From an uncultured Thioclava sp. (GTDB lineage: Bacteria > Pseudomonadota > Alphaproteobacteria > Rhodobacterales > Rhodobacteraceae): DNA of 50,560 nucleotides. The stretch lies in the NCBI RefSeq assembly GCF_913064665.1, contig NZ_CAJYBT010000025.1, positions 1-50,560 on the forward strand, in the 5' to 3' direction. This document shows positions 1 through 50,560 of the stretch, one piece after another. Every line of letters begins with the position of its first letter. Within the stretch, counting starts at the first letter, position 1. The translations under genes were made by a program, and so were the position numbers. The notes under the pieces are model-generated. The model ran no database searches and was not told where the DNA came from. It was given only the letters and a program-made list of their open reading frames with translations.

Positions 1-360
1 TTTGAGGTGGACGGGGTCGAGCTGCGCTTCCGCGCCTCGCATTTCCCCTTCACCGAGCCCTCGGCCGAGGTCGATATCCGCTGTTCCTGGGCGGGCGGCA
101 GCCTGAAAATCGGCGAGGGCGACGACTGGATGGAGATCCTCGGCTCAGGGATGGTGCACCCCAAAGTGCTGCAATCGGCCGGGATCGACCCGAGCGAATG
201 GCAGGGCTTCGCCTTCGGTATCGGGATCGATCGGTTGGCGATGCTGAAATACGGCATCCCCGATTTGCGCGCGTTCTTTGAGAGCGACCTGCGGTGGTTG
301 AAGCATTATGGGTTTAGCGCGCTGGATATGCCGACGGTGTTTGGTGGGTTGAGTCGGTGA
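1..360 (+). CDS. pheS: Phenylalanyl-tRNA synthetase alpha subunit, C-terminal part
   Basis: The gene enters from the left edge and only its last ~119 codons are here. The product is the catalytic alpha chain of the cytoplasmic alpha2-beta2 enzyme that charges tRNA-Phe. The fragment carries class II synthetase end motifs: a strand ending in [11 protein letters not shown], then [13 protein letters not shown], and the motif 3-type [21 protein letters not shown], which contains the ATP-binding arginine. It stops at TGA 358-360, and that stop overlaps the GTG start of the next gene. The partner pheT lies 1.3 kb downstream. The identification is very secure; the 5' part lies outside the window. Confidence 0.97.
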
Positions 361-956
361 GTATAGGAATTGATCCCAATAAGGTGCTGTCGGGAACCCT
401 GAGTAAAATCGTTATCGGACTATTGGTAGTCGTGTTCGCCGCACTAGGAGCCTGGCTCAAGAAAACCGTGTTAGGGGACAAAATCGCATGGTCTAAGATC
501 GCCGATGTGGAGCTTCCTGCTTCCGTTCGAGGCACCTGTGAAGTAGGTGGGGTAACAAGGGTTTGGATTACAAATCGCGGCCGAACCAAGGCGGAGCGGC
601 TTTCTTTAATCACGTCCTCATCGATTGTAGCGGTAAGGATTGACCCAGTTCTAGATTATGAGCTGACTGAACTTGACGGCCACAAAATCCTAAAAATCTC
701 TGAGATACCGAAAAAATCGAAGTTCGCAATCGACCTCTATGGGATGTCCTCAAGCCCATATGTTCGTTCCATTCGCCTAGATGGAGACGAAATTACAGAG
801 ACTAGGTTTGAGAAGATTGCAGGGGAAAACGATATCGTGTTGCCGCCTTGGTATACGATACTCTTTTGGCTATCAACCTTGGCGCTCGTTGTTCAGATGG
901 CGGCTCAGCTTGCTACGGGCTTTGGGTTGTTGCCGGAAATAGCGACGGCCAAATGA
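357..956 (+). CDS. Hypothetical membrane protein inserted in the phe operon
   Basis: I do not recognise this 199-residue protein. It starts at a GTG that overlaps the pheS stop (GTGA), so it is probably translationally coupled. Hydrophobic segments lie near residues 14-34 ([17 protein letters not shown]) and near residues 169-190 ([20 protein letters not shown]). The ~130 residues between them look like a beta-rich soluble domain that would sit on one side of the membrane. Base composition and codon use are clearly AT-richer than pheS, the ASCH gene or pheT (for example TTA, ATA and AAA codons), which suggests recent acquisition. The long open frame and overlap with pheS support a real gene; its function is unknown. 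Confidence 0.7.
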
Positions 957-1001
957 AATTGACCCTCTCCTAGCTGAATTATCACCTCTAGGAGGCCCCC
1001 G

Positions 1002-1391
1002 ATGCCCATCACCTTCACCTTCGGCGACAGCCGCGCGCTCTGCGACCAGCTCCTCGCCCTGATCCGCCAAGGCAAGAAGACCGCCACCTGCGGCGCGCTC
1101 ACTTACTTCACCGAAGGGGGCGAGAATATGCCGGTGGTGGGGCGGCGCGATATCGCCCTCGACTGGGATGGCAACCCCGCGATCATGATCGAGACCATCG
1201 AGGTCACCATCCGGCGCTTTTGCGATGTCGATGAAGATTTCGCGCTGGCCGAGGGGGAGAATGACACGCTCGAGGGCTGGCGGCGCGACCATCGGGCCTA
1301 TTTCGAGCGTAACGGAGGTTTTGATCCCGAAATGGAACTCGTTTGCGAGCGGTTTCGATTGGTAGAAGACCTGCAAGGAGCCAAATCATGA
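1002..1391 (+). CDS. ASCH domain protein
   Basis: This 129-residue protein matches the ASCH superfamily, a PUA-like beta-barrel fold thought to bind RNA or nucleotides. Visible features are the N-terminal LCDQLLALIRQGKKTATCGA segment with the typical G-K-K-T-A-T turn, a central VVGRRDIALDWDGNP strand pair, ETIEVTIRRFCDVDEDFA, and the C-terminal VCERFRLVEDL strand. The start follows a strong AGGAGG at 990-995. Its last codons come within a few bases of the next gene (ATG 1388), so the two are probably coupled. The exact substrate is unknown; some ASCH proteins hydrolyse modified nucleosides. Confidence 0.85.
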   Translation: MPITFTFGDSRALCDQLLALIRQGKKTATCGALTYFTEGGENMPVVGRRDIALDWDGNPAIMIETIEVTIRRFCDVDEDFALAEGENDTLEGWRRDHRAYFERNGGFDPEMELVCERFRLVEDLQGAKS

Positions 1392-1675
1392 CCACCCAAC
1401 CCCGCCTCTTCGACACCCCCGCCCACGAGCAAACCCCCGAACAGCGCCGCTTCTACGCCTATACCGAAATCGCCTACACCATCGTCGATTTCAGCGCCGC
1501 CGCCTGTTTCGTGATCGGCTCGATCCTGTTCTTCTATGCCTCGCTCTCGGTCCCCGCGACGTGGCTTTTCCTCATTGGCTCGCTGCTTTTTGCCGCAAAA
1601 CCCTCGATCCGGCTATGGCGGGAGTTGAAACTCCTGCGCATGGGCGATTACAAGGACCTCGCGCAGCGCAAGTAA
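1388..1675 (+). CDS. YrhK-domain small membrane protein
   Basis: A 95-residue protein with the YrhK-like layout: a hydrophilic N-terminus, then two hydrophobic segments (about residues 30-52, VDFSAAACFVIGSILFFYASL, and about 55-72, ATWLFLIGSLLFAAKPSI), and a basic C-terminal tail. I chose ATG 1388 over the upstream in-frame GTG at 1343 because it follows AAGGAG (1375-1380), begins MTTQPRLFDT, and overlaps the end of the ASCH gene by only four bases. It ends 15 bases before pheT, so it should be cotranscribed with it. The function of the family is not established. Confidence 0.75.
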   Translation: MTTQPRLFDTPAHEQTPEQRRFYAYTEIAYTIVDFSAAACFVIGSILFFYASLSVPATWLFLIGSLLFAAKPSIRLWRELKLLRMGDYKDLAQRK

Positions 1676-1690
1676 CCCCGAGGGAAGCCC

Positions 1691-4099
1691 ATGAAATTCA
1701 CACTCTCCTGGCTCAAGGATCACCTTGATACCACGGCCTCCGTCGATGAGATCGCCTATGCGCTGACCGATCTGGGGCTTGAGGTCGAAGAGGTCATCGA
1801 CCCCGCCGCCAAGCTGGCCGCGTTTACGCTGGCCCGTGTCACCGCCGCCCAGCAGCACCCCGATGCCGACCGGTTGCGCGTGTGCACCGTGCTCACCGAT
1901 GAGGGCGAAAAGCAGATCGTGTGCGGTGCGCCCAATGCGCGCGAGGGGATTACGGTCGTGCTGTGCAAGCCGGGCGATTATGTGCCCGGCATCGACGTGA
2001 CGCTGAGCGTGGGCAAAATTCGCGGCGTCGAAAGCCACGGCATGATGGCGTCCGAGCGCGAGCTGGAGCTGAGCGACGAGCATAACGGCATCATCGAGCT
2101 GCCTTCGGGCGAGGTCGGCCAAAAATTCACCGACTGGCTGGCCGCCAACCGCCCCGAGGCCGTGGACCCGGTGTTCGACATCGCCATCACCCCCAACCGC
2201 CCCGATGCGTTGGGCGTGCGCGGCATTGCCCGCGATCTGGCCGCGCGCGGTTTGGGAATGCTCAAACCGCTAGAGGTCGAGCCCGTTCCCGGCGGCTTCC
2301 CCAGCCCCGTTTCGGTCAGCATTGACCCGGCGCTCAAGGACAAGGGCTGTCCGCTCTTCGCCGGTCGCGTCATTCGCGGCGTCACCAACGGCCCCAGCCC
2401 GGAATGGCTGCAAAAACGCCTGCGCGCGATTGGCTTGCGCCCGATTTCCGCGCTGGTCGATATCACCAACTATTTCACCTATGACCTGAACCGCCCGCTG
2501 CATGTGTTCGACATGGCCAAGGTTGCAGGCGATCTGCGTATTCAGCCTGCCAAGGGCGGCGAAGAGTTCCTCGCGCTGGATGAGAAAACCTACACGATGC
2601 GCGCAGGCGACATGGTGATTTGCGATGATAACGGCGTCGAAAGCTTGGCCGGGATCATGGGTGGCGAGGCCTCGGGCGCGGATGAAAACACAATCGATGT
2701 GTTCCTCGAATCCGCCTATTGGACGCCGATCACCATCGCCGCTACGGGCCGGGCGCTGAAAATCAACTCCGATGCGCGCTATCGGTTTGAACGCGGGATC
2801 GACCCTGAATTCACCCTGCCGGGGCTGGAACTGGCGACGCAGATGGTGCTGGATTTGTGCGGTGGCGAGGCGTCCGAAATCGCGATGGATGGCGCGGTGC
2901 CCGACACCTCGCGCGCCTATCGCCTCGACCCCGCGCGGGTGATCTCGCTGGTCGGCATGGATATCCCCGAGGCCACGCAGCGCGAAACGCTGAGTGCTTT
3001 GGGCTTCACGCTGCAGGGCGACATGGCAAGCCCGCCGAGCTGGCGCCCCGATGTTCTGGGCGAGGCCGATCTGGTCGAGGAAGTGGCCCGCATCGCCTCG
3101 CTTACCAAGCTGCAAGGCCGGCCTTTGGCGCGTGAAACCAGCGGCGTTCCGGGCACGATCCTGACGCCGATGCAGGTACGCGAACGCATGGCGCGGCGCA
3201 CGATTGCCAGCCTTGGCTACAATGAATGCGTGACCTATTCCTTCATCGACGCCGAGAGCGCGGCGCTGTTCGGTGGCGGTGCGGATGCGACGAAGTTGGA
3301 AAACCCGATCTCCTCGGAAATGACCCATATGCGCCCCGATCTGCTGCCCGGTCTGATGCAGGCCGCGGCACGCAATCAGGCGCGCGGTTTCAGCGATCTG
3401 GCCCTGTTCGAGGTCGGCCCCGCCTTCAGTGGCGGCGAGCCGGGCGAGCAGGTGGTGCAAGCGGCAGGCCTTCTGATCGGCCAAGCGGGTCCGCGCGATC
3501 CGTGGGGGTCGCGCCGTCCGGTGGACCTGTATGACGCCAAGGCCGATCTTGAGGCCGCGCTTTCCGCCATCGGTGCCCCGGCGCGCGCGCAGATCACGCG
3601 CAAGCTTGACACGTGGTGGCATCCTGGTCGCGCGGGCACGCTGGCGCTTGGACCCAATGTGCTGGCCAGCTTTGGCGAGGTGCATCCCAAGACGTTGCGC
3701 GAAATGGGCGTCAAAGGCCCCGCTGTCGCCTTCACGATCTGGCTGCAAAATGTGCCCTTCCCAAAGAAGAAAGGGTCCACCCGCGCCGCATTGGATAGCT
3801 CTGATCTGCAAGCCGTCGAGCGCGATTTCGCCTTTGTCGTAGATGCCCAGGTCGAGGCGATCACAGCCGTCAACGCCGCCCTTGGCGCGGATAAAAAGCT
3901 GATCGACAGCGTGCAGCTGTTTGACCAGTTCACCGGCGCAAAGGCCGAAGAGCAGATGGGCGCGGGGAAAAAATCCATCGCGCTCAGCGTGCGCTTGCAG
4001 CCGCGCGATGCGACCCTGACCGATGCGGAAATCGAGGCGGTGAGCGCCAAGATCATCGACAAGGTCACCAAGGCCACCGGCGGCGCGCTGCGCAGCTAA
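1691..4099 (+). CDS. pheT: Phenylalanyl-tRNA synthetase beta subunit
   Basis: The 802-residue beta chain of PheRS, normal length for the bacterial family. In order: N-terminal MKFTLSWLKDHL; the OB-fold tRNA-binding domain (about 40-150, with QHPDADRLRVC and KIRGVESHGMM); the B3/B4 editing region (about 210-390, ITNYFTYDLNRPLHVFD); the B5 domain (about 400-470); the catalytic-like core (about 490-690, with SFIDAESAALFGG); and the C-terminal ferredoxin-like anticodon-binding domain from about 710 (VERDFAFVVDAQVEA). It forms the cytoplasmic heterotetramer with PheS and hydrolyses Tyr-tRNA-Phe. Spacing suggests the YrhK gene and pheT share a transcript. Confidence 0.98.
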   Translation: MKFTLSWLKDHLDTTASVDEIAYALTDLGLEVEEVIDPAAKLAAFTLARVTAAQQHPDADRLRVCTVLTDEGEKQIVCGAPNAREGITVVLCKPGDYVPGIDVTLSVGKIRGVESHGMMASERELELSDEHNGIIELPSGEVGQKFTDWLAANRPEAVDPVFDIAITPNRPDALGVRGIARDLAARGLGMLKPLEVEPVPGGFPSPVSVSIDPALKDKGCPLFAGRVIRGVTNGPSPEWLQKRLRAIGLRPISALVDITNYFTYDLNRPLHVFDMAKVAGDLRIQPAKGGEEFLALDEKTYTMRAGDMVICDDNGVESLAGIMGGEASGADENTIDVFLESAYWTPITIAATGRALKINSDARYRFERGIDPEFTLPGLELATQMVLDLCGGEASEIAMDGAVPDTSRAYRLDPARVISLVGMDIPEATQRETLSALGFTLQGDMASPPSWRPDVLGEADLVEEVARIASLTKLQGRPLARETSGVPGTILTPMQVRERMARRTIASLGYNECVTYSFIDAESAALFGGGADATKLENPISSEMTHMRPDLLPGLMQAAARNQARGFSDLALFEVGPAFSGGEPGEQVVQAAGLLIGQAGPRDPWGSRRPVDLYDAKADLEAALSAIGAPARAQITRKLDTWWHPGRAGTLALGPNVLASFGEVHPKTLREMGVKGPAVAFTIWLQNVPFPKKKGSTRAALDSSDLQAVERDFAFVVDAQVEAITAVNAALGADKKLIDSVQLFDQFTGAKAEEQMGAGKKSIALSVRLQPRDATLTDAEIEAVSAKIIDKVTKATGGALRS

Positions 4100-4167
4100 A
4101 GACGCGGCGTCACCCTTTGCGAACGAAAAAAACGCGATAGGCTCCTTCCCAGCCGGGGAGGAGCCTG

Positions 4168-5781
4168 ATGCGTTTTGATTACCTGATCTTGGGGGGCGGT
4201 TCTGCGGGCGCGGTTCTGGCCGCGCGGCTGTCGCAAGACCCCGATTGCACCGTTTGCCTGATTGAGGCGGGCACAGAGGCGCGCGACATCCTTGTGCGTG
4301 CGCCCGCGCTGGTGGCGGCGATGGTTTCGGGGCGGCCGCAACTCCACAACTGGGCCTATCACACCACGCCGCAAGCCGAGCTTAACGGGCGGCGCGGATT
4401 TCAGCCACGTGGCCGCGGGCTTGGCGGTTCATCCGCGATCAACGCGATGCTTTATGTGCGCGGCCAGCCGCAGGATTACGACGATTGGGCCGAGATGGGG
4501 GCCGAAGGTTGGGATTGGCAAAGCTGCCAGCCGTGGTTTCTGGCAAGCGAGCGCAACATGCGCGGCGCTTCTGACTGGCATGGCGATGCGGGGCCGCTAC
4601 AGGTGGGCGATCAACGCCGCCCGCGCCCGATTTCGCGTGCTTTCGTTGAGGCTTGCGCGGCAGTGCAATGCCCGCCAAACGCCGATTTCAACGGCCCCGA
4701 CCAAGAGGGCGCGGGGCTGTATCAGGTCACGCAGTTTTGGGACGGGCCGCGCAAGGGCGAGCGTTGCTCGGTCGCGGCGGCCTATTTGCACCCGGTCATG
4801 GCACGGCCCAACCTGACCGTTCTGACCCGCGCGCGCGCCGAGAAAATCCTGACAACGGACGCCCGCGCCACCGGGGCGCTGATCCGCCAAGGGCGCAAGC
4901 GATTCAGTGTTGAGGCCACGCGCGAGGTGATCCTCAGCGCCGGGGCCTTTGGCTCGCCCCAACTGTTGATGCTGTCGGGCATCGGACCTGCCGATCATCT
5001 GCGCGAACACGGGATCGAACCGGTGCTGGACCTGCCCGGCGTGGGGGCGAACCTGCACGACCATCTCGATTACATCATCAGCTACACCTCGCCGCGCCGC
5101 GATGTGGTGGGGCTCAATCCGCGCGGGATGATGCGATTGGCGCGCGCAGGCGCGGGCTGGCGCAAACATGGCGAGGGGCTGTTTGCCTCGCCGATGGCCG
5201 AGGGCGGGGCGTTTTTGCGCTCGGACCCCAGCCTCGATCGGCCCGATCTGCAACTGCATTTCGTGGTTGGCATCGTCGATCAGCACATGCGCAAACCCCA
5301 TCTCGCGGATGGCTGGTCGGTGCATGTCTGCGCAATGCGGCCAAAATCGCGCGGCACGCTGCGCTTGGCCAGCGCCGATCCGCGCGCCGCGCCGCTGATC
5401 GACCCGGCGTTTCTGCAAGATCCGCGCGACCAAGCCCTGATGCTGCGCGCCGCCCGCCTGCTAGAGCAGATCACCGACGCCCCGTCGTTGGACCCGTGGC
5501 GCGGGCGCAAACTGTATCCCCATGACGGAACGGACGCCGCGCTGATGGCCGATATCCGCGCGCGCGCCGATACGATCTATCACCCGGTGGGCACCTGCCG
5601 GATGGGGCGCGACGAGATGGCGGTGGTTGACCCGCAACTGCGCGTGCAGGGGATCGCGGGGCTGCGGGTGGTGGATGCCTCGGTGATGCCGCAAGTGGTG
5701 TCGGGCAATACCAACGCCCCCACGGTGATGATTGCTGAACGCGCGGCCGCGTTTATGCGCGCTGATCGGTTGGGTGATTGA
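4168..5781 (+). CDS. GMC-family FAD-dependent oxidoreductase (choline dehydrogenase-like)
   Basis: A 537-residue flavoenzyme of the glucose-methanol-choline family. The ADP-binding motif is at the N-terminus (LILGGGSAGAVLAARL, E at the end of strand 2). GMC signature 1 follows (RGRGLGGSSAINAMLYVRG), then signature 2 (GAFGSPQLLMLSGIGP). The C-terminal active-site block has IYHPVGTCRMG and the SGNTNAPT segment. Such enzymes oxidise primary alcohols to aldehydes in the cytoplasm. Choline dehydrogenase is the usual automatic name, but no betaine-aldehyde dehydrogenase, betI or transporter is adjacent, so the substrate cannot be assigned. The start follows GGGGAGG at about 4155. Its 3' end overlaps the convergent GFA gene by 29 bases. 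Confidence 0.9.
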   Translation: MRFDYLILGGGSAGAVLAARLSQDPDCTVCLIEAGTEARDILVRAPALVAAMVSGRPQLHNWAYHTTPQAELNGRRGFQPRGRGLGGSSAINAMLYVRGQPQDYDDWAEMGAEGWDWQSCQPWFLASERNMRGASDWHGDAGPLQVGDQRRPRPISRAFVEACAAVQCPPNADFNGPDQEGAGLYQVTQFWDGPRKGERCSVAAAYLHPVMARPNLTVLTRARAEKILTTDARATGALIRQGRKRFSVEATREVILSAGAFGSPQLLMLSGIGPADHLREHGIEPVLDLPGVGANLHDHLDYIISYTSPRRDVVGLNPRGMMRLARAGAGWRKHGEGLFASPMAEGGAFLRSDPSLDRPDLQLHFVVGIVDQHMRKPHLADGWSVHVCAMRPKSRGTLRLASADPRAAPLIDPAFLQDPRDQALMLRAARLLEQITDAPSLDPWRGRKLYPHDGTDAALMADIRARADTIYHPVGTCRMGRDEMAVVDPQLRVQGIAGLRVVDASVMPQVVSGNTNAPTVMIAERAAAFMRADRLGD

Positions 5782-6139
5782 CCCCATCCGCCCAACGCAC
5801 CGGGTCCAGATCGCGCGGGTTCACACCCTCTAGGCAGGCCGCATTCACCCCGTATTCATTCGGGTTTGAGCGGCGCTGGTGATGGGTGTAAATCCCACAG
5901 ATCTTGCAGAAATAATGCTTCGCCGTCATCGTGCCGAATTGATAGAGCGTCAGGGCCTCGGCCCCCTTCAAGATCCGGATGCCATCAAGGGGTGCGCTGA
6001 CCGCAACCGCTCCGCGCCGCCTGCAAAACGAGCAATCGCAGCGCCGCGCCGTCGCCAGCCCATCGCTCAGCGTGACCGCCATCTCGACTGCGCCGCAATG
6101 ACAGCTCAGCCGGTGGGGGGATTGAATATCGGGCAACAT
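5753..6139 (-). CDS. GFA-family (CENP-V/GFA domain) zinc protein
   Basis: A 128-residue protein of the glutathione-dependent formaldehyde-activating (GFA) family. The zinc-binding cysteines stand in the usual order: CHCGAVE near residue 12, CDCSFCRRRGA near 34, and CKICGIYTHHQ near 80. ATG 6139 is preferred over the longer frame because AGGAG lies 8 bases upstream and because it overlaps the rhomboid stop by one base (TGATG), which implies coupling. Family members spontaneously or enzymatically handle S-hydroxymethylglutathione, but most paralogues have no proven activity. The gene runs convergent with, and overlaps, the GMC oxidoreductase. Confidence 0.88.
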   Translation of the reverse strand: MLPDIQSPHRLSCHCGAVEMAVTLSDGLATARRCDCSFCRRRGAVAVSAPLDGIRILKGAEALTLYQFGTMTAKHYFCKICGIYTHHQRRSNPNEYGVNAACLEGVNPRDLDPVRWADGVNHPTDQRA

Positions 6140-6867
6140 CAGCGGTCTCTCCTGACTACGGGGATCGGGGTTTGCCCGAACCGGCTTGCGGGGTGTGGCG
6201 GGTGGCCATGGGTGCGTGACCAGAACCTCGGCCCGCCCAAGACCAACCACAGCGGAACACACAGTGCAAGCCCCGCCACAAAGCCGCCGATATGAGCCAG
6301 ATGCGCGACTCCGCCGCTCGTTCCGGCCATGATTTCATTGCCGACCTGAATACCGAACCACACCCCCAGCACCGCCCAAGCGGGCACCGGCCAGATCTTG
6401 TAAATCAGCACGAAGAAGAACATCACGTCGATGCGCGCGCGCGGATAAAGCAGCACATAGCCCCCCATCACCCCCGCAATCGCCCCCGAGGCCCCCACCA
6501 TCGGCACCATCGATTGCGGATCAGACGCCACCTGCGCAAAGGCAGCCGCCAGCCCGCAGGCGAGGTAAAACGCAGCAAAGATCACATGCCCAAGCTGATC
6601 TTCAAGATTGTCACCAAACACCCAGAGAAACAGCATATTCCCGGCCAGATGCAAAATCCCCGCATGCAGGAACATATGCGTTACCAGCCCGTGCAGCATT
6701 TCGCCCTGCGTCACGGCCCCCGGCCACAGCGCGTTGCGCAACCAGGCCCCGTGCAGATCCAGCCCCCAATCGACGGTCATCACATAGACCGCACAATTGA
6801 TCGCGATCAGCGCCCAAGTGACATAGGGCACAGAGCCCGACGGGTTATGATCGCGCAAGGGGAACAT
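6139..6867 (-). CDS. Rhomboid-family intramembrane serine protease
   Basis: A 242-residue polytopic membrane protein. Rhomboid hallmarks are the HAGILHLAGNMLFLWVFGDNLED segment at the second to third helices, the catalytic serine in VGASGAIAGVMGGY, and the catalytic histidine in AHIGGFVAGLAL. Six hydrophobic segments are visible. The start MFPLRDHNPSG is typical of alphaproteobacterial members. A longer TTG-start frame at 6888 exists but is less likely. Rhomboids cut transmembrane substrates within the bilayer; the substrate here is unknown. The stop overlaps the GFA start by one base. Confidence 0.93.
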   Translation of the reverse strand: MFPLRDHNPSGSVPYVTWALIAINCAVYVMTVDWGLDLHGAWLRNALWPGAVTQGEMLHGLVTHMFLHAGILHLAGNMLFLWVFGDNLEDQLGHVIFAAFYLACGLAAAFAQVASDPQSMVPMVGASGAIAGVMGGYVLLYPRARIDVMFFFVLIYKIWPVPAWAVLGVWFGIQVGNEIMAGTSGGVAHLAHIGGFVAGLALCVPLWLVLGGPRFWSRTHGHPPHPASRFGQTPIPVVRRDR

Positions 6868-6939
6868 GGGCGCGAGTGTGCCATGCAAGCCGCTTCGGTC
6901 AAGGGGAACTTGGCGCAGATCGCAAGGTGCCTCTGGCGC

Positions 6940-7347
6940 TTATCGCTTGGCGGTGATCACCGGCTTGCCATCGACCATCAACTGTAACCGGTCGTCCTCG
7001 ATTTTCACCTCATCGACGCGCGCGATATTGGAATGAAACGCGCCTTCCACAGCCATGACATCGGCCGGGCATGCCATCCGCGTGCCAACCAACTCGCCCA
7101 CGCGCACCCGCCCGCCTTGGTTCGAGATCCGCCCGTTATAGCGATTGCACCCCGAATTGCCCGCGATCAGCCCTTTTTCGGGATGGGTCAGCGTCACCTC
7201 GACATTGGCGGGCACCGGCTGCCCGGCAATCTCGGTCACCTCCCAGATCACGTTGGGCGCAAGCGCCTCCAAAGGGTCGGACTCTTGGGGTTTGCACCCG
7301 GCCAACACCGCCAGTGCCAGAACCGATCCGATCATGATCGCACGCAT
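6940..7347 (-). CDS. META-domain (HslJ-like) lipoprotein
   Basis: A 135-residue envelope protein. The start MRAIMIGSVLALAVLAGCKP gives a short lipoprotein signal with lipobox L-A-G-C (Cys17), which fixes this start against the longer upstream frame. The META/HslJ domain follows: VIWEVTEIAGQPVP, the GNSGCNRYNGR motif typical of META domains, then TRMACPADVMAVEGAFHSNI and a final strand pair. E. coli HslJ is a heat-inducible outer-membrane lipoprotein linked to novobiocin resistance; the molecular role is unclear. The gene is divergent from ccmF across a 216-base spacer in which I see no clear promoter. Confidence 0.85.
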   Translation of the reverse strand: MRAIMIGSVLALAVLAGCKPQESDPLEALAPNVIWEVTEIAGQPVPANVEVTLTHPEKGLIAGNSGCNRYNGRISNQGGRVRVGELVGTRMACPADVMAVEGAFHSNIARVDEVKIEDDRLQLMVDGKPVITAKR

Positions 7348-7563
7348 CACATTTCCTTTTGCCAGACGCCTCCGGATCGCAGCACCCGCACCACCTTGCA
7401 ACGGCGTTATGGGCACATGGGAAAAGGGCGGTTGCCCCCCAATAGCGCGCCCCGCCAAGCGCGACCATTCACGGAGTCGTGATGGATTGCGACATCGGCG
7501 CGCATCCTCCTTGGCCGCAGCTTCAGTTGCCTCTATGCTCATTCAGCGACAGGAGGATTCCCG

Positions 7564-9531
7564 ATGATCAATGAACTAGGCCATTTCGCCTTGATACTGG
7601 CACTTGGTGTGGCGCTGGTGCAGGCAACGGTACCGCTGGTGGGCGCGCATAAAGGCTGGCGTGGCTGGATGGCGGTGGGCGACCCTGCCGCAATTGCGCA
7701 ATTCTTGCTGCTTGTGGTCAGCTTTGCGGCGCTGACCCATGCCTTTGTGGTGTCGGATTTCTCGCTGAAACTGGTCTGGGCGAACTCCCATACCGATAAG
7801 CCGATGCTCTATAAGGTCACCGGGGTTTGGGGCAACCATGAGGGCTCGATGCTGCTCTGGGTGCTGATCCTCGCGCTGTTCGGGGCCGCTGCCGCCTTTT
7901 TCGGGGGCGCCCTGCCGCCGCGTCTGCGCGCGCGTGTGCTGTCGATTCAAGCCTGGATCGGCGTGGCGTTCCTCGCCTTCATTATCTTCACCTCTAACCC
8001 GTTCACGCGTCTCACCGAGGCGCCGTTCAATGGCGAGGGGATGAACCCGCTTCTGCAAGACCCCGGTCTCGCATTTCACCCGCCGTTCCTGTACCTCGGC
8101 TATGTCGGGCTTTCGATGGCGTTCTCTTTCGCAGTCGCGGCACTGCTTGAGGGGCGCGTCGATGCGACCTGGGCGCGCTGGGTGCGCCCTTGGACGCTGG
8201 CGGCCTGGGTTTTCCTGACCATCGGGATCGCGCTCGGCTCCTGGTGGGCCTATTACGAACTTGGCTGGGGTGGTTTCTGGTTCTGGGACCCGGTCGAGAA
8301 CGCCTCGTTCATGCCGTGGTTGCTGGCCGCTGCCCTGCTGCATTCCGCGATCGTGGTGGAAAAGCGCGAGTCGCTGAAAAGCTGGACGATCCTGCTGTCG
8401 ATCATGGCGTTCGGTTTCTCGCTGATCGGGACGTTCATCGTGCGCTCGGGGGTGATCACCTCGGTGCACAGCTTTGCCTCTGATCCGTCACGCGGGATTT
8501 TCATCCTTGGTATTCTGGCCTTCTTCGTGGGCGGCGCGCTGACATTGTTTGCCTTCCGTGCGGGCTCGATGCAGGCCAAGGGCGTGTTCTCGATGGTGAG
8601 CCGCGAAACGGCGCTGGTGGTGAACAATATCCTGCTGGCTGTGGCCGCTTTGGTGGTGTTTGTCGGCACGATCTGGCCGCTGGTGGCCGAGATGTTCTTT
8701 GGCCGTAAACTGTCGGTCGGGGCACCGTTCTTTGATCAGGCGTTCACACCCTTCATGATCATTCTGGCGCTGGTATTGCCAATCGGTGCGATGATGCCGT
8801 GGAAGCGCGCGCGCCTTGGGCGCACCGTGCGTCGTCTTGTTCCCGCCTTCGTGCTGGCGCTGGCGATTGGTGGTCTGGCATGGTCGCTGGAAACGGGCAA
8901 TTCGCTGATGGCGCTGATCGCAACCTTCCTTGGTAGCTGGCTGGTGCTGGGCTCTGCAACCGAGCTGTGGACCCGCGCCGCCGGGAGCCCTGCGCGTCTG
9001 CGGCGCTTGCCGCGCGCGGACTGGGGCAAGGCCACGGCACATTCCGGACTTGGCATCACCTTTATCGGCATCGGCTTGTTGCTGGCAGGATCGGTCGAGG
9101 ATATCCGCGTGGCGCAGTTGGGTCAGCCCTTCACCGTGGATGGCTATGAGATCACGCTGCAAAAGGTCGAGGCGGTGCAAGGTCCGAACTACACCTCCAC
9201 CACCGGCACGATGGTGGTCAAACAGGACGGCAAGCTGATCGCCACGATGCATCCCGAAAAGCGGATCTATCCGGTGCAGCGCATGCCCACGACCGAGGCC
9301 GCGATTCACACCACCTTCCTGCGCGACATCTATCTGGTGATCGGTGATCCCCAGCAGGATGGCGGCTATGCGGTGCGCACCTATATCAAGCCGTTCGCGG
9401 ATTGGATCTGGGCGGGGGCGATCATCATGGCGCTGGGCGGTTTGCTAAGCCTGAGCGATCGGCGCTACCGCGTCGCGGCGGGTGCACGCAAAACCAGCAC
9501 CGCGCCGACCCATGCAACTCCGGCGGAATAA
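7564..9531 (+). CDS. ccmF: Cytochrome c maturation heme lyase subunit CcmF
   Basis: A 655-residue polytopic inner-membrane protein, the right length for CcmF. It has the tryptophan-rich WWD heme-handling motif (GGFWFWDPVENASFMPW, near residue 240), histidines in conserved loops (WGNHEGSML, FHPPFLYLGYVG), and many transmembrane helices, ending with a periplasmic domain and a last helix (IWAGAIIMALGGLLSLSDRRYR). With CcmH it attaches heme from holo-CcmE to the CxxCH motifs of apocytochromes c in the periplasm. The start follows AGGAGG at 7552. The ccmH start is 3 bases beyond the stop, so the two form an operon. Confidence 0.97.
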   Translation: MINELGHFALILALGVALVQATVPLVGAHKGWRGWMAVGDPAAIAQFLLLVVSFAALTHAFVVSDFSLKLVWANSHTDKPMLYKVTGVWGNHEGSMLLWVLILALFGAAAAFFGGALPPRLRARVLSIQAWIGVAFLAFIIFTSNPFTRLTEAPFNGEGMNPLLQDPGLAFHPPFLYLGYVGLSMAFSFAVAALLEGRVDATWARWVRPWTLAAWVFLTIGIALGSWWAYYELGWGGFWFWDPVENASFMPWLLAAALLHSAIVVEKRESLKSWTILLSIMAFGFSLIGTFIVRSGVITSVHSFASDPSRGIFILGILAFFVGGALTLFAFRAGSMQAKGVFSMVSRETALVVNNILLAVAALVVFVGTIWPLVAEMFFGRKLSVGAPFFDQAFTPFMIILALVLPIGAMMPWKRARLGRTVRRLVPAFVLALAIGGLAWSLETGNSLMALIATFLGSWLVLGSATELWTRAAGSPARLRRLPRADWGKATAHSGLGITFIGIGLLLAGSVEDIRVAQLGQPFTVDGYEITLQKVEAVQGPNYTSTTGTMVVKQDGKLIATMHPEKRIYPVQRMPTTEAAIHTTFLRDIYLVIGDPQQDGGYAVRTYIKPFADWIWAGAIIMALGGLLSLSDRRYRVAAGARKTSTAPTHATPAE

Positions 9532-9534
9532 GCA

Positions 9535-9999
9535 ATGCTTAAGAAACTCGTTCTCAGTTTAGTTTTGCTTATCTGGGCCGCGCCAATCTACGCGGTCCAG
9601 CCCAGCGAGGTGCTGAAGGATCCCGCGCTCGAATCCCGTGCGCGCGAGATCTCGAAAGTGCTGCGCTGCCCGGTCTGTCAGGGTGAAAATATCGACGACT
9701 CCAATGCCGCCGTGTCCAAGGACCTGCGGCTTCTGGTGCGCGAGCGTCTGCAGGCGGGCGACACGGACACGCAGGTGATCGACTACGTCACTGATCGCTA
9801 CGGCGAATATGTGCTGTTCGAGCCGGAAAAGACCGGGGCGAACCTGCTGCTGTGGTATCTCGGGCCGGGCGCGTTGTTGCTGGCGCTGATCGGGGGATTT
9901 TTCTACGTCCGCTCACGGCGCAATGCGAGCGAGGGCCCAGCGTCGCCCGCGCTGTCCAGCGATGAAGAGGCGCGGCTCAAGGAATTGATGGCCGACTAG
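9535..9999 (+). CDS. ccmH: Cytochrome c maturation thioredoxin-like protein CcmH/CcmL
   Basis: A 154-residue protein with an N-terminal signal sequence (about residues 1-20, MLKKLVLSLVLLIWAAPIYA). The CcmH signature LRCPVCQGENIDDSNA has the redox pair Cys45 and Cys48. Then comes a three-helix bundle (VRERLQAGDTDTQVIDYVTDRYGEYVLF), one C-terminal transmembrane segment (about 103-125) and a short cytoplasmic tail. It reduces the disulfide of apocytochrome c for heme ligation by CcmF. It follows ccmF at a 3-base gap. It corresponds to the short N-terminal-domain form of CcmH; no TPR-type CcmI part is fused. Confidence 0.96.
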   Translation: MLKKLVLSLVLLIWAAPIYAVQPSEVLKDPALESRAREISKVLRCPVCQGENIDDSNAAVSKDLRLLVRERLQAGDTDTQVIDYVTDRYGEYVLFEPEKTGANLLLWYLGPGALLLALIGGFFYVRSRRNASEGPASPALSSDEEARLKELMAD

Positions 10000-10084
10000 A
10001 TCACTTTGGGACCGGGCGTCACGCCGCCCTGTCTGGAGACTGCGCTTAACCCTGCGCCATCGCTATGTTTGGGCGGTCAGATTG

Positions 10085-10114
10085 TCTTCCCCCGCCGGTT
10101 CCGACGGGGGAAGA
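10085..10114. terminator. Hairpin between convergent ccmH and alcohol dehydrogenase
   Basis: A perfect 10-base inverted repeat, TCTTCCCCCG at 10085-10094 and CGGGGGAAGA at 10105-10114, with a 10-base loop. It lies between two convergent genes and can serve both strands. There is no strong T-run on either side, so termination is inferred from position and stem strength. Confidence 0.6.
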
Positions 10115-10119
10115 TAGGC

Positions 10120-11166
10120 TTAGGCCAGCGTCGAATTGTCGATCACAAAGCGATATTTGACATCGGATTTCAGCATCCGCTCATAGGCTGCGTTGATCTC
10201 CTCGATCCGAATGACTTCGACATCCGAGGTGATGCCATGCGCGCCGCAGAACTCCAGCATCTCCTGCGTTTCCTTGATCCCGCCGATCAAAGAGCCCGCG
10301 ACCGAACGCCGCCCGAGCACCATCATGACCGAATTCAGAACCGGATCAATCGGCCCCAGATAGCCCACCAGCACCAGCGTGCCATTATAGGCAAGCGTCG
10401 GCATGTAGGGGTTGATGTCATGGACATAGGGCACGGTGTCGATGATCAGATCGAACTCATTGGACACGCCGGCCATCGCATCGGCATCGGTCGAGATCAC
10501 GACCTTATGCGCGCCAAGCCGTTTGGCGTCTTCGACCTTTGAGGGCGAGCGCGAAAACAGCGTGACCTCAGCGCCCAGCGCATTGGCCAGTTTCAGCGCC
10601 ATATGCCCCAGCCCGCCAAGCCCGACAACCGCCACTTTAGACCCCTTCCCCACGTTCCAATGGCGCAGCGGCGACCAGGTGGTGATGCCCGCACAAAGCA
10701 GCGGCGCGGCCCCCGCTGGGTCCAGAGTCTCCGGCACGCGCAGGACGAATTTATCTTTGACGACAATGGATTGCGCATATCCGCCATGGGTGATCGTGCC
10801 GTCCACCTTATCGACAGACCCATAGGTACCCGTCCAGCCGTTCAGGCAATATTGCTCTTCGTCGTGATCGCAGGCGGCACAATGTTGGCAGCTATCCACC
10901 AGACAGCCGACACCGACAAGATCGCCGGCTTTGAAGCCAGTTACATCGGCCCCGACCGCGCGCACGCGGCCAATGATTTCATGGCCCGGAACGACCGGAT
11001 AGGTCGTGTGACCCCAATCGTTGCGCGCGGTGTGCAGGTCGGAATGGCACACGCCACAAAAATCGATATCAATCGCCACGTCATCGGGACGCAAGGCGCG
11101 CCGGTCGATGGCAAAGGGCGTCAGATCGGCGTCAGCGGCGGTTGCAGCATAGGCGTTTACGGTCAT
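10120..11166 (-). CDS. Zinc-dependent NAD(P) alcohol dehydrogenase (YahK/CAD type)
   Basis: A 348-residue medium-chain dehydrogenase. It has the catalytic zinc site (CGVCHSDLHTARNDWG and GHEIIGRV), the four-cysteine structural zinc lobe (C-Q-H-C-A-A-C...C near residues 93-107) and a Rossmann fold (VGLGGLGHMALKLANALG). Length and the VDSCQHC lobe fit the cinnamyl-alcohol-dehydrogenase/YahK subfamily, which reduces a broad range of aldehydes with NADPH. The start MTVNAYAATAAD is chosen because AAGGA lies just upstream and the family begins this way; the longer frame to 11259 has no family match. It is a single gene between two hairpins. Confidence 0.93.
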   Translation of the reverse strand: MTVNAYAATAADADLTPFAIDRRALRPDDVAIDIDFCGVCHSDLHTARNDWGHTTYPVVPGHEIIGRVRAVGADVTGFKAGDLVGVGCLVDSCQHCAACDHDEEQYCLNGWTGTYGSVDKVDGTITHGGYAQSIVVKDKFVLRVPETLDPAGAAPLLCAGITTWSPLRHWNVGKGSKVAVVGLGGLGHMALKLANALGAEVTLFSRSPSKVEDAKRLGAHKVVISTDADAMAGVSNEFDLIIDTVPYVHDINPYMPTLAYNGTLVLVGYLGPIDPVLNSVMMVLGRRSVAGSLIGGIKETQEMLEFCGAHGITSDVEVIRIEEINAAYERMLKSDVKYRFVIDNSTLA

Positions 11167-11365
11167 GCTCGAGTCCTTGTTTGGGAGGGCGCGCGGCAGA
11201 CATTGCGCGGCTTGAGGCACAGGGTAGCCCGCTTGCGCTTGATGAGTAGGGTCGCTCACGCGCAGGCAGCGTTCACAAAGCTGTATGGATCGTCATCCTG
11301 TGCGATGCGGCGGCACTGCGCAGGGGCGCGACCCCGACGCCCGCGCCTTGCGATGGGGCAACAAA

Positions 11366-11391
11366 AAAGGCCGCCCCTAAGGGCGGCCTTT
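11366..11391 (-). terminator. Intrinsic terminator of the rpmI-rplT operon
   Basis: Read on minus: AAAGGCCGCCC, loop TTAG, GGGCGGCCTTT, then more T (six in total). It is a textbook intrinsic terminator 27 bases past the rplT stop. Confidence 0.9.
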
Positions 11392-11417
11392 CAGAATTTC
11401 GATAGAGCGTGCAGTGC

Positions 11418-11795
11418 TTAGGCAGCAACAGCCGTTGCAGCGGCAGCTTTGGCCTGCTCCACGATGGCGGCGAACGCCTCGGGCTCGTGCACGGCGAGAT
11501 CGGCGAGAACCTTGCGGTCCACTTCGACACCAGCCAGAGCCAGACCGTGGATGAACTTCGAGTAGCTCAGATCGGCATCGACCAAACGCACGGCGGCGTT
11601 GATACGCTGGATCCAGAGCGCGCGGAAGTTACGCTTGCGTGCCTTGCGGTCACGGGTCGCGTATTGGTTGGCCTTGTCGACCGCCTGCGTAGCAGTACGG
11701 AAGTTGCGCGAGCGCGCGGAGTAATAGCCTTTCGCCTTTTTCAGCACTTTCTTGTGCGCGGCGTGGGTGACTTTCCCGGATTTAACGCGTGACAT
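11418..11795 (-). CDS. rplT: 50S ribosomal protein L20
   Basis: A 125-residue basic protein matching L20 throughout: [25 protein letters not shown] at the start, then [33 protein letters not shown] and [17 protein letters not shown] at the end. It binds 23S rRNA early in large-subunit assembly. It follows rpmI by 16 bases and is ended by the terminator at 11366-11391. infC is not adjacent in this window, so the operon here is only rpmI-rplT. Confidence 0.98.
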
Positions 11796-11811
11796 TGTTC
11801 AAGTCTCCCGA

Positions 11812-12012
11812 TCAGCGATTATAAGGCATGTATTTCTTCACGATTTTCGTATCCGCGTCGCACAGCACCATGGTGCCTGCAGTGTCGCGGATGAATTTCG
11901 TGGAGCGTTTGATCATGCCGTGGCGCTTACCAGCGTGACCGACTTTGATCTTGCCGGTCGCGGTGAACTTGAACCGCTTTTTCGCAGCGGATTTCGTCTT
12001 CATCTTGGGCAT
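11812..12012 (-). CDS. rpmI: 50S ribosomal protein L35
   Basis: A 66-residue basic protein with the L35 signature [20 protein letters not shown] and the end KYMPYNR. It is a component of the large ribosomal subunit. AAGGAG lies just upstream of ATG 12012. It is the first gene of a two-gene operon with rplT. The 146 bases upstream hold no recognised leader structure. Confidence 0.98.
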
Positions 12013-12158
12013 TTACAGCTCCTTTTCAGGGTGTGGAAGCGCGACTCGGCATGCCACTTTGGCCGGCCACGCGTGGGTCGAGCGCGCTGGATAGACGCGC
12101 GGGCTGCGCTTGGCAAGGCCAAACTTGCGAAATCACAGAGCAAAGCGCAAAGCGCTGG

Positions 12159-12398
12159 CTAGTTGAAGACCCGCGCGACAGTGCGTGCCACCGCGTCGGG
12201 GACGCGTTCAATCGTGTAGCCGCCGGGTTTGGCGTAGAAGGCCAGCAAGATCAGCCCGCCCGACACCAGAACCGCCAAGGTTGCTGCGCGCGGCGGACGT
12301 TGATCGGAAAAGGCCGAGATGACGGCCGGGATCGCGAAAATCGCGATCACCAGACCAATCGTCAGGATCAGATCGGTATCAAGCCCGGACAAATCCAT
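12159..12398 (-). CDS. Small conserved membrane protein
   Basis: A 79-residue protein I cannot name. It has two hydrophobic segments: about residues 8-28 (LILTIGLVIAIFAIPAVISAF) and about 38-56 (AATLAVLVSGGLILLAFYA). Between them is the charged loop SDQRPPRA, and the C-terminus is short and soluble. A ribosome-binding AAAGGGG precedes ATG 12398. It lies 37 bases downstream of pyk in the same direction, so it is probably cotranscribed with pyruvate kinase; from memory, small proteins of this kind stand beside pyk in other Rhodobacterales. Function unknown. Confidence 0.7.
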   Translation of the reverse strand: MDLSGLDTDLILTIGLVIAIFAIPAVISAFSDQRPPRAATLAVLVSGGLILLAFYAKPGGYTIERVPDAVARTVARVFN

Positions 12399-12435
12399 GG
12401 CACGCCCCTTTCGTGATGCTCTCCCTCAGGAAAGT

Positions 12436-13881
12436 TTACTCAGGGTCAGTGCGATAAATCAATCTTTCATCGCAGGGCGCGACACGAAGAATGTTGGTTG
12501 TGCCCTGCACGTTAAAGGGCACACCAGCGGTCACGATGATCTGCTGCGTCTCATCGGCAAAGCCGAAATCGCGCGCCGCGCGGGCGGCGTTGACGACAGC
12601 CTGCTTAAAGCGCTCCAGCTCGCCGCAATGCACGGCGTGCACGCCCCAGGTCAGGGTCATACGGCGTAGCGTGGCGTCGATCGGCGAGAGCGCGATGATT
12701 GGCACGCGCGGGCGTTCGCGCGCGGTCAGTGCCACCGTCTTGCCCGACTGGGTATAGGCGCAGATCGCCGCGATATCCGTGGTCTCGGCGATCTCGCGTG
12801 CGGCAGCCACGATCCCGTCGGCGACGGTCTGGCGGTCGGCATTGCGCGAGGCTTCGATGACTTCGCGATAGATCGGATCTTTCTCGACCGAGATCGCGAC
12901 GTTGTTCATCGTCTCGACCGCTTCGACCGGATAGCGCCCGGCTGCGGATTCCGCGCTGAGCATGACCGCATCGGCGCCTTCATAGATCGCGGTGGCCACG
13001 TCAGAGACTTCGGCGCGCGTCGGCATCGGGCTTTCGATCATCGATTCAAGCATCTGGGTCGCGACGATCACCGGCTTGGCGGCGGCGCGACATTTGCGGA
13101 TCAATTGTTTCTGGATCGGCGGCACGGCCTGCACCGGCAATTCGACCCCAAGATCACCGCGCGCGACCATCACCCCGTCAGACACGGCAAGGATGTCATC
13201 AAAGCAGCGCACCGCCGAGGGTTTCTCGATCTTGCTGAGGATCGCCGCACGGCCCTTGGCCAATTCGCGCGCCTCGATCACGTCTTCAGGGCGCTGCACG
13301 AAGCTGAGCGCCAGCCAGTCCACACCCATCTCGCAGGCGAATTCCAGATCCTTGCGGTCCTTGTCTGACAGCGCGGCCACCGGCAGCACCACGTCGGGCA
13401 CGTTCACGCCCTTACGGTCGGAAATCGTGCCGCCCACGGTAACGGTGCAATTGGCGTAATCAGCACCGCAATCTTCGACGCGCAGGCGGATCTTGCCGTC
13501 ATTGACCAGCAGCTCCGAGCCCGGTTCGAGGGCGGCGAAAATCTCGGGATGGGGGAGGCGCGCGCGTTGATTGGTGCCCGGCACGTCTTCAAGGTCAAAG
13601 CGGAACGCATCGCCCTCTTTGAGTTCGACGGCACCGGCGGCAAAAGTGCCTACGCGCAGCTTTGGCCCCTGAAGGTCAGCGAGAATAGCGATCGGGCGCG
13701 AAAACTCGGTTTCGAGCTTGCGAATGATAGCGTGACGGGCGCGATGCTCGTCATGGGTGCCATGGCTCATATTGAGGCGGAACACATCAGCACCGGCGAC
13801 AAACAGCGCCTTGATGCTTTCATAGTCCGATGAGGATGGGCCCAAAGTGGCCACGATTTTAACGTTGCGAAGGCGTCTCAT
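12436..13881 (-). CDS. pyk: Pyruvate kinase
   Basis: A 481-residue cytoplasmic enzyme that converts phosphoenolpyruvate and ADP to pyruvate and ATP. Visible parts: N-terminal RNVKIVATLGPSSS; FRLNMSHGTHDEH; the beta-barrel B domain (about 70-170); the active-site block ILSKIEKPSAV then VMVARGDLGVELP; the GADAVMLSAESAAGRYP region; and the C-terminal effector domain. MRRLRNVK is chosen as the start because it matches the family N-terminus and follows GAGGACGC and an AGGAG upstream; the 26 extra residues of the longer frame are unlike pyruvate kinases. Confidence 0.97.
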   Translation of the reverse strand: MRRLRNVKIVATLGPSSSDYESIKALFVAGADVFRLNMSHGTHDEHRARHAIIRKLETEFSRPIAILADLQGPKLRVGTFAAGAVELKEGDAFRFDLEDVPGTNQRARLPHPEIFAALEPGSELLVNDGKIRLRVEDCGADYANCTVTVGGTISDRKGVNVPDVVLPVAALSDKDRKDLEFACEMGVDWLALSFVQRPEDVIEARELAKGRAAILSKIEKPSAVRCFDDILAVSDGVMVARGDLGVELPVQAVPPIQKQLIRKCRAAAKPVIVATQMLESMIESPMPTRAEVSDVATAIYEGADAVMLSAESAAGRYPVEAVETMNNVAISVEKDPIYREVIEASRNADRQTVADGIVAAAREIAETTDIAAICAYTQSGKTVALTARERPRVPIIALSPIDATLRRMTLTWGVHAVHCGELERFKQAVVNAARAARDFGFADETQQIIVTAGVPFNVQGTTNILRVAPCDERLIYRTDPE

Positions 13882-14016
13882 GCGTCCTCGTCTCCTGATC
13901 AAATTGGTGTCATTTCGTGGGCCAATAAAGGGTATGGCGCAAATTGTCGCGGGCTGCAACTGGCCCTTGGGTCAAGTTTCGGTCTATTTGGGGCGATATC
14001 GAGCAAGCGTGAAGAG

Positions 14017-14766
14017 ATGATGACAGATCAATCCCCCTACACAATTACCGGCAAGGCGCGCGCTGCGCGTTGGCTTGTCACCTGCGATCATGCCCGCAAC
14101 ACGGTGCCCGACTGGGTGGCGGGGGGCGATCTGGGAATTGCGGCGACGGATATGGCGCGCCACATCGCCTATGACGTGGGCGCACTGGGTCTGTCGCAGG
14201 CCCTGGCCGAGCATCTGGACGCGCCGCTGATCGCAAGCAATTTCTCGCGGCTCGTGATTGATCCGAACAGGGGCGAAGATGATCCGACGCTGGTGATGCA
14301 GCTTTATGATGGCACGATCATTCCCGCCAATCGCGTCGCCAGTCCGGCGCAGATCACAGAGCGGCTAGAGCGGCTGTATCGCCCCTACCATCAGGCCTAT
14401 CGCGACTTGGCCGCGCGGCGCGATGATCGCGTGATTTGTGCGGTGCACTCTTATACGCCCCGACTGCGCGGGCGGGCGCTGCGCCCTTGGCAAGTGGGGG
14501 TTCTGCATGACCATTCCGATAGCCGCCTCGCCCTGCCCCTGATCGCGCGACTGCGCCAAGAGCCCGATCTGTGCGTGGGCGATAACGAGCCCTATCTGGG
14601 CCATCTCGAGGGCGATTCCATCGACCGCCACGCGTTGCAACACGGCCGCCCCAACGTGCTGATCGAGCTGCGCAACGATCTGATCGAAACCCCCGAGCAG
14701 CAAGCCCAATGGGCGCTCCGGCTGGCCCCGATTTTGCAACAGGTCCTCACCGAGAGCGGCCTGTAA
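14017..14766 (+). CDS. N-formylglutamate amidohydrolase family protein
   Basis: A 249-residue protein of the FGase (N-formylglutamate deformylase) family. It has the conserved CDHARNTVP segment near residue 24, the SRLVIDPNR block near 80, the HSYTPRLRGRALRPW motif near 145, and the NVLIELRNDLIETPEQQ helix at the end, all typical metal-dependent amidohydrolase features. Members hydrolyse N-formyl or other N-acyl amino acids; the true substrate here is unknown because no hut genes are nearby. It is divergent from pyk across a 135-base spacer. ATG 14017 and 14020 are equally possible starts. Confidence 0.88.
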   Translation: MMTDQSPYTITGKARAARWLVTCDHARNTVPDWVAGGDLGIAATDMARHIAYDVGALGLSQALAEHLDAPLIASNFSRLVIDPNRGEDDPTLVMQLYDGTIIPANRVASPAQITERLERLYRPYHQAYRDLAARRDDRVICAVHSYTPRLRGRALRPWQVGVLHDHSDSRLALPLIARLRQEPDLCVGDNEPYLGHLEGDSIDRHALQHGRPNVLIELRNDLIETPEQQAQWALRLAPILQQVLTESGL

Positions 14767-15014
14767 GGCGGTAATTTTACCAAGAATCACGGCTCAATTT
14801 CGCTACAGACATTGTAGCGCCGTCTGATGCCGTCTTTGGCGTGGTTTGGCCGGGCGCGCAGGCGCAAGCGGCGCAATACGCGCGAACAATGTCTGGAATT
14901 TTGACGTCATTGTTGCGCAGTGAAAAACGTGATCTCGCGCATTCGTTATTTTCGTTGACCAAGCCGTGATCAGCTCGGATAAGCAAGATATTAACCTTTT
15001 CCGGGATTTCCACG

Positions 15015-16148
15015 ATGTTCGCATTACTTTTTTTAGCCTTTCTTCCCTTGGCCTTCGTGATGGGTGGCGCCTCCGATGACGATGAAACCGATACGCCCTC
15101 CGAAAGTGAAGACGATCATAGCGCTGATACGGGCAATGGCGATTTGACCGATGCGCCCGTCGACACAGGCACGAATGCGGGCAGCGACACCGGCAACACC
15201 GATCAAGGCAACACCGACACTGGCAGCGATAGCACCGCGGGTGGCGACGCGGGCAGCGACACCAACTCGGGCGCGGATACGCCTGCGACGGGTAAGGACC
15301 CCGAAGCCGGCGTCAGCATCGTCGGCGCAAGCCCGGGCCCAGGCGAAGGCGTCGATCTGCGAGGCGGGGCGTTGAACGACACGCTGCGCGGCACCGATTA
15401 CAGCGATACGCTGAACGGTTCGTCGGGGGATGACACGCTGTGGCTTGAGGGCGGCGACGATGGCAACACACTGGATGAGGCCTCAGCCAAGTACGTCTTC
15501 TCGACCAGTTCGATCAACTCGTTGGTCTTCCGTCTGGAATCCAATGACTATTTTGGCGGCACCGGCGGGTCTGGCGACGACTACATTGATGGCGGCAGCG
15601 GCAATGATTCCCTGCTCGGCGGGTATGGAGACGACACGTTGCGCGGCAATACCGGCGATGACGTGCTGTTTGACTATCAGGGCAGCGATTCCTTGAATGG
15701 CGGCTATGGCGATGATGAACTTGTCGCCGTCGACACTCTGTCGGGCTATTCCGATACCTTGGATGGCGGTGCAGGCAATGACGTGTTGTTCGCTGATGAC
15801 GGCGATCAGGTCACCGGCGGCACGGGCTGGGATAATTTCGTGGTTTCGCCCTCTAAAGGGGTGGGACAAGCGGCCACGATCACCGATTTCAACCCGACCC
15901 CGTCGGGAACGGCCGAGAACGGGGATACCGGCGAGGTCCTGTTGATCGACGTGTTCAATTACAAGGCCAGCGACGATTTCACCATCGGGCAGACCGGCGC
16001 GGATGTGACCGTCTCGCTTTGGGGTCAGTCGGTGGCGGTGCTGCAAAATACCCAGCTTTCGGATTTGCAGCCGACCTCGGTCGTGTTGGGGATCGACTCG
16101 ACGCTGAATACCGCATCGCCCGAGATCCATCTGCCACGCAGAATCTGA
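15015..16148 (+). CDS. RTX-type calcium-binding repeat protein
   Basis: A 377-residue protein, likely exported or surface-bound. Residues 1-18 form a single hydrophobic N-terminal segment (MFALLFLAFLPLAFVMGG). Residues 19-95 are a low-complexity D/T/G/S linker. Residues 115-275 carry degenerate hemolysin-type nonapeptide repeats (GGSGNDSLLGGYGDDTL, GGYGDDEL, GGAGNDVLF), which bind calcium as a beta-roll. Residues 285-360 form a C-terminal domain (ITDF...GEVLLIDVF...VTVSLWGQSVAVLQN) common after RTX repeats. No type I secretion genes are adjacent, and the N-terminal segment looks more like a membrane anchor than a type I C-terminal signal. Function unknown. Confidence 0.85.
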   Translation: MFALLFLAFLPLAFVMGGASDDDETDTPSESEDDHSADTGNGDLTDAPVDTGTNAGSDTGNTDQGNTDTGSDSTAGGDAGSDTNSGADTPATGKDPEAGVSIVGASPGPGEGVDLRGGALNDTLRGTDYSDTLNGSSGDDTLWLEGGDDGNTLDEASAKYVFSTSSINSLVFRLESNDYFGGTGGSGDDYIDGGSGNDSLLGGYGDDTLRGNTGDDVLFDYQGSDSLNGGYGDDELVAVDTLSGYSDTLDGGAGNDVLFADDGDQVTGGTGWDNFVVSPSKGVGQAATITDFNPTPSGTAENGDTGEVLLIDVFNYKASDDFTIGQTGADVTVSLWGQSVAVLQNTQLSDLQPTSVVLGIDSTLNTASPEIHLPRRI

Positions 16149-16386
16149 CACGTTCAGGCCCGAATCGGCGGTCTTTGGCGGGTGAAATCAGCGCTGGTTT
16201 TGCCCGCTTTTAGCTTGCTTTCTCTACCCCGTTTTTGGCTTTGATGCACGCGTTTTGGGTAATCCTACCGAGAGGTTGAGATTGGCAAAGCAGACGTGAA
16301 CAATCCCCCCCGATCGCCCTCACAAACGCCTTGCCCGCTGTGCGAGCGGCCCGCATGCTACCCGTCACATTCGGGAGTTTTCACCT

Positions 16387-17043
16387 ATGTTCGCTTTGTT
16401 CCTTGCCGTGACAATCGCGCTGGCCCTGCTGGGCTGGGCCGAACTTTCGCCCCGCCCTGCTGGGGTGAAAAACACGCACGCGCAGACCCCGGCAAGCGAC
16501 GCGGTGACCGCCCCGCACATGCACAGGAAACGCGCCAAGTTCGAACTGCCTCGATTCAAACTACCCCAGTTCAAACTGCGCTTCCTCAAGCGGGCGGCCA
16601 AAGGCCAAAGCGACGAGACGCTTAGCCATTTGACAGCTCCGATCGTGCCGCTCAGTGAATTGCGCGAGACAGCGCTGGAAGACGCGCAAAGTGATGCTGC
16701 GCGCACGCGCCCGGATCGCGGGGCAGCAGCTGTGCCGGGCGATGCTGATGCCGCCGTCATGGCCCGGATCGCGGCGATGCTGGACAGCCCTGAAGCAGAA
16801 AGCGATCTTGCCGAAGATGAGGCCGACTTGCCGCGCATCACGGGGTTTACGCTGGGTGACCAGATCGTACTTGAAATGGACGGCCCTGCCCCGCACCGCA
16901 ATGATATCCGCTTTGCGCCCGCCCAATCGGGACCGCACACGATTGCCCTGATCGCGGATGAGCCGATCTTGCTGATCGAAAACATCGAGGCTGCACAGCT
17001 GACACCCGAGGTTGTGTCTTTCCGCGCCCAGGCTGTCGCCTGA
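16387..17043 (+). CDS. MFAL-type membrane-anchored protein, RTX-less relative
   Basis: A 218-residue protein without a named family. The N-terminus (MFALFLAVTIALALLGWAEL) is hydrophobic and close to that of the RTX protein just upstream. Residues 47-72 are strongly basic and contain tandem F-x-L-P/F-K-L-P units. Residues 90-148 are acidic and helical. Residues 149-216 (ITGFTLGDQIVLEM...TIALIADEPILLIENIEAAQL...VV) resemble in layout the C-terminal domain of the RTX protein (ITDF...VLLID...VAVLQNTQLSDL...VV). I infer a paralogue that lacks the calcium-binding repeats. GGGAG precedes ATG 16387. Confidence 0.7.
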   Translation: MFALFLAVTIALALLGWAELSPRPAGVKNTHAQTPASDAVTAPHMHRKRAKFELPRFKLPQFKLRFLKRAAKGQSDETLSHLTAPIVPLSELRETALEDAQSDAARTRPDRGAAAVPGDADAAVMARIAAMLDSPEAESDLAEDEADLPRITGFTLGDQIVLEMDGPAPHRNDIRFAPAQSGPHTIALIADEPILLIENIEAAQLTPEVVSFRAQAVA

Positions 17044-17062
17044 CCTCAGGCACCGCATGGGC

Positions 17063-17095
17063 AAAAAGCCCCGGCTGGGCTGGCCGGGGCTTTTT
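17063..17095. terminator. Bidirectional intrinsic terminator
   Basis: AAAAAGCCCCGG at 17063-17074 and CCGGGGCTTTTT at 17084-17095 form a perfect 12-base stem with a 9-base loop. A T-run on each strand lets it end both the MFAL gene on plus and the D-amino-acid transaminase operon on minus. Confidence 0.92.
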
Positions 17096-17118
17096 CATGT
17101 CGCACGTTCCGGCGCAGA

Positions 17119-17979
17119 TCAGATCGCGGCCTTGAGGCTTTCCTCTAGGTAGATTTCACGCAGACGCGCCGCCACGGGGCCGGGTTTACCTGACCCGATC
17201 GTCGCGCCATCGACCTCGACCACCGGCATCACGAACGCCGAGGCCGAGGTGAAAAACGCCTCATCGGCGGCCTGCGCTTCGGCGATGGTATAAGGGCGTT
17301 CCTCGATCTCCATCTGCGCTTCGGCGGCGTATTTCAGCAGTGAGACGCGGGTGATCCCGTGCAGGATATCATGCGACAGATGCCGCGTGATGATCTTGTT
17401 GCCCTTGACGATATAGGTGTTGTTCGAGCTGCCCTCGGTGACAAACCCGTCCTCAACGAACCACGCATCATTCTTGCCCTGCGCTTCAGCGGCCATCTTG
17501 GCCATCGAGGGATAGAGCAGTTGCACGGTCTTGATGTCGCGGCGATGCCAACGCAGATCGGGCAGCGAGATCACCTTGATGCCGATCTTGGCTTTGGGAT
17601 CATTGGCGAGGTTCGTCTTGGCTTGGGTATACAGCACAACGGTGGGCGGCGTGCCTGCGGGCGGGTAATGGAAATCGCGATCCCCCGCATTGCCGCGCGA
17701 GACCTGCAAATACACCAGCCCCTCGTCAATATTGTTGCGCGCGATCAGCTCGCGGTGGATCTCGATCCATTGCTCGCGGCTCAGATCGCAGGTCATCTCC
17801 AACTCGCTGAGCGAGCGGGCCAGACGGTTCATGTGACCCTCGAATTCGAGGATCTTGCCGCCCAAAATCGAGGTGACCTCATAAACCGCGTCGCCCATCA
17901 CGAAGCCCCGGTCAAAGATCGAGACCGTGGCCTCTTCCTCGGGCAGATACGCCCCGTTCAGATAGACAGTCCGGCTCAT
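17119..17979 (-). CDS. dat: D-amino-acid transaminase
   Basis: A 286-residue PLP-dependent class IV aminotransferase. It has the N-terminal GAYLPEEEATVSIFDRGFVMGDAVYE block, the catalytic-lysine region RRDIKTVQLLYPSMAK, and the PLP-phosphate and glutamate region VTEGSSNNTYIV, followed by HGITRVSLL. It swaps amino groups between D-amino acids and 2-oxoacids, typically making D-Glu or D-Ala. ATG 17979 is chosen because AAGGAG lies 7 bases upstream; an in-frame GTG at 17994 is less likely. It follows dgcA by 15 bases, so it belongs to the same operon, which suggests it feeds D-glutamate into the DgcN/DgcA route. Confidence 0.92.
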   Translation of the reverse strand: MSRTVYLNGAYLPEEEATVSIFDRGFVMGDAVYEVTSILGGKILEFEGHMNRLARSLSELEMTCDLSREQWIEIHRELIARNNIDEGLVYLQVSRGNAGDRDFHYPPAGTPPTVVLYTQAKTNLANDPKAKIGIKVISLPDLRWHRRDIKTVQLLYPSMAKMAAEAQGKNDAWFVEDGFVTEGSSNNTYIVKGNKIITRHLSHDILHGITRVSLLKYAAEAQMEIEERPYTIAEAQAADEAFFTSASAFVMPVVEVDGATIGSGKPGPVAARLREIYLEESLKAAI

Positions 17980-17994
17980 TTCGATCTCCTTCAC

Positions 17995-18957
17995 TCAGCC
18001 CCAAAGCTCTGGCTCGGGCGGGTCCATTTTGCTGCCCTTGTAATGCAACGGCACGCTGCGGTCTTCGGCCAGAAGCAACGGGCCGTCAAGGTCCACGAAA
18101 TCGGCGCCCTGCGCGACCAGCACCGCCGGCGCCATCGCGAGGCTCGAGCCAACCATGCAGCCCACCATCACACCAAACCCTTCCGAATGCGCCAGCGCGC
18201 GCAGGGCCAGCGCCTCGGTCAGCCCGCCGGTCTTGTCGAGCTTGATATTGATGACATCATATTTGCCGCGTAGGTCAATCAGACTGGCGCGGTCATGGCA
18301 GCTTTCATCGGCGCAGATCGGCACCAATCGCTCGACCCCCGACAGCGACTCGTCCGCCGCCGCCGGCAAGGGTTGCTCGACCAGCACAACACCAAGACGG
18401 TGCAGCTCTGCTTGCAGATCAAGGAAGGTCTCCAGCTCCCATCCCTCATTGGCATCGATGATGATGCGGGCCTCGGGGGCCCCCTCACGCACCGCGCGCA
18501 AACGCGGCAGATCATCAGGCGTGCCCAGCTTGATTTTCAGCAACGGGCGATGGGCCTGCGCGGCAGCCGAGGCGCGCATCGCCTCGGGCGTATCAAGCGA
18601 CAGCGTGTAGGCGGTGATCAGCGGTTCAGGGCGCGCCAGACCGGCCAGTTCCCAAACCGATTTGCCCGCGCGCTTGGCCTCCCAGTCCCACAAGGCGCAA
18701 TCGACCGCGTTGCGCGCGGCCCCTGCGGGCAAGGCCTCTTGCAACTCGGCGCGCGTGATGCCCGCAGGCAAACTTTCGATCTGGGCGGTGACACTGTCCA
18801 GGCTTTCGCCATAGCGCGCATAGGGCACACATTCGCCCCAGCCCTTCACGCCGTCGCGATCCACCGTGGCGGTCAAAACCTCGGCCGCGCTTTTAGACCC
18901 GCGCGCGATGGTGAACACCTGCGCCAATTTGAAGGTGTCATGCTGAACGCGGATCAT
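17995..18957 (-). CDS. dgcA: N-acetyl-D-glutamate racemase DgcA (dipeptide-epimerase-like enolase superfamily)
   Basis: A 320-residue enolase-superfamily enzyme. The capping domain covers about residues 1-115. The barrel has the K-x-K pair (LLKIKLG), metal ligands in IIDANEGW, VEQPLP and ICADES, and the opposite-face lysine in NIKLDKTGG. On sequence alone it would be an L-Ala-D/L-Glu epimerase. The adjacent dgcN points to the N-acetyl-D-glutamate racemase role described for DgcA in marine proteobacteria. ATG 18957 starts the family-like MIRVQHDTFKLAQ; the longer frame reads through the intergenic repeat. Confidence 0.85.
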   Translation of the reverse strand: MIRVQHDTFKLAQVFTIARGSKSAAEVLTATVDRDGVKGWGECVPYARYGESLDSVTAQIESLPAGITRAELQEALPAGAARNAVDCALWDWEAKRAGKSVWELAGLARPEPLITAYTLSLDTPEAMRASAAAQAHRPLLKIKLGTPDDLPRLRAVREGAPEARIIIDANEGWELETFLDLQAELHRLGVVLVEQPLPAAADESLSGVERLVPICADESCHDRASLIDLRGKYDVINIKLDKTGGLTEALALRALAHSEGFGVMVGCMVGSSLAMAPAVLVAQGADFVDLDGPLLLAEDRSVPLHYKGSKMDPPEPELWG

Positions 18958-18977
18958 AAGCGCCTCTCTTTCATCTA

Positions 18978-19014
18978 GCTCAAAATACTCCCGCCGGAGG
19001 CTCCTGCCCCCGGC
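18978..19014 (-). repeat. REP-like intergenic element (GGAGTATTTT type)
   Basis: Read on minus, this 37-base stretch in the dgcN-dgcA gap runs from a G-rich/CTCC hairpin-prone half into CGGCGGGAGTATTTTGAG. From memory, elements ending in GGGAGTATTTT after a CCGGGGGC-type dyad are common between genes in Rhodobacteraceae. Only this one copy is seen here, so the repeat nature rests on outside knowledge. Confidence 0.45.
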
Positions 19015-19029
19015 CACCTGCGCATCCGA

Positions 19030-20037
19030 TCAGATTGCAGCGAGCGCGTCCACCAGCTTGCCTGCGCCAAAACGGAACGGGTCGGTGGCGGGCAAGCCCA
19101 TATCGGCCTCGAGTTTGGCCAGATAGGCGCGCGCTTCATCCTCGGGCATCTTTTGCGTGTTCACCGAAATGCCCACGACCTGACAGTCAGGATTGACCAC
19201 ATGCGCAAGGCTGAGCGCCATATCGCGCAGCGCCTCAAGCGAGGGCAGCGTGTAGCCGGGCAAGCCGCGCATATGCGCGCGCGTCGGCTCATGCGACAAG
19301 ATCAGCGCATCGGGTGCGCCGCCATGGATCAGCGCCATCGTCACACCCGAATAGCTGATGTGGAACAGGCTGCCCTGCCCCTCGATCAGATCCCAATGAT
19401 CGGGGTCATTGTCGGGCGTAAGATATTCGATCGAGCCGGCCATGAAATCGGCAATCACCGCATCCAGCGGCACGCCGTCACCGGTGATCAGAATACCGGT
19501 CTGGCCAGTCGCGCGGAAGCTGGCCTTCATGCCACGATCCAGCATCTCGCGTTCCAGACACAGCGCGGTATACATTTTGCCGACCGAGCAATCCGTGCCC
19601 ACCGCCAGACAGCGCTTGCCGGTGCGTTTCTCGCCATTGGCGATCGGGTATTTCACCGACGGAATACGCACGTCATGCAACTGACGCCCGCAAGCCTCGG
19701 CCACGGCGACCAATTCGGGTTCGTCGCGCAGCAGGTTGTGCAGCCCCGAGGCAATATCGAGCCCCTCTTCCAGCGCCTGCACCAGCACCTTTTTCCACGC
19801 CTGACTGATCACGCCGCCCCGGTTGGCAACCCCGATCACCAGCGTCTTGCAGCCCGCCGCGATGGCTTGCGCAAGGTCCATGTCGGGAATGCCCATATCG
19901 GCCTCACAGCCCTCCATCCGGAACTGACCAATGGCAAATTCGGGGCGCCAATCTTTGATCCCTTGCGCCACTTTCGCAGCCAGCGGGTCGGGCGCATCGC
20001 CCAGAAACAGCAGATAAGGGGTGTCGATCAGTGCCAT
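19030..20037 (-). CDS. dgcN: D-glutamate N-acetyltransferase DgcN (DUF1611)
   Basis: A 335-residue DUF1611-family protein. The N-terminal domain begins MALIDTPYLLFLGDAP and includes VIGVANRGGVISQAW. The C-terminal domain has a P-loop-like nucleotide or CoA-binding segment (LAVGTDCSVGKMYTALCLE) and SLFHISYSGVTMALIHG. In marine proteobacteria DgcN N-acetylates D-glutamate before DgcA inverts it. The start at 20037 follows AGGAG in the family position; the ORF extends upstream to 20256 without family resemblance. It is the first gene of the dgcN-dgcA-dat operon and divergent from malyl-CoA lyase. Confidence 0.87.
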   Translation of the reverse strand: MALIDTPYLLFLGDAPDPLAAKVAQGIKDWRPEFAIGQFRMEGCEADMGIPDMDLAQAIAAGCKTLVIGVANRGGVISQAWKKVLVQALEEGLDIASGLHNLLRDEPELVAVAEACGRQLHDVRIPSVKYPIANGEKRTGKRCLAVGTDCSVGKMYTALCLEREMLDRGMKASFRATGQTGILITGDGVPLDAVIADFMAGSIEYLTPDNDPDHWDLIEGQGSLFHISYSGVTMALIHGGAPDALILSHEPTRAHMRGLPGYTLPSLEALRDMALSLAHVVNPDCQVVGISVNTQKMPEDEARAYLAKLEADMGLPATDPFRFGAGKLVDALAAI

Positions 20038-20297
20038 TTGGGTCTCCTGTTGCGAATTCAGAGTGATGATAGGGCGCGATCGGGAAATTTCTTGGGGATT
20101 TGTGCGCATCATGGCGGGTCTAGCGGGAGATTCTTCGCCCAACACCCCAAATTGCCGCCGAAATGCCCACGCAGCCCAAGGGTCATGCTGCATTGCGGCT
20201 GACGATTCTGCACGCGCAAAATCGCCTTGCAAGGGCGCGCGCAACAATATACCCAAACCGCAACGAGAAACGTAACTTACTTGCGAAAGGCCTTCCC

Positions 20298-21254
20298 ATG
20301 AGCTTCCGCGTCCAACCCGCTTCCCCGGCCCGTCCGAACCGCTGCCAGCTCTTTGGCCCTGGCTCCAATACCAAGCTTTTCCCCAAGATGGCAGCCTCGG
20401 CAGCCGATGTCATCAACCTCGATCTTGAGGATTCGGTTGCGCCCAACGACAAGGCGCAGGCGCGGCGCAATATCATCGCGGCCAGCCACGAGATCGACTG
20501 GAACAGCAAATATCTGTCGGTGCGCATTAACGGGCTGGATACGCCTTATTGGTATCGTGATGTGCTTGAATTGCTGGAAGAGGGCAGCGAACGCATCGAC
20601 CAGATCATGATTCCGAAAGTGGGGTGCGCGGCGGATGTTTACGCCGTCGACGCGCTGGTCACAGCGATCGAGACCGCCAAGGGGCGCAAGAAAAAGATCA
20701 GCTTTGAGGTGATCATCGAAAGTGCCGCAGGCATCGCCCATGTCGAGGAAATCGCGGCCTCCTCGCCCCGCTTGCAGGCGATGAGCCTGGGGGCTGCGGA
20801 TTTCGCGGCCTCGATGGGGATGCAAACCACCGGGATCGGGGGCACGCAGGAAAACTACTACATGCTGCGCGAGGGGGCGAAATACTGGTCAGACCCGTGG
20901 CACTGGGCGCAAACCGCCATCGTCGCGGCCTGTCGCACCCATGGCATCCTGCCGGTCGACGGCCCGTTTGGCGATTTCTCTGATGATGAGGGCTTCCGCG
21001 CGCAGGCCTTGCGCTCGGCCACTTTGGGCATGGTCGGCAAATGGGCGATCCACCCCAAGCAGATCGCGCTGGCCAATGAGGTCTTCACGCCCTCGGACGC
21101 CGCAGTGAACGAAGCGCGCGAAATTTTGGCCGCAATGCAGGACGCCACCGCGCGCGGCGAGGGCGCAACTGTTTACAAAGGGCGCCTTGTCGACATCGCC
21201 TCGATAAAACAGGCAGAAGTGATTGTCAGACAGGCTGAAATGATTAAAAACTAA
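20298..21254 (+). CDS. mcl1: L-malyl-CoA/beta-methylmalyl-CoA lyase
   Basis: A 318-residue CitE/HpcH-family lyase. Visible are RSQLF-like CQLFGPGSNTKLFPKM, the metal/substrate motif INLDLEDSVAPNDK, IMIPKVGCAADV, FEVIIESAAGI, LGAADFAASMG, and KWAIHPKQIALANEVFTPS. These match Rhodobacter Mcl1, which cleaves beta-methylmalyl-CoA to glyoxylate and propionyl-CoA, and malyl-CoA to acetyl-CoA and glyoxylate, in the ethylmalonyl-CoA pathway for acetate assimilation. ATG 20298 begins MSFRVQPASPARPNR, the family start; the longer frame to 20163 is upstream noise. It stands alone, divergent from dgcN. Confidence 0.93.
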   Translation: MSFRVQPASPARPNRCQLFGPGSNTKLFPKMAASAADVINLDLEDSVAPNDKAQARRNIIAASHEIDWNSKYLSVRINGLDTPYWYRDVLELLEEGSERIDQIMIPKVGCAADVYAVDALVTAIETAKGRKKKISFEVIIESAAGIAHVEEIAASSPRLQAMSLGAADFAASMGMQTTGIGGTQENYYMLREGAKYWSDPWHWAQTAIVAACRTHGILPVDGPFGDFSDDEGFRAQALRSATLGMVGKWAIHPKQIALANEVFTPSDAAVNEAREILAAMQDATARGEGATVYKGRLVDIASIKQAEVIVRQAEMIKN

Positions 21255-21336
21255 GCCGCGTAAAAACGAATCGCGGTATAGTGATGGAATCCCGGAGCGA
21301 CAGGGAGGGGAGGCCCGGTCGCATGAGGGAATAGGA

Positions 21337-21361
21337 ACGCCCCGGCCCAAAGCTGGGGCGT
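21337..21361. terminator. Hairpin between convergent mcl1 and GyrI-like gene
   Basis: ACGCCCC at 21337-21343 pairs with GGGGCGT at 21355-21361 across an 11-base loop. It sits in a 162-base gap between convergent genes. It has no T-run, so its role as a terminator is inferred from position. Confidence 0.45.
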
Positions 21362-21416
21362 CTCCGTATCTCGTGCCAGCCAGTCCCATACGGATGTGAC
21401 AAGGGCGTGACGCGGC

Positions 21417-21884
21417 TCAGCCTTTCAGCGGAAAACGGATTTCCGTCACCAGATCCTCGGGCGCGGTATTGCTGGGATCGTTGAGATAAACCTCATACAT
21501 GGCCAAATCGCGGTGCCGTTCGCCCGAATTTGGGAACCACTCCTCAACCAGCCAACGATAGGCCTCGGGCAATAAGGTGTAGGACCCTTGCACACGCAAA
21601 ATCGCGTTACGCCCTGAAGGATAACGGATTTCTTCCAGCGGCGGCACCAGCGCAAAGCCCTCGCTGACGACAAAACACGCATGCGAGCGCAGATCTTCAG
21701 GTGCCACGACGCGCGGATTGTCATGCCCGATCATCGCGCCGGCTTCGACCTCGACCCATGAGGGTTCGGGGATCAGCCCGGCCAATTCCCGAAAGATCGG
21801 CCCGATTGTGGGATAGGGTCCGCGATGTGCCAACCCGGCCAAGCGCACCGAAGGTAGATGTTTCAATTCGACTTCAAACGCCAT
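21417..21884 (-). CDS. GyrI-like/effector-binding-domain protein
   Basis: A 155-residue stand-alone GyrI-like (SOUL/SbmC/Rob effector-binding) domain. Strand patterns are FEVELKHLPSVRLAGLAHRGPYPTIG, then AMIGHDNPRVVAPEDLRSHACFVV, then AILRVQGSYTLLPEAYRWLVEEWFPNSG and YEVYLNDP near the end. Such domains bind small hydrophobic or cationic molecules; SbmC protects gyrase. No DNA-binding part is fused. ATG 21884 has a G-rich element before it; ATG 21896, four codons upstream, is also possible. It is divergent from accA. Confidence 0.85.
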   Translation of the reverse strand: MAFEVELKHLPSVRLAGLAHRGPYPTIGPIFRELAGLIPEPSWVEVEAGAMIGHDNPRVVAPEDLRSHACFVVSEGFALVPPLEEIRYPSGRNAILRVQGSYTLLPEAYRWLVEEWFPNSGERHRDLAMYEVYLNDPSNTAPEDLVTEIRFPLKG

Positions 21885-22039
21885 AGCGCCCCCCATCTTG
21901 CTGAGTCACGTCCGTCCTTGAACAGAAAGCCTAGCAGCCAGACGCGACTTCGCAACTGCGGCATAGTCCCGCGCGCCCGGTTGCATTTCCAGCACGCGCG
22001 CTTCATAGAAAGGATCAGTTTGCGACACCGGGGTGATCC

Positions 22040-22999
22040 ATGACCTATCTCGAATTTGAAAAACCGCTCGCCGAAATCGAAGGCAAAGCCGAAGAGCTGC
22101 GTGCGCTGGCTCGCAAAAACGAGCAGATGGATGTCGAAAAAGAGGCCAAGGCCCTCGACAAGAAAGCCGATACGATGCTGCGCGATCTGTATAAAGATCT
22201 CAGCGCCTGGCGGAAATGCCAGGTCGCGCGCCATCCCGAACGGCCCCATTGCCGCGCTTATATCGACCAACTTTTCACCGAGTTCACCCCCCTCGCAGGC
22301 GATCGCAATTTTGCCGATGACCATGCGGTGATGGGCGGGATCGCGCGTCTCAATGACCGTCCGGTGATGGTGATTGGCCATGAAAAAGGGCATGACACCA
22401 CCAGCCGGATTGAGCGCAATTTCGGCATGGCGCGCCCGGAAGGTTACCGCAAGGCAGTCCGTTTGATGGATCTGGCAGATCGGTTCGGACTGCCCGTGGT
22501 GGCGCTGATCGACACGCCCGGCGCTTATCCCGGCAAGGGCGCCGAAGAGCGCGGCCAATCCGAGGCCATCGCGCGTTCGACCGAGAAATGTCTGCAGATC
22601 GGCGTGCCGCTGATTTCGGTGATTATCGGTGAAGGTGGCTCGGGCGGAGCTGTGGCGTTTGCCACCGGGGATCGCGTCGCGATGCTGGAACATTCAGTCT
22701 ATTCGGTGATCTCGCCTGAGGGCTGCGCCTCGATCCTGTGGAAGGATTCCGAGAAGATGCGCGAAGCCGCCGAGGCGCTGCGCCTGACCGCGCAAGATCT
22801 GAAAAAGGTGGGTGTCATCGACCGGATCATCAAAGAACCGATGGGCGGGGCGCAACGCGATGCGCGTGCGGCCATTGCCTCGGTCGGCTCTGAGATTGAG
22901 CTGATGCTGGCCGAGTTGGACGGGATGGCCCCCGCCGAATTGATCGCCTCGCGGCGCAAGAAATTCCTCGATATCGGCACGAAGGGGCTGGCGGCGTAA
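22040..22999 (+). CDS. accA: Acetyl-CoA carboxylase carboxyltransferase subunit alpha
   Basis: A 319-residue protein matching AccA from end to end: the helical N-terminus ([20 protein letters not shown]), [37 protein letters not shown], the crotonase-like core ([27 protein letters not shown]), [19 protein letters not shown], and [13 protein letters not shown]. With AccD it transfers carboxyl from biotin on AccB to acetyl-CoA, the first step of fatty acid synthesis, in the cytoplasm. It is transcribed alone; accD lies elsewhere, as is usual. Confidence 0.98.
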
Positions 23000-23045
23000 C
23001 GCGCGCCCGGCCCCCGTCACAGCCCGTCAGCTTAAGACAGCCAGC

Positions 23046-23822
23046 TTAGCCCTTGGGCGCGATGAACCCGGCTTCGGCCATCAGTTTATCTGACTCCGCC
23101 TCGACCCGGCGTTGCAACTCGGCCAGCAGCTCGGCCGCAGGCAGGCCGGGCGCAATCGGGGGCATGAATTCGACCACGCCCACCCCGGAATGGATCGGCC
23201 AGCCGCGCTTGCTCCAGAACACGCCGACATTGGTTGCAATCGGATAGACCGGCAGGCCCGTCGCATTCGAAATCACCCCGATCCCCTGCTTGTAGCGGCG
23301 CTTTTCACCGGGATAGGTGCGCGTGCCTTCGGGGTAGATGATCAACTGGCCCAAACCATTCTTTTGCGCCTCTCTCACGCCCTCAAGCATCACCTTCATC
23401 GCCTCTGACCCGCGCGAGCGGTCAATCGGGATACAGCCCGCCTGCAACGCGAACCAGCCCATGATTGGCACGTTCATGATCTGCTTTTTCATGATGAAAG
23501 AGCGCTGCGGCATGTGATGGGCGAGGATCAGAATATCAAAGAAACTTTGATGCTTGGCCCCAACCAGACAATCGCCGGTGGGCATCTCGCCGCGCAATTC
23601 ATAGCGCAGCCCCAGATAGAACCGCGCCGCCGCCAGCAGGTGTCCCGACCAGACCGAGGCCACCCGATGTGCCCCGATGCGACCGCGGGGTAGCTGGAAT
23701 ATCAGCCCCCAGATGCCGAAAAACAGCGTCGCCAAAGAGATGTGGAAATAAAACACCGCCGCGCGCACATAGCTGAACCACGTGATCTTGCCGGGGTGAT
23801 AGGGGGTCGTAGGCTCTGTCAT
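23046..23822 (-). CDS. plsC: 1-acyl-sn-glycerol-3-phosphate acyltransferase (PlsC family)
   Basis: A 258-residue membrane-associated acyltransferase. It has a hydrophobic N-terminal segment (VRAAVFYFHISLATLFFGIWGLIF), the catalytic H-x4-D motif in GAKHQSFFDIL, the GCIPIDRSRGSEAM block, and the substrate-binding LIIYPEGTRTYPGEKRRYKQG. It makes phosphatidic acid from lysophosphatidic acid at the inner membrane. ATG 23822 overlaps the ftsX stop by one base (TGATG) with GGAG upstream inside ftsX, so translation is coupled. The subfamily (PlsC or another lysophospholipid acyltransferase) is not certain. Confidence 0.92.
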   Translation of the reverse strand: MTEPTTPYHPGKITWFSYVRAAVFYFHISLATLFFGIWGLIFQLPRGRIGAHRVASVWSGHLLAAARFYLGLRYELRGEMPTGDCLVGAKHQSFFDILILAHHMPQRSFIMKKQIMNVPIMGWFALQAGCIPIDRSRGSEAMKVMLEGVREAQKNGLGQLIIYPEGTRTYPGEKRRYKQGIGVISNATGLPVYPIATNVGVFWSKRGWPIHSGVGVVEFMPPIAPGLPAAELLAELQRRVEAESDKLMAEAGFIAPKG

Positions 23823-24718
23823 CAGCGAATTCTCCGAAGCATTCGTGTGGCGGCAAAACGGGTCGCGCCATAGGCGACAATCGCAGCCACTGGCGGAATA
23901 ATCAGCGGCCAGAGCCAGCCCCAACCGCTAAAGCCCAAGCCGGTCAAAAAGCCACCAGCCTCATTGGTCGAGGGGAGTGCGGCCACCGCCACCATTCCCA
24001 ATAGCACACCCAGCCCAGCCCCTGCGAGCCCGCGCAGCGTAAAGCGGCGCACAAAAGCGCGCGCAATGAACGTATCGCGCGCGCCCACCAGCCGCAGCGT
24101 GGCGATCACCTGCCCATTGGCGGCCAAGGCAGCTTGCGCGGCCAGCGTGATCATCCCCGCCATCGCCCCGAAAATCAGCACCAGCGACATCAGCCCCAGC
24201 AAGCGGATGCGTTCCGCCGCCGCCACCAACGGGCGACGCCAGCGGGTGTGATCATCAAACACCGCGCCGGGCGCTTCGCCCTGAAGGCGCAGGCGCAACC
24301 CTTCGGAGTCAACGCCTTCACTGGTCTCGGTGACCGCGATCAGTTTGGGCAGCGGCAGCGCGTCAACGGGCAGATCGGGGCCGAACCACGGCTTGAGCAG
24401 CGCCTTCATCTCATCATTGCCCAGCACCCGGTCACTGGCCACGCCTGGCGTCGTTTTAAGGACCGCCAGCACGGCAGCGACCTGCGCCTCCATCTGATCG
24501 GGCGGGGCGGAAATGCGGATCGTGGCCGAACGCGCCAGACTATCGGCCCAGCGATTGGCCAGCCGCCCCGTGGCCAGCGACAGGGCCAGCGCGAAGACTG
24601 CCAGAAACGCCATCGCGGCGGCGGTGAGCAGCGTCAAGCGCGCGGTAAAGCCGGTGGGCGGCACCACGCGATCTGCGCTGGGACGTTCTGATTTCAGCAA
24701 GGACAGCGGCGCGCGCAT
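23822..24718 (-). CDS. ftsX: Cell division ABC-type membrane protein FtsX
   Basis: A 298-residue FtsX-family protein: a short cytoplasmic N-terminus, TM1 at about residues 26-50, a periplasmic loop of ~120 residues (ATIRISAPPDQ...VFDDHTRW), then three C-terminal membrane segments (LLGLMSLVLIFGAMAGMITLA, GLAGAGLGVLLGMVAVAAL, WLWPLIIPPVAAIVAYGA). Family members work with the ATPase FtsE to activate peptidoglycan amidases at the division septum. Its ATG overlaps the ftsE stop by one base, and its stop overlaps plsC in the same way. FtsX sequences diverge strongly; the ftsE neighbour makes the call firm. Confidence 0.92.
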   Translation of the reverse strand: MRAPLSLLKSERPSADRVVPPTGFTARLTLLTAAAMAFLAVFALALSLATGRLANRWADSLARSATIRISAPPDQMEAQVAAVLAVLKTTPGVASDRVLGNDEMKALLKPWFGPDLPVDALPLPKLIAVTETSEGVDSEGLRLRLQGEAPGAVFDDHTRWRRPLVAAAERIRLLGLMSLVLIFGAMAGMITLAAQAALAANGQVIATLRLVGARDTFIARAFVRRFTLRGLAGAGLGVLLGMVAVAALPSTNEAGGFLTGLGFSGWGWLWPLIIPPVAAIVAYGATRFAATRMLRRIR

Positions 24719-25389
24719 CACAGATCCGCCCCCGCATGTTGCAACCGCCGGTTCGCGATCCGCAGCACCCGTGCCGAGACCTGCGCCTTGGCCTGACGGA
24801 TCAGATTCAGGTCATGGGTCGCGATCACCACCGTTTTGCCCATCCGGTTGAGTTCCACCAAAAGCGACAGAAGGCGCAGCGACATTTCCCAATCGAGGTT
24901 TCCCGTCGGCTCATCGGCCAAGATCACATCGGGTGACATGATGATCGCCCGCGCCAGTGCGGCGCGTTGACGCTCGCCGCCCGAAAGCTGCGCCGGGCGG
25001 GCCTCGCGGCGATGTTTCAGCCCGACCCAGCCCAACAATTCCCGCAGTTCCGGCGCATTCACCGGACGGCGCGAGACCGTCAACGGCAGGGCGACGTTTT
25101 CCTCAACCGAGAGATGTTCGAGGAACTGACAGTCCTGATGCACCACGCCAATACGCTGGCGAATGCCCGCAATATCATCGCGCGTCATCGCCAACGCGTC
25201 CTTGCCAAACAGCGTCATTTGCCCCGCAGAGGGCAGCAATTCCGCGTAGCATAACTTGAGAAACGTCGTCTTGCCTGCCCCCGACGGGCCCGTCAAAAAA
25301 TGAAACGATCCGGGCGCCAAGCTAAGCGACATGTCGCTTAACAGCTCTCCCCCGCCATAGCTCATCGCCACATGTTGCAGTTCGATCAC
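24718..25389 (-). CDS. ftsE: Cell division ATP-binding protein FtsE
   Basis: A 223-residue ABC ATPase of normal FtsE length. It has Walker A (GPSGAGKTT), the Q-loop (VHQDCQFLEHLSVEENVALPL), the ABC signature (LSGGERQRAALARAI), Walker B (VILADEPTGNLDW) and the H-loop (VVIATHD). I place the start at GTG 25389 (VIELQHVAMSYGG), preceded by GAGGG, because it matches the family N-terminus; the frame runs on to 25548 without family resemblance. It powers FtsX in septal cell-wall hydrolysis. It is the first gene of the overlapping ftsE-ftsX-plsC set, divergent from the zinc-ribbon gene with a 139-base spacer. Confidence 0.95.
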   Translation of the reverse strand: MIELQHVAMSYGGGELLSDMSLSLAPGSFHFLTGPSGAGKTTFLKLCYAELLPSAGQMTLFGKDALAMTRDDIAGIRQRIGVVHQDCQFLEHLSVEENVALPLTVSRRPVNAPELRELLGWVGLKHRREARPAQLSGGERQRAALARAIIMSPDVILADEPTGNLDWEMSLRLLSLLVELNRMGKTVVIATHDLNLIRQAKAQVSARVLRIANRRLQHAGADL

Positions 25390-25528
25390 TGCCAAGCCCT
25401 CTATTTTGTGCGCCTCAAAGGCCCTGTGTGACCAAAATGCTTGGACTTTCGCCTTGCGCTTGCTACAACATAAAGAAGCAGTTGGCCAGAACAGCAAAAC
25501 GCCAACATGGGCAGGGACGGGATATAAG

Positions 25529-26788
25529 ATGCGCTTGGTTTGCCCCAATTGCGGCGCTCAGTACGAAGTAGACGATGCGGTCATCCCACCGAACGGTCGC
25601 GATGTGCAATGTTCGAATTGCGCACATGGCTGGTTTCAGCCGAGTAAAGCGATGCTTGATGCGGATGCCGATCCGGTCAGCCCCGATCCCGTGCCAGAAG
25701 ATTGGGACGCCGAAGAATGGGAAAGCGCGGTTGACGCGCCTAAAGCGTCGCCCATCGCTTCGCCGGCTTCCCCAGAGGCGACGCTGGACGCTGCGCCCAA
25801 GCCTGAGCCTGAGCCTGAGCCTGAGCAAGACCTCGCATCCGAGCCTGACGTGGCGCAAGAAGAGGTCGCGCAAGACACCCCCGAATTGGAAGACGCGCTT
25901 GAGGATGACGAAGATCCCATCGATTGGGATTTCGACGCCGATGAGGCGGAGGACACCGAGGGCACCCAAGCGTCTGCCCCGGAGTCCAGCGCCCCTGCGC
26001 CCACCGATCTAGACGCTGATCTCGACCAAGACGACGTAGCAAGTAGCGACTCGTCGGATTCCGAGCCCGCCGCAAAAGACGACGATCTGACCGATGCCGC
26101 CATCGCCGCACTTGTGGCGGCAAGCGCCGAAAGCGCCGCGATGCGCGCCGCGCCCAAAGCCGGTTCGACACCGCGCAAGCCGCTTGATGACAGCCTGCTT
26201 TCGGTGCTGCGCGAAGAGGCCGCACGCGAAGCTGCACAACGCCGCGCCGAGGGCGTGAGCGAGATGCAGGTGCAAGACGAGATGGCGCTTGATGGCGCGC
26301 AAGAGGTCGACGAGACCCCGATTGCGCCCGCCGCCCGGTTGGCCGCACAGCGCCGCGCGGTGCCCGATTTCTCCGATCTCAACGACCCCGATGCCGAGGA
26401 TGAGGATCGCGTGGCCGATCTTTATGGCAGTGAGCCCGATGATCCGCAGCATACGCGCGGGCGCGGGCGGCTGCCCGATATTGACGAGATCAACGACACG
26501 TTAACCGCAACCAGTGACCGCGCCGGCGAGTCGATTGCCGAAAGCTCGCCAGAGATGGCGGCGCGGAGGCGGTCCGGGTTTTCGCGCGGGTTCACGCTGG
26601 TGATCGCGATCGCAGCGGTTCTGGCGCTGGCCTATATTTTCGCCCCCCAGATCAGCGCGCGCGTGCCAGCGACCGAGGCCCCCTTGGCACGCTATGTCGC
26701 GACGGTCGATGAGGGCCGAGTTTGGCTGAATGCGCAGATGAGCGCGATCACCGATAAGCTGCAAGGCGATAGCGCGGGCGCGCAATAA
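25529..26788 (+). CDS. Zinc-ribbon, acidic, single-pass membrane protein
   Basis: A 419-residue protein. Residues 1-38 form an MJ0042-type zinc ribbon (MRLVCPNCGAQYEVDDAVIP...VQCSNCAHGWFQ). Residues 45-220 are strongly acidic and low in complexity, including a short run of P-E repeats near residue 92. Residues 220-345 are charged and helical. A transmembrane segment at about 354-374 (GFTLVIAIAAVLALAYIFAP) is followed by ~45 residues outside. Start 25529 puts the zinc ribbon at the very N-terminus, as in related alphaproteobacterial proteins. Its place beside ftsEX is, as I recall, recurrent in Rhodobacterales. Function unknown; envelope or division-linked regulation is a guess. Confidence 0.8.
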   Translation: MRLVCPNCGAQYEVDDAVIPPNGRDVQCSNCAHGWFQPSKAMLDADADPVSPDPVPEDWDAEEWESAVDAPKASPIASPASPEATLDAAPKPEPEPEPEQDLASEPDVAQEEVAQDTPELEDALEDDEDPIDWDFDADEAEDTEGTQASAPESSAPAPTDLDADLDQDDVASSDSSDSEPAAKDDDLTDAAIAALVAASAESAAMRAAPKAGSTPRKPLDDSLLSVLREEAAREAAQRRAEGVSEMQVQDEMALDGAQEVDETPIAPAARLAAQRRAVPDFSDLNDPDAEDEDRVADLYGSEPDDPQHTRGRGRLPDIDEINDTLTATSDRAGESIAESSPEMAARRRSGFSRGFTLVIAIAAVLALAYIFAPQISARVPATEAPLARYVATVDEGRVWLNAQMSAITDKLQGDSAGAQ

Positions 26789-26790
26789 TC

Positions 26791-26821
26791 CCGTCCGTGC
26801 CGATCAGGCCTGACGGTTTTT
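26791..26821 (+). terminator. Hairpin with T-run after the zinc-ribbon gene
   Basis: CCGTC at 26791-26795 pairs with GACGG at 26812-26816, with an inner GCC/GGC step around GATCA, and is followed directly by five T. It ends transcription of the plus-strand gene just before the convergent TIGR02302 gene. Confidence 0.6.
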
Positions 26822-26861
26822 CGCGCGTCATCACCCCGCGGTTTCGCCGTTCCTGAGTGCC

Positions 26862-29630
26862 CTAGCCAGCATTGCCGAATTGATCGAGCAACCGCTTGAG
26901 GTAGTCGAGTTCCTCTTCGGGGCGCAACCGATCAGCTGAGCGCCGGCGGATTTCATCCAGCAGGTTTTGCGCGCGCCGATAGACATCCTCGCCTTGCAGC
27001 ATCTCGCGATCCGTGCCGACTTGCGAGCCGTCACCCTGCGCGCGCCCCAAAGGATCGCGCGCCATCTCGCGGCTGCCATTCTGACCGGCCTGGCCCGCCT
27101 GTTCCTGACCGCTTTCGCCCGGCTGGCCTTGTTGGCGCGCCTGATCGCCGCGCATGGCCTGACCCAGTGCGCGCATGCCGTCGCGCAGCGCCTCGATTGC
27201 ATCGGCCTGACGGTCGATGGCGGTGCTGTTATCGCCCTCGCGCAACGCCTGTTCGGCCTGATCCATGGCGCGCCCGGCATCGCCCAAGCGTTTCTCGGCC
27301 TCTTGGCCCGCCTCGCCGCCATAGCCCGGCAACAGGCCTTTCTGGCGGTCCAGTTCGCGGCGCAGATCGCGTTGACGTTGCGCAAGGCTTTGGCCCTGCG
27401 TGCCCCCCTGCCCGCCCTCGAGCCCGGGTTGGTCGCCTTGGCCTTGCCCATCGCGCTGCGCCTGATCTTGGCCGCCCGGGCCGGGGCCCTGCTGTGAGCC
27501 AGGTTGGTCGCCCTGCCCTTGCTGGCCCTGCTGATCTTGCCCTTGCTGACCCTGCCCTTCTTGCTGGCCCTGCTGGCCTTGGCCCTGCTCAACCTGCTGA
27601 CCGTTCTCGGCTTGGCGCTGGCGTTCCTCGGGGCTGATGAACTGGTCCTGCAGGTCGCGGAAGGCCTGATCCGACAGGTCTTGCTGCTTTTTCAGCGTGT
27701 CTTGCAGGTCGCGCATTGCCTTGCCGCCGGGCGTATCGCCCTGCCCGCCTTGGCCTTGGGTGACCTTGAGGTTCTCCATCATCCGGGCAAGCTGATCGAG
27801 CAGTTCTTGCGCCTCGGCCATCCGGCCCTCTTCCATCAACTTCTGGATCTGGTCCATCATCTGTTGAATCTGGTCGCCGGTGATCTGCTGGCTGGGCTGG
27901 TTCTGATCGCCAAATTGCGGGCCGTCTTCCTTCTCTTGCGCGCGCTCGGCCAGCATCTTGATGTAATTGTCGGTCGCCTCTTTCAGCTCTTGCATCAGCT
28001 TGGCGATCTCGTCTTGGCTGGCGCCGTTGCGGATCGCCTCGGACAGCTTTTCCTGCGCCTTTTGCATCGCGGCCAGCGCATCGGCCAGACCGCCATCCTC
28101 GACCAGTTCGGCCATTTGCCACAGCGCCTCGGCAAGCTCGTCGCGCACCTCGGGGGTCAGGTTGGCATCCTGAAGCCGCCCGATCACGAGGCGCATCATC
28201 AGATAGACCTCTTCGCGCTTGATGAAGCCTTCATGGCGGTTGGTCAGCGCGCGCAGCAGATCGGCATCATAGCCCGCATTGGCACGCGACCACAGCAAAT
28301 CACGGCGCACCTCGATCAACGCCGCTGCCAGCGGATCAAAGAACCGTTTGCCCGGCAGAACCATTTCCTGCGTGCCGGTGGTGCCGGTCTGGCCGCGACC
28401 ATCCTCGACCTCAAGCGTGAGCTTGACGGGCAGGTTCGCCCAAGGATGTTTGGCCGCATCCTCGACCAGATTTTCGGTGAAATCGGCGCGCGATCCGGTG
28501 ATCGGCATCGGCAGATCATAAACCAGATCGGGGCGCTGTTCGGGGGCCACAGCCAAGCCATAGCGGCGATCCACCTTGGCCAGATCAAGCTGGATCACCG
28601 CGCGCCCGGTGGTCACCGCGTAATCGTCTTGTGCCCGGAATGGCTGGGACAGTTTGCCATCGGCGCGTCGCTCGGCGATCTTTTCCAGCGTGACCGTGGG
28701 CGCGCTATCGCTCGCGACGACGACATGAAATACCCGCCCCGCGGGCCCTTTGAGGGAGATCACGCCGTTGCGCTCGGCCTCGAATTCATGGGTTTCGATG
28801 CCCACGCCCGCCTGTGCCGCGCCCTGTTGGGGCAGTGCCGCAGGGTTGGACACGCTTTGCGAAAACCCGATCGCCCCCGTCGCGCCGTAAAGACGGATCG
28901 AGAACCGGGTGCCTTCGGGCACGCTGATCGTGTCGCCCTCAACCTTGTTGAGATAGAGCCCCGGCTTGCCGGTATAGCGCGGCGGCGAGGCCCAGCCCTC
29001 CCAGCTTGGGCCCATCGCGGCCTCGGCTGTGCCGGGGGTGCCGGTCATCCCTTCGCTCGGGTGCCAAATGCGTTGGGGCACGCCGAAAATCACCGCTACC
29101 ACCAGCGCACTCAGCGCAGTCAGGCGCAGCGCATAAGGGTCGCGGCGCGCCAGATCAGGATCGGGGCGCGGGGCGCGGGCAGCGGCGGCAGTCTGTGCCA
29201 TACGCTGCAAATGCGCGGCCCAAAGTGCGCGCGCCGCCGGGTCATCCCCGCCCAAAGCCATCTCATCGGTCAGCGCCGAAATCGGTCGGCCGGGCAGCGT
29301 GGCATCAAGGCGGGCAATCGCTTCGGCGCGGCGCGGCCAGCGCATGGCCCAGACGCCCCAGCCAAGGGCTGCCAGCCCCGCGAGCAGCGCAACAAGCCAG
29401 AACCAGCGCGCCGCCGCCCCCAATTCCAGCGGCAGCGCAAACGCCACTGCCGTGATAATCAGCGCCAGCAGCGACAAAAGTGGCCAGAAGGCGCGCAAGC
29501 CACGCTCCAACACCATCCCGGCATGGGTCAGCGCAATCGGGCGGGCCAGTCGCGCCAAGGCGCTTTGCTCGCTCCGATCCACGCGCTGTGCGCGCGACAT
29601 TGCTTTGGCAAACCAGCGTTTAACCGGCAT
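26862..29630 (-). CDS. TIGR02302/DUF4175-family large membrane protein
   Basis: A 922-residue protein with two N-terminal membrane segments (about residues 47-70 and 76-95) and a third at about 169-188 (LRLTALSALVVAVIFGVPQ). An Ig-like beta-rich domain follows (about 210-430). A long helical region from 430 includes MQKAQEKLSEAIRNGAS. Residues 676-747 form a Gln/Gly low-complexity stretch, and the C-terminus is helical (EDVYRRAQNLLDEIRRRSADRLRPEEELDYLKRLL). This is the layout of the TIGR02302 family, found in alphaproteobacteria, whose function is not established. The start follows GGGAG. It lies 38 bases downstream of lysA, in the same direction. Confidence 0.88.
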   Translation of the reverse strand: MPVKRWFAKAMSRAQRVDRSEQSALARLARPIALTHAGMVLERGLRAFWPLLSLLALIITAVAFALPLELGAAARWFWLVALLAGLAALGWGVWAMRWPRRAEAIARLDATLPGRPISALTDEMALGGDDPAARALWAAHLQRMAQTAAAARAPRPDPDLARRDPYALRLTALSALVVAVIFGVPQRIWHPSEGMTGTPGTAEAAMGPSWEGWASPPRYTGKPGLYLNKVEGDTISVPEGTRFSIRLYGATGAIGFSQSVSNPAALPQQGAAQAGVGIETHEFEAERNGVISLKGPAGRVFHVVVASDSAPTVTLEKIAERRADGKLSQPFRAQDDYAVTTGRAVIQLDLAKVDRRYGLAVAPEQRPDLVYDLPMPITGSRADFTENLVEDAAKHPWANLPVKLTLEVEDGRGQTGTTGTQEMVLPGKRFFDPLAAALIEVRRDLLWSRANAGYDADLLRALTNRHEGFIKREEVYLMMRLVIGRLQDANLTPEVRDELAEALWQMAELVEDGGLADALAAMQKAQEKLSEAIRNGASQDEIAKLMQELKEATDNYIKMLAERAQEKEDGPQFGDQNQPSQQITGDQIQQMMDQIQKLMEEGRMAEAQELLDQLARMMENLKVTQGQGGQGDTPGGKAMRDLQDTLKKQQDLSDQAFRDLQDQFISPEERQRQAENGQQVEQGQGQQGQQEGQGQQGQDQQGQQGQGDQPGSQQGPGPGGQDQAQRDGQGQGDQPGLEGGQGGTQGQSLAQRQRDLRRELDRQKGLLPGYGGEAGQEAEKRLGDAGRAMDQAEQALREGDNSTAIDRQADAIEALRDGMRALGQAMRGDQARQQGQPGESGQEQAGQAGQNGSREMARDPLGRAQGDGSQVGTDREMLQGEDVYRRAQNLLDEIRRRSADRLRPEEELDYLKRLLDQFGNAG

Positions 29631-29668
29631 GTCTCCCTTTCACGGGCCGCTGATTCCCGCCCACCGGG

Positions 29669-30934
29669 TCAGAGCCACTCGGGTATGCTATCGCGCGCCA
29701 GCATTTCCGCAAAGGTCGGTCTTGCCCGAATGAGAGCAAATTCGCTGCCCTGCACCAGAACTTCGGGGATCAGCGGGCGCGAGTTATATTCCGACGACAT
29801 CACCGCGCCATAGGCCCCGGCCGAGCGAAACGCGACCAGATCGCCCGGCGCCAGCGGCGTCATGTCGCGCGCTTTGGCGAATGTATCGCCGGTTTCACAG
29901 ACCGGACCGACAATGTCATAGGGCGCCGACGGCGTGCCGGGGCTGGGTTCGATCACCGGGACGATATCGTGATGGGCGCCATACATCGACGGACGAACGA
30001 GGTCGTTCATCGCCGCATCGAGGATCAGGAAATCGCGCCCCTCACCCTCTTTGAGATGGATCACCGAGGTTACCAAAAGCCCGGCATTGCCCGCGATCAG
30101 CCGGCCCGGTTCGATCTCGATCTCGCAGCCCAGATCGCCCAGCGCGCGCTCGATCACTTGCCCGTATTCGATCGGCAGAGGCGGCGCGGAGTTCGACCGC
30201 TCGTAAGGAATGCCAAGCCCGCCGCCCAGATCGAGACGACGGATATCATGGCCGTCTTCGCGCAGGGCCAGCGTGAGGTCACGCACCTTGGTAAATGCGG
30301 CCTCGAACGGCTCCAGATCCGTCAGTTGGCTGCCAATATGTACATCGACGCCGACCACGTCGATCCCCGGCAATTTCGCCGCCAGCGCATAGACCGCGCG
30401 GGCCTTGGCAATCGGGATACCGAACTTGTTTTCCGATTTTCCGGTGGCAATTTTCTCATGCGTCTTGGCGTCCACATCGGGGTTAACGCGCAGCGCAATC
30501 GGGGCAGTGACGCCCATCTTTGAGGCAATTTGCGAGATCGCCTCGAGTTCGGGTTCGCTTTCGACATTGAACTGGCGGATGCCGTTTTCGAGCACATAGG
30601 TGATTTCTTCGCGGGTCTTGCCGACGCCCGAGAAAACGACCCGGTCACCCGGAACGCCAGCGGCGCGCGCGCGGCGATATTCGCCGCCCGAGACCACATC
30701 CATCCCTGCCCCGAGATCGCCCAGCAATTTCAGCACGGCGAGGTTGGAATTGGACTTGATCGCGAAACAGATCAGGTGGTCGGTCCAGTTGAGCGCCTCT
30801 TGGAATAGCTTGAAATGGCGCGTCAAAGTCGCTGCTGAATAAACGTAGAACGGCGTGCCGACACTGGCCGCGATTTCGGGCAGAGGCACATCTTCGGCAT
30901 GCAGAACGCCGTCGCGATACAGAAAATGATCCAT
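29669..30934 (-). CDS. lysA: Diaminopimelate decarboxylase
   Basis: A 421-residue PLP enzyme that makes L-lysine from meso-diaminopimelate, the last step of lysine synthesis. The PLP lysine sits in ICFAIKSNSN. The barrel has VHIGSQLTDLEPF, GGGLGIPYERS and EIEPGRLIAGNAG. The C-terminal domain has the active-site CETGDTFAK and SAGAYGAVMSSEYNSRP. The N-terminus MDHFLYRDGVLHAEDVPLPEIA is standard. It is preceded at 12 bases by the small LptM-like lipoprotein gene and argH, an order that recurs widely in Proteobacteria. Confidence 0.97.
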   Translation of the reverse strand: MDHFLYRDGVLHAEDVPLPEIAASVGTPFYVYSAATLTRHFKLFQEALNWTDHLICFAIKSNSNLAVLKLLGDLGAGMDVVSGGEYRRARAAGVPGDRVVFSGVGKTREEITYVLENGIRQFNVESEPELEAISQIASKMGVTAPIALRVNPDVDAKTHEKIATGKSENKFGIPIAKARAVYALAAKLPGIDVVGVDVHIGSQLTDLEPFEAAFTKVRDLTLALREDGHDIRRLDLGGGLGIPYERSNSAPPLPIEYGQVIERALGDLGCEIEIEPGRLIAGNAGLLVTSVIHLKEGEGRDFLILDAAMNDLVRPSMYGAHHDIVPVIEPSPGTPSAPYDIVGPVCETGDTFAKARDMTPLAPGDLVAFRSAGAYGAVMSSEYNSRPLIPEVLVQGSEFALIRARPTFAEMLARDSIPEWL

Positions 30935-30946
30935 GATATCTTCCGG

Positions 30947-31045
30947 TTACTGGGTGGTGACCTGATCGGGTGGCGTGGGCGCACCGTCGACCCCACAGGC
31001 GGTCAGGGCAAAAAGAGAGACAATCAGAAGGGCCGTGAGTTTCAT
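30947..31045 (-). CDS. lptM: LptM-like small lipoprotein
   Basis: A 32-residue ORF read directly on the minus strand from ATG 31045 to TAA 30947. It has a lysine-tipped hydrophobic signal, [18 protein letters not shown], with lipobox L-T-A-C (Cys17), then a short tail [15 protein letters not shown]. The C-G-x-x-G-x-x-x-P pattern after the lipobox and the place just before lysA are those of LptM (YifL), a lipoprotein that helps the LptD/LptE lipopolysaccharide translocon mature in the outer membrane. AAGGAG precedes the start. The ATG overlaps the argH stop by four bases (ATGA). Confidence 0.82.
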
Positions 31046-32448
31046 CCCAGTATCTCCTTCCAGCGGGCCACCTGCACGCGCACCTGATCGGGCGCGGTGC
31101 CGCCGTAAGATTGGCGCGAGGCCACGGAATTATGCACGCCCAGCACGCCAAACACCGCCTCGGTGATCGCGGGATTGACCGATTGCATCTGCTCCAGCGT
31201 CAGATCGGGCAGATCGCAGCCCGCGTTTTCCGCCATCGCGACCAGCGAGCCGGTGACGTGGTGGGCGTCGCGGAAGGGCAAACCCGCCTCGCGCACCAGC
31301 CAGTCGGCCAAATCGGTCGCTGTGGAGAACCCGCCCGAAGCAGCGGCCTCGAGATTGGCCTGATGCACCGACAGATCGCCGATCATCCCGGCCATCGCGG
31401 CCAGCGCCAGCATCAGGTTGTCGGCAGCATCAAAGACCTGTTCCTTGTCTTCCTGCATGTCCTTGGAATAGGCCAGCGGCAGGCCCTTCATCACGGTAAA
31501 CAGCGCGACCGAAGCCCCAAGGATGCGCCCGATCTTGGCGCGGATCAACTCGGCGGCGTCGGGGTTGCGCTTTTGCGGCATGATCGAGGAGCCCGTCGAC
31601 CATTTGTCCGACATCGACACAAAGCGGAACTGCGCCGAGGACCAGATCACGAGCTCTTCGGCAAAGCGGCTCAGATGCACAGCGCAGATCGTCGAAGCCG
31701 ACAGGAATTCCAGCGCGAAATCACGGTCCGACACCGCATCAAGGCTGTTGGCCATCGGGCGGTCAAAGCCCAAGGCCTGCGCCGTCGCATGGCGGTCAAT
31801 ATTGAACCCGGTGCCCGCCAGCGCTGCCGCGCCCAAGGGGCATTCGTTCATCCGCTTGCGTGCATCCTCAAAGCGGGATTTGTCGCGCGCGAACATCTCG
31901 ACATAGGCCATCATATGATGACCAAAGGTCACGGGCTGGGCGGTTTGCAGATGGGTAAAACCAGGCATCACCCAATCGGCGCCCGCCTCGGCGCGCGTCA
32001 CGGCGACGCGGATCAGCGCGTCGAGCGAGGTGATTGCGGCGTCGCATTGCTCGCGCACCCACAGCCGGAAATCGGTCGCGACCTGATCGTTGCGCGAGCG
32101 CGCGGTGTGCAGACGCCCCGCTGGCTCGCCAATCAGATCCTTGAGCCGCGCCTCGACATTCATGTGAATGTCTTCGAGCGCGGTCGAAAACGGGAAATCC
32201 CCCGCCTCGATTTCTGACAAAACCGTGATCAGCCCTTCCCCGATGGCCTGCGCGTCCTTATCACTAATGATGCCTTGTGCGGCGAGCATCGCAGCATGGG
32301 CCCGGCTGCCACGGATATCTTGGGCATAGAGCCGCTGGTCGTAGCCGATGGATGCGTTGATCGCCTCCATGATCGCATCTGGCCCAGCGGCGAAACGCCC
32401 GCCCCACATCGCGTTGGAGGCTTGACTGTCTTTGGTGCTATCGGTCAT
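31042..32448 (-). CDS. argH: Argininosuccinate lyase
   Basis: A 468-residue enzyme that splits argininosuccinate into arginine and fumarate. It has [20 protein letters not shown] at the N-terminus, [35 protein letters not shown], and the fumarase-superfamily signature [18 protein letters not shown] with the catalytic serine. [17 protein letters not shown] at 32448 fits the family better than the 24-residue longer frame. Its stop overlaps the lipoprotein start (ATGA), so argH, lptM and lysA form one transcription unit. It is divergent from the TlpA-like gene across only 26 bases. Confidence 0.97.
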
Positions 32449-32474
32449 GGTTCGAGCCCTTTTACGGAGGCGAT

Positions 32475-33020
32475 ATGTTACGGTTTCTTGTCCTTTATAC
32501 GGCGCTGGCACTGGGTGCAAATGTTGCGCAAGCTGCCGATCTCAATGCTCTCAAGCAAGGGCAGATGGAATCGCTGGTCACCTATTCCAAACCTTTGCCG
32601 GTGCCGCCGTTTTCTTTCGTTGATGACGCGGGGGAAGAACACTCTTTGGCAGAGTATAAAGGCAAGGTGGTGTTGGTGAATTTCTGGGCAACCTGGTGTC
32701 CGCCCTGCCGCGAGGAAATGCCCTATCTCAATGCGCTCGAAAAAGAGTTGGGCGGGGATGATTTCGCTGTGGTGGCTATCGCGACGGGCGGGTCAAACTC
32801 GCCAGCGAAAGTGGGGGCTTTCTTTGACGATGAAAAGCTCGACGCTATCCCGCGCTTTTACGATCCCGCTGCATTTGCCTCACGCGCGATGGGGGTTTTG
32901 GGGCTGCCGGTCTCGGTGCTGATCGACAAAGACGGGCACGAGGTTGGGCGGATGATTGGTGGGGCGCAATGGGATTCGCCCGAGGCCAAGGCGCTGATCA
33001 AGGCGATGATCACAGACTGA
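32475..33020 (+). CDS. tlpA: TlpA-like periplasmic thiol-disulfide oxidoreductase
   Basis: A 181-residue thioredoxin-fold protein. Residues 1-20 are a signal sequence ([20 protein letters not shown]). The TlpA/ResA core has [21 protein letters not shown], with redox cysteines in W-C-P-P-C near residue 75, and the cis-proline region [14 protein letters not shown]. Such proteins reduce disulfides in the periplasm, often for cytochrome c or oxidase maturation, which would fit the ccmFH genes elsewhere in this window. ATG 32475 follows GGAGG. The gene is divergent from argH. Confidence 0.92.
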
Positions 33021-33033
33021 GAGGTCAGCAAAC

Positions 33034-33063
33034 GGGCAGCGCGCGATCAAGGCGCGTCTGCCC
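33034..33063 (+). terminator. Hairpin downstream of tlpA
   Basis: GGGCAG at 33034-33039 pairs with CTGCCC at 33058-33063, with an inner GCGC/GCGC step around GATCAAG. There is no T-run. It is the likely end of the tlpA transcript in the 172-base gap to the convergent PAS gene. Confidence 0.45.
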
Positions 33064-33192
33064 CGGAGCGATCCTCAATCTCAAAGCGCCCGCGCGCCGC
33101 CCTTGATTTCATGGTCATGCACGGGCAGACGTGGAGTTCAAACACCGCTGAGCAATTCAAGTGTGCCAGCGTGGTTTGATCAAGAAACGCGC

Positions 33193-34431
33193 CTAGGCAG
33201 CCTTGGATTGGCGCAGATATCGGGTCATTGCCTGCTCAATCTCTTCGGACAAGCGCATGATCGATTCCAAGCGCCCTTTGATGTCGTCATGAAACCCGTC
33301 GAGTTGATCGATTGTCGCGCTCAACCCGCCAGAATTATCGCGCATCCGGCCACACTCGACCCGTCCAAGTACCCGGATCGTATCGAGCCCCAGCATCTGG
33401 CGCCGAATCTCGCGGCTTTGCTGGGTCAGTTGAGCGGCAATCGCAGCAGCCTTTCCCATGACTGCGCGCGCATCATTTGACGCCTTTTGCTCTAGCTCAT
33501 TCAACAACTCACGCTCTTTCACCCAATCAATGCCCTCAACCGGCACCACCTGCTCGAGTTTCGCATTCATCTCGGACAGCACGCGGCTGCTACCCAGCAA
33601 GAACAACGCCCGCGCCACCTCGCGCGACATTTGATCGCAAATATTGCCATCCCCGGCAACGAAGCTGCGCAAACGATCGGAAATCACCACAGAGGACGCT
33701 TTGTAATTCTCGGAAATCGCCGAGACCGGCCCCCCAGAGGGCTCTAGCCGCGAAGCGACAATGCGCATATTATTGGGTACGGATTGCAGCGCCTCAAAAC
33801 TGCGCAGCAAGCCGACTTGTTCCTTTGTGGCGCGCACCATCGCAGTGTTCATCTCAGCCAAAACTTGGGTGCGCGGATCGACCGTGCGGCGCAATTGGCG
33901 GTCCCGCGCGGCCAATTCATGGCCCAAGGCATGGGCCATGAAATTGGTATAGCTTGAAAACCCGTCCGCCTCAGCGCCCCGACGCAGCATTCCGGCACTT
34001 TCCTCGGGATCGATTTTCTCAACGCGTTCGCGTTCGGAAAACGTCGCGTAGGATCGTCTCATCTTGTCAGACAGATCACTGACCGGCTTTAGCCGCACCG
34101 ATAAAAAACCGCCATCAATCGGCAGGACTATAGCGAAAACCCAGTACCAGCCCCCTGATTTTGATCTATTTTTGACATAGGCGCCCATCGGGTAGCCTTT
34201 TTGGATCGCATCCCACAGGATCCGAAACACGGCCCGCGGCGTATCTGGGTGACGTACGATTTTATGTGGCGCCCCCAAAAGATCGCCCCATTCAAACCCT
34301 GAGACCCGGCGGAACACTTCGTTGCCCGAAAGAATTACACCGCGCGTATCGGTACGCGAATAAAATAGCTCTTCAAGCTGGAAGGGCATTTCCCCGGCGT
34401 GGCGTTCTGCGGTTTCGACTTGATGGCTCAT
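33193..34431 (-). CDS. Soluble PAS-domain protein with helical signalling-like C-terminus
   Basis: A 412-residue protein. Residues ~18-118 are an Aer-like PAS domain (TRGVILSGNEVFRRVSGFEWGDLLGAP, IVRHPDTPRAVFRILWDAIQKGYPMGAYVKNRSKSGGWYWVFA). Residues 125-410 are almost entirely helical and coiled-coil-like. I see no transmembrane segment, no HAMP domain, and no conserved chemoreceptor tip (the [20 protein letters not shown]-type hairpin). So it resembles aerotaxis receptors at the N-terminus but is probably not a classical MCP. It is divergent from an EAL phosphodiesterase gene, which suggests a redox or ligand input into c-di-GMP signalling. Confidence 0.8.
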   Translation of the reverse strand: MSHQVETAERHAGEMPFQLEELFYSRTDTRGVILSGNEVFRRVSGFEWGDLLGAPHKIVRHPDTPRAVFRILWDAIQKGYPMGAYVKNRSKSGGWYWVFAIVLPIDGGFLSVRLKPVSDLSDKMRRSYATFSERERVEKIDPEESAGMLRRGAEADGFSSYTNFMAHALGHELAARDRQLRRTVDPRTQVLAEMNTAMVRATKEQVGLLRSFEALQSVPNNMRIVASRLEPSGGPVSAISENYKASSVVISDRLRSFVAGDGNICDQMSREVARALFLLGSSRVLSEMNAKLEQVVPVEGIDWVKERELLNELEQKASNDARAVMGKAAAIAAQLTQQSREIRRQMLGLDTIRVLGRVECGRMRDNSGGLSATIDQLDGFHDDIKGRLESIMRLSEEIEQAMTRYLRQSKAA

Positions 34432-34603
34432 CTGACCCTCGGCTGCTGCGACTCGCCTGAAGGTAGCGCGCGAAACTTACCGAAGCATTTACGCCAAAGC
34501 GGATTTGTTGCGCCCATTAACCACGTCGGGAAAGAGGCAGGCTCTTTTACTGCTTATTAGCGCCTCTATTCCAAATTAGGCGGTGTTGGTGATGGAGTGG
34601 AAC

Positions 34604-35449
34604 ATGACGAATCGCGAAGAGCCAGATCAAGAGCCTATAAGTGCAGAGCTGAGAAGCCCGCTTGCTTATGCCGTGGCAGAACGAGACCGCCAGACCATCG
34701 CCTTGGTGCGCGACGCGATTGCGCGCCGCGACGTCTTGCTAGCCTATCAACCCGTCGTGCAAACCACGCGTCCCGACCGCCCCGCCTTTTATGAAGGGCT
34801 GATCCGCGTGCTTGATGAATCCGGTCGCATCATCCCCGCCAAGGATTTCATCGAAAGCGTCGAGATAACGGAATTGGGCCGCAAGCTGGACTGTCTGGCG
34901 ATCGAGATGGGGCTTGGCGCGCTTTTGGAGAATGACAGCCTGCGCCTTGCGATCAATATGTCAGCGCGATCTATCGGCTATCCGGCCTGGATGAAGGCCC
35001 TCAATCGCGGGCTGGCGATTGACGAAACCATCGCCGATCGCCTGATTTTGGAGATCACCGAAAGTTCGGCGATGCTCATGCCTGAACTGGTGAGTGTCTT
35101 CATGGAGGATTTGCAGGCGCGCGGCGTCAGTTTTGCCTTGGATGACTTCGGGGCGGGCTACACCTCGTTTCGCCATCTGCGCGAGTTCTATTTCGACATT
35201 CTCAAGATCGACGGGCAGTTCATTCGTGGTATCGCGCGCGATCCCGACAATCAGGCGCTGACGAAATCGCTTATCGATATTGCGCGTCATTTCGAAATGT
35301 TCACGGTCGCGGAATCTGTCGAGAATTCACAAGATGCAGAGTATCTCGCCCAGATCGGCGTCGATTGTCTGCAGGGCTTTTACTTCGGCGTCCCTACGGT
35401 GCGCCCGCCCTGGAGCACGGCTCTGCCATCTGCGCGCAAGACGGCCTGA
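34604..35449 (+). CDS. EAL-domain cyclic-di-GMP phosphodiesterase
   Basis: A 281-residue stand-alone EAL protein. Active-site blocks are present in order: LAYQPVV; the E-x-L motif as Y-E-G-L-I-R (Gly in place of Ala, catalytic Glu kept); the Asn in LRLAINMSARS; EITESS; the DD pair in FALDDFGAGYTSFRHL; the lysine in DILKIDGQFI; VAESVEN; and LQGFYFG. It should hydrolyse c-di-GMP to pGpG. No GGDEF or receiver domain is fused. ATG 34604 is chosen for GGAG six bases upstream; upstream in-frame starts at 34583-34592 remain possible. It is divergent from the PAS gene across 172 bases. Confidence 0.9.
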   Translation: MTNREEPDQEPISAELRSPLAYAVAERDRQTIALVRDAIARRDVLLAYQPVVQTTRPDRPAFYEGLIRVLDESGRIIPAKDFIESVEITELGRKLDCLAIEMGLGALLENDSLRLAINMSARSIGYPAWMKALNRGLAIDETIADRLILEITESSAMLMPELVSVFMEDLQARGVSFALDDFGAGYTSFRHLREFYFDILKIDGQFIRGIARDPDNQALTKSLIDIARHFEMFTVAESVENSQDAEYLAQIGVDCLQGFYFGVPTVRPPWSTALPSARKTA

Positions 35450-35493
35450 CCGACCGGGTTTGGGCCAAAAGGCCTCCCATCCAAGGGATATTC

Positions 35494-35516
35494 GTCGCGC
35501 AACAAAATTGCGCGAC
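35494..35516 (+). terminator. Hairpin after the EAL gene
   Basis: GTCGCGCAA at 35494-35502 and TTGCGCGAC at 35508-35516 form a perfect 9-base stem with loop CAAAA, 44 bases past the EAL stop. It has no T-run. Confidence 0.5.
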
Positions 35517-35567
35517 CCAAGTTGTCTGCGAGCGTTTCGACTTGACCTGACCCGCGCATCCGCCATG

Positions 35568-35595
35568 CTGCGCGCCAGCAGGCGGGCGCAATTGC
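35568..35595. promoter_or_regulatory. Paired dyads upstream of phaA (possible PhaR-type operator)
   Basis: CTGC-N6-GCAG at 35568-35581 and the palindrome GCAATTGC at 35588-35595 lie 32-59 bases upstream of the phaA start. PhaR repressors of PHB genes bind CTGC/GCAG-type or TGCA-rich dyads in alphaproteobacteria. The spacing here differs from the published Paracoccus consensus as I remember it, so this is a weak suggestion. Confidence 0.25.
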
Positions 35596-35626
35596 ACGCC
35601 GCCAACTTCGTGATGAGGAGGATCCC

Positions 35627-36802
35627 ATGACCAATGTCGTCATCGTCTCGGCCGCGCGCACAGCCGTCGGTTCGTTTAACGGTTCGTTCGCAAATATTCC
35701 CGCCCATGACCTAGGCGCGACGGCCATCGAAGCCGTGATCGCGCGGGCTGGCATTGACAAAGCTGAGGTATCTGAAACCATTCTGGGGCAGGTGCTGACA
35801 GCCGGTCAAGGGCAAAACCCGGCCCGCCAAGCCCATATCAATGCAGGGCTGCCCATCGAATCCGCCGCTTGGTCGATCAACCAGGTTTGTGGGTCTGGGT
35901 TGCGCACGGTGGCGCTTGGCGCACAGCATATCATGCTGGGCGATGCGCAGATTGTGGTCGCAGGCGGTCAGGAAAGCATGTCGCTGAGCCCCCATGTCGC
36001 GCATCTGCGCGCGGGCCAGAAAATGGGCGACATGAAGATGATCGACTCGATGATCAAAGATGGTCTTTGGGATGCGTTCAACGGCTATCACATGGGTCAA
36101 ACCGCCGAGAATGTCGCAAATCAGTGGCAAATCTCGCGCGAGCAGCAGGATGAATTCGCCCTCGCGAGCCAGAACAAGGCAGAGGCTGCGCAGAAGGCGG
36201 GCAAGTTCGTCGACGAGATCACGCCCTTCACCGTCAAGACCCGTAAGGGCGAGACGGTCGTGGATCAGGACGAATATATCCGTTACGGCGCCACGCTTGA
36301 AAGCATGCAAAAGCTGCGCCCAGCCTTTACCAAGGACGGTTCGGTCACGGCGGGTAACGCTTCGGGGTTGAATGACGGGGCGGCGATGGTGTTGCTGATG
36401 ACCGAGGAAGAGGCCGCCAAACGCGGGCTGACGCCACTGGCGCGCATCGCGTCATATGCGACGGCCGGTCTGGATCCCTCGATCATGGGCTGTGGGCCAA
36501 TCCCCTCCTCGCGCAAGGCGCTGGAAAAAGCGGGTTGGAAGCCGGGCGATCTGGACCTGATCGAGGCCAACGAGGCCTTTGCTGCGCAGGCCTGTGCGGT
36601 GAACAAGGATTTGGGCTGGGATACGTCGAAGGTGAACGTCAATGGCGGCGCGATTGCCATCGGTCACCCGATTGGTGCTTCGGGCGCACGCATCCTCAAC
36701 ACGCTCCTGTTCGAGATGAAACGCTCGGGCGCGAAAAAAGGTCTGGCCACGCTGTGCATCGGCGGAGGCATGGGCGTTGCGATGTGCATCGAAGGCCTGT
36801 GA
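35627..36802 (+). CDS. phaA: Acetyl-CoA C-acetyltransferase (beta-ketothiolase)
   Basis: A 391-residue biosynthetic thiolase. The acyl-carrying cysteine is in [16 protein letters not shown]. The CoA-binding and loop regions include [12 protein letters not shown] and MGQTAENVA. The active-site His and Cys are in [16 protein letters not shown] and [15 protein letters not shown]. It condenses two acetyl-CoA to acetoacetyl-CoA. It is followed by phaB, so it most likely serves polyhydroxybutyrate synthesis and also feeds the ethylmalonyl-CoA pathway represented by mcl1. AGGAGG lies at 35616-35621. Confidence 0.97.
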
Positions 36803-36828
36803 GCGAAATCTTCCCCCTAAATGAAACC

Positions 36829-36855
36829 GAGGCGCGCAACTTTGTTGCGCGCCTC
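36829..36855 (+). terminator. Strong hairpin between phaA and phaB
   Basis: GAGGCGCGCAAC at 36829-36840 and GTTGCGCGCCTC at 36844-36855 form a perfect 12-base stem with a TTT loop, followed by AATTCTTTT. It looks like an intrinsic terminator or attenuator placed inside the phaA-phaB pair, 27 bases after the phaA stop. Confidence 0.75.
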
Positions 36856-36908
36856 AATTCTTTTCGGTAACACCGTTTCAACGGGAGTTAATTTGAGGAG
36901 GCACCATC

Positions 36909-37631
36909 ATGTCCAGAGTTGCACTGGTCACCGGCGGCACACGTGGTATCGGAGCGGCGATTTCAGCCGCGTTAAGCGAGGCAGGCTACACTGTTGTGGC
37001 CAACTATGCCGGCAATGACGATGCGGCGGCGAAGTTCACCGAAGAAACCGGAATCAAGGCCTATAAATGGTCCGTCGCGGATTACGACGGCTGCGCGGCC
37101 GGGATCGCGAAAATCGAGGAGGAGATCGGCCCGATCGACGTGCTGGTCAACAATGCAGGCATCACTCGCGATGCACCCTTTCACAAAATGACGCGTGAGC
37201 AGTGGAATGAGGTGATCGACACCAATCTGAGCGGCGTGTTCAACATGACCCACCCGCTATGGACGCGGATGCGCGATCGCAAGTTCGGTCGTATCGTTAA
37301 TATCTCGTCGATCAACGGCCAGAAGGGGCAATTTGCGCAGGCCAATTACTCGGCGGCGAAGGCGGGCGATCTGGGCTTTACCAAGGCGTTGGCGCAAGAA
37401 GGTGCGCGCGCCAATATCACCGTGAATGCGATCTGCCCCGGCTATATCGCGACCGAAATGGTGATGGCCGTGCCCGAAAAGGTGCGCGAATCTATCATCG
37501 GTCAGATCCCCGTCGGTCGTCTGGGCGAGCCGTCCGAGATCGCGCGCGCCGTGGTGTTCTTGGCCTCCGATGATGCGGGCTTTATCACCGGATCGACGAT
37601 CACGGCGAATGGCGGGCAATATTTCGTCTGA
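36909..37631 (+). CDS. phaB: Acetoacetyl-CoA reductase
   Basis: A 240-residue short-chain dehydrogenase. It has the cofactor motif VTGGTRGIGAAISAAL, the NNAG motif in VLVNNAGITRDAPFHKM, catalytic Ser in INISSINGQ-like VNISSINGQKGQFAQ, and the Y-x3-K motif NYSAAKAGDLGFTKAL. The sequence closely fits PhaB, the NADPH-dependent reductase that makes (R)-3-hydroxybutyryl-CoA for PHB. GAGGAGG precedes ATG 36909. It follows phaA after a 106-base gap that contains a strong hairpin. Confidence 0.96.
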   Translation: MSRVALVTGGTRGIGAAISAALSEAGYTVVANYAGNDDAAAKFTEETGIKAYKWSVADYDGCAAGIAKIEEEIGPIDVLVNNAGITRDAPFHKMTREQWNEVIDTNLSGVFNMTHPLWTRMRDRKFGRIVNISSINGQKGQFAQANYSAAKAGDLGFTKALAQEGARANITVNAICPGYIATEMVMAVPEKVRESIIGQIPVGRLGEPSEIARAVVFLASDDAGFITGSTITANGGQYFV

Positions 37632-37655
37632 TTTCGTCTCTGGTCAAGACAACCC

Positions 37656-37678
37656 GAGGCCCGCAGAATGCGGGCCTC
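37656..37678 (+). terminator. Intrinsic-type hairpin after phaB
   Basis: GAGGCCCGCA at 37656-37665 and TGCGGGCCTC at 37669-37678 form a perfect 10-base stem with a GAA loop, followed by TATCATT. It lies 25 bases after the phaB stop and immediately before the EamA gene. Confidence 0.8.
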
Positions 37679-37694
37679 TATCATTGGGGGATAT

Positions 37695-38612
37695 ATGACG
37701 CGTCGCAAAGCGAGTTTCATCGGGTTTACGGCGGTGCTGTTGTGGTCGCTGCTGGCGCTGTTCACCGTTGGATCGGCCCCGGTGCCGCCGTTACAGCTTA
37801 ACGCAATGTGCTTTGCGATTGGTGGTGCGATCGGAGTGATCTGGCTGATAGCGACCGGAAGCTTGCATCAACTGCGCGCGGTCGCGTGGCCGGTCTATGT
37901 GGCGGGCACCGCGGGGCTGTTTGGCTATCATTTGTTGTATTTCTCAGCGCTACGTCTGGCGCCCCCTGCGCAGGCCGGGCTGATCGCCTATCTTTGGCCA
38001 CTGTTGATCGTGCTGTTTTCCGGGCTGCTGCCGGGGGAGCGGCTGACTTTTTGGCATATCGCGGGCGCGCTGATCGCCTTTATGGGCGCTGCGCTGATTT
38101 TAGGCGGAGGGATTGCGGCTGATCGCAGTGCCCTGCCCGGATATGCGCTTGCTGGATTATGCGCCCTGACCTGGTCAAGCTATTCCCTGCTTTCGCGCCG
38201 GTTCGGACATGTCCCAACGGCGGCTGTTGCGATCTATTGTCTGGCGACATCGGCATTGTCGGGGGCGGCGCATCTGGCGTTGGAGCCCACGATCTGGCCG
38301 CAGAACACGCTGGGTTGGGCCGCAGTGCTGGGGCTGGGGCTTGGTCCGGTTGGATTGGCGTTTTACACGTGGGATTTGGGTGTTAAGCGCGGCGATATAC
38401 AGCTTCTGGGCACAGCATCCTACGCAGCCCCACTGATCTCGACTTTGGTTTTGGTGGCGGTGGGGATCGCACCGGCAAGCCCGGTTTTGCTGATATCAGC
38501 GGTGTTGATTGCGGGCGGGGCTTTGCTTGCGGCGATCGGGGCGCGGCACAAAATTGACCCAGCCCCCGTGCCTGTAACCGAGCCGCCGCAGGCGGCGACC
38601 CGGAATTCGTGA
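37695..38612 (+). CDS. EamA/DMT-family transporter
   Basis: A 305-residue inner-membrane protein with about ten hydrophobic segments arranged as two EamA repeats. The first runs from FIGFTAVLLWSLLALFTV and includes LAPPAQAGLIAYLWPLLIVLFSGLLPGERL. The second starts at YALAGLCALTWSSYSLLSRR and ends with the typical PLISTLVLVAVGIAPASPVLLISAVLIAGGALL. Layout and the aromatic first helix fit the YddG-like aromatic or hydrophobic amino-acid exporter branch, but the substrate is unproven. ATG 37695 follows GGGGGA; an earlier ATG at 37668 lies inside the hairpin. Confidence 0.88.
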   Translation: MTRRKASFIGFTAVLLWSLLALFTVGSAPVPPLQLNAMCFAIGGAIGVIWLIATGSLHQLRAVAWPVYVAGTAGLFGYHLLYFSALRLAPPAQAGLIAYLWPLLIVLFSGLLPGERLTFWHIAGALIAFMGAALILGGGIAADRSALPGYALAGLCALTWSSYSLLSRRFGHVPTAAVAIYCLATSALSGAAHLALEPTIWPQNTLGWAAVLGLGLGPVGLAFYTWDLGVKRGDIQLLGTASYAAPLISTLVLVAVGIAPASPVLLISAVLIAGGALLAAIGARHKIDPAPVPVTEPPQAATRNS

Positions 38613-38622
38613 GAGGGGACCT

Positions 38623-38790
38623 TCAGGCCTGTTCAAGGCGGTGAATTTGTTCTTTCAGTTGGAGCTTTTGCTTCTTCATGCGAGCAATCTCAAGGTCGTT
38701 GGCACCCGGGCTTCGAGCAGCGCGCTCTACCTCCGACGCCAAAGCTTCATGTTTCTTGCGAAGTTCGGTGATGTGCGAACCTAGCGACAT
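38623..38790 (-). CDS. YdcH-family (DUF465) small helical protein
   Basis: A 55-residue, highly charged helical protein: MSLGSHITELRKKHEALASE...EIARMKKQKLQLKEQIHRLE. This matches the DUF465/YdcH family of short coiled-coil proteins of unknown function, common in proteobacteria. ATG 38790 has GAGGAG six bases upstream; the frame continues to 39009 without family resemblance. It is convergent with the EamA gene at a 10-base gap. Confidence 0.88.
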   Translation of the reverse strand: MSLGSHITELRKKHEALASEVERAARSPGANDLEIARMKKQKLQLKEQIHRLEQA

Positions 38791-38908
38791 GGCAATCTCC
38801 TCTTTGGTTGTCAGCCTATTGATTGCACCACAGGTTTTGAGTCGTGTCACGAGTTTGTCGCAAAAAGTCGGTGCACCCCCAGTTTTCTCGCCAAATCTTG
38901 CGAAAACG

Positions 38909-39670
38909 TTAACGCGATATGAGCAATTTTTGACCGTCGCGCAGAATTTCGCGCGCAACATCTGACAAATCTTCCGCATCTTGTGTATGATGCGTCGCGC
39001 CATGCACAATCAGCGGCGCAAGAAGCACCAACGGTGCGCGCGCGCCCTTGCGGGCCTGTACGATGACGCGGCGTGCGGGGCGTCCAACTCGCGGGGCTAT
39101 CGGCAAGACAGTGATCGCGCCCGCCCGCCCCTTCAGCCCTTCAAGAATATCGGCCAATCGGTCTGCCTGCTGGATCAGCGTCATCACCCCCTCGGGGCGC
39201 AGTCGCCGCAACCCGGCATCCAACCAATGCGCAAGCGGCGTCGCCTCTCGCAGCGCATATTCGCGTTCGCGATCATTGGCGGGCGTGCCGCTTTGGGCGA
39301 TGAAATAGGGCGGGTTGGCGATGACATGATCAAAGCTGCGCGCGCGCAAATCAGCCGGCATCTGCGCCAGATCGCCCTCAAACACCTCAAGCACTTGCGT
39401 GTTGGCCTGCGCATTGGCGCGCGCAAGGGCTGCATAGCGCGGCTGCACCTCAAGCCCGGCTTGCACCAGCCCGGCCACGCGCGCCCCCAGACAGAGGCTG
39501 GCAACACCCGCACCACAGCCCAGTTCCAGAACCGACTGACCCGCATGCGCATCACAGGCCGCCGCAAGAAACACTGCATCCATCGCCGAGCGGTAACCGC
39601 TTTTGGGCTGCGCAATGCGCAACCGACCGCCCAAGAACCCGTCCTCGGTCAGATCCGCAGGCGCAAACAT
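38909..39670 (-). CDS. trmN6: tRNA1(Val) A37 N6-methyltransferase-type enzyme
   Basis: A 253-residue class I SAM methyltransferase. It has SAM motif I (VLELGCGAGVASLCLG), an acidic motif II (LEVQPRYAALAR), GDLAQMP, and the N-P-P-Y motif (HVIANPPYFIAQSG) that marks adenine-N6 methyltransferases. Length and the N-terminal EDGFLGGRLRIAQPKSGYRSAMDAVFLA block fit TrmN6/YfiC, which methylates A37 of tRNA1-Val. The ATG overlaps the stop of the DUF2007 gene by one base (TGATG), so translation is coupled. Confidence 0.88.
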   Translation of the reverse strand: MFAPADLTEDGFLGGRLRIAQPKSGYRSAMDAVFLAAACDAHAGQSVLELGCGAGVASLCLGARVAGLVQAGLEVQPRYAALARANAQANTQVLEVFEGDLAQMPADLRARSFDHVIANPPYFIAQSGTPANDREREYALREATPLAHWLDAGLRRLRPEGVMTLIQQADRLADILEGLKGRAGAITVLPIAPRVGRPARRVIVQARKGARAPLVLLAPLIVHGATHHTQDAEDLSDVAREILRDGQKLLISR

Positions 39671-39882
39671 CAATCCGGCCCGATCTCATTGTCGCGCAAG
39701 ACGACCTGAGCCATGAACAGCTCACCATCGCGCACCATCAGGCGGCGCGGCAAAATGCCCAAGGACCCTTCGAGAACGCTCATATGGACGTCCATCTGGA
39801 AGGCTTCTATACCCTCGCCTCTCAGCAGCGATGCCGCAAAAGCGAGTTTGACAGGGTCGGTGCTACGCAATAGCTCTTTCAT
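39670..39882 (-). CDS. DUF2007-domain small protein
   Basis: A 70-residue protein (MKELLRSTDPVKLAFAASLL, RGEGIEAFQMDVHMSVLEGS) matching DUF2007, a small alpha/beta fold related to GlnB-like proteins and of unknown function. GGGAGGG lies upstream. It overlaps trmN6 by one base and is divergent from the polyprenyl synthase gene across 61 bases. This three-gene neighbourhood is, as I recall, conserved in Rhodobacterales. Confidence 0.87.
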   Translation of the reverse strand: MKELLRSTDPVKLAFAASLLRGEGIEAFQMDVHMSVLEGSLGILPRRLMVRDGELFMAQVVLRDNEIGPD

Positions 39883-39943
39883 GTCCCTCCCATACGGCCC
39901 CTTGCGAGGGCTGTCGAGATGGGGCTAGAGCGGAAGGATGACA

Positions 39944-40945
39944 ATGAGCCTCGATGACAAGACCGAAAAACCGCATGACCGGCTGGCAAAAGCACTGGAA
40001 GCGGATCTGAGCGCAACCGATGCGCTGATCTTGCAACGTATGGCGTCTGAAAACGCCCCGCGCATTCCCGAAGTGACCGCGCATCTTGTGGGCGCTGGCG
40101 GCAAGCGGTTGCGCCCGATGCTGACAATCGCAGCGGCGCGGCTATGCGGCTATCAGGGCAGCCTGCATCACAATCTGGCGGCGGCGGTCGAGTTCATTCA
40201 CACCGCAACCCTGCTGCACGACGACGTGGTCGATGAAAGCAAGCAGCGCCGCGGGCGGCCCACGGCGAACCTGCTATGGGACAATAAATCCAGCGTGCTG
40301 GTGGGCGATTATCTGTTCGCTCGCTCGTTTCAGTTGATGACGGACACGCAGAACTTGCGGGTGCTGTCGATCCTGTCCAACGCGAGCGCCGTGATTACCG
40401 AGGGCGAGGTGCTGCAACTCAGCGCCGCCGAAGACCTCGCGACCACCGAGGACACCTATTACAAGGTCGTGCGCGGCAAGACCGCGGCGCTATTCTCGGC
40501 CTCGGCAGAGGCCGGTGCGGTGCTGGCAGGAGCCCCCGAAGAGCAAATCTCGGCGCTGCATGACTATGGCGAAAGCCTCGGGATTGCGTTTCAAGTGGTC
40601 GATGATCTGCTGGATTATCTCAGCGATGCCAAGACGATGGGTAAGAATGTCGGCGACGATTTCCGCGAGCGCAAACTGACGCTGCCGGTGATCAAGGCCG
40701 TGGCGAAGGCCACGCCCGAGGAGCGCGCCTTTTGGATGCGTGTGATCGACAAAGGCGATCAGCATGAGGGCGATCTGGAACATGCGTTGGAGCTGATGAA
40801 GGCGCATGGCAGCTTGGAAGAAACCCGTCAGGCTGCCATCGGCTGGGCCGATCGAGGCCGCGCGCGGCTTGCGATTCTGCCAGCTGGGGATTTGCGCGAC
40901 ATGCTGGACGATCTGGCGGATTACGTTGTGGCCCGGCTACGCTAA
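39944..40945 (+). CDS. ispB: Polyprenyl diphosphate synthase (ubiquinone side chain)
   Basis: A 333-residue trans-prenyltransferase. The first Asp-rich motif is in LLHDDVVDESKQRRG, the second in QVVDDLLDYLSDAKTMGKN, with GGKRLRPMLTIAAARLCG upstream. It chains isopentenyl diphosphate into an octa- or decaprenyl diphosphate for ubiquinone; the chain length (C50 in most Rhodobacteraceae) cannot be read by eye. ATG 39944 is chosen because GGAAGG lies six bases upstream; ATG 39938 has no spacing from that site. Confidence 0.94.
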   Translation: MSLDDKTEKPHDRLAKALEADLSATDALILQRMASENAPRIPEVTAHLVGAGGKRLRPMLTIAAARLCGYQGSLHHNLAAAVEFIHTATLLHDDVVDESKQRRGRPTANLLWDNKSSVLVGDYLFARSFQLMTDTQNLRVLSILSNASAVITEGEVLQLSAAEDLATTEDTYYKVVRGKTAALFSASAEAGAVLAGAPEEQISALHDYGESLGIAFQVVDDLLDYLSDAKTMGKNVGDDFRERKLTLPVIKAVAKATPEERAFWMRVIDKGDQHEGDLEHALELMKAHGSLEETRQAAIGWADRGRARLAILPAGDLRDMLDDLADYVVARLR

Positions 40946-40969
40946 ACGGCTTGGGGCGCGGCGCCGATC

Positions 40970-41008
40970 CGGGGCTGCGCTGCCCAAGGCAGCGTTCGTG
41001 CGGCCCCG
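40970..41008 (+). terminator. Two-tier hairpin after ispB
   Basis: An inner stem, CGCTGCC at 40978-40984 with GGCAGCG at 40988-40994 (loop CAA), sits inside an outer pair CGGGGC at 40970-40975 with GCCCCG at 41003-41008. It is the likely 3' end of the ispB transcript. Confidence 0.5.
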
Positions 41009-41236
41009 ATTACGCTGTATCATGGCAGGCTTGGATAGGCGTTTGAACCCGCTACTAGGCAAAGAACCTGCCAATGGGGCATAAGCTTGCGTGCGGAAAA
41101 ACACCCGCTCGCAAATTGGAATATAAATACATTTGTTTTCATATACTTATATTCGACTCGATTAGCAAAAACATCATAAGCACACACTCTGACGGCATAA
41201 GTATGCAATGTTTGATGCCTTACACGGCAAACAAAA

Positions 41237-41257
41237 AGGCCCGCGAAATGCGGACCT
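41237..41257 (-). terminator. Minus-strand intrinsic terminator of a lost gene
   Basis: Read on minus, AGGTCCGC and GCGGGCCT form an 8-base stem with one mismatch around ATTTC, followed by TTTTTG. It lies 28 bases downstream of the stop of the truncated reading frame at 41286 and has no intact gene to serve. Confidence 0.6.
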
Positions 41258-41285
41258 AGAGCAGCTCAGAAATTAGTAAGGGCTT

Positions 41286-41408
41286 TCAGCTGTCGCCTTT
41301 GCGTTGGTTCAATAGAACGATCGGGTCGAATGCCTCTGCGCAATCATCGACTTCTAAAGGCGAGACCCCCTGCGGCATCGCGTGGATGCGCGAAAAGATC
41401 TGGTAAAA
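41286..41408 (-). pseudogene. 3' remnant of an unidentified minus-strand gene
   Basis: On minus, an open frame ends at TGA 41286-41288 with residues QIFSRIHAMPQGVSPLEVDD, then CAEAFDPIVLLNQRKGDS. The codons are mostly host-like (many C/G-ending), the sequence is not low-complexity, and a T-tailed terminator follows at the right distance. The frame stays open to 41459 but enters what looks like IS-flank sequence around 41,409. I infer that the N-terminal part was lost when IS elements inserted. I do not recognise the protein. An alternative is chance open reading in GC-rich DNA. Confidence 0.4.
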
Positions 41409-42123
41409 ATGATCGATGGGGCACCTTGAATCCCCACGGGTTTGTCGGAGACCATCAACTTAAGCAAGGAGGATGGCCTCCGACAGAAAGCAAAATGGCA
41501 AATCGCTCCCCACCGGTGGTCCGGGCACGAGCGGTCCGGATGGCGTTCGAGCATACGAGACGCAGGCGGACGCGATCACGGCCATTGCCCCCAAGATCGA
41601 CTGCATTCCACAGATATTGCGTCAATGGGTCAAGCAGGCCGCGAAGGACGGCGGTATGTGCGACGGCGTGACAACCGAAGAACGCGACCGGATCAAAGAG
41701 CATAAACGGGAGGTTCGCGATCTGCTTCAGGCATCAGCTTATTTTGCTCAGGCCCCTCTCGCGGCTTGAAGACAAACCGCTGCCGGGCGGCGGGAACGCG
41801 ATCGCCCACTGAAGCGATGATCGGCTTCATTGACGATCAGCGTGTTGTTTACCGAGTCATGTCGATCTGCCGATTGCACCCTCCATTGCCCGGCAGGAGC
41901 TTGTGCAGCAACCTGCCGAGAGGGGACATGTCTCCCTCACCTAACGTGCCAAGCCGCCCGTTCCAAAGCCTCGGCGCAGCAACAGCGGAATACAGGGCTG
42001 CGTCCGGAACTCAAACGGATTTGGGAGGAAAATGATCAGGGCTAAGGGGTTTGCAAAGCGTGGCACCAGATGAAGCGTAAAGGCTGCGCTCTGGCGCCCT
42101 GCACAGTGGAACGTCTCATGTGT
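41409..42123 (+). mobile_element. Decayed IS3-family element A
   Basis: The OrfA remnant at 41473-41769 carries RAYETQADAITAIAPKID and ILRQWVKQA, then a heptad helix ERDRIKEHKREVRDLLQ joined directly to ASAYFAQA; intact relatives have about six more residues (N-E-I-L-R-K) there. OrfB follows in broken frames: MIGFIDDQRVVYRV from 41818, then GLRPELKRIWEEN near 42000, then WHQMKRKGCALAPCTVERLM near 42060-42120. Several frameshifts and deletions make it inactive. The left boundary is approximate; no target duplication could be identified. Confidence 0.8.
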
Positions 42124-42205
42124 CTGACGTCAGCGCTCTTGGGGCTGATTTGAGGATTTGAACAACGGAGGGTTTCTGGTTCATCCTAGCCTTTAAGGAA
42201 CGAAG

Positions 42206-42782
42206 GTGAACAAGAAGCCAGAAACTTCGAAGGATGCAGCTGACAAGCTGGTCAAGAACATTCGCCGCAAGACCCGCCAGACCTATTCAGCAGCAAAGAG
42301 GATCCGCAGTGTCTTGGCCGGGTTGCGCGGCGAGGAAAGCCTCTCTGTACTGTGTCGTCGCGCGGGTATTGCTAAGAGCTTGTATTTTAGCTGGTCAAAG
42401 GAATTTTTGGAGGCGGGCAAGCGGCGGTTATCGGGCGACACGGCGCGTCAAGCGTCTTCGTCTGAGGTGAAGGAGTTGCGATCCGAGGCGCTGGCTCTGA
42501 AGAAATGCGGGGCCGATCTCACCTTGAAAACCGCCTGCTCAAGAAAGGAGGACAGGTCCCTCTCGGTGATGCAGCGTATCACCTGCCGGGTAACAGCTGG
42601 GGGGGACAGGCATGAGATTCTTGGCATCCGAGAAGTTGGAGAGCCTTCGCACGCTCGAAGGGTCGCATCTGCCCTCCAAAAAGACGCTTGATATGCTGGG
42701 CATCCCGCGCACTACATTTTATCGGTGGTACGATCGGTATCTCGAGGGTGGATTTGGCCCTTTGAAGAGAGGCCGCAACCCC
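42206..42782 (+). mobile_element. Decayed IS3-family element B
   Basis: OrfA starts at GTG 42206 (NKKPETSKDAADKLVKNIRR) with a helix-turn-helix (LSVLCRRAGIAKSLYFSWSK) and EVKELRSEALALKKCGADLTL. Here one base appears lost near 42,525: adding a base back restores the expected E-N-R-L-L-K-K end. OrfB begins at 42612 (MRFLASEKLESLRTLEGSHL) and runs to TFYRWYDRYLEGG before another shift near 42,755. The rest of OrfB, with the DDE core, is missing: element B ends where element C begins near 42,783. Confidence 0.82.
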
Positions 42783-43385
42783 ACGCCCCCATCAGACGTC
42801 GAACCCGATGTCGGCCAGCGTGGAGCCCATTTTTCCGGCAGGTAAGCCGCGATCTGAGTGCGTCCAAAGCAGGGGTATTTCGTGAAAACGCGGCCTATTT
42901 CGTTCATCAATGCCACGTTTCCACATTCATTCCGACTGGGGGATGATCGGCGGATCTTCAGCAGCCTTCGCTGCTTCGTCAGGCTTAAATCAGTGCGGTC
43001 TGGCCTGATCATCGCTTTGCGTTCCCGCAGGCTCATCGCATCAGCCCTTGCGACAAAAATCGTTTTCGACCGCCAATTTTCCGATCTTCGCATGGAGTTT
43101 TTTGACTTCGGCCTCGGTGCCTTCGGCACACCTGGATTTGTCAGAGAATACGCCAGTCAGGTCATCAATCGCCTGCCGTTTCCATATCGCCACCTGCGTT
43201 GGCTGGATCTTGTGCTTGACTGCAATCTCTTGCGCCGTCTTGTCTCCACACAGCGTCTCAAGCGCTACCATCACCTTAAACTTGTCCGAAAAACTGCGCC
43301 TCTTTGTCATGCGTGGATCTTGTCGTCTTGGTGGGATACATCTTAGCATGCTATCCGATCTTGCCGGCACCCTTCGTCCTTCCAA
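42783..43385 (-). mobile_element. Decayed IS3-family element C
   Basis: OrfA on minus, ATG 43310 to 43041, is nearly intact: MTKRRSFSDKFKVMVALETL, then GDKTAQEIAVKHKIQPTQVAIWKRQ, a helix-turn-helix, and EVKKLHAKIGKLAVENDF. OrfB overlaps it (SLRERKAMIRPDRTDLSL from about 43,043) through KYPCFGRTQIAAYL. It then needs a frame change to give GRHRVRRLM near 42,810-42,785, after which it is cut off against element B. The DDE domain is absent, so it is inactive. The right end lies just before the alcohol dehydrogenase gene. Confidence 0.82.
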
Positions 43386-43409
43386 GGTCCTGACCTGCTG
43401 GGTGATCTC

Positions 43410-44552
43410 TCAGAGCGCGTGTCGAAGGATCCGGATCAATGCCTCGTGGCTTAGCGTCACTGGGTTTCCTGCCATCGATGAACTTGATTGCGCGAGACGC
43501 GCGGTCTCGTCGCAGTCATTCGGGTCAAAACCCATTGCTGAAAGATGGGAAAGCCCCCAATCGTCGATCCGTTTTTCAAGCGCAGAAAAGGCATCGGCCC
43601 TGGCGACACCAAGCGCTGCCCCCAACCAGTCAGCGACCGCACCCAACCGCTCTATCAGAGCGGTATTACCCGACGCGGCCGCCTGATTAGCCAAAAGAAC
43701 ACCCGGCAGAAGCCTGCCACATAATGCGCCATGCCCTGCGTTGCTCCGTCCGCCGACAACGCCCGCAATGCCGTGGACTGCGCCCAGGCCAGCATTCGCC
43801 AGCGCGATTCCACCAAAAAAGCTTGCGCGCGCCATATCATCGCGTGCGGCGGGCTTTTCTTCTTCCATCAGCTGCGCAAGTGCGCCGATCGCGCGCGGAA
43901 TTGCCTCACGGCAGAGCGCATCGGTGAGGATATTCGCACGGCTGCTGACGAAGGGCTCAATCACTTGCGTCAGCGCATCCAGACCTGAAGACAGTGTCAC
44001 GGTGTGCGGACAATCATCGGTCAGGGCGGGGTCGATCAGAGCCAGATCTGCCAACATTCGATCGTCCCGCAAGCTGACTTTGCGCCTGTGTTCGGGAAAG
44101 GAAATAACAGCGTTTTTTGTGGCTTCTGCCCCGGTGCCAGCAGTGGTCGGGATAGCCACGAAGGGCAGTGGTGCGCGGTCCAGTGACCGCCCGTCGCCTA
44201 CAATCTCGAAATGGACCAGCGGATCAGCGGCGCCTTGTGCCAAAGCCGCCAACGCCTTGCCAAGATCAATGGCGGAGCCGCCGCCGACAGCCACGACGCA
44301 ATCGGGCGCCAAAGTGCGGATGTTGTCGAGGGCCGCTACGAGGTCAGGAAAAGAAGGTTCCCCCATAGAGACAACTGTCTCGACCATCGCCCCCTTCTTG
44401 CGCAGGTCATCTTGCAAAGTGTCTGCCCACGCAACCGAGCGCCCACGCACCAACACGATACGCTTTCCCAAACGACATATCTCGTCGACAGCCTCTGTAC
44501 GTTTGCCACGTCCAAAGATGATCTTAGCGGGAAGCTTCAAAGAGAAGGCCAT
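43410..44552 (-). CDS. Iron-containing alcohol dehydrogenase family protein
   Basis: A 380-residue group III (iron-type) dehydrogenase. It has [16 protein letters not shown] at the N-terminus, the NAD-binding VVAVGGGSAIDLGKALAALA, IPTTAGTGAEATKNAVI, SGLDALTQVIEPFVS, and metal-ligand histidines in GAVHGIAGVVGG and NAGHGALCGRLLP. ATG 44552 overlaps the glpK stop by one base (TGATG), so it is translated with glycerol kinase. The context suggests a role in glycerol or related polyol metabolism, but maleylacetate-reductase or general alcohol oxidation cannot be excluded. Element C lies 25 bases past its stop. Confidence 0.9.
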   Translation of the reverse strand: MAFSLKLPAKIIFGRGKRTEAVDEICRLGKRIVLVRGRSVAWADTLQDDLRKKGAMVETVVSMGEPSFPDLVAALDNIRTLAPDCVVAVGGGSAIDLGKALAALAQGAADPLVHFEIVGDGRSLDRAPLPFVAIPTTAGTGAEATKNAVISFPEHRRKVSLRDDRMLADLALIDPALTDDCPHTVTLSSGLDALTQVIEPFVSSRANILTDALCREAIPRAIGALAQLMEEEKPAARDDMARASFFGGIALANAGLGAVHGIAGVVGGRSNAGHGALCGRLLPGVLLANQAAASGNTALIERLGAVADWLGAALGVARADAFSALEKRIDDWGLSHLSAMGFDPNDCDETARLAQSSSSMAGNPVTLSHEALIRILRHAL

Positions 44553-46048
44553 CATGCACCTGTGCCGAATTCGATTGTTGCTTGGACCGCACGTTTCCAC
44601 GCGGCATAGCGCTGATCGCGCGCGGCCTCATCCATCTGCGGATCGAATTGCCGCTCGAGCTTCCAACTTTGCGCAAATTCTTCAGGCTCTGGATAGATTC
44701 CGGCTTTGTAGCCCGCAAGCCACGCTGCGCCAAGTGCTGTGATCTCAAGCACTTCGGGCCGATCTACCGGCGCGCCGAGAATATCGGCCAGAAATTGCAT
44801 CGCCCAGTCCGAGTCCGTCACGCCACCATCGACACGCAGGATGGGCCGGGTATCGTCTGACCAATCTGCCTGCATCGCTTCCAACAGGTCGCGGGTCTGG
44901 AAACCCACCGATTCTAGCGCCGCGCGCGCAAACTCGGCGGGGCCCGAATTCCGGGTCAGGCCAAAGACTGCGCCACGACAATCGGGGTTCCAATATGGCG
45001 CTCCAAGGCCAGTGAAGGCGGGCACGATGATGACCTCTTGTTCCGGGTCGGCGGTGCTTGCAAGCTCTTGAGTCTGGCGCGCGTGTTCAATGATATCGAG
45101 CCCATCGCGGAGCCAATGGACCACCGCGCCCGCAATGAAGATCGAGCCCTCAAGCGCATAGGTGACCTTGCCGTCCAACTGATAGGCGATGGTCGTCAGA
45201 AGGCGATTTTCCGAGCGCACCATCTGATCGCCCGTATTCAGAAGGGCGAAACAGCCCGTCCCAAAGGTCGATTTCAGCATTCCGGGTTTGAAACATGCCT
45301 GCCCTACGGTTGCGGCCTGTTGATCGCCCGCAACGCCGAGGATCGGGATTTCCGCGCCGAAGAAATCGCTCTGCGTGGTGCCGAAATCAGCGGCGCAGTC
45401 CTTGACCTGGGGTAACATGTTGATCGGGATTTCAAGCTTGGCGGCGATCGTCGGGGACCAGCGCCCTTTGACAATATCATAGAGCATCGTGCGCGCGGCG
45501 TTCGTCGCGTCGGTCACATGCGCCACGCCGCCTGTAAGATTCCAGATCAGCCAGCTGTCGATCGTGCCGAAGGCAAGCTTTCCGGCCTCGGCTTTCTCGC
45601 GTGCGCCATCGACGTTTTCCAGCAGCCAGCGCAGTTTTGTGGCCGAGAAATAGGGATCGATGATGAGGCCGGTGCGCGTGGTGACAGTTTCTTCGAACCC
45701 ATCCTTATGCAGGCTGTGGCAATAGTCCGAAGTCCGGCGGTCTTGCCAGACGATTGCGTTGTGGATGGGCAGGCCCGTTTCGCGGTCCCACACCACCGTG
45801 GTTTCGCGCTGATTGGTGATGCCGATGCCCGCGACCTGATCGGGCGTGATCCTGGCTTTCTTTATCGCTTCGCGCGCTGTCGTCAGAACGCTTTCCCAGA
45901 TTTCCATCGCGTCATGTTCGACCCAGCCCGGATGCGGAAAATGCTGCGCAAACTCGGTCTGTGCACTGGCCAACGGCCGCAAATCGTTGCCGAAGACAAT
46001 CGCACGTGAGGACGTTGTGCCCTGATCAATCGCTAAAATATGGGGCAT
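44552..46048 (-). CDS. glpK: Glycerol kinase
   Basis: A 498-residue FGGY-family kinase that phosphorylates glycerol to sn-glycerol-3-phosphate. It has the phosphate-binding [68 protein letters not shown], the FGGY signature region [11 protein letters not shown], and [13 protein letters not shown]-like [18 protein letters not shown]. It acts on glycerol delivered by the upstream GlpV-type ABC system. A hairpin at 46126-46150 separates it from glpV, so it may have its own promoter or reduced readthrough. Confidence 0.97.
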
Positions 46049-46125
46049 GCTCTGCGATCCGGAACCTGTGAGACTTAGGGATGCGAGGCGCTACGAACGC
46101 ATATGCCGGAACGCATCGGTGCAAA

Positions 46126-46150
46126 GAGGCCGAGGCGTTGCCCCGGCCTC
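46126..46150 (-). terminator. Hairpin between glpV and glpK
   Basis: GAGGCCG at 46126-46132 pairs with CGGCCTC at 46144-46150, with an inner GGC/GCC step. On minus it is followed by TTTGC. It lies 19 bases past the glpV stop and would lower readthrough into glpK. Confidence 0.6.
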
Positions 46151-46168
46151 CTGTCTTATCGTGGACGA

Positions 46169-47899
46169 TTACTCATTCCAGCTTTTGACCAGCTCGTCGT
46201 AGCTCACTGTCACCGGCTGCTCACGCTCGTTATCAAGCTTGAGCTTGGGCGACTGCGAACCGTTCTCGACCGAATAGTTGTGCCACCAGGCAAGATCGTG
46301 CTTGTCGGCCAGTTTCGGGCCTTTGTCGCCCTGAACGCCCGAACGCTCGATCCGGCCCATCACCTTCTCTTGTGCGTCGCACAGCGAATCCATCGCTTCT
46401 TGCACGGTTTTTGCACCAGAGGACGCATCGCCGATATTCTGCCACCAGAGCTGTGCCAGCTTGGCATAGTCCGGCACATTGGTGCCCGTCGGCGTCCACT
46501 GAACGCGCGCGGGCGAGCGATAGAATTCGACCAAACCACCCAGATCAGGCGCGCGCTTGGTAAAGCTCTTGTCCTGAATCGTGCTTTCGCGAATGAAGGT
46601 CAAACCGACCTGGCTTTTCTTCACATCGACCAGCTTCGAAGTCACGAACTGCGCATAGAGCCAAGCGGCCTGTGCGCGCTTGAGCGGCGTCGACTTCATC
46701 AACGTCCACGAGCCCACATCCTGGTAGCCAAGCTTCATGCCCTTTTCCCAGTAGGGACCGTGCGGCGAGGGCGCCATACGCCATTTCGGCGAGCCATCCT
46801 CATTCACGACTGGCAGGCCGGGCTTCACCATATCGGCGGTGAAGGCGGTATACCAGAACGCCTGCTGGGCAACCTCCCCCTGTGCGGGCACCGGGCCAGC
46901 TTCACCAAAGGTCATGCCTTCGGCCGATGGCGGGGCGTAGTTCTTGAGCCAGTCGATATATTTCTGCACCGCATAGACGGCGGCCGGACCGTTGGTCGCG
47001 CCACCGCGATCAACGCAAGAGCCGACCGGCTGATCGTTCTCATTGACGCGGATGCCCCATTCATCGACCGGTTTGCCGTTGGGCAAGCCCTTGTCGCCCT
47101 CACCCGCCATCGACAGCCACGCATCGGTGAAGCGCCAGCCAAGTGAGGGGTCTTTCTTGCCGTAATCCATGTTGCCATAGACTTTTTTCGGCCCGCCAAT
47201 ATAGGACATGTCGCGCCCGGTGAAGAACTTGGCGATGTCTTCATAGGCCGCCCAGTTGACCGGCACACCCAGATCATAGCCGTATTCCTTTTTGAAGTCG
47301 GCTTTGGTCTTGGCGTCGTTGAACCAGTCGTACCGGAACCAGTAAAGGTTCGCGAATTGCTGGTCGGGCAACTGATACAACTTGCCATCGGGCGCGGTGG
47401 TAAAGCTGAGTCCGATGAAGTCGTTGAGATCGAAGTACGGATCGGTCACAGCCTTGCCGTCGCCCGCCATCCAGTCGGTCAGGTTGCGCACCTGGCCATA
47501 GCGCCAATGCGTCCCGATAAAGTCGGAATCGTTGACATAGGCGTCATAGATGTTCTCGCCAGTCTGCATCTGGGTCTGGATCTTCTCGACCACATCGCCT
47601 TCCTGAATCACGTCATGGATGACCTTGATCCCGGTGATCTTGGAAAACCACGGCGCCAGCACCTTGGATTCATAGGCATGCGTGGTGAGCGATTCCGACA
47701 CGACGTGAATTTCCATGCCCTGATAGGGCTGGGCCGCGTCGACGAACCATTGCATTTCTTTTTCGGCATCGGCGCGTGACAGCGTGGTCATATCCCCGAT
47801 CTCTTGATCAAGGAACGCCTTGCCTTCGGTCATGTCGGCAAATGCCGGCGAGCCGATGCACAGCACCAAGGCCATTGCAGTTGTTAAGTGTAGTCTCAT
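46169..47899 (-). CDS. glpV: Glycerol ABC transporter substrate-binding protein (GlpV-type)
   Basis: A 576-residue periplasmic binding protein with signal sequence MRLHLTTAMALVLCIGSPAFA, unusually long for a sugar-binding protein but normal for GlpV of the GlpSTPQV glycerol importer of Rhizobiales and Rhodobacterales. Family segments include AQPYQGMEIHVVSESLTTHAY, VIQEGDVVEKIQTQMQTG, LPDQQFANLYWFRYDWF and AWLYAQFVTSKLVD. It captures glycerol for the GlpP/GlpQ permease. GGAGGAG precedes the start. The DUF2160 gene and glpQ lie just upstream in the same direction, and glpK follows. Confidence 0.93.
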   Translation of the reverse strand: MRLHLTTAMALVLCIGSPAFADMTEGKAFLDQEIGDMTTLSRADAEKEMQWFVDAAQPYQGMEIHVVSESLTTHAYESKVLAPWFSKITGIKVIHDVIQEGDVVEKIQTQMQTGENIYDAYVNDSDFIGTHWRYGQVRNLTDWMAGDGKAVTDPYFDLNDFIGLSFTTAPDGKLYQLPDQQFANLYWFRYDWFNDAKTKADFKKEYGYDLGVPVNWAAYEDIAKFFTGRDMSYIGGPKKVYGNMDYGKKDPSLGWRFTDAWLSMAGEGDKGLPNGKPVDEWGIRVNENDQPVGSCVDRGGATNGPAAVYAVQKYIDWLKNYAPPSAEGMTFGEAGPVPAQGEVAQQAFWYTAFTADMVKPGLPVVNEDGSPKWRMAPSPHGPYWEKGMKLGYQDVGSWTLMKSTPLKRAQAAWLYAQFVTSKLVDVKKSQVGLTFIRESTIQDKSFTKRAPDLGGLVEFYRSPARVQWTPTGTNVPDYAKLAQLWWQNIGDASSGAKTVQEAMDSLCDAQEKVMGRIERSGVQGDKGPKLADKHDLAWWHNYSVENGSQSPKLKLDNEREQPVTVSYDELVKSWNE

Positions 47900-47945
47900 A
47901 GTTTCTCCTCCCTGAGTATCTATGTTGTCGTAAGCGTCACCCGTC

Positions 47946-48218
47946 TCAGACCCAACGGAACACGGCGGCGGCGAAGATCAGGCTAACAACAAGCCCTCCC
48001 CAAACCGCTGTGCCCACAAGGCCAAGCCAGATCAGATTGAGAAACGCCGCACTGAGCAGGCTGATGAACAGCCGGTCGCCACGCGTGGTTTCAATGCGCA
48101 GCAAGCCCATACGGGGCGTTTCTGGATACCTTATCGCCAGCACCGAGAAGATCAGCAGCAGCGCTGCGATCACGATGAAGAACGTCGCCGTTGGCCAAGT
48201 CCATGCCATCCAACTCAT
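47946..48218 (-). CDS. DUF2160-family membrane protein of the glycerol importer operon
   Basis: A 90-residue protein with two to three hydrophobic segments (about residues 6-28, [21 protein letters not shown], and about 52-86, [20 protein letters not shown] onward). DUF2160 genes lie between glpQ and glpV in GlpSTPQV operons; the protein is thought to be an accessory membrane component, without a proven role. It starts 12 bases after the glpQ stop and ends 46 bases before glpV. Confidence 0.88.
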
Positions 48219-48230
48219 TGTCGAACTCCT

Positions 48231-48464
48231 TCAAACCCGGCCCAGGGCAAAGCCCTTGGCGATGTAGTTGCGGACGAAATAGATCACGAGCGCGCCGGGG
48301 ATGATGGTCAGCACACCAGCTGCCGCCAGCAGCCCCCAATCCACCCCCGAGGCCGAGACCGTACGTGTCATCGTGGCGGCAATCGGCTTGGCATCGACCG
48401 ACGTCAAGGTTCGGGCCAACAGCAGCTCGACCCAGCTGAACATAAAGCAGAAAAAGGCGGTGAC
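48231..48464 (-). pseudogene. glpQ: Glycerol ABC transporter permease GlpQ, C-terminal 77 codons only
   Basis: The last 77 residues of a MalG-type permease: the [20 protein letters not shown] segment, [19 protein letters not shown], a membrane helix ([21 protein letters not shown]) and the usual end [11 protein letters not shown]. GlpQ normally has about 280 residues. Here the frame stops matching the family just upstream of the Val codon at 48462-48464, where plus-strand chemoreceptor coding takes over. The truncation coincides with the composition break, so it is more likely an assembly join than a natural deletion. Upstream glpS, glpT and glpP are missing for the same reason. Confidence 0.85.
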
Positions 48465-49169
48465 GTTATCAAACGAACAGTCACTGCCATGAGCGAAATC
48501 AATACCTCAAGTAAGAAAATTTCAGACATCATTACCACTATCGATGGTATTGCATTCCAAACCAACCTGCTGGCCTTGAATGCAGCGGTGGAAGCAGCCA
48601 GAGCTGGAGACCAGGGTCGTGGTTTTGCCGTTGTTGCGAGTGAAGTACGTAACCTGGCACAACGTACTGCCGAAGCAGCCAAAGAAATCAAAGTTTTAAT
48701 TAGCGATAGTGTCGAAAAAGCCGAAGCCGGTACCAAACTTGTTGATGAATCGGGTGTTACTCTGCAAGAAATTGTTGATGGCACCAAAAAAGTTGCCGAT
48801 ATCATTGTTGAGATCAACGCAGCCAGTCAGGAACAAACGTCCAGCATTGATCAGATCAATAAAACCATTACTCAGATGGATGACATGACGCAACAAAACG
48901 CTTCCATGGTTGAGGAATCTGCGTCGGCAAGTCGTTCTGTAGAAGATCAGGCCAATACGCTAAATAAACTCATGGAGTTTTTCAATGTGACCAATTCTGT
49001 GCTCACATCAAGTTCCGCCAAAAAAGTAACAACGACTAGTAGCGCATCACAAACCAAAATAGCTGAACGGCCTTTAGCCCCTGCGCCACAGGCGCAGCTA
49101 CATAAGCCTGCAGCTCAGCCTAAAAAGATTGCCGCTAGCACCGCTGAAGAGGATTGGGCTGAATTCTAG
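48456..49169 (+). pseudogene. Methyl-accepting chemotaxis protein, C-terminal signalling part (5' missing)
   Basis: The open frame of ~237 codons begins inside the protein ([20 protein letters not shown]) and carries the conserved chemoreceptor tip ([20 protein letters not shown], then [20 protein letters not shown]), a methylation helix, and a tail ending in EEDWAEF. Sensor, membrane and HAMP parts are absent. The first ATG (48489) has no ribosome-binding site, so this is a cut gene rather than a short protein. Codon use is AT-rich and gammaproteobacterial-like, unlike everything to the left. Confidence 0.9.
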
Positions 49170-49192
49170 CAATTAGCGCGACATCTGAAATT

Positions 49193-49223
49193 AAAAGCCG
49201 GATCATGTATCCGGCTTTTTTTT
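49193..49223 (+). terminator. Intrinsic terminator after the chemoreceptor
   Basis: AAAAGCCGGAT at 49193-49203 and ATCCGGCTTTT at 49209-49219, loop CATGT, followed by a run of eight T in total. It lies 24 bases past the stop. Confidence 0.93.
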
Positions 49224-49331
49224 GCCTGCTCACGCCTCCAATATATCGCTGCACATTGACCACGATCAAACTCCCTGTCTATATAATTGTCTAAAATAAT
49301 AGCGAAACCTAAATAACAACGAGGCAAGTTA

Positions 49332-49562
49332 ATGCACCACCCACTGATTGAAGAATTTACTGAATACAAAGACCAGCTGCACGAATTAAAAATGAGCAAC
49401 TCTCATTTCAGACGTTTGGCGCATGAATATGAGGGCATTGATAAGTCGGTCTCACGTGCAGAGCAAGGTATTGAGACGGTTAACGATGAATATCTTTCAG
49501 AAATAAAAAAAGAACGACTACACCTGAAAGATCTGATTTTTCAGATGCTGAGAAATAAATAA
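49332..49562 (+). CDS. YdcH-family (DUF465) protein
   Basis: A 76-residue charged helical protein (MHHPLIEEFTEYKDQLHELK, then HFRRLAHEYEGIDKSVSRAE, ending in a lysine-rich helix LSEIKKERLHLKDLI). The H-F-R-R-L-A-x-E-Y pattern is that of gammaproteobacterial YdcH. Function unknown. GAGG precedes ATG 49332. It is 19 bases upstream of the DksA-type gene, likely in the same transcript. It belongs to the foreign right-hand segment and is unrelated in origin to the YdcH gene at 38.6 kb. Confidence 0.85.
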   Translation: MHHPLIEEFTEYKDQLHELKMSNSHFRRLAHEYEGIDKSVSRAEQGIETVNDEYLSEIKKERLHLKDLIFQMLRNK

Positions 49563-49581
49563 CACCATATAGGAAGGAACA

Positions 49582-49920
49582 ATGCCCTCTTTTGATAATG
49601 TAAAAACACAACTGCTCTCTTTACGTGAGGAATATATGCGTCGAATTGATGCTATTGAAGTTGAGACTCATCACAAGGAGGAAGCGGTTGAAAAAGACTT
49701 TGCCGAGCAGGCCACTCAAAGTGAGAACGATGATGTTCTTGCAGCTCTTGATGATGAAGCGCAACTGATGGTGATGCAAATTGATGCGGCGCTAGGTCGG
49801 ATTGAATCAGGCAGTTATGGCCTGTGTAAATCATGCAGTGAATCGATTCTAGAAAAACGCTTGCAAGCCGTTCCTTTTGCGGAGATGTGCATAGCGTGCG
49901 CAGAGAAAGCTTCAGGCTGA
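49582..49920 (+). CDS. DksA/TraR-type C4 zinc finger protein
   Basis: A 112-residue protein with an N-terminal coiled coil (about residues 5-60) and a C-terminal DksA/TraR zinc finger, CKSC at about 87-90 and CIAC at about 106-109 (GLCKSCSESILEKRLQAVPF between). Proteins of this family bind RNA polymerase through its secondary channel; short forms lacking the full DksA tip often have unknown targets. AGGAAGG precedes the ATG. It is followed by an intrinsic terminator. Confidence 0.9.
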   Translation: MPSFDNVKTQLLSLREEYMRRIDAIEVETHHKEEAVEKDFAEQATQSENDDVLAALDDEAQLMVMQIDAALGRIESGSYGLCKSCSESILEKRLQAVPFAEMCIACAEKASG

Positions 49921-49943
49921 TTTGCATTTTAAAACTTAAAAAG

Positions 49944-49969
49944 GCCGAGATATTTTCTCGGCTTTTTTT
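49944..49969 (+). terminator. Intrinsic terminator after the DksA-type gene
   Basis: GCCGAGA at 49944-49950 and TCTCGGC at 49956-49962 with loop TATTT, followed by seven T. Confidence 0.93.
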
Positions 49970-50059
49970 ATGCGCTAAAAAATCATATTTGCCGGCATGA
50001 AACTATTTAGTGTCATCGCCCTCTCAGTCATAACAATTAATGAGACAGAGACAACAATA

Positions 50060-50560
50060 ATGAAAAAATTATTTCTGAGCATGATTTTCCTTTCTGGCCT
50101 GACAGGCACAGTTGGCATTCATGCTTCTGAAAATGCAAACGCCACTTTTGCCGGCGGCTGCTTCTGGTGCATGGAACCACCCTTCGACACACTCGATGGC
50201 GTCCTCTCCACCACCTCCGGTTATACCGATGGCAAGAAAATAAACCCTACTTACAAAGAAGTCTCAGCTGGCGGCACGGGACACACCGAAGCGATTCAAA
50301 TTAAATACGATGCTTCGAAAATCAGCTATGAAGAGCTACTGGCCGTATTTTGGAAAAATATCGACCCAACCGCCAAAAACGCCCAGTTTTGTGACCACGG
50401 CACTCAGTACCGCAGCGGCATCTACTACCACGATGAAGATCAATGCAAAACGGCTGAAGCTTCATTGAGATCACTCGATCAGGACAAATCATTCAAAAAC
50501 GACATTGTCACCGGGCTGAGAGCCGCCACCACCTTCTACCCCGCTGAGGACTACCATCAG
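50060..50560 (+). CDS. msrA: Peptide methionine-S-sulfoxide reductase MsrA, 3' end outside the window
   Basis: A frame open for 167 codons to the window edge. It begins with a likely export signal (MKKLFLSMIFLSGLTGTVGI to HASEN). The MsrA active site follows (FAGGCFWCMEPPFDTLDGV, nucleophile in G-C-F-W-C), then SGYTDG, the GGTGHTEAIQIKYD block, and DPTAKNAQFCDHGTQYRSGI. It reduces the S-epimer of oxidised methionine in proteins, here probably in the periplasm. It belongs to the foreign right-hand segment. The last residues Y-H-Q are those expected near the resolving-cysteine region. Confidence 0.95.
   Translation, partial: MKKLFLSMIFLSGLTGTVGIHASENANATFAGGCFWCMEPPFDTLDGVLSTTSGYTDGKKINPTYKEVSAGGTGHTEAIQIKYDASKISYEELLAVFWKNIDPTAKNAQFCDHGTQYRSGIYYHDEDQCKTAEASLRSLDQDKSFKNDIVTGLRAATTFYPAEDYHQ

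Follow-up and report, generated by a model that had tools for sequence, protein, structure and literature searches.

A contig end that very probably joins two genomes: an alphaproteobacterial glycerol operon linked to a gammaproteobacterial chemoreceptor gene through a short shared stretch

Chimeric contigs and the glycerol operon of the host

Metagenome-assembled or contaminated genomes are known to suffer from misassembly into chimeric contigs, an error that the GUNC paper calls relatively rare (PMC8201837). Such contigs hold fragments of two lineages, as does the contig described here, and no difference from them was seen. The window, i.e., the whole stretch of DNA that was analysed, is the entire contig C25 of 50560 bases, and the end of the window is the end of the contig. 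The host assembly, G000, comprises 3.72 Mb in 94 contigs and is rated 99.99 % complete and 0.26 % contaminated; this low contamination figure gives no hint of the foreign end of C25.

The other described system that bears on this locus is the alphaproteobacterial glycerol ABC transporter operon, here presumably of the glpSTPQV type. As in that operon, and in the order found in the relative G009, the host carries glpR, glpD, glpS, and the start of glpT on contig C80, and glpQ, a DUF2160 gene, the binding-protein gene, and glpK on C25. Unlike that operon, the readable assembly of the host is without some 2.03 kb, namely the rest of glpT, glpP, and the 5' part of glpQ.

The right end of the host part of C25 is an ordinary operon of this kind, read on the minus strand. 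The glycerol kinase gene glpK lies at 44552..46048 (NCBIfam TIGR01311, 694 bits against a cut-off of 590; Pfam FGGY_N/FGGY_C). It is accompanied by the gene for the substrate-binding protein of the transporter (46169..47899), which we take to be glpV-like, by that for a small DUF2160 membrane protein (47946..48218; PF09928, E 2.4e-34), and by the 3' part of the permease gene glpQ, cut at the join (48231..48464; 73-82 % DNA identity with 13 relatives). At E 0.001, neither Pfam nor NCBIfam gave a match for the protein encoded by 46169..47899, which was named from the annotation of matching plasmid records. In total, 446 plasmid records match the glp region; the best ten, from Paracoccus, Salipiger, and Rhizobium, do so with 70-73 % identity, in agreement with the Rhodobacteraceae to which an earlier note, made from the letters of this DNA, had assigned the left side. 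Nine of these ten records carry the annotations ABC transporter substrate-binding protein, glpK, DUF2160, and carbohydrate ABC transporter permease. The glpQ fragment alone had no Pfam or NCBIfam match, and the permease of a relative (locus L005) matches the GlcU, UgpE, and MalG permease models, in each case below the curated cut-off. On the minus strand, 77 codons of the fragment are open from 48464 down to 48234, without a stop in the translation, which agrees with the view that glpQ is intact left of the join.

Elsewhere in the window, neither an Rfam match at gathering score nor a tRNA was found. At the left end of the contig, an open frame of 199 amino acids (357-956) lies between the end of a pheS-like gene and a pheT-like gene (names given by eye). 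It had no NCBIfam match and sits in a stretch of low G+C content (53.7 % at 1-1000).

The join at 48441-48464 and the change of source

Homology to the glp operon ends abruptly. Matches on this side were found in 13 of 40 relatives, all 13 of them stopping at 48455-48464, and in none of the 40 does a match span the join. When the 13 fetched loci were compared without gaps, 18-21 of the 24 bases at 48441-48464 agreed in every locus, as against 4-10 of the 36 bases at 48465-48500, where about 9 would agree by chance. The edge of the homology to genes for methyl-accepting chemotaxis proteins (MCPs) is less sharp. It was assessed with 26 of 29 fetched loci (L114, L119, and L128 were left out), which are the best-scoring places rather than all matches. 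To the right of the stretch 18-24 of 36 bases agree (mean 21.1), within 48441-48464 8-20 of 24 (mean 15.4), and to the left of 48441 8-14 of 36 (mean 11.6). At 48447-48464, 6-17 of 18 bases agree.

The coordinates 48441-48464 given for the join in the earlier note are correct, and the crossover falls inside this interval: within the same 24 bases, chemoreceptor homology begins near 48447 and glp homology ends at 48455-48464. The note had also proposed a shared stretch of about 24 bases that reads sensibly in both genes. Per-base agreement with the 13 glp and 26 MCP loci supports some 18 of these from both sides (48447-48464, clearly conserved in both sets and reading A-E-K-G-G-D in the MCP frame), the full 24 being possible but not proven. 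A stretch common to both parents, as looked for in a chimera, was found in this way in relatives rather than in the parent sequences themselves. To the right of the join, the plus-strand MCP gene is likewise intact, with a frame open from 48441 to 49169; its 3' part, cut at the join (48447..49169), matches PF00015 (MCPsignal) from profile position 10 (E 6.6e-53). Both genes are present as 3' parts that are cut at the join, as had been claimed.

Composition changes at the same place. The G+C content falls to 44.4 % on the right side from 56.9-66.6 % on the left (23 windows of 2096 bases each), and GC3 drops from 0.69-0.81 in the four left coding pieces tested to 0.38-0.56 in four right ones. 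A comparison of the tetranucleotide profiles of the two sides, which the earlier note had proposed as a check, put the right side at an L1 distance of 0.601 from the left, about twice the largest value among the 23 left windows (mean 0.229, maximum 0.302). The distance of the right side to seven gammaproteobacterial loci is 0.24-0.29. The claim that composition, codon use, and protein type change together was upheld, as G+C content, tetranucleotides, GC3, and best relatives all switch at the join, and the foreign piece runs on to the contig end without a return to host DNA. C25 has two sources, and the edge between them is at the join, so that two lineages flank one point as they do in a chimera. 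The idea that foreign contigs abound in G000 was rejected: of 21 small contigs examined, seven read as N, and all 14 readable ones are nearer to the left side than to the right.

The foreign piece and its relatives

The foreign piece makes up the last 2.1 kb of the contig (about 48447-50560). Downstream of the cut chemoreceptor gene, and also on the plus strand, it carries genes for a DUF465 protein (49332..49562; PF04325, with a protein identity of 72-82 % across eight loci of the family described below) and for a DksA/TraR-like zinc-finger protein (49582..49920; PF01258), followed by the first 167 codons of msrA, for methionine sulfoxide reductase (50060..50560; PF01625), which is cut by the contig end. 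Pfam revealed no integrase, transposase, or other mobile-element domain among these four genes. Visual inspection shows G+C hairpins, each with a run of T behind it, that resemble intrinsic terminators; they lie after the chemoreceptor gene (49190-49225) and after the DksA-like gene (49938-49972).

The source family was reached through 369 genomes drawn from the class of a Thiotrichaceae genome (G044), in which a DUF465 match in G306 led to one gammaproteobacterial family of 54 genomes. A separate search of the right side, also proposed in the earlier note, places it in this family by composition and gene cluster. The region 49200-49990 is matched in 35 of the 54 genomes, the longest matches having 73-74 % DNA identity, and the DUF465 gene adjoins the dksA/traR-like gene in all 12 family genomes that were fetched. 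An msrA gene follows within about 1.7 kb downstream of this pair in four of the eight family loci with long flanks. Chemoreceptor matches were obtained in 52 of the 54 genomes, the best of them in an open frame of 1075 amino acids. In none of eight family loci of 11-12 kb does a chemoreceptor gene stand beside the DUF465-dksA pair, and the MCP part of the gene order is without support from relatives.

None of the genomes searched is that of the source species, the longest family matches being those of 73-74 % identity. A scan of genome contigs with MsrA did not find this species either, the best identity among the matches listed being 69 %. In the 17 genomes behind the MsrA loci and the 369 genomes of the class draw, the matches listed fall mostly on the chemoreceptor gene and msrA, the longer ones at about 70 % identity. 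The right side as a whole matches 1065 plasmid records, none of which covers 80 % of it; 19 of the best 20 match the chemoreceptor part, and one, from Halomonas, matches msrA. This Halomonas record alone remains when the chemoreceptor part is removed from the query. Within G000, the only other matches to the foreign piece are chemoreceptor paralogues (66-72 %), and for an 11 kb locus taken from a relative of the source, C25 and 62 bases of C17 are the only matches.

In the lineage of the host, matches to the region 49170-50560 are all short or weak. Within the genus, one of the 15 further genomes has such a match (51 bases, E 2.9e-4), and within the family, 17 of 247 do (best E 6e-8). Neither the junction nor the insert is common to the relatives of the host, in the 40 compared across the join or in these genus and family genomes; a transfer private to one strain would escape such a comparison.

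Origin of the join and the missing part of the operon

The glp locus of the host continues elsewhere in the same assembly, as it would if C25 were a chimera. The glpR-glpD-glpS-glpT region of a relative matches contig C80 with 74-75 % identity; C80 ends inside glpT, its alignment keeps the usual glp order up to the last 5 bases, and no second junction is seen. With both contigs placed on four relatives, C80 lies about 2.03 kb from C25 in all but one, where the distance is about 2.10 kb. Most of the missing piece (query L005:2-1664, reaching from the glpT 3' end up to the stretch in glpQ) was looked for in the readable contigs of G000 without a match, and seven contigs read as N could hold it. 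Since C80 carries the continuation, the relatives show the matching spacing, and the N contigs may hold the rest, an assembly gap most likely divides a host operon that is itself intact. The seven smallest contigs of G000 (C88-C94, 2.07-2.81 kb) read as N, which makes about 17 kb invisible to searches.

The join is very probably a chimeric contig end made by the assembler, an artefact and not biology. That an assembler had linked two genomes through a short overlap was the reading favoured in the earlier note, and it is supported by the continuation on C80, by the match of the right side to a foreign family, and by the lack of any relative spanning the join. On this reading, bases 1 to about 48464 would come from the alphaproteobacterial host, and about 48447-50560 from a gammaproteobacterium that shared its sample or library. 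The sequence of the host would have broken off in glpQ, and the assembler would have crossed a stretch of 18-24 bases that glpQ of the host and the chemoreceptor gene of the other organism have in common by chance, going on for 2.1 kb in the foreign genome before it stopped. In short-read metagenome assemblers, the smallest k-mers in common use are of about this length, which suggests a link made at a small k-mer. No unbroken sequence of either parent over the join turned up in the readable contigs of G000 or in the genomes of the gammaproteobacterial family.

A chimera made in the tube, by ligation or PCR of fragments from two organisms and then assembled faithfully, would yield the identical sequence, and template switching in PCR is favoured by short shared stretches such as this one. 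It is nevertheless unlikely, as true reads normally outvote a single chimeric molecule, and the end of the host locus at the join, the foreign piece of 2.1 kb, and the missing 2.03 kb of the operon look rather like a loss of coverage. The assembler, and not a chimeric library molecule, most likely made the join. Illegitimate recombination, which the earlier note had named as the rarer alternative, ranks below both and is very improbable. In such an event, microhomology would have let gammaproteobacterial DNA of 2.1 kb or more enter glpQ, with loss of part of glpT, glpP, and glpQ, very recently and in one strain. Microhomology-mediated events do show short shared sequences at their joins, like the 18-24 bases here, and C80 leaves room for a second junction within the missing 2.03 kb, a piece for which the readable assembly offers no match. 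An event of this kind would have to be reconciled, however, with the absence of a junction-spanning match in all 40 relatives, with the scarcity of matches to the right side in genus and family, all of which are short or weak, with the lack of integrase and transposase domains, and with the normal glp order that C80 keeps almost to its last base. Moreover, the foreign piece retains its foreign composition and ends with the contig 2.1 kb past the join.

With an assembler-made chimera as the preferred explanation, the join matters for data hygiene only. The final 2.1 kb of C25 ought to be excluded before the chemoreceptor, the DksA-like protein, or MsrA is assigned to the alphaproteobacterium, and the same precaution holds before the glycerol transporter of the host is called broken.

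A second glpR-glpD-like region of G000 (C1:110633-113119) is 72 % identical to that of G009, and the match has no glpS alongside. Contig C83, which aligns over 99 bases, was rejected as the holder of the missing glpT piece, as it belongs to another sugar ABC operon and is 52-53 % identical to GlpT over 83 codons. C80 breaks off in glpT (5300-5469), presumably in the Walker B region, and its last codons depart from those of the relatives; C83 (1-260) begins at roughly the equivalent point in another sugar ABC ATPase. The ends of both contigs lie at a conserved motif that is common to paralogues.
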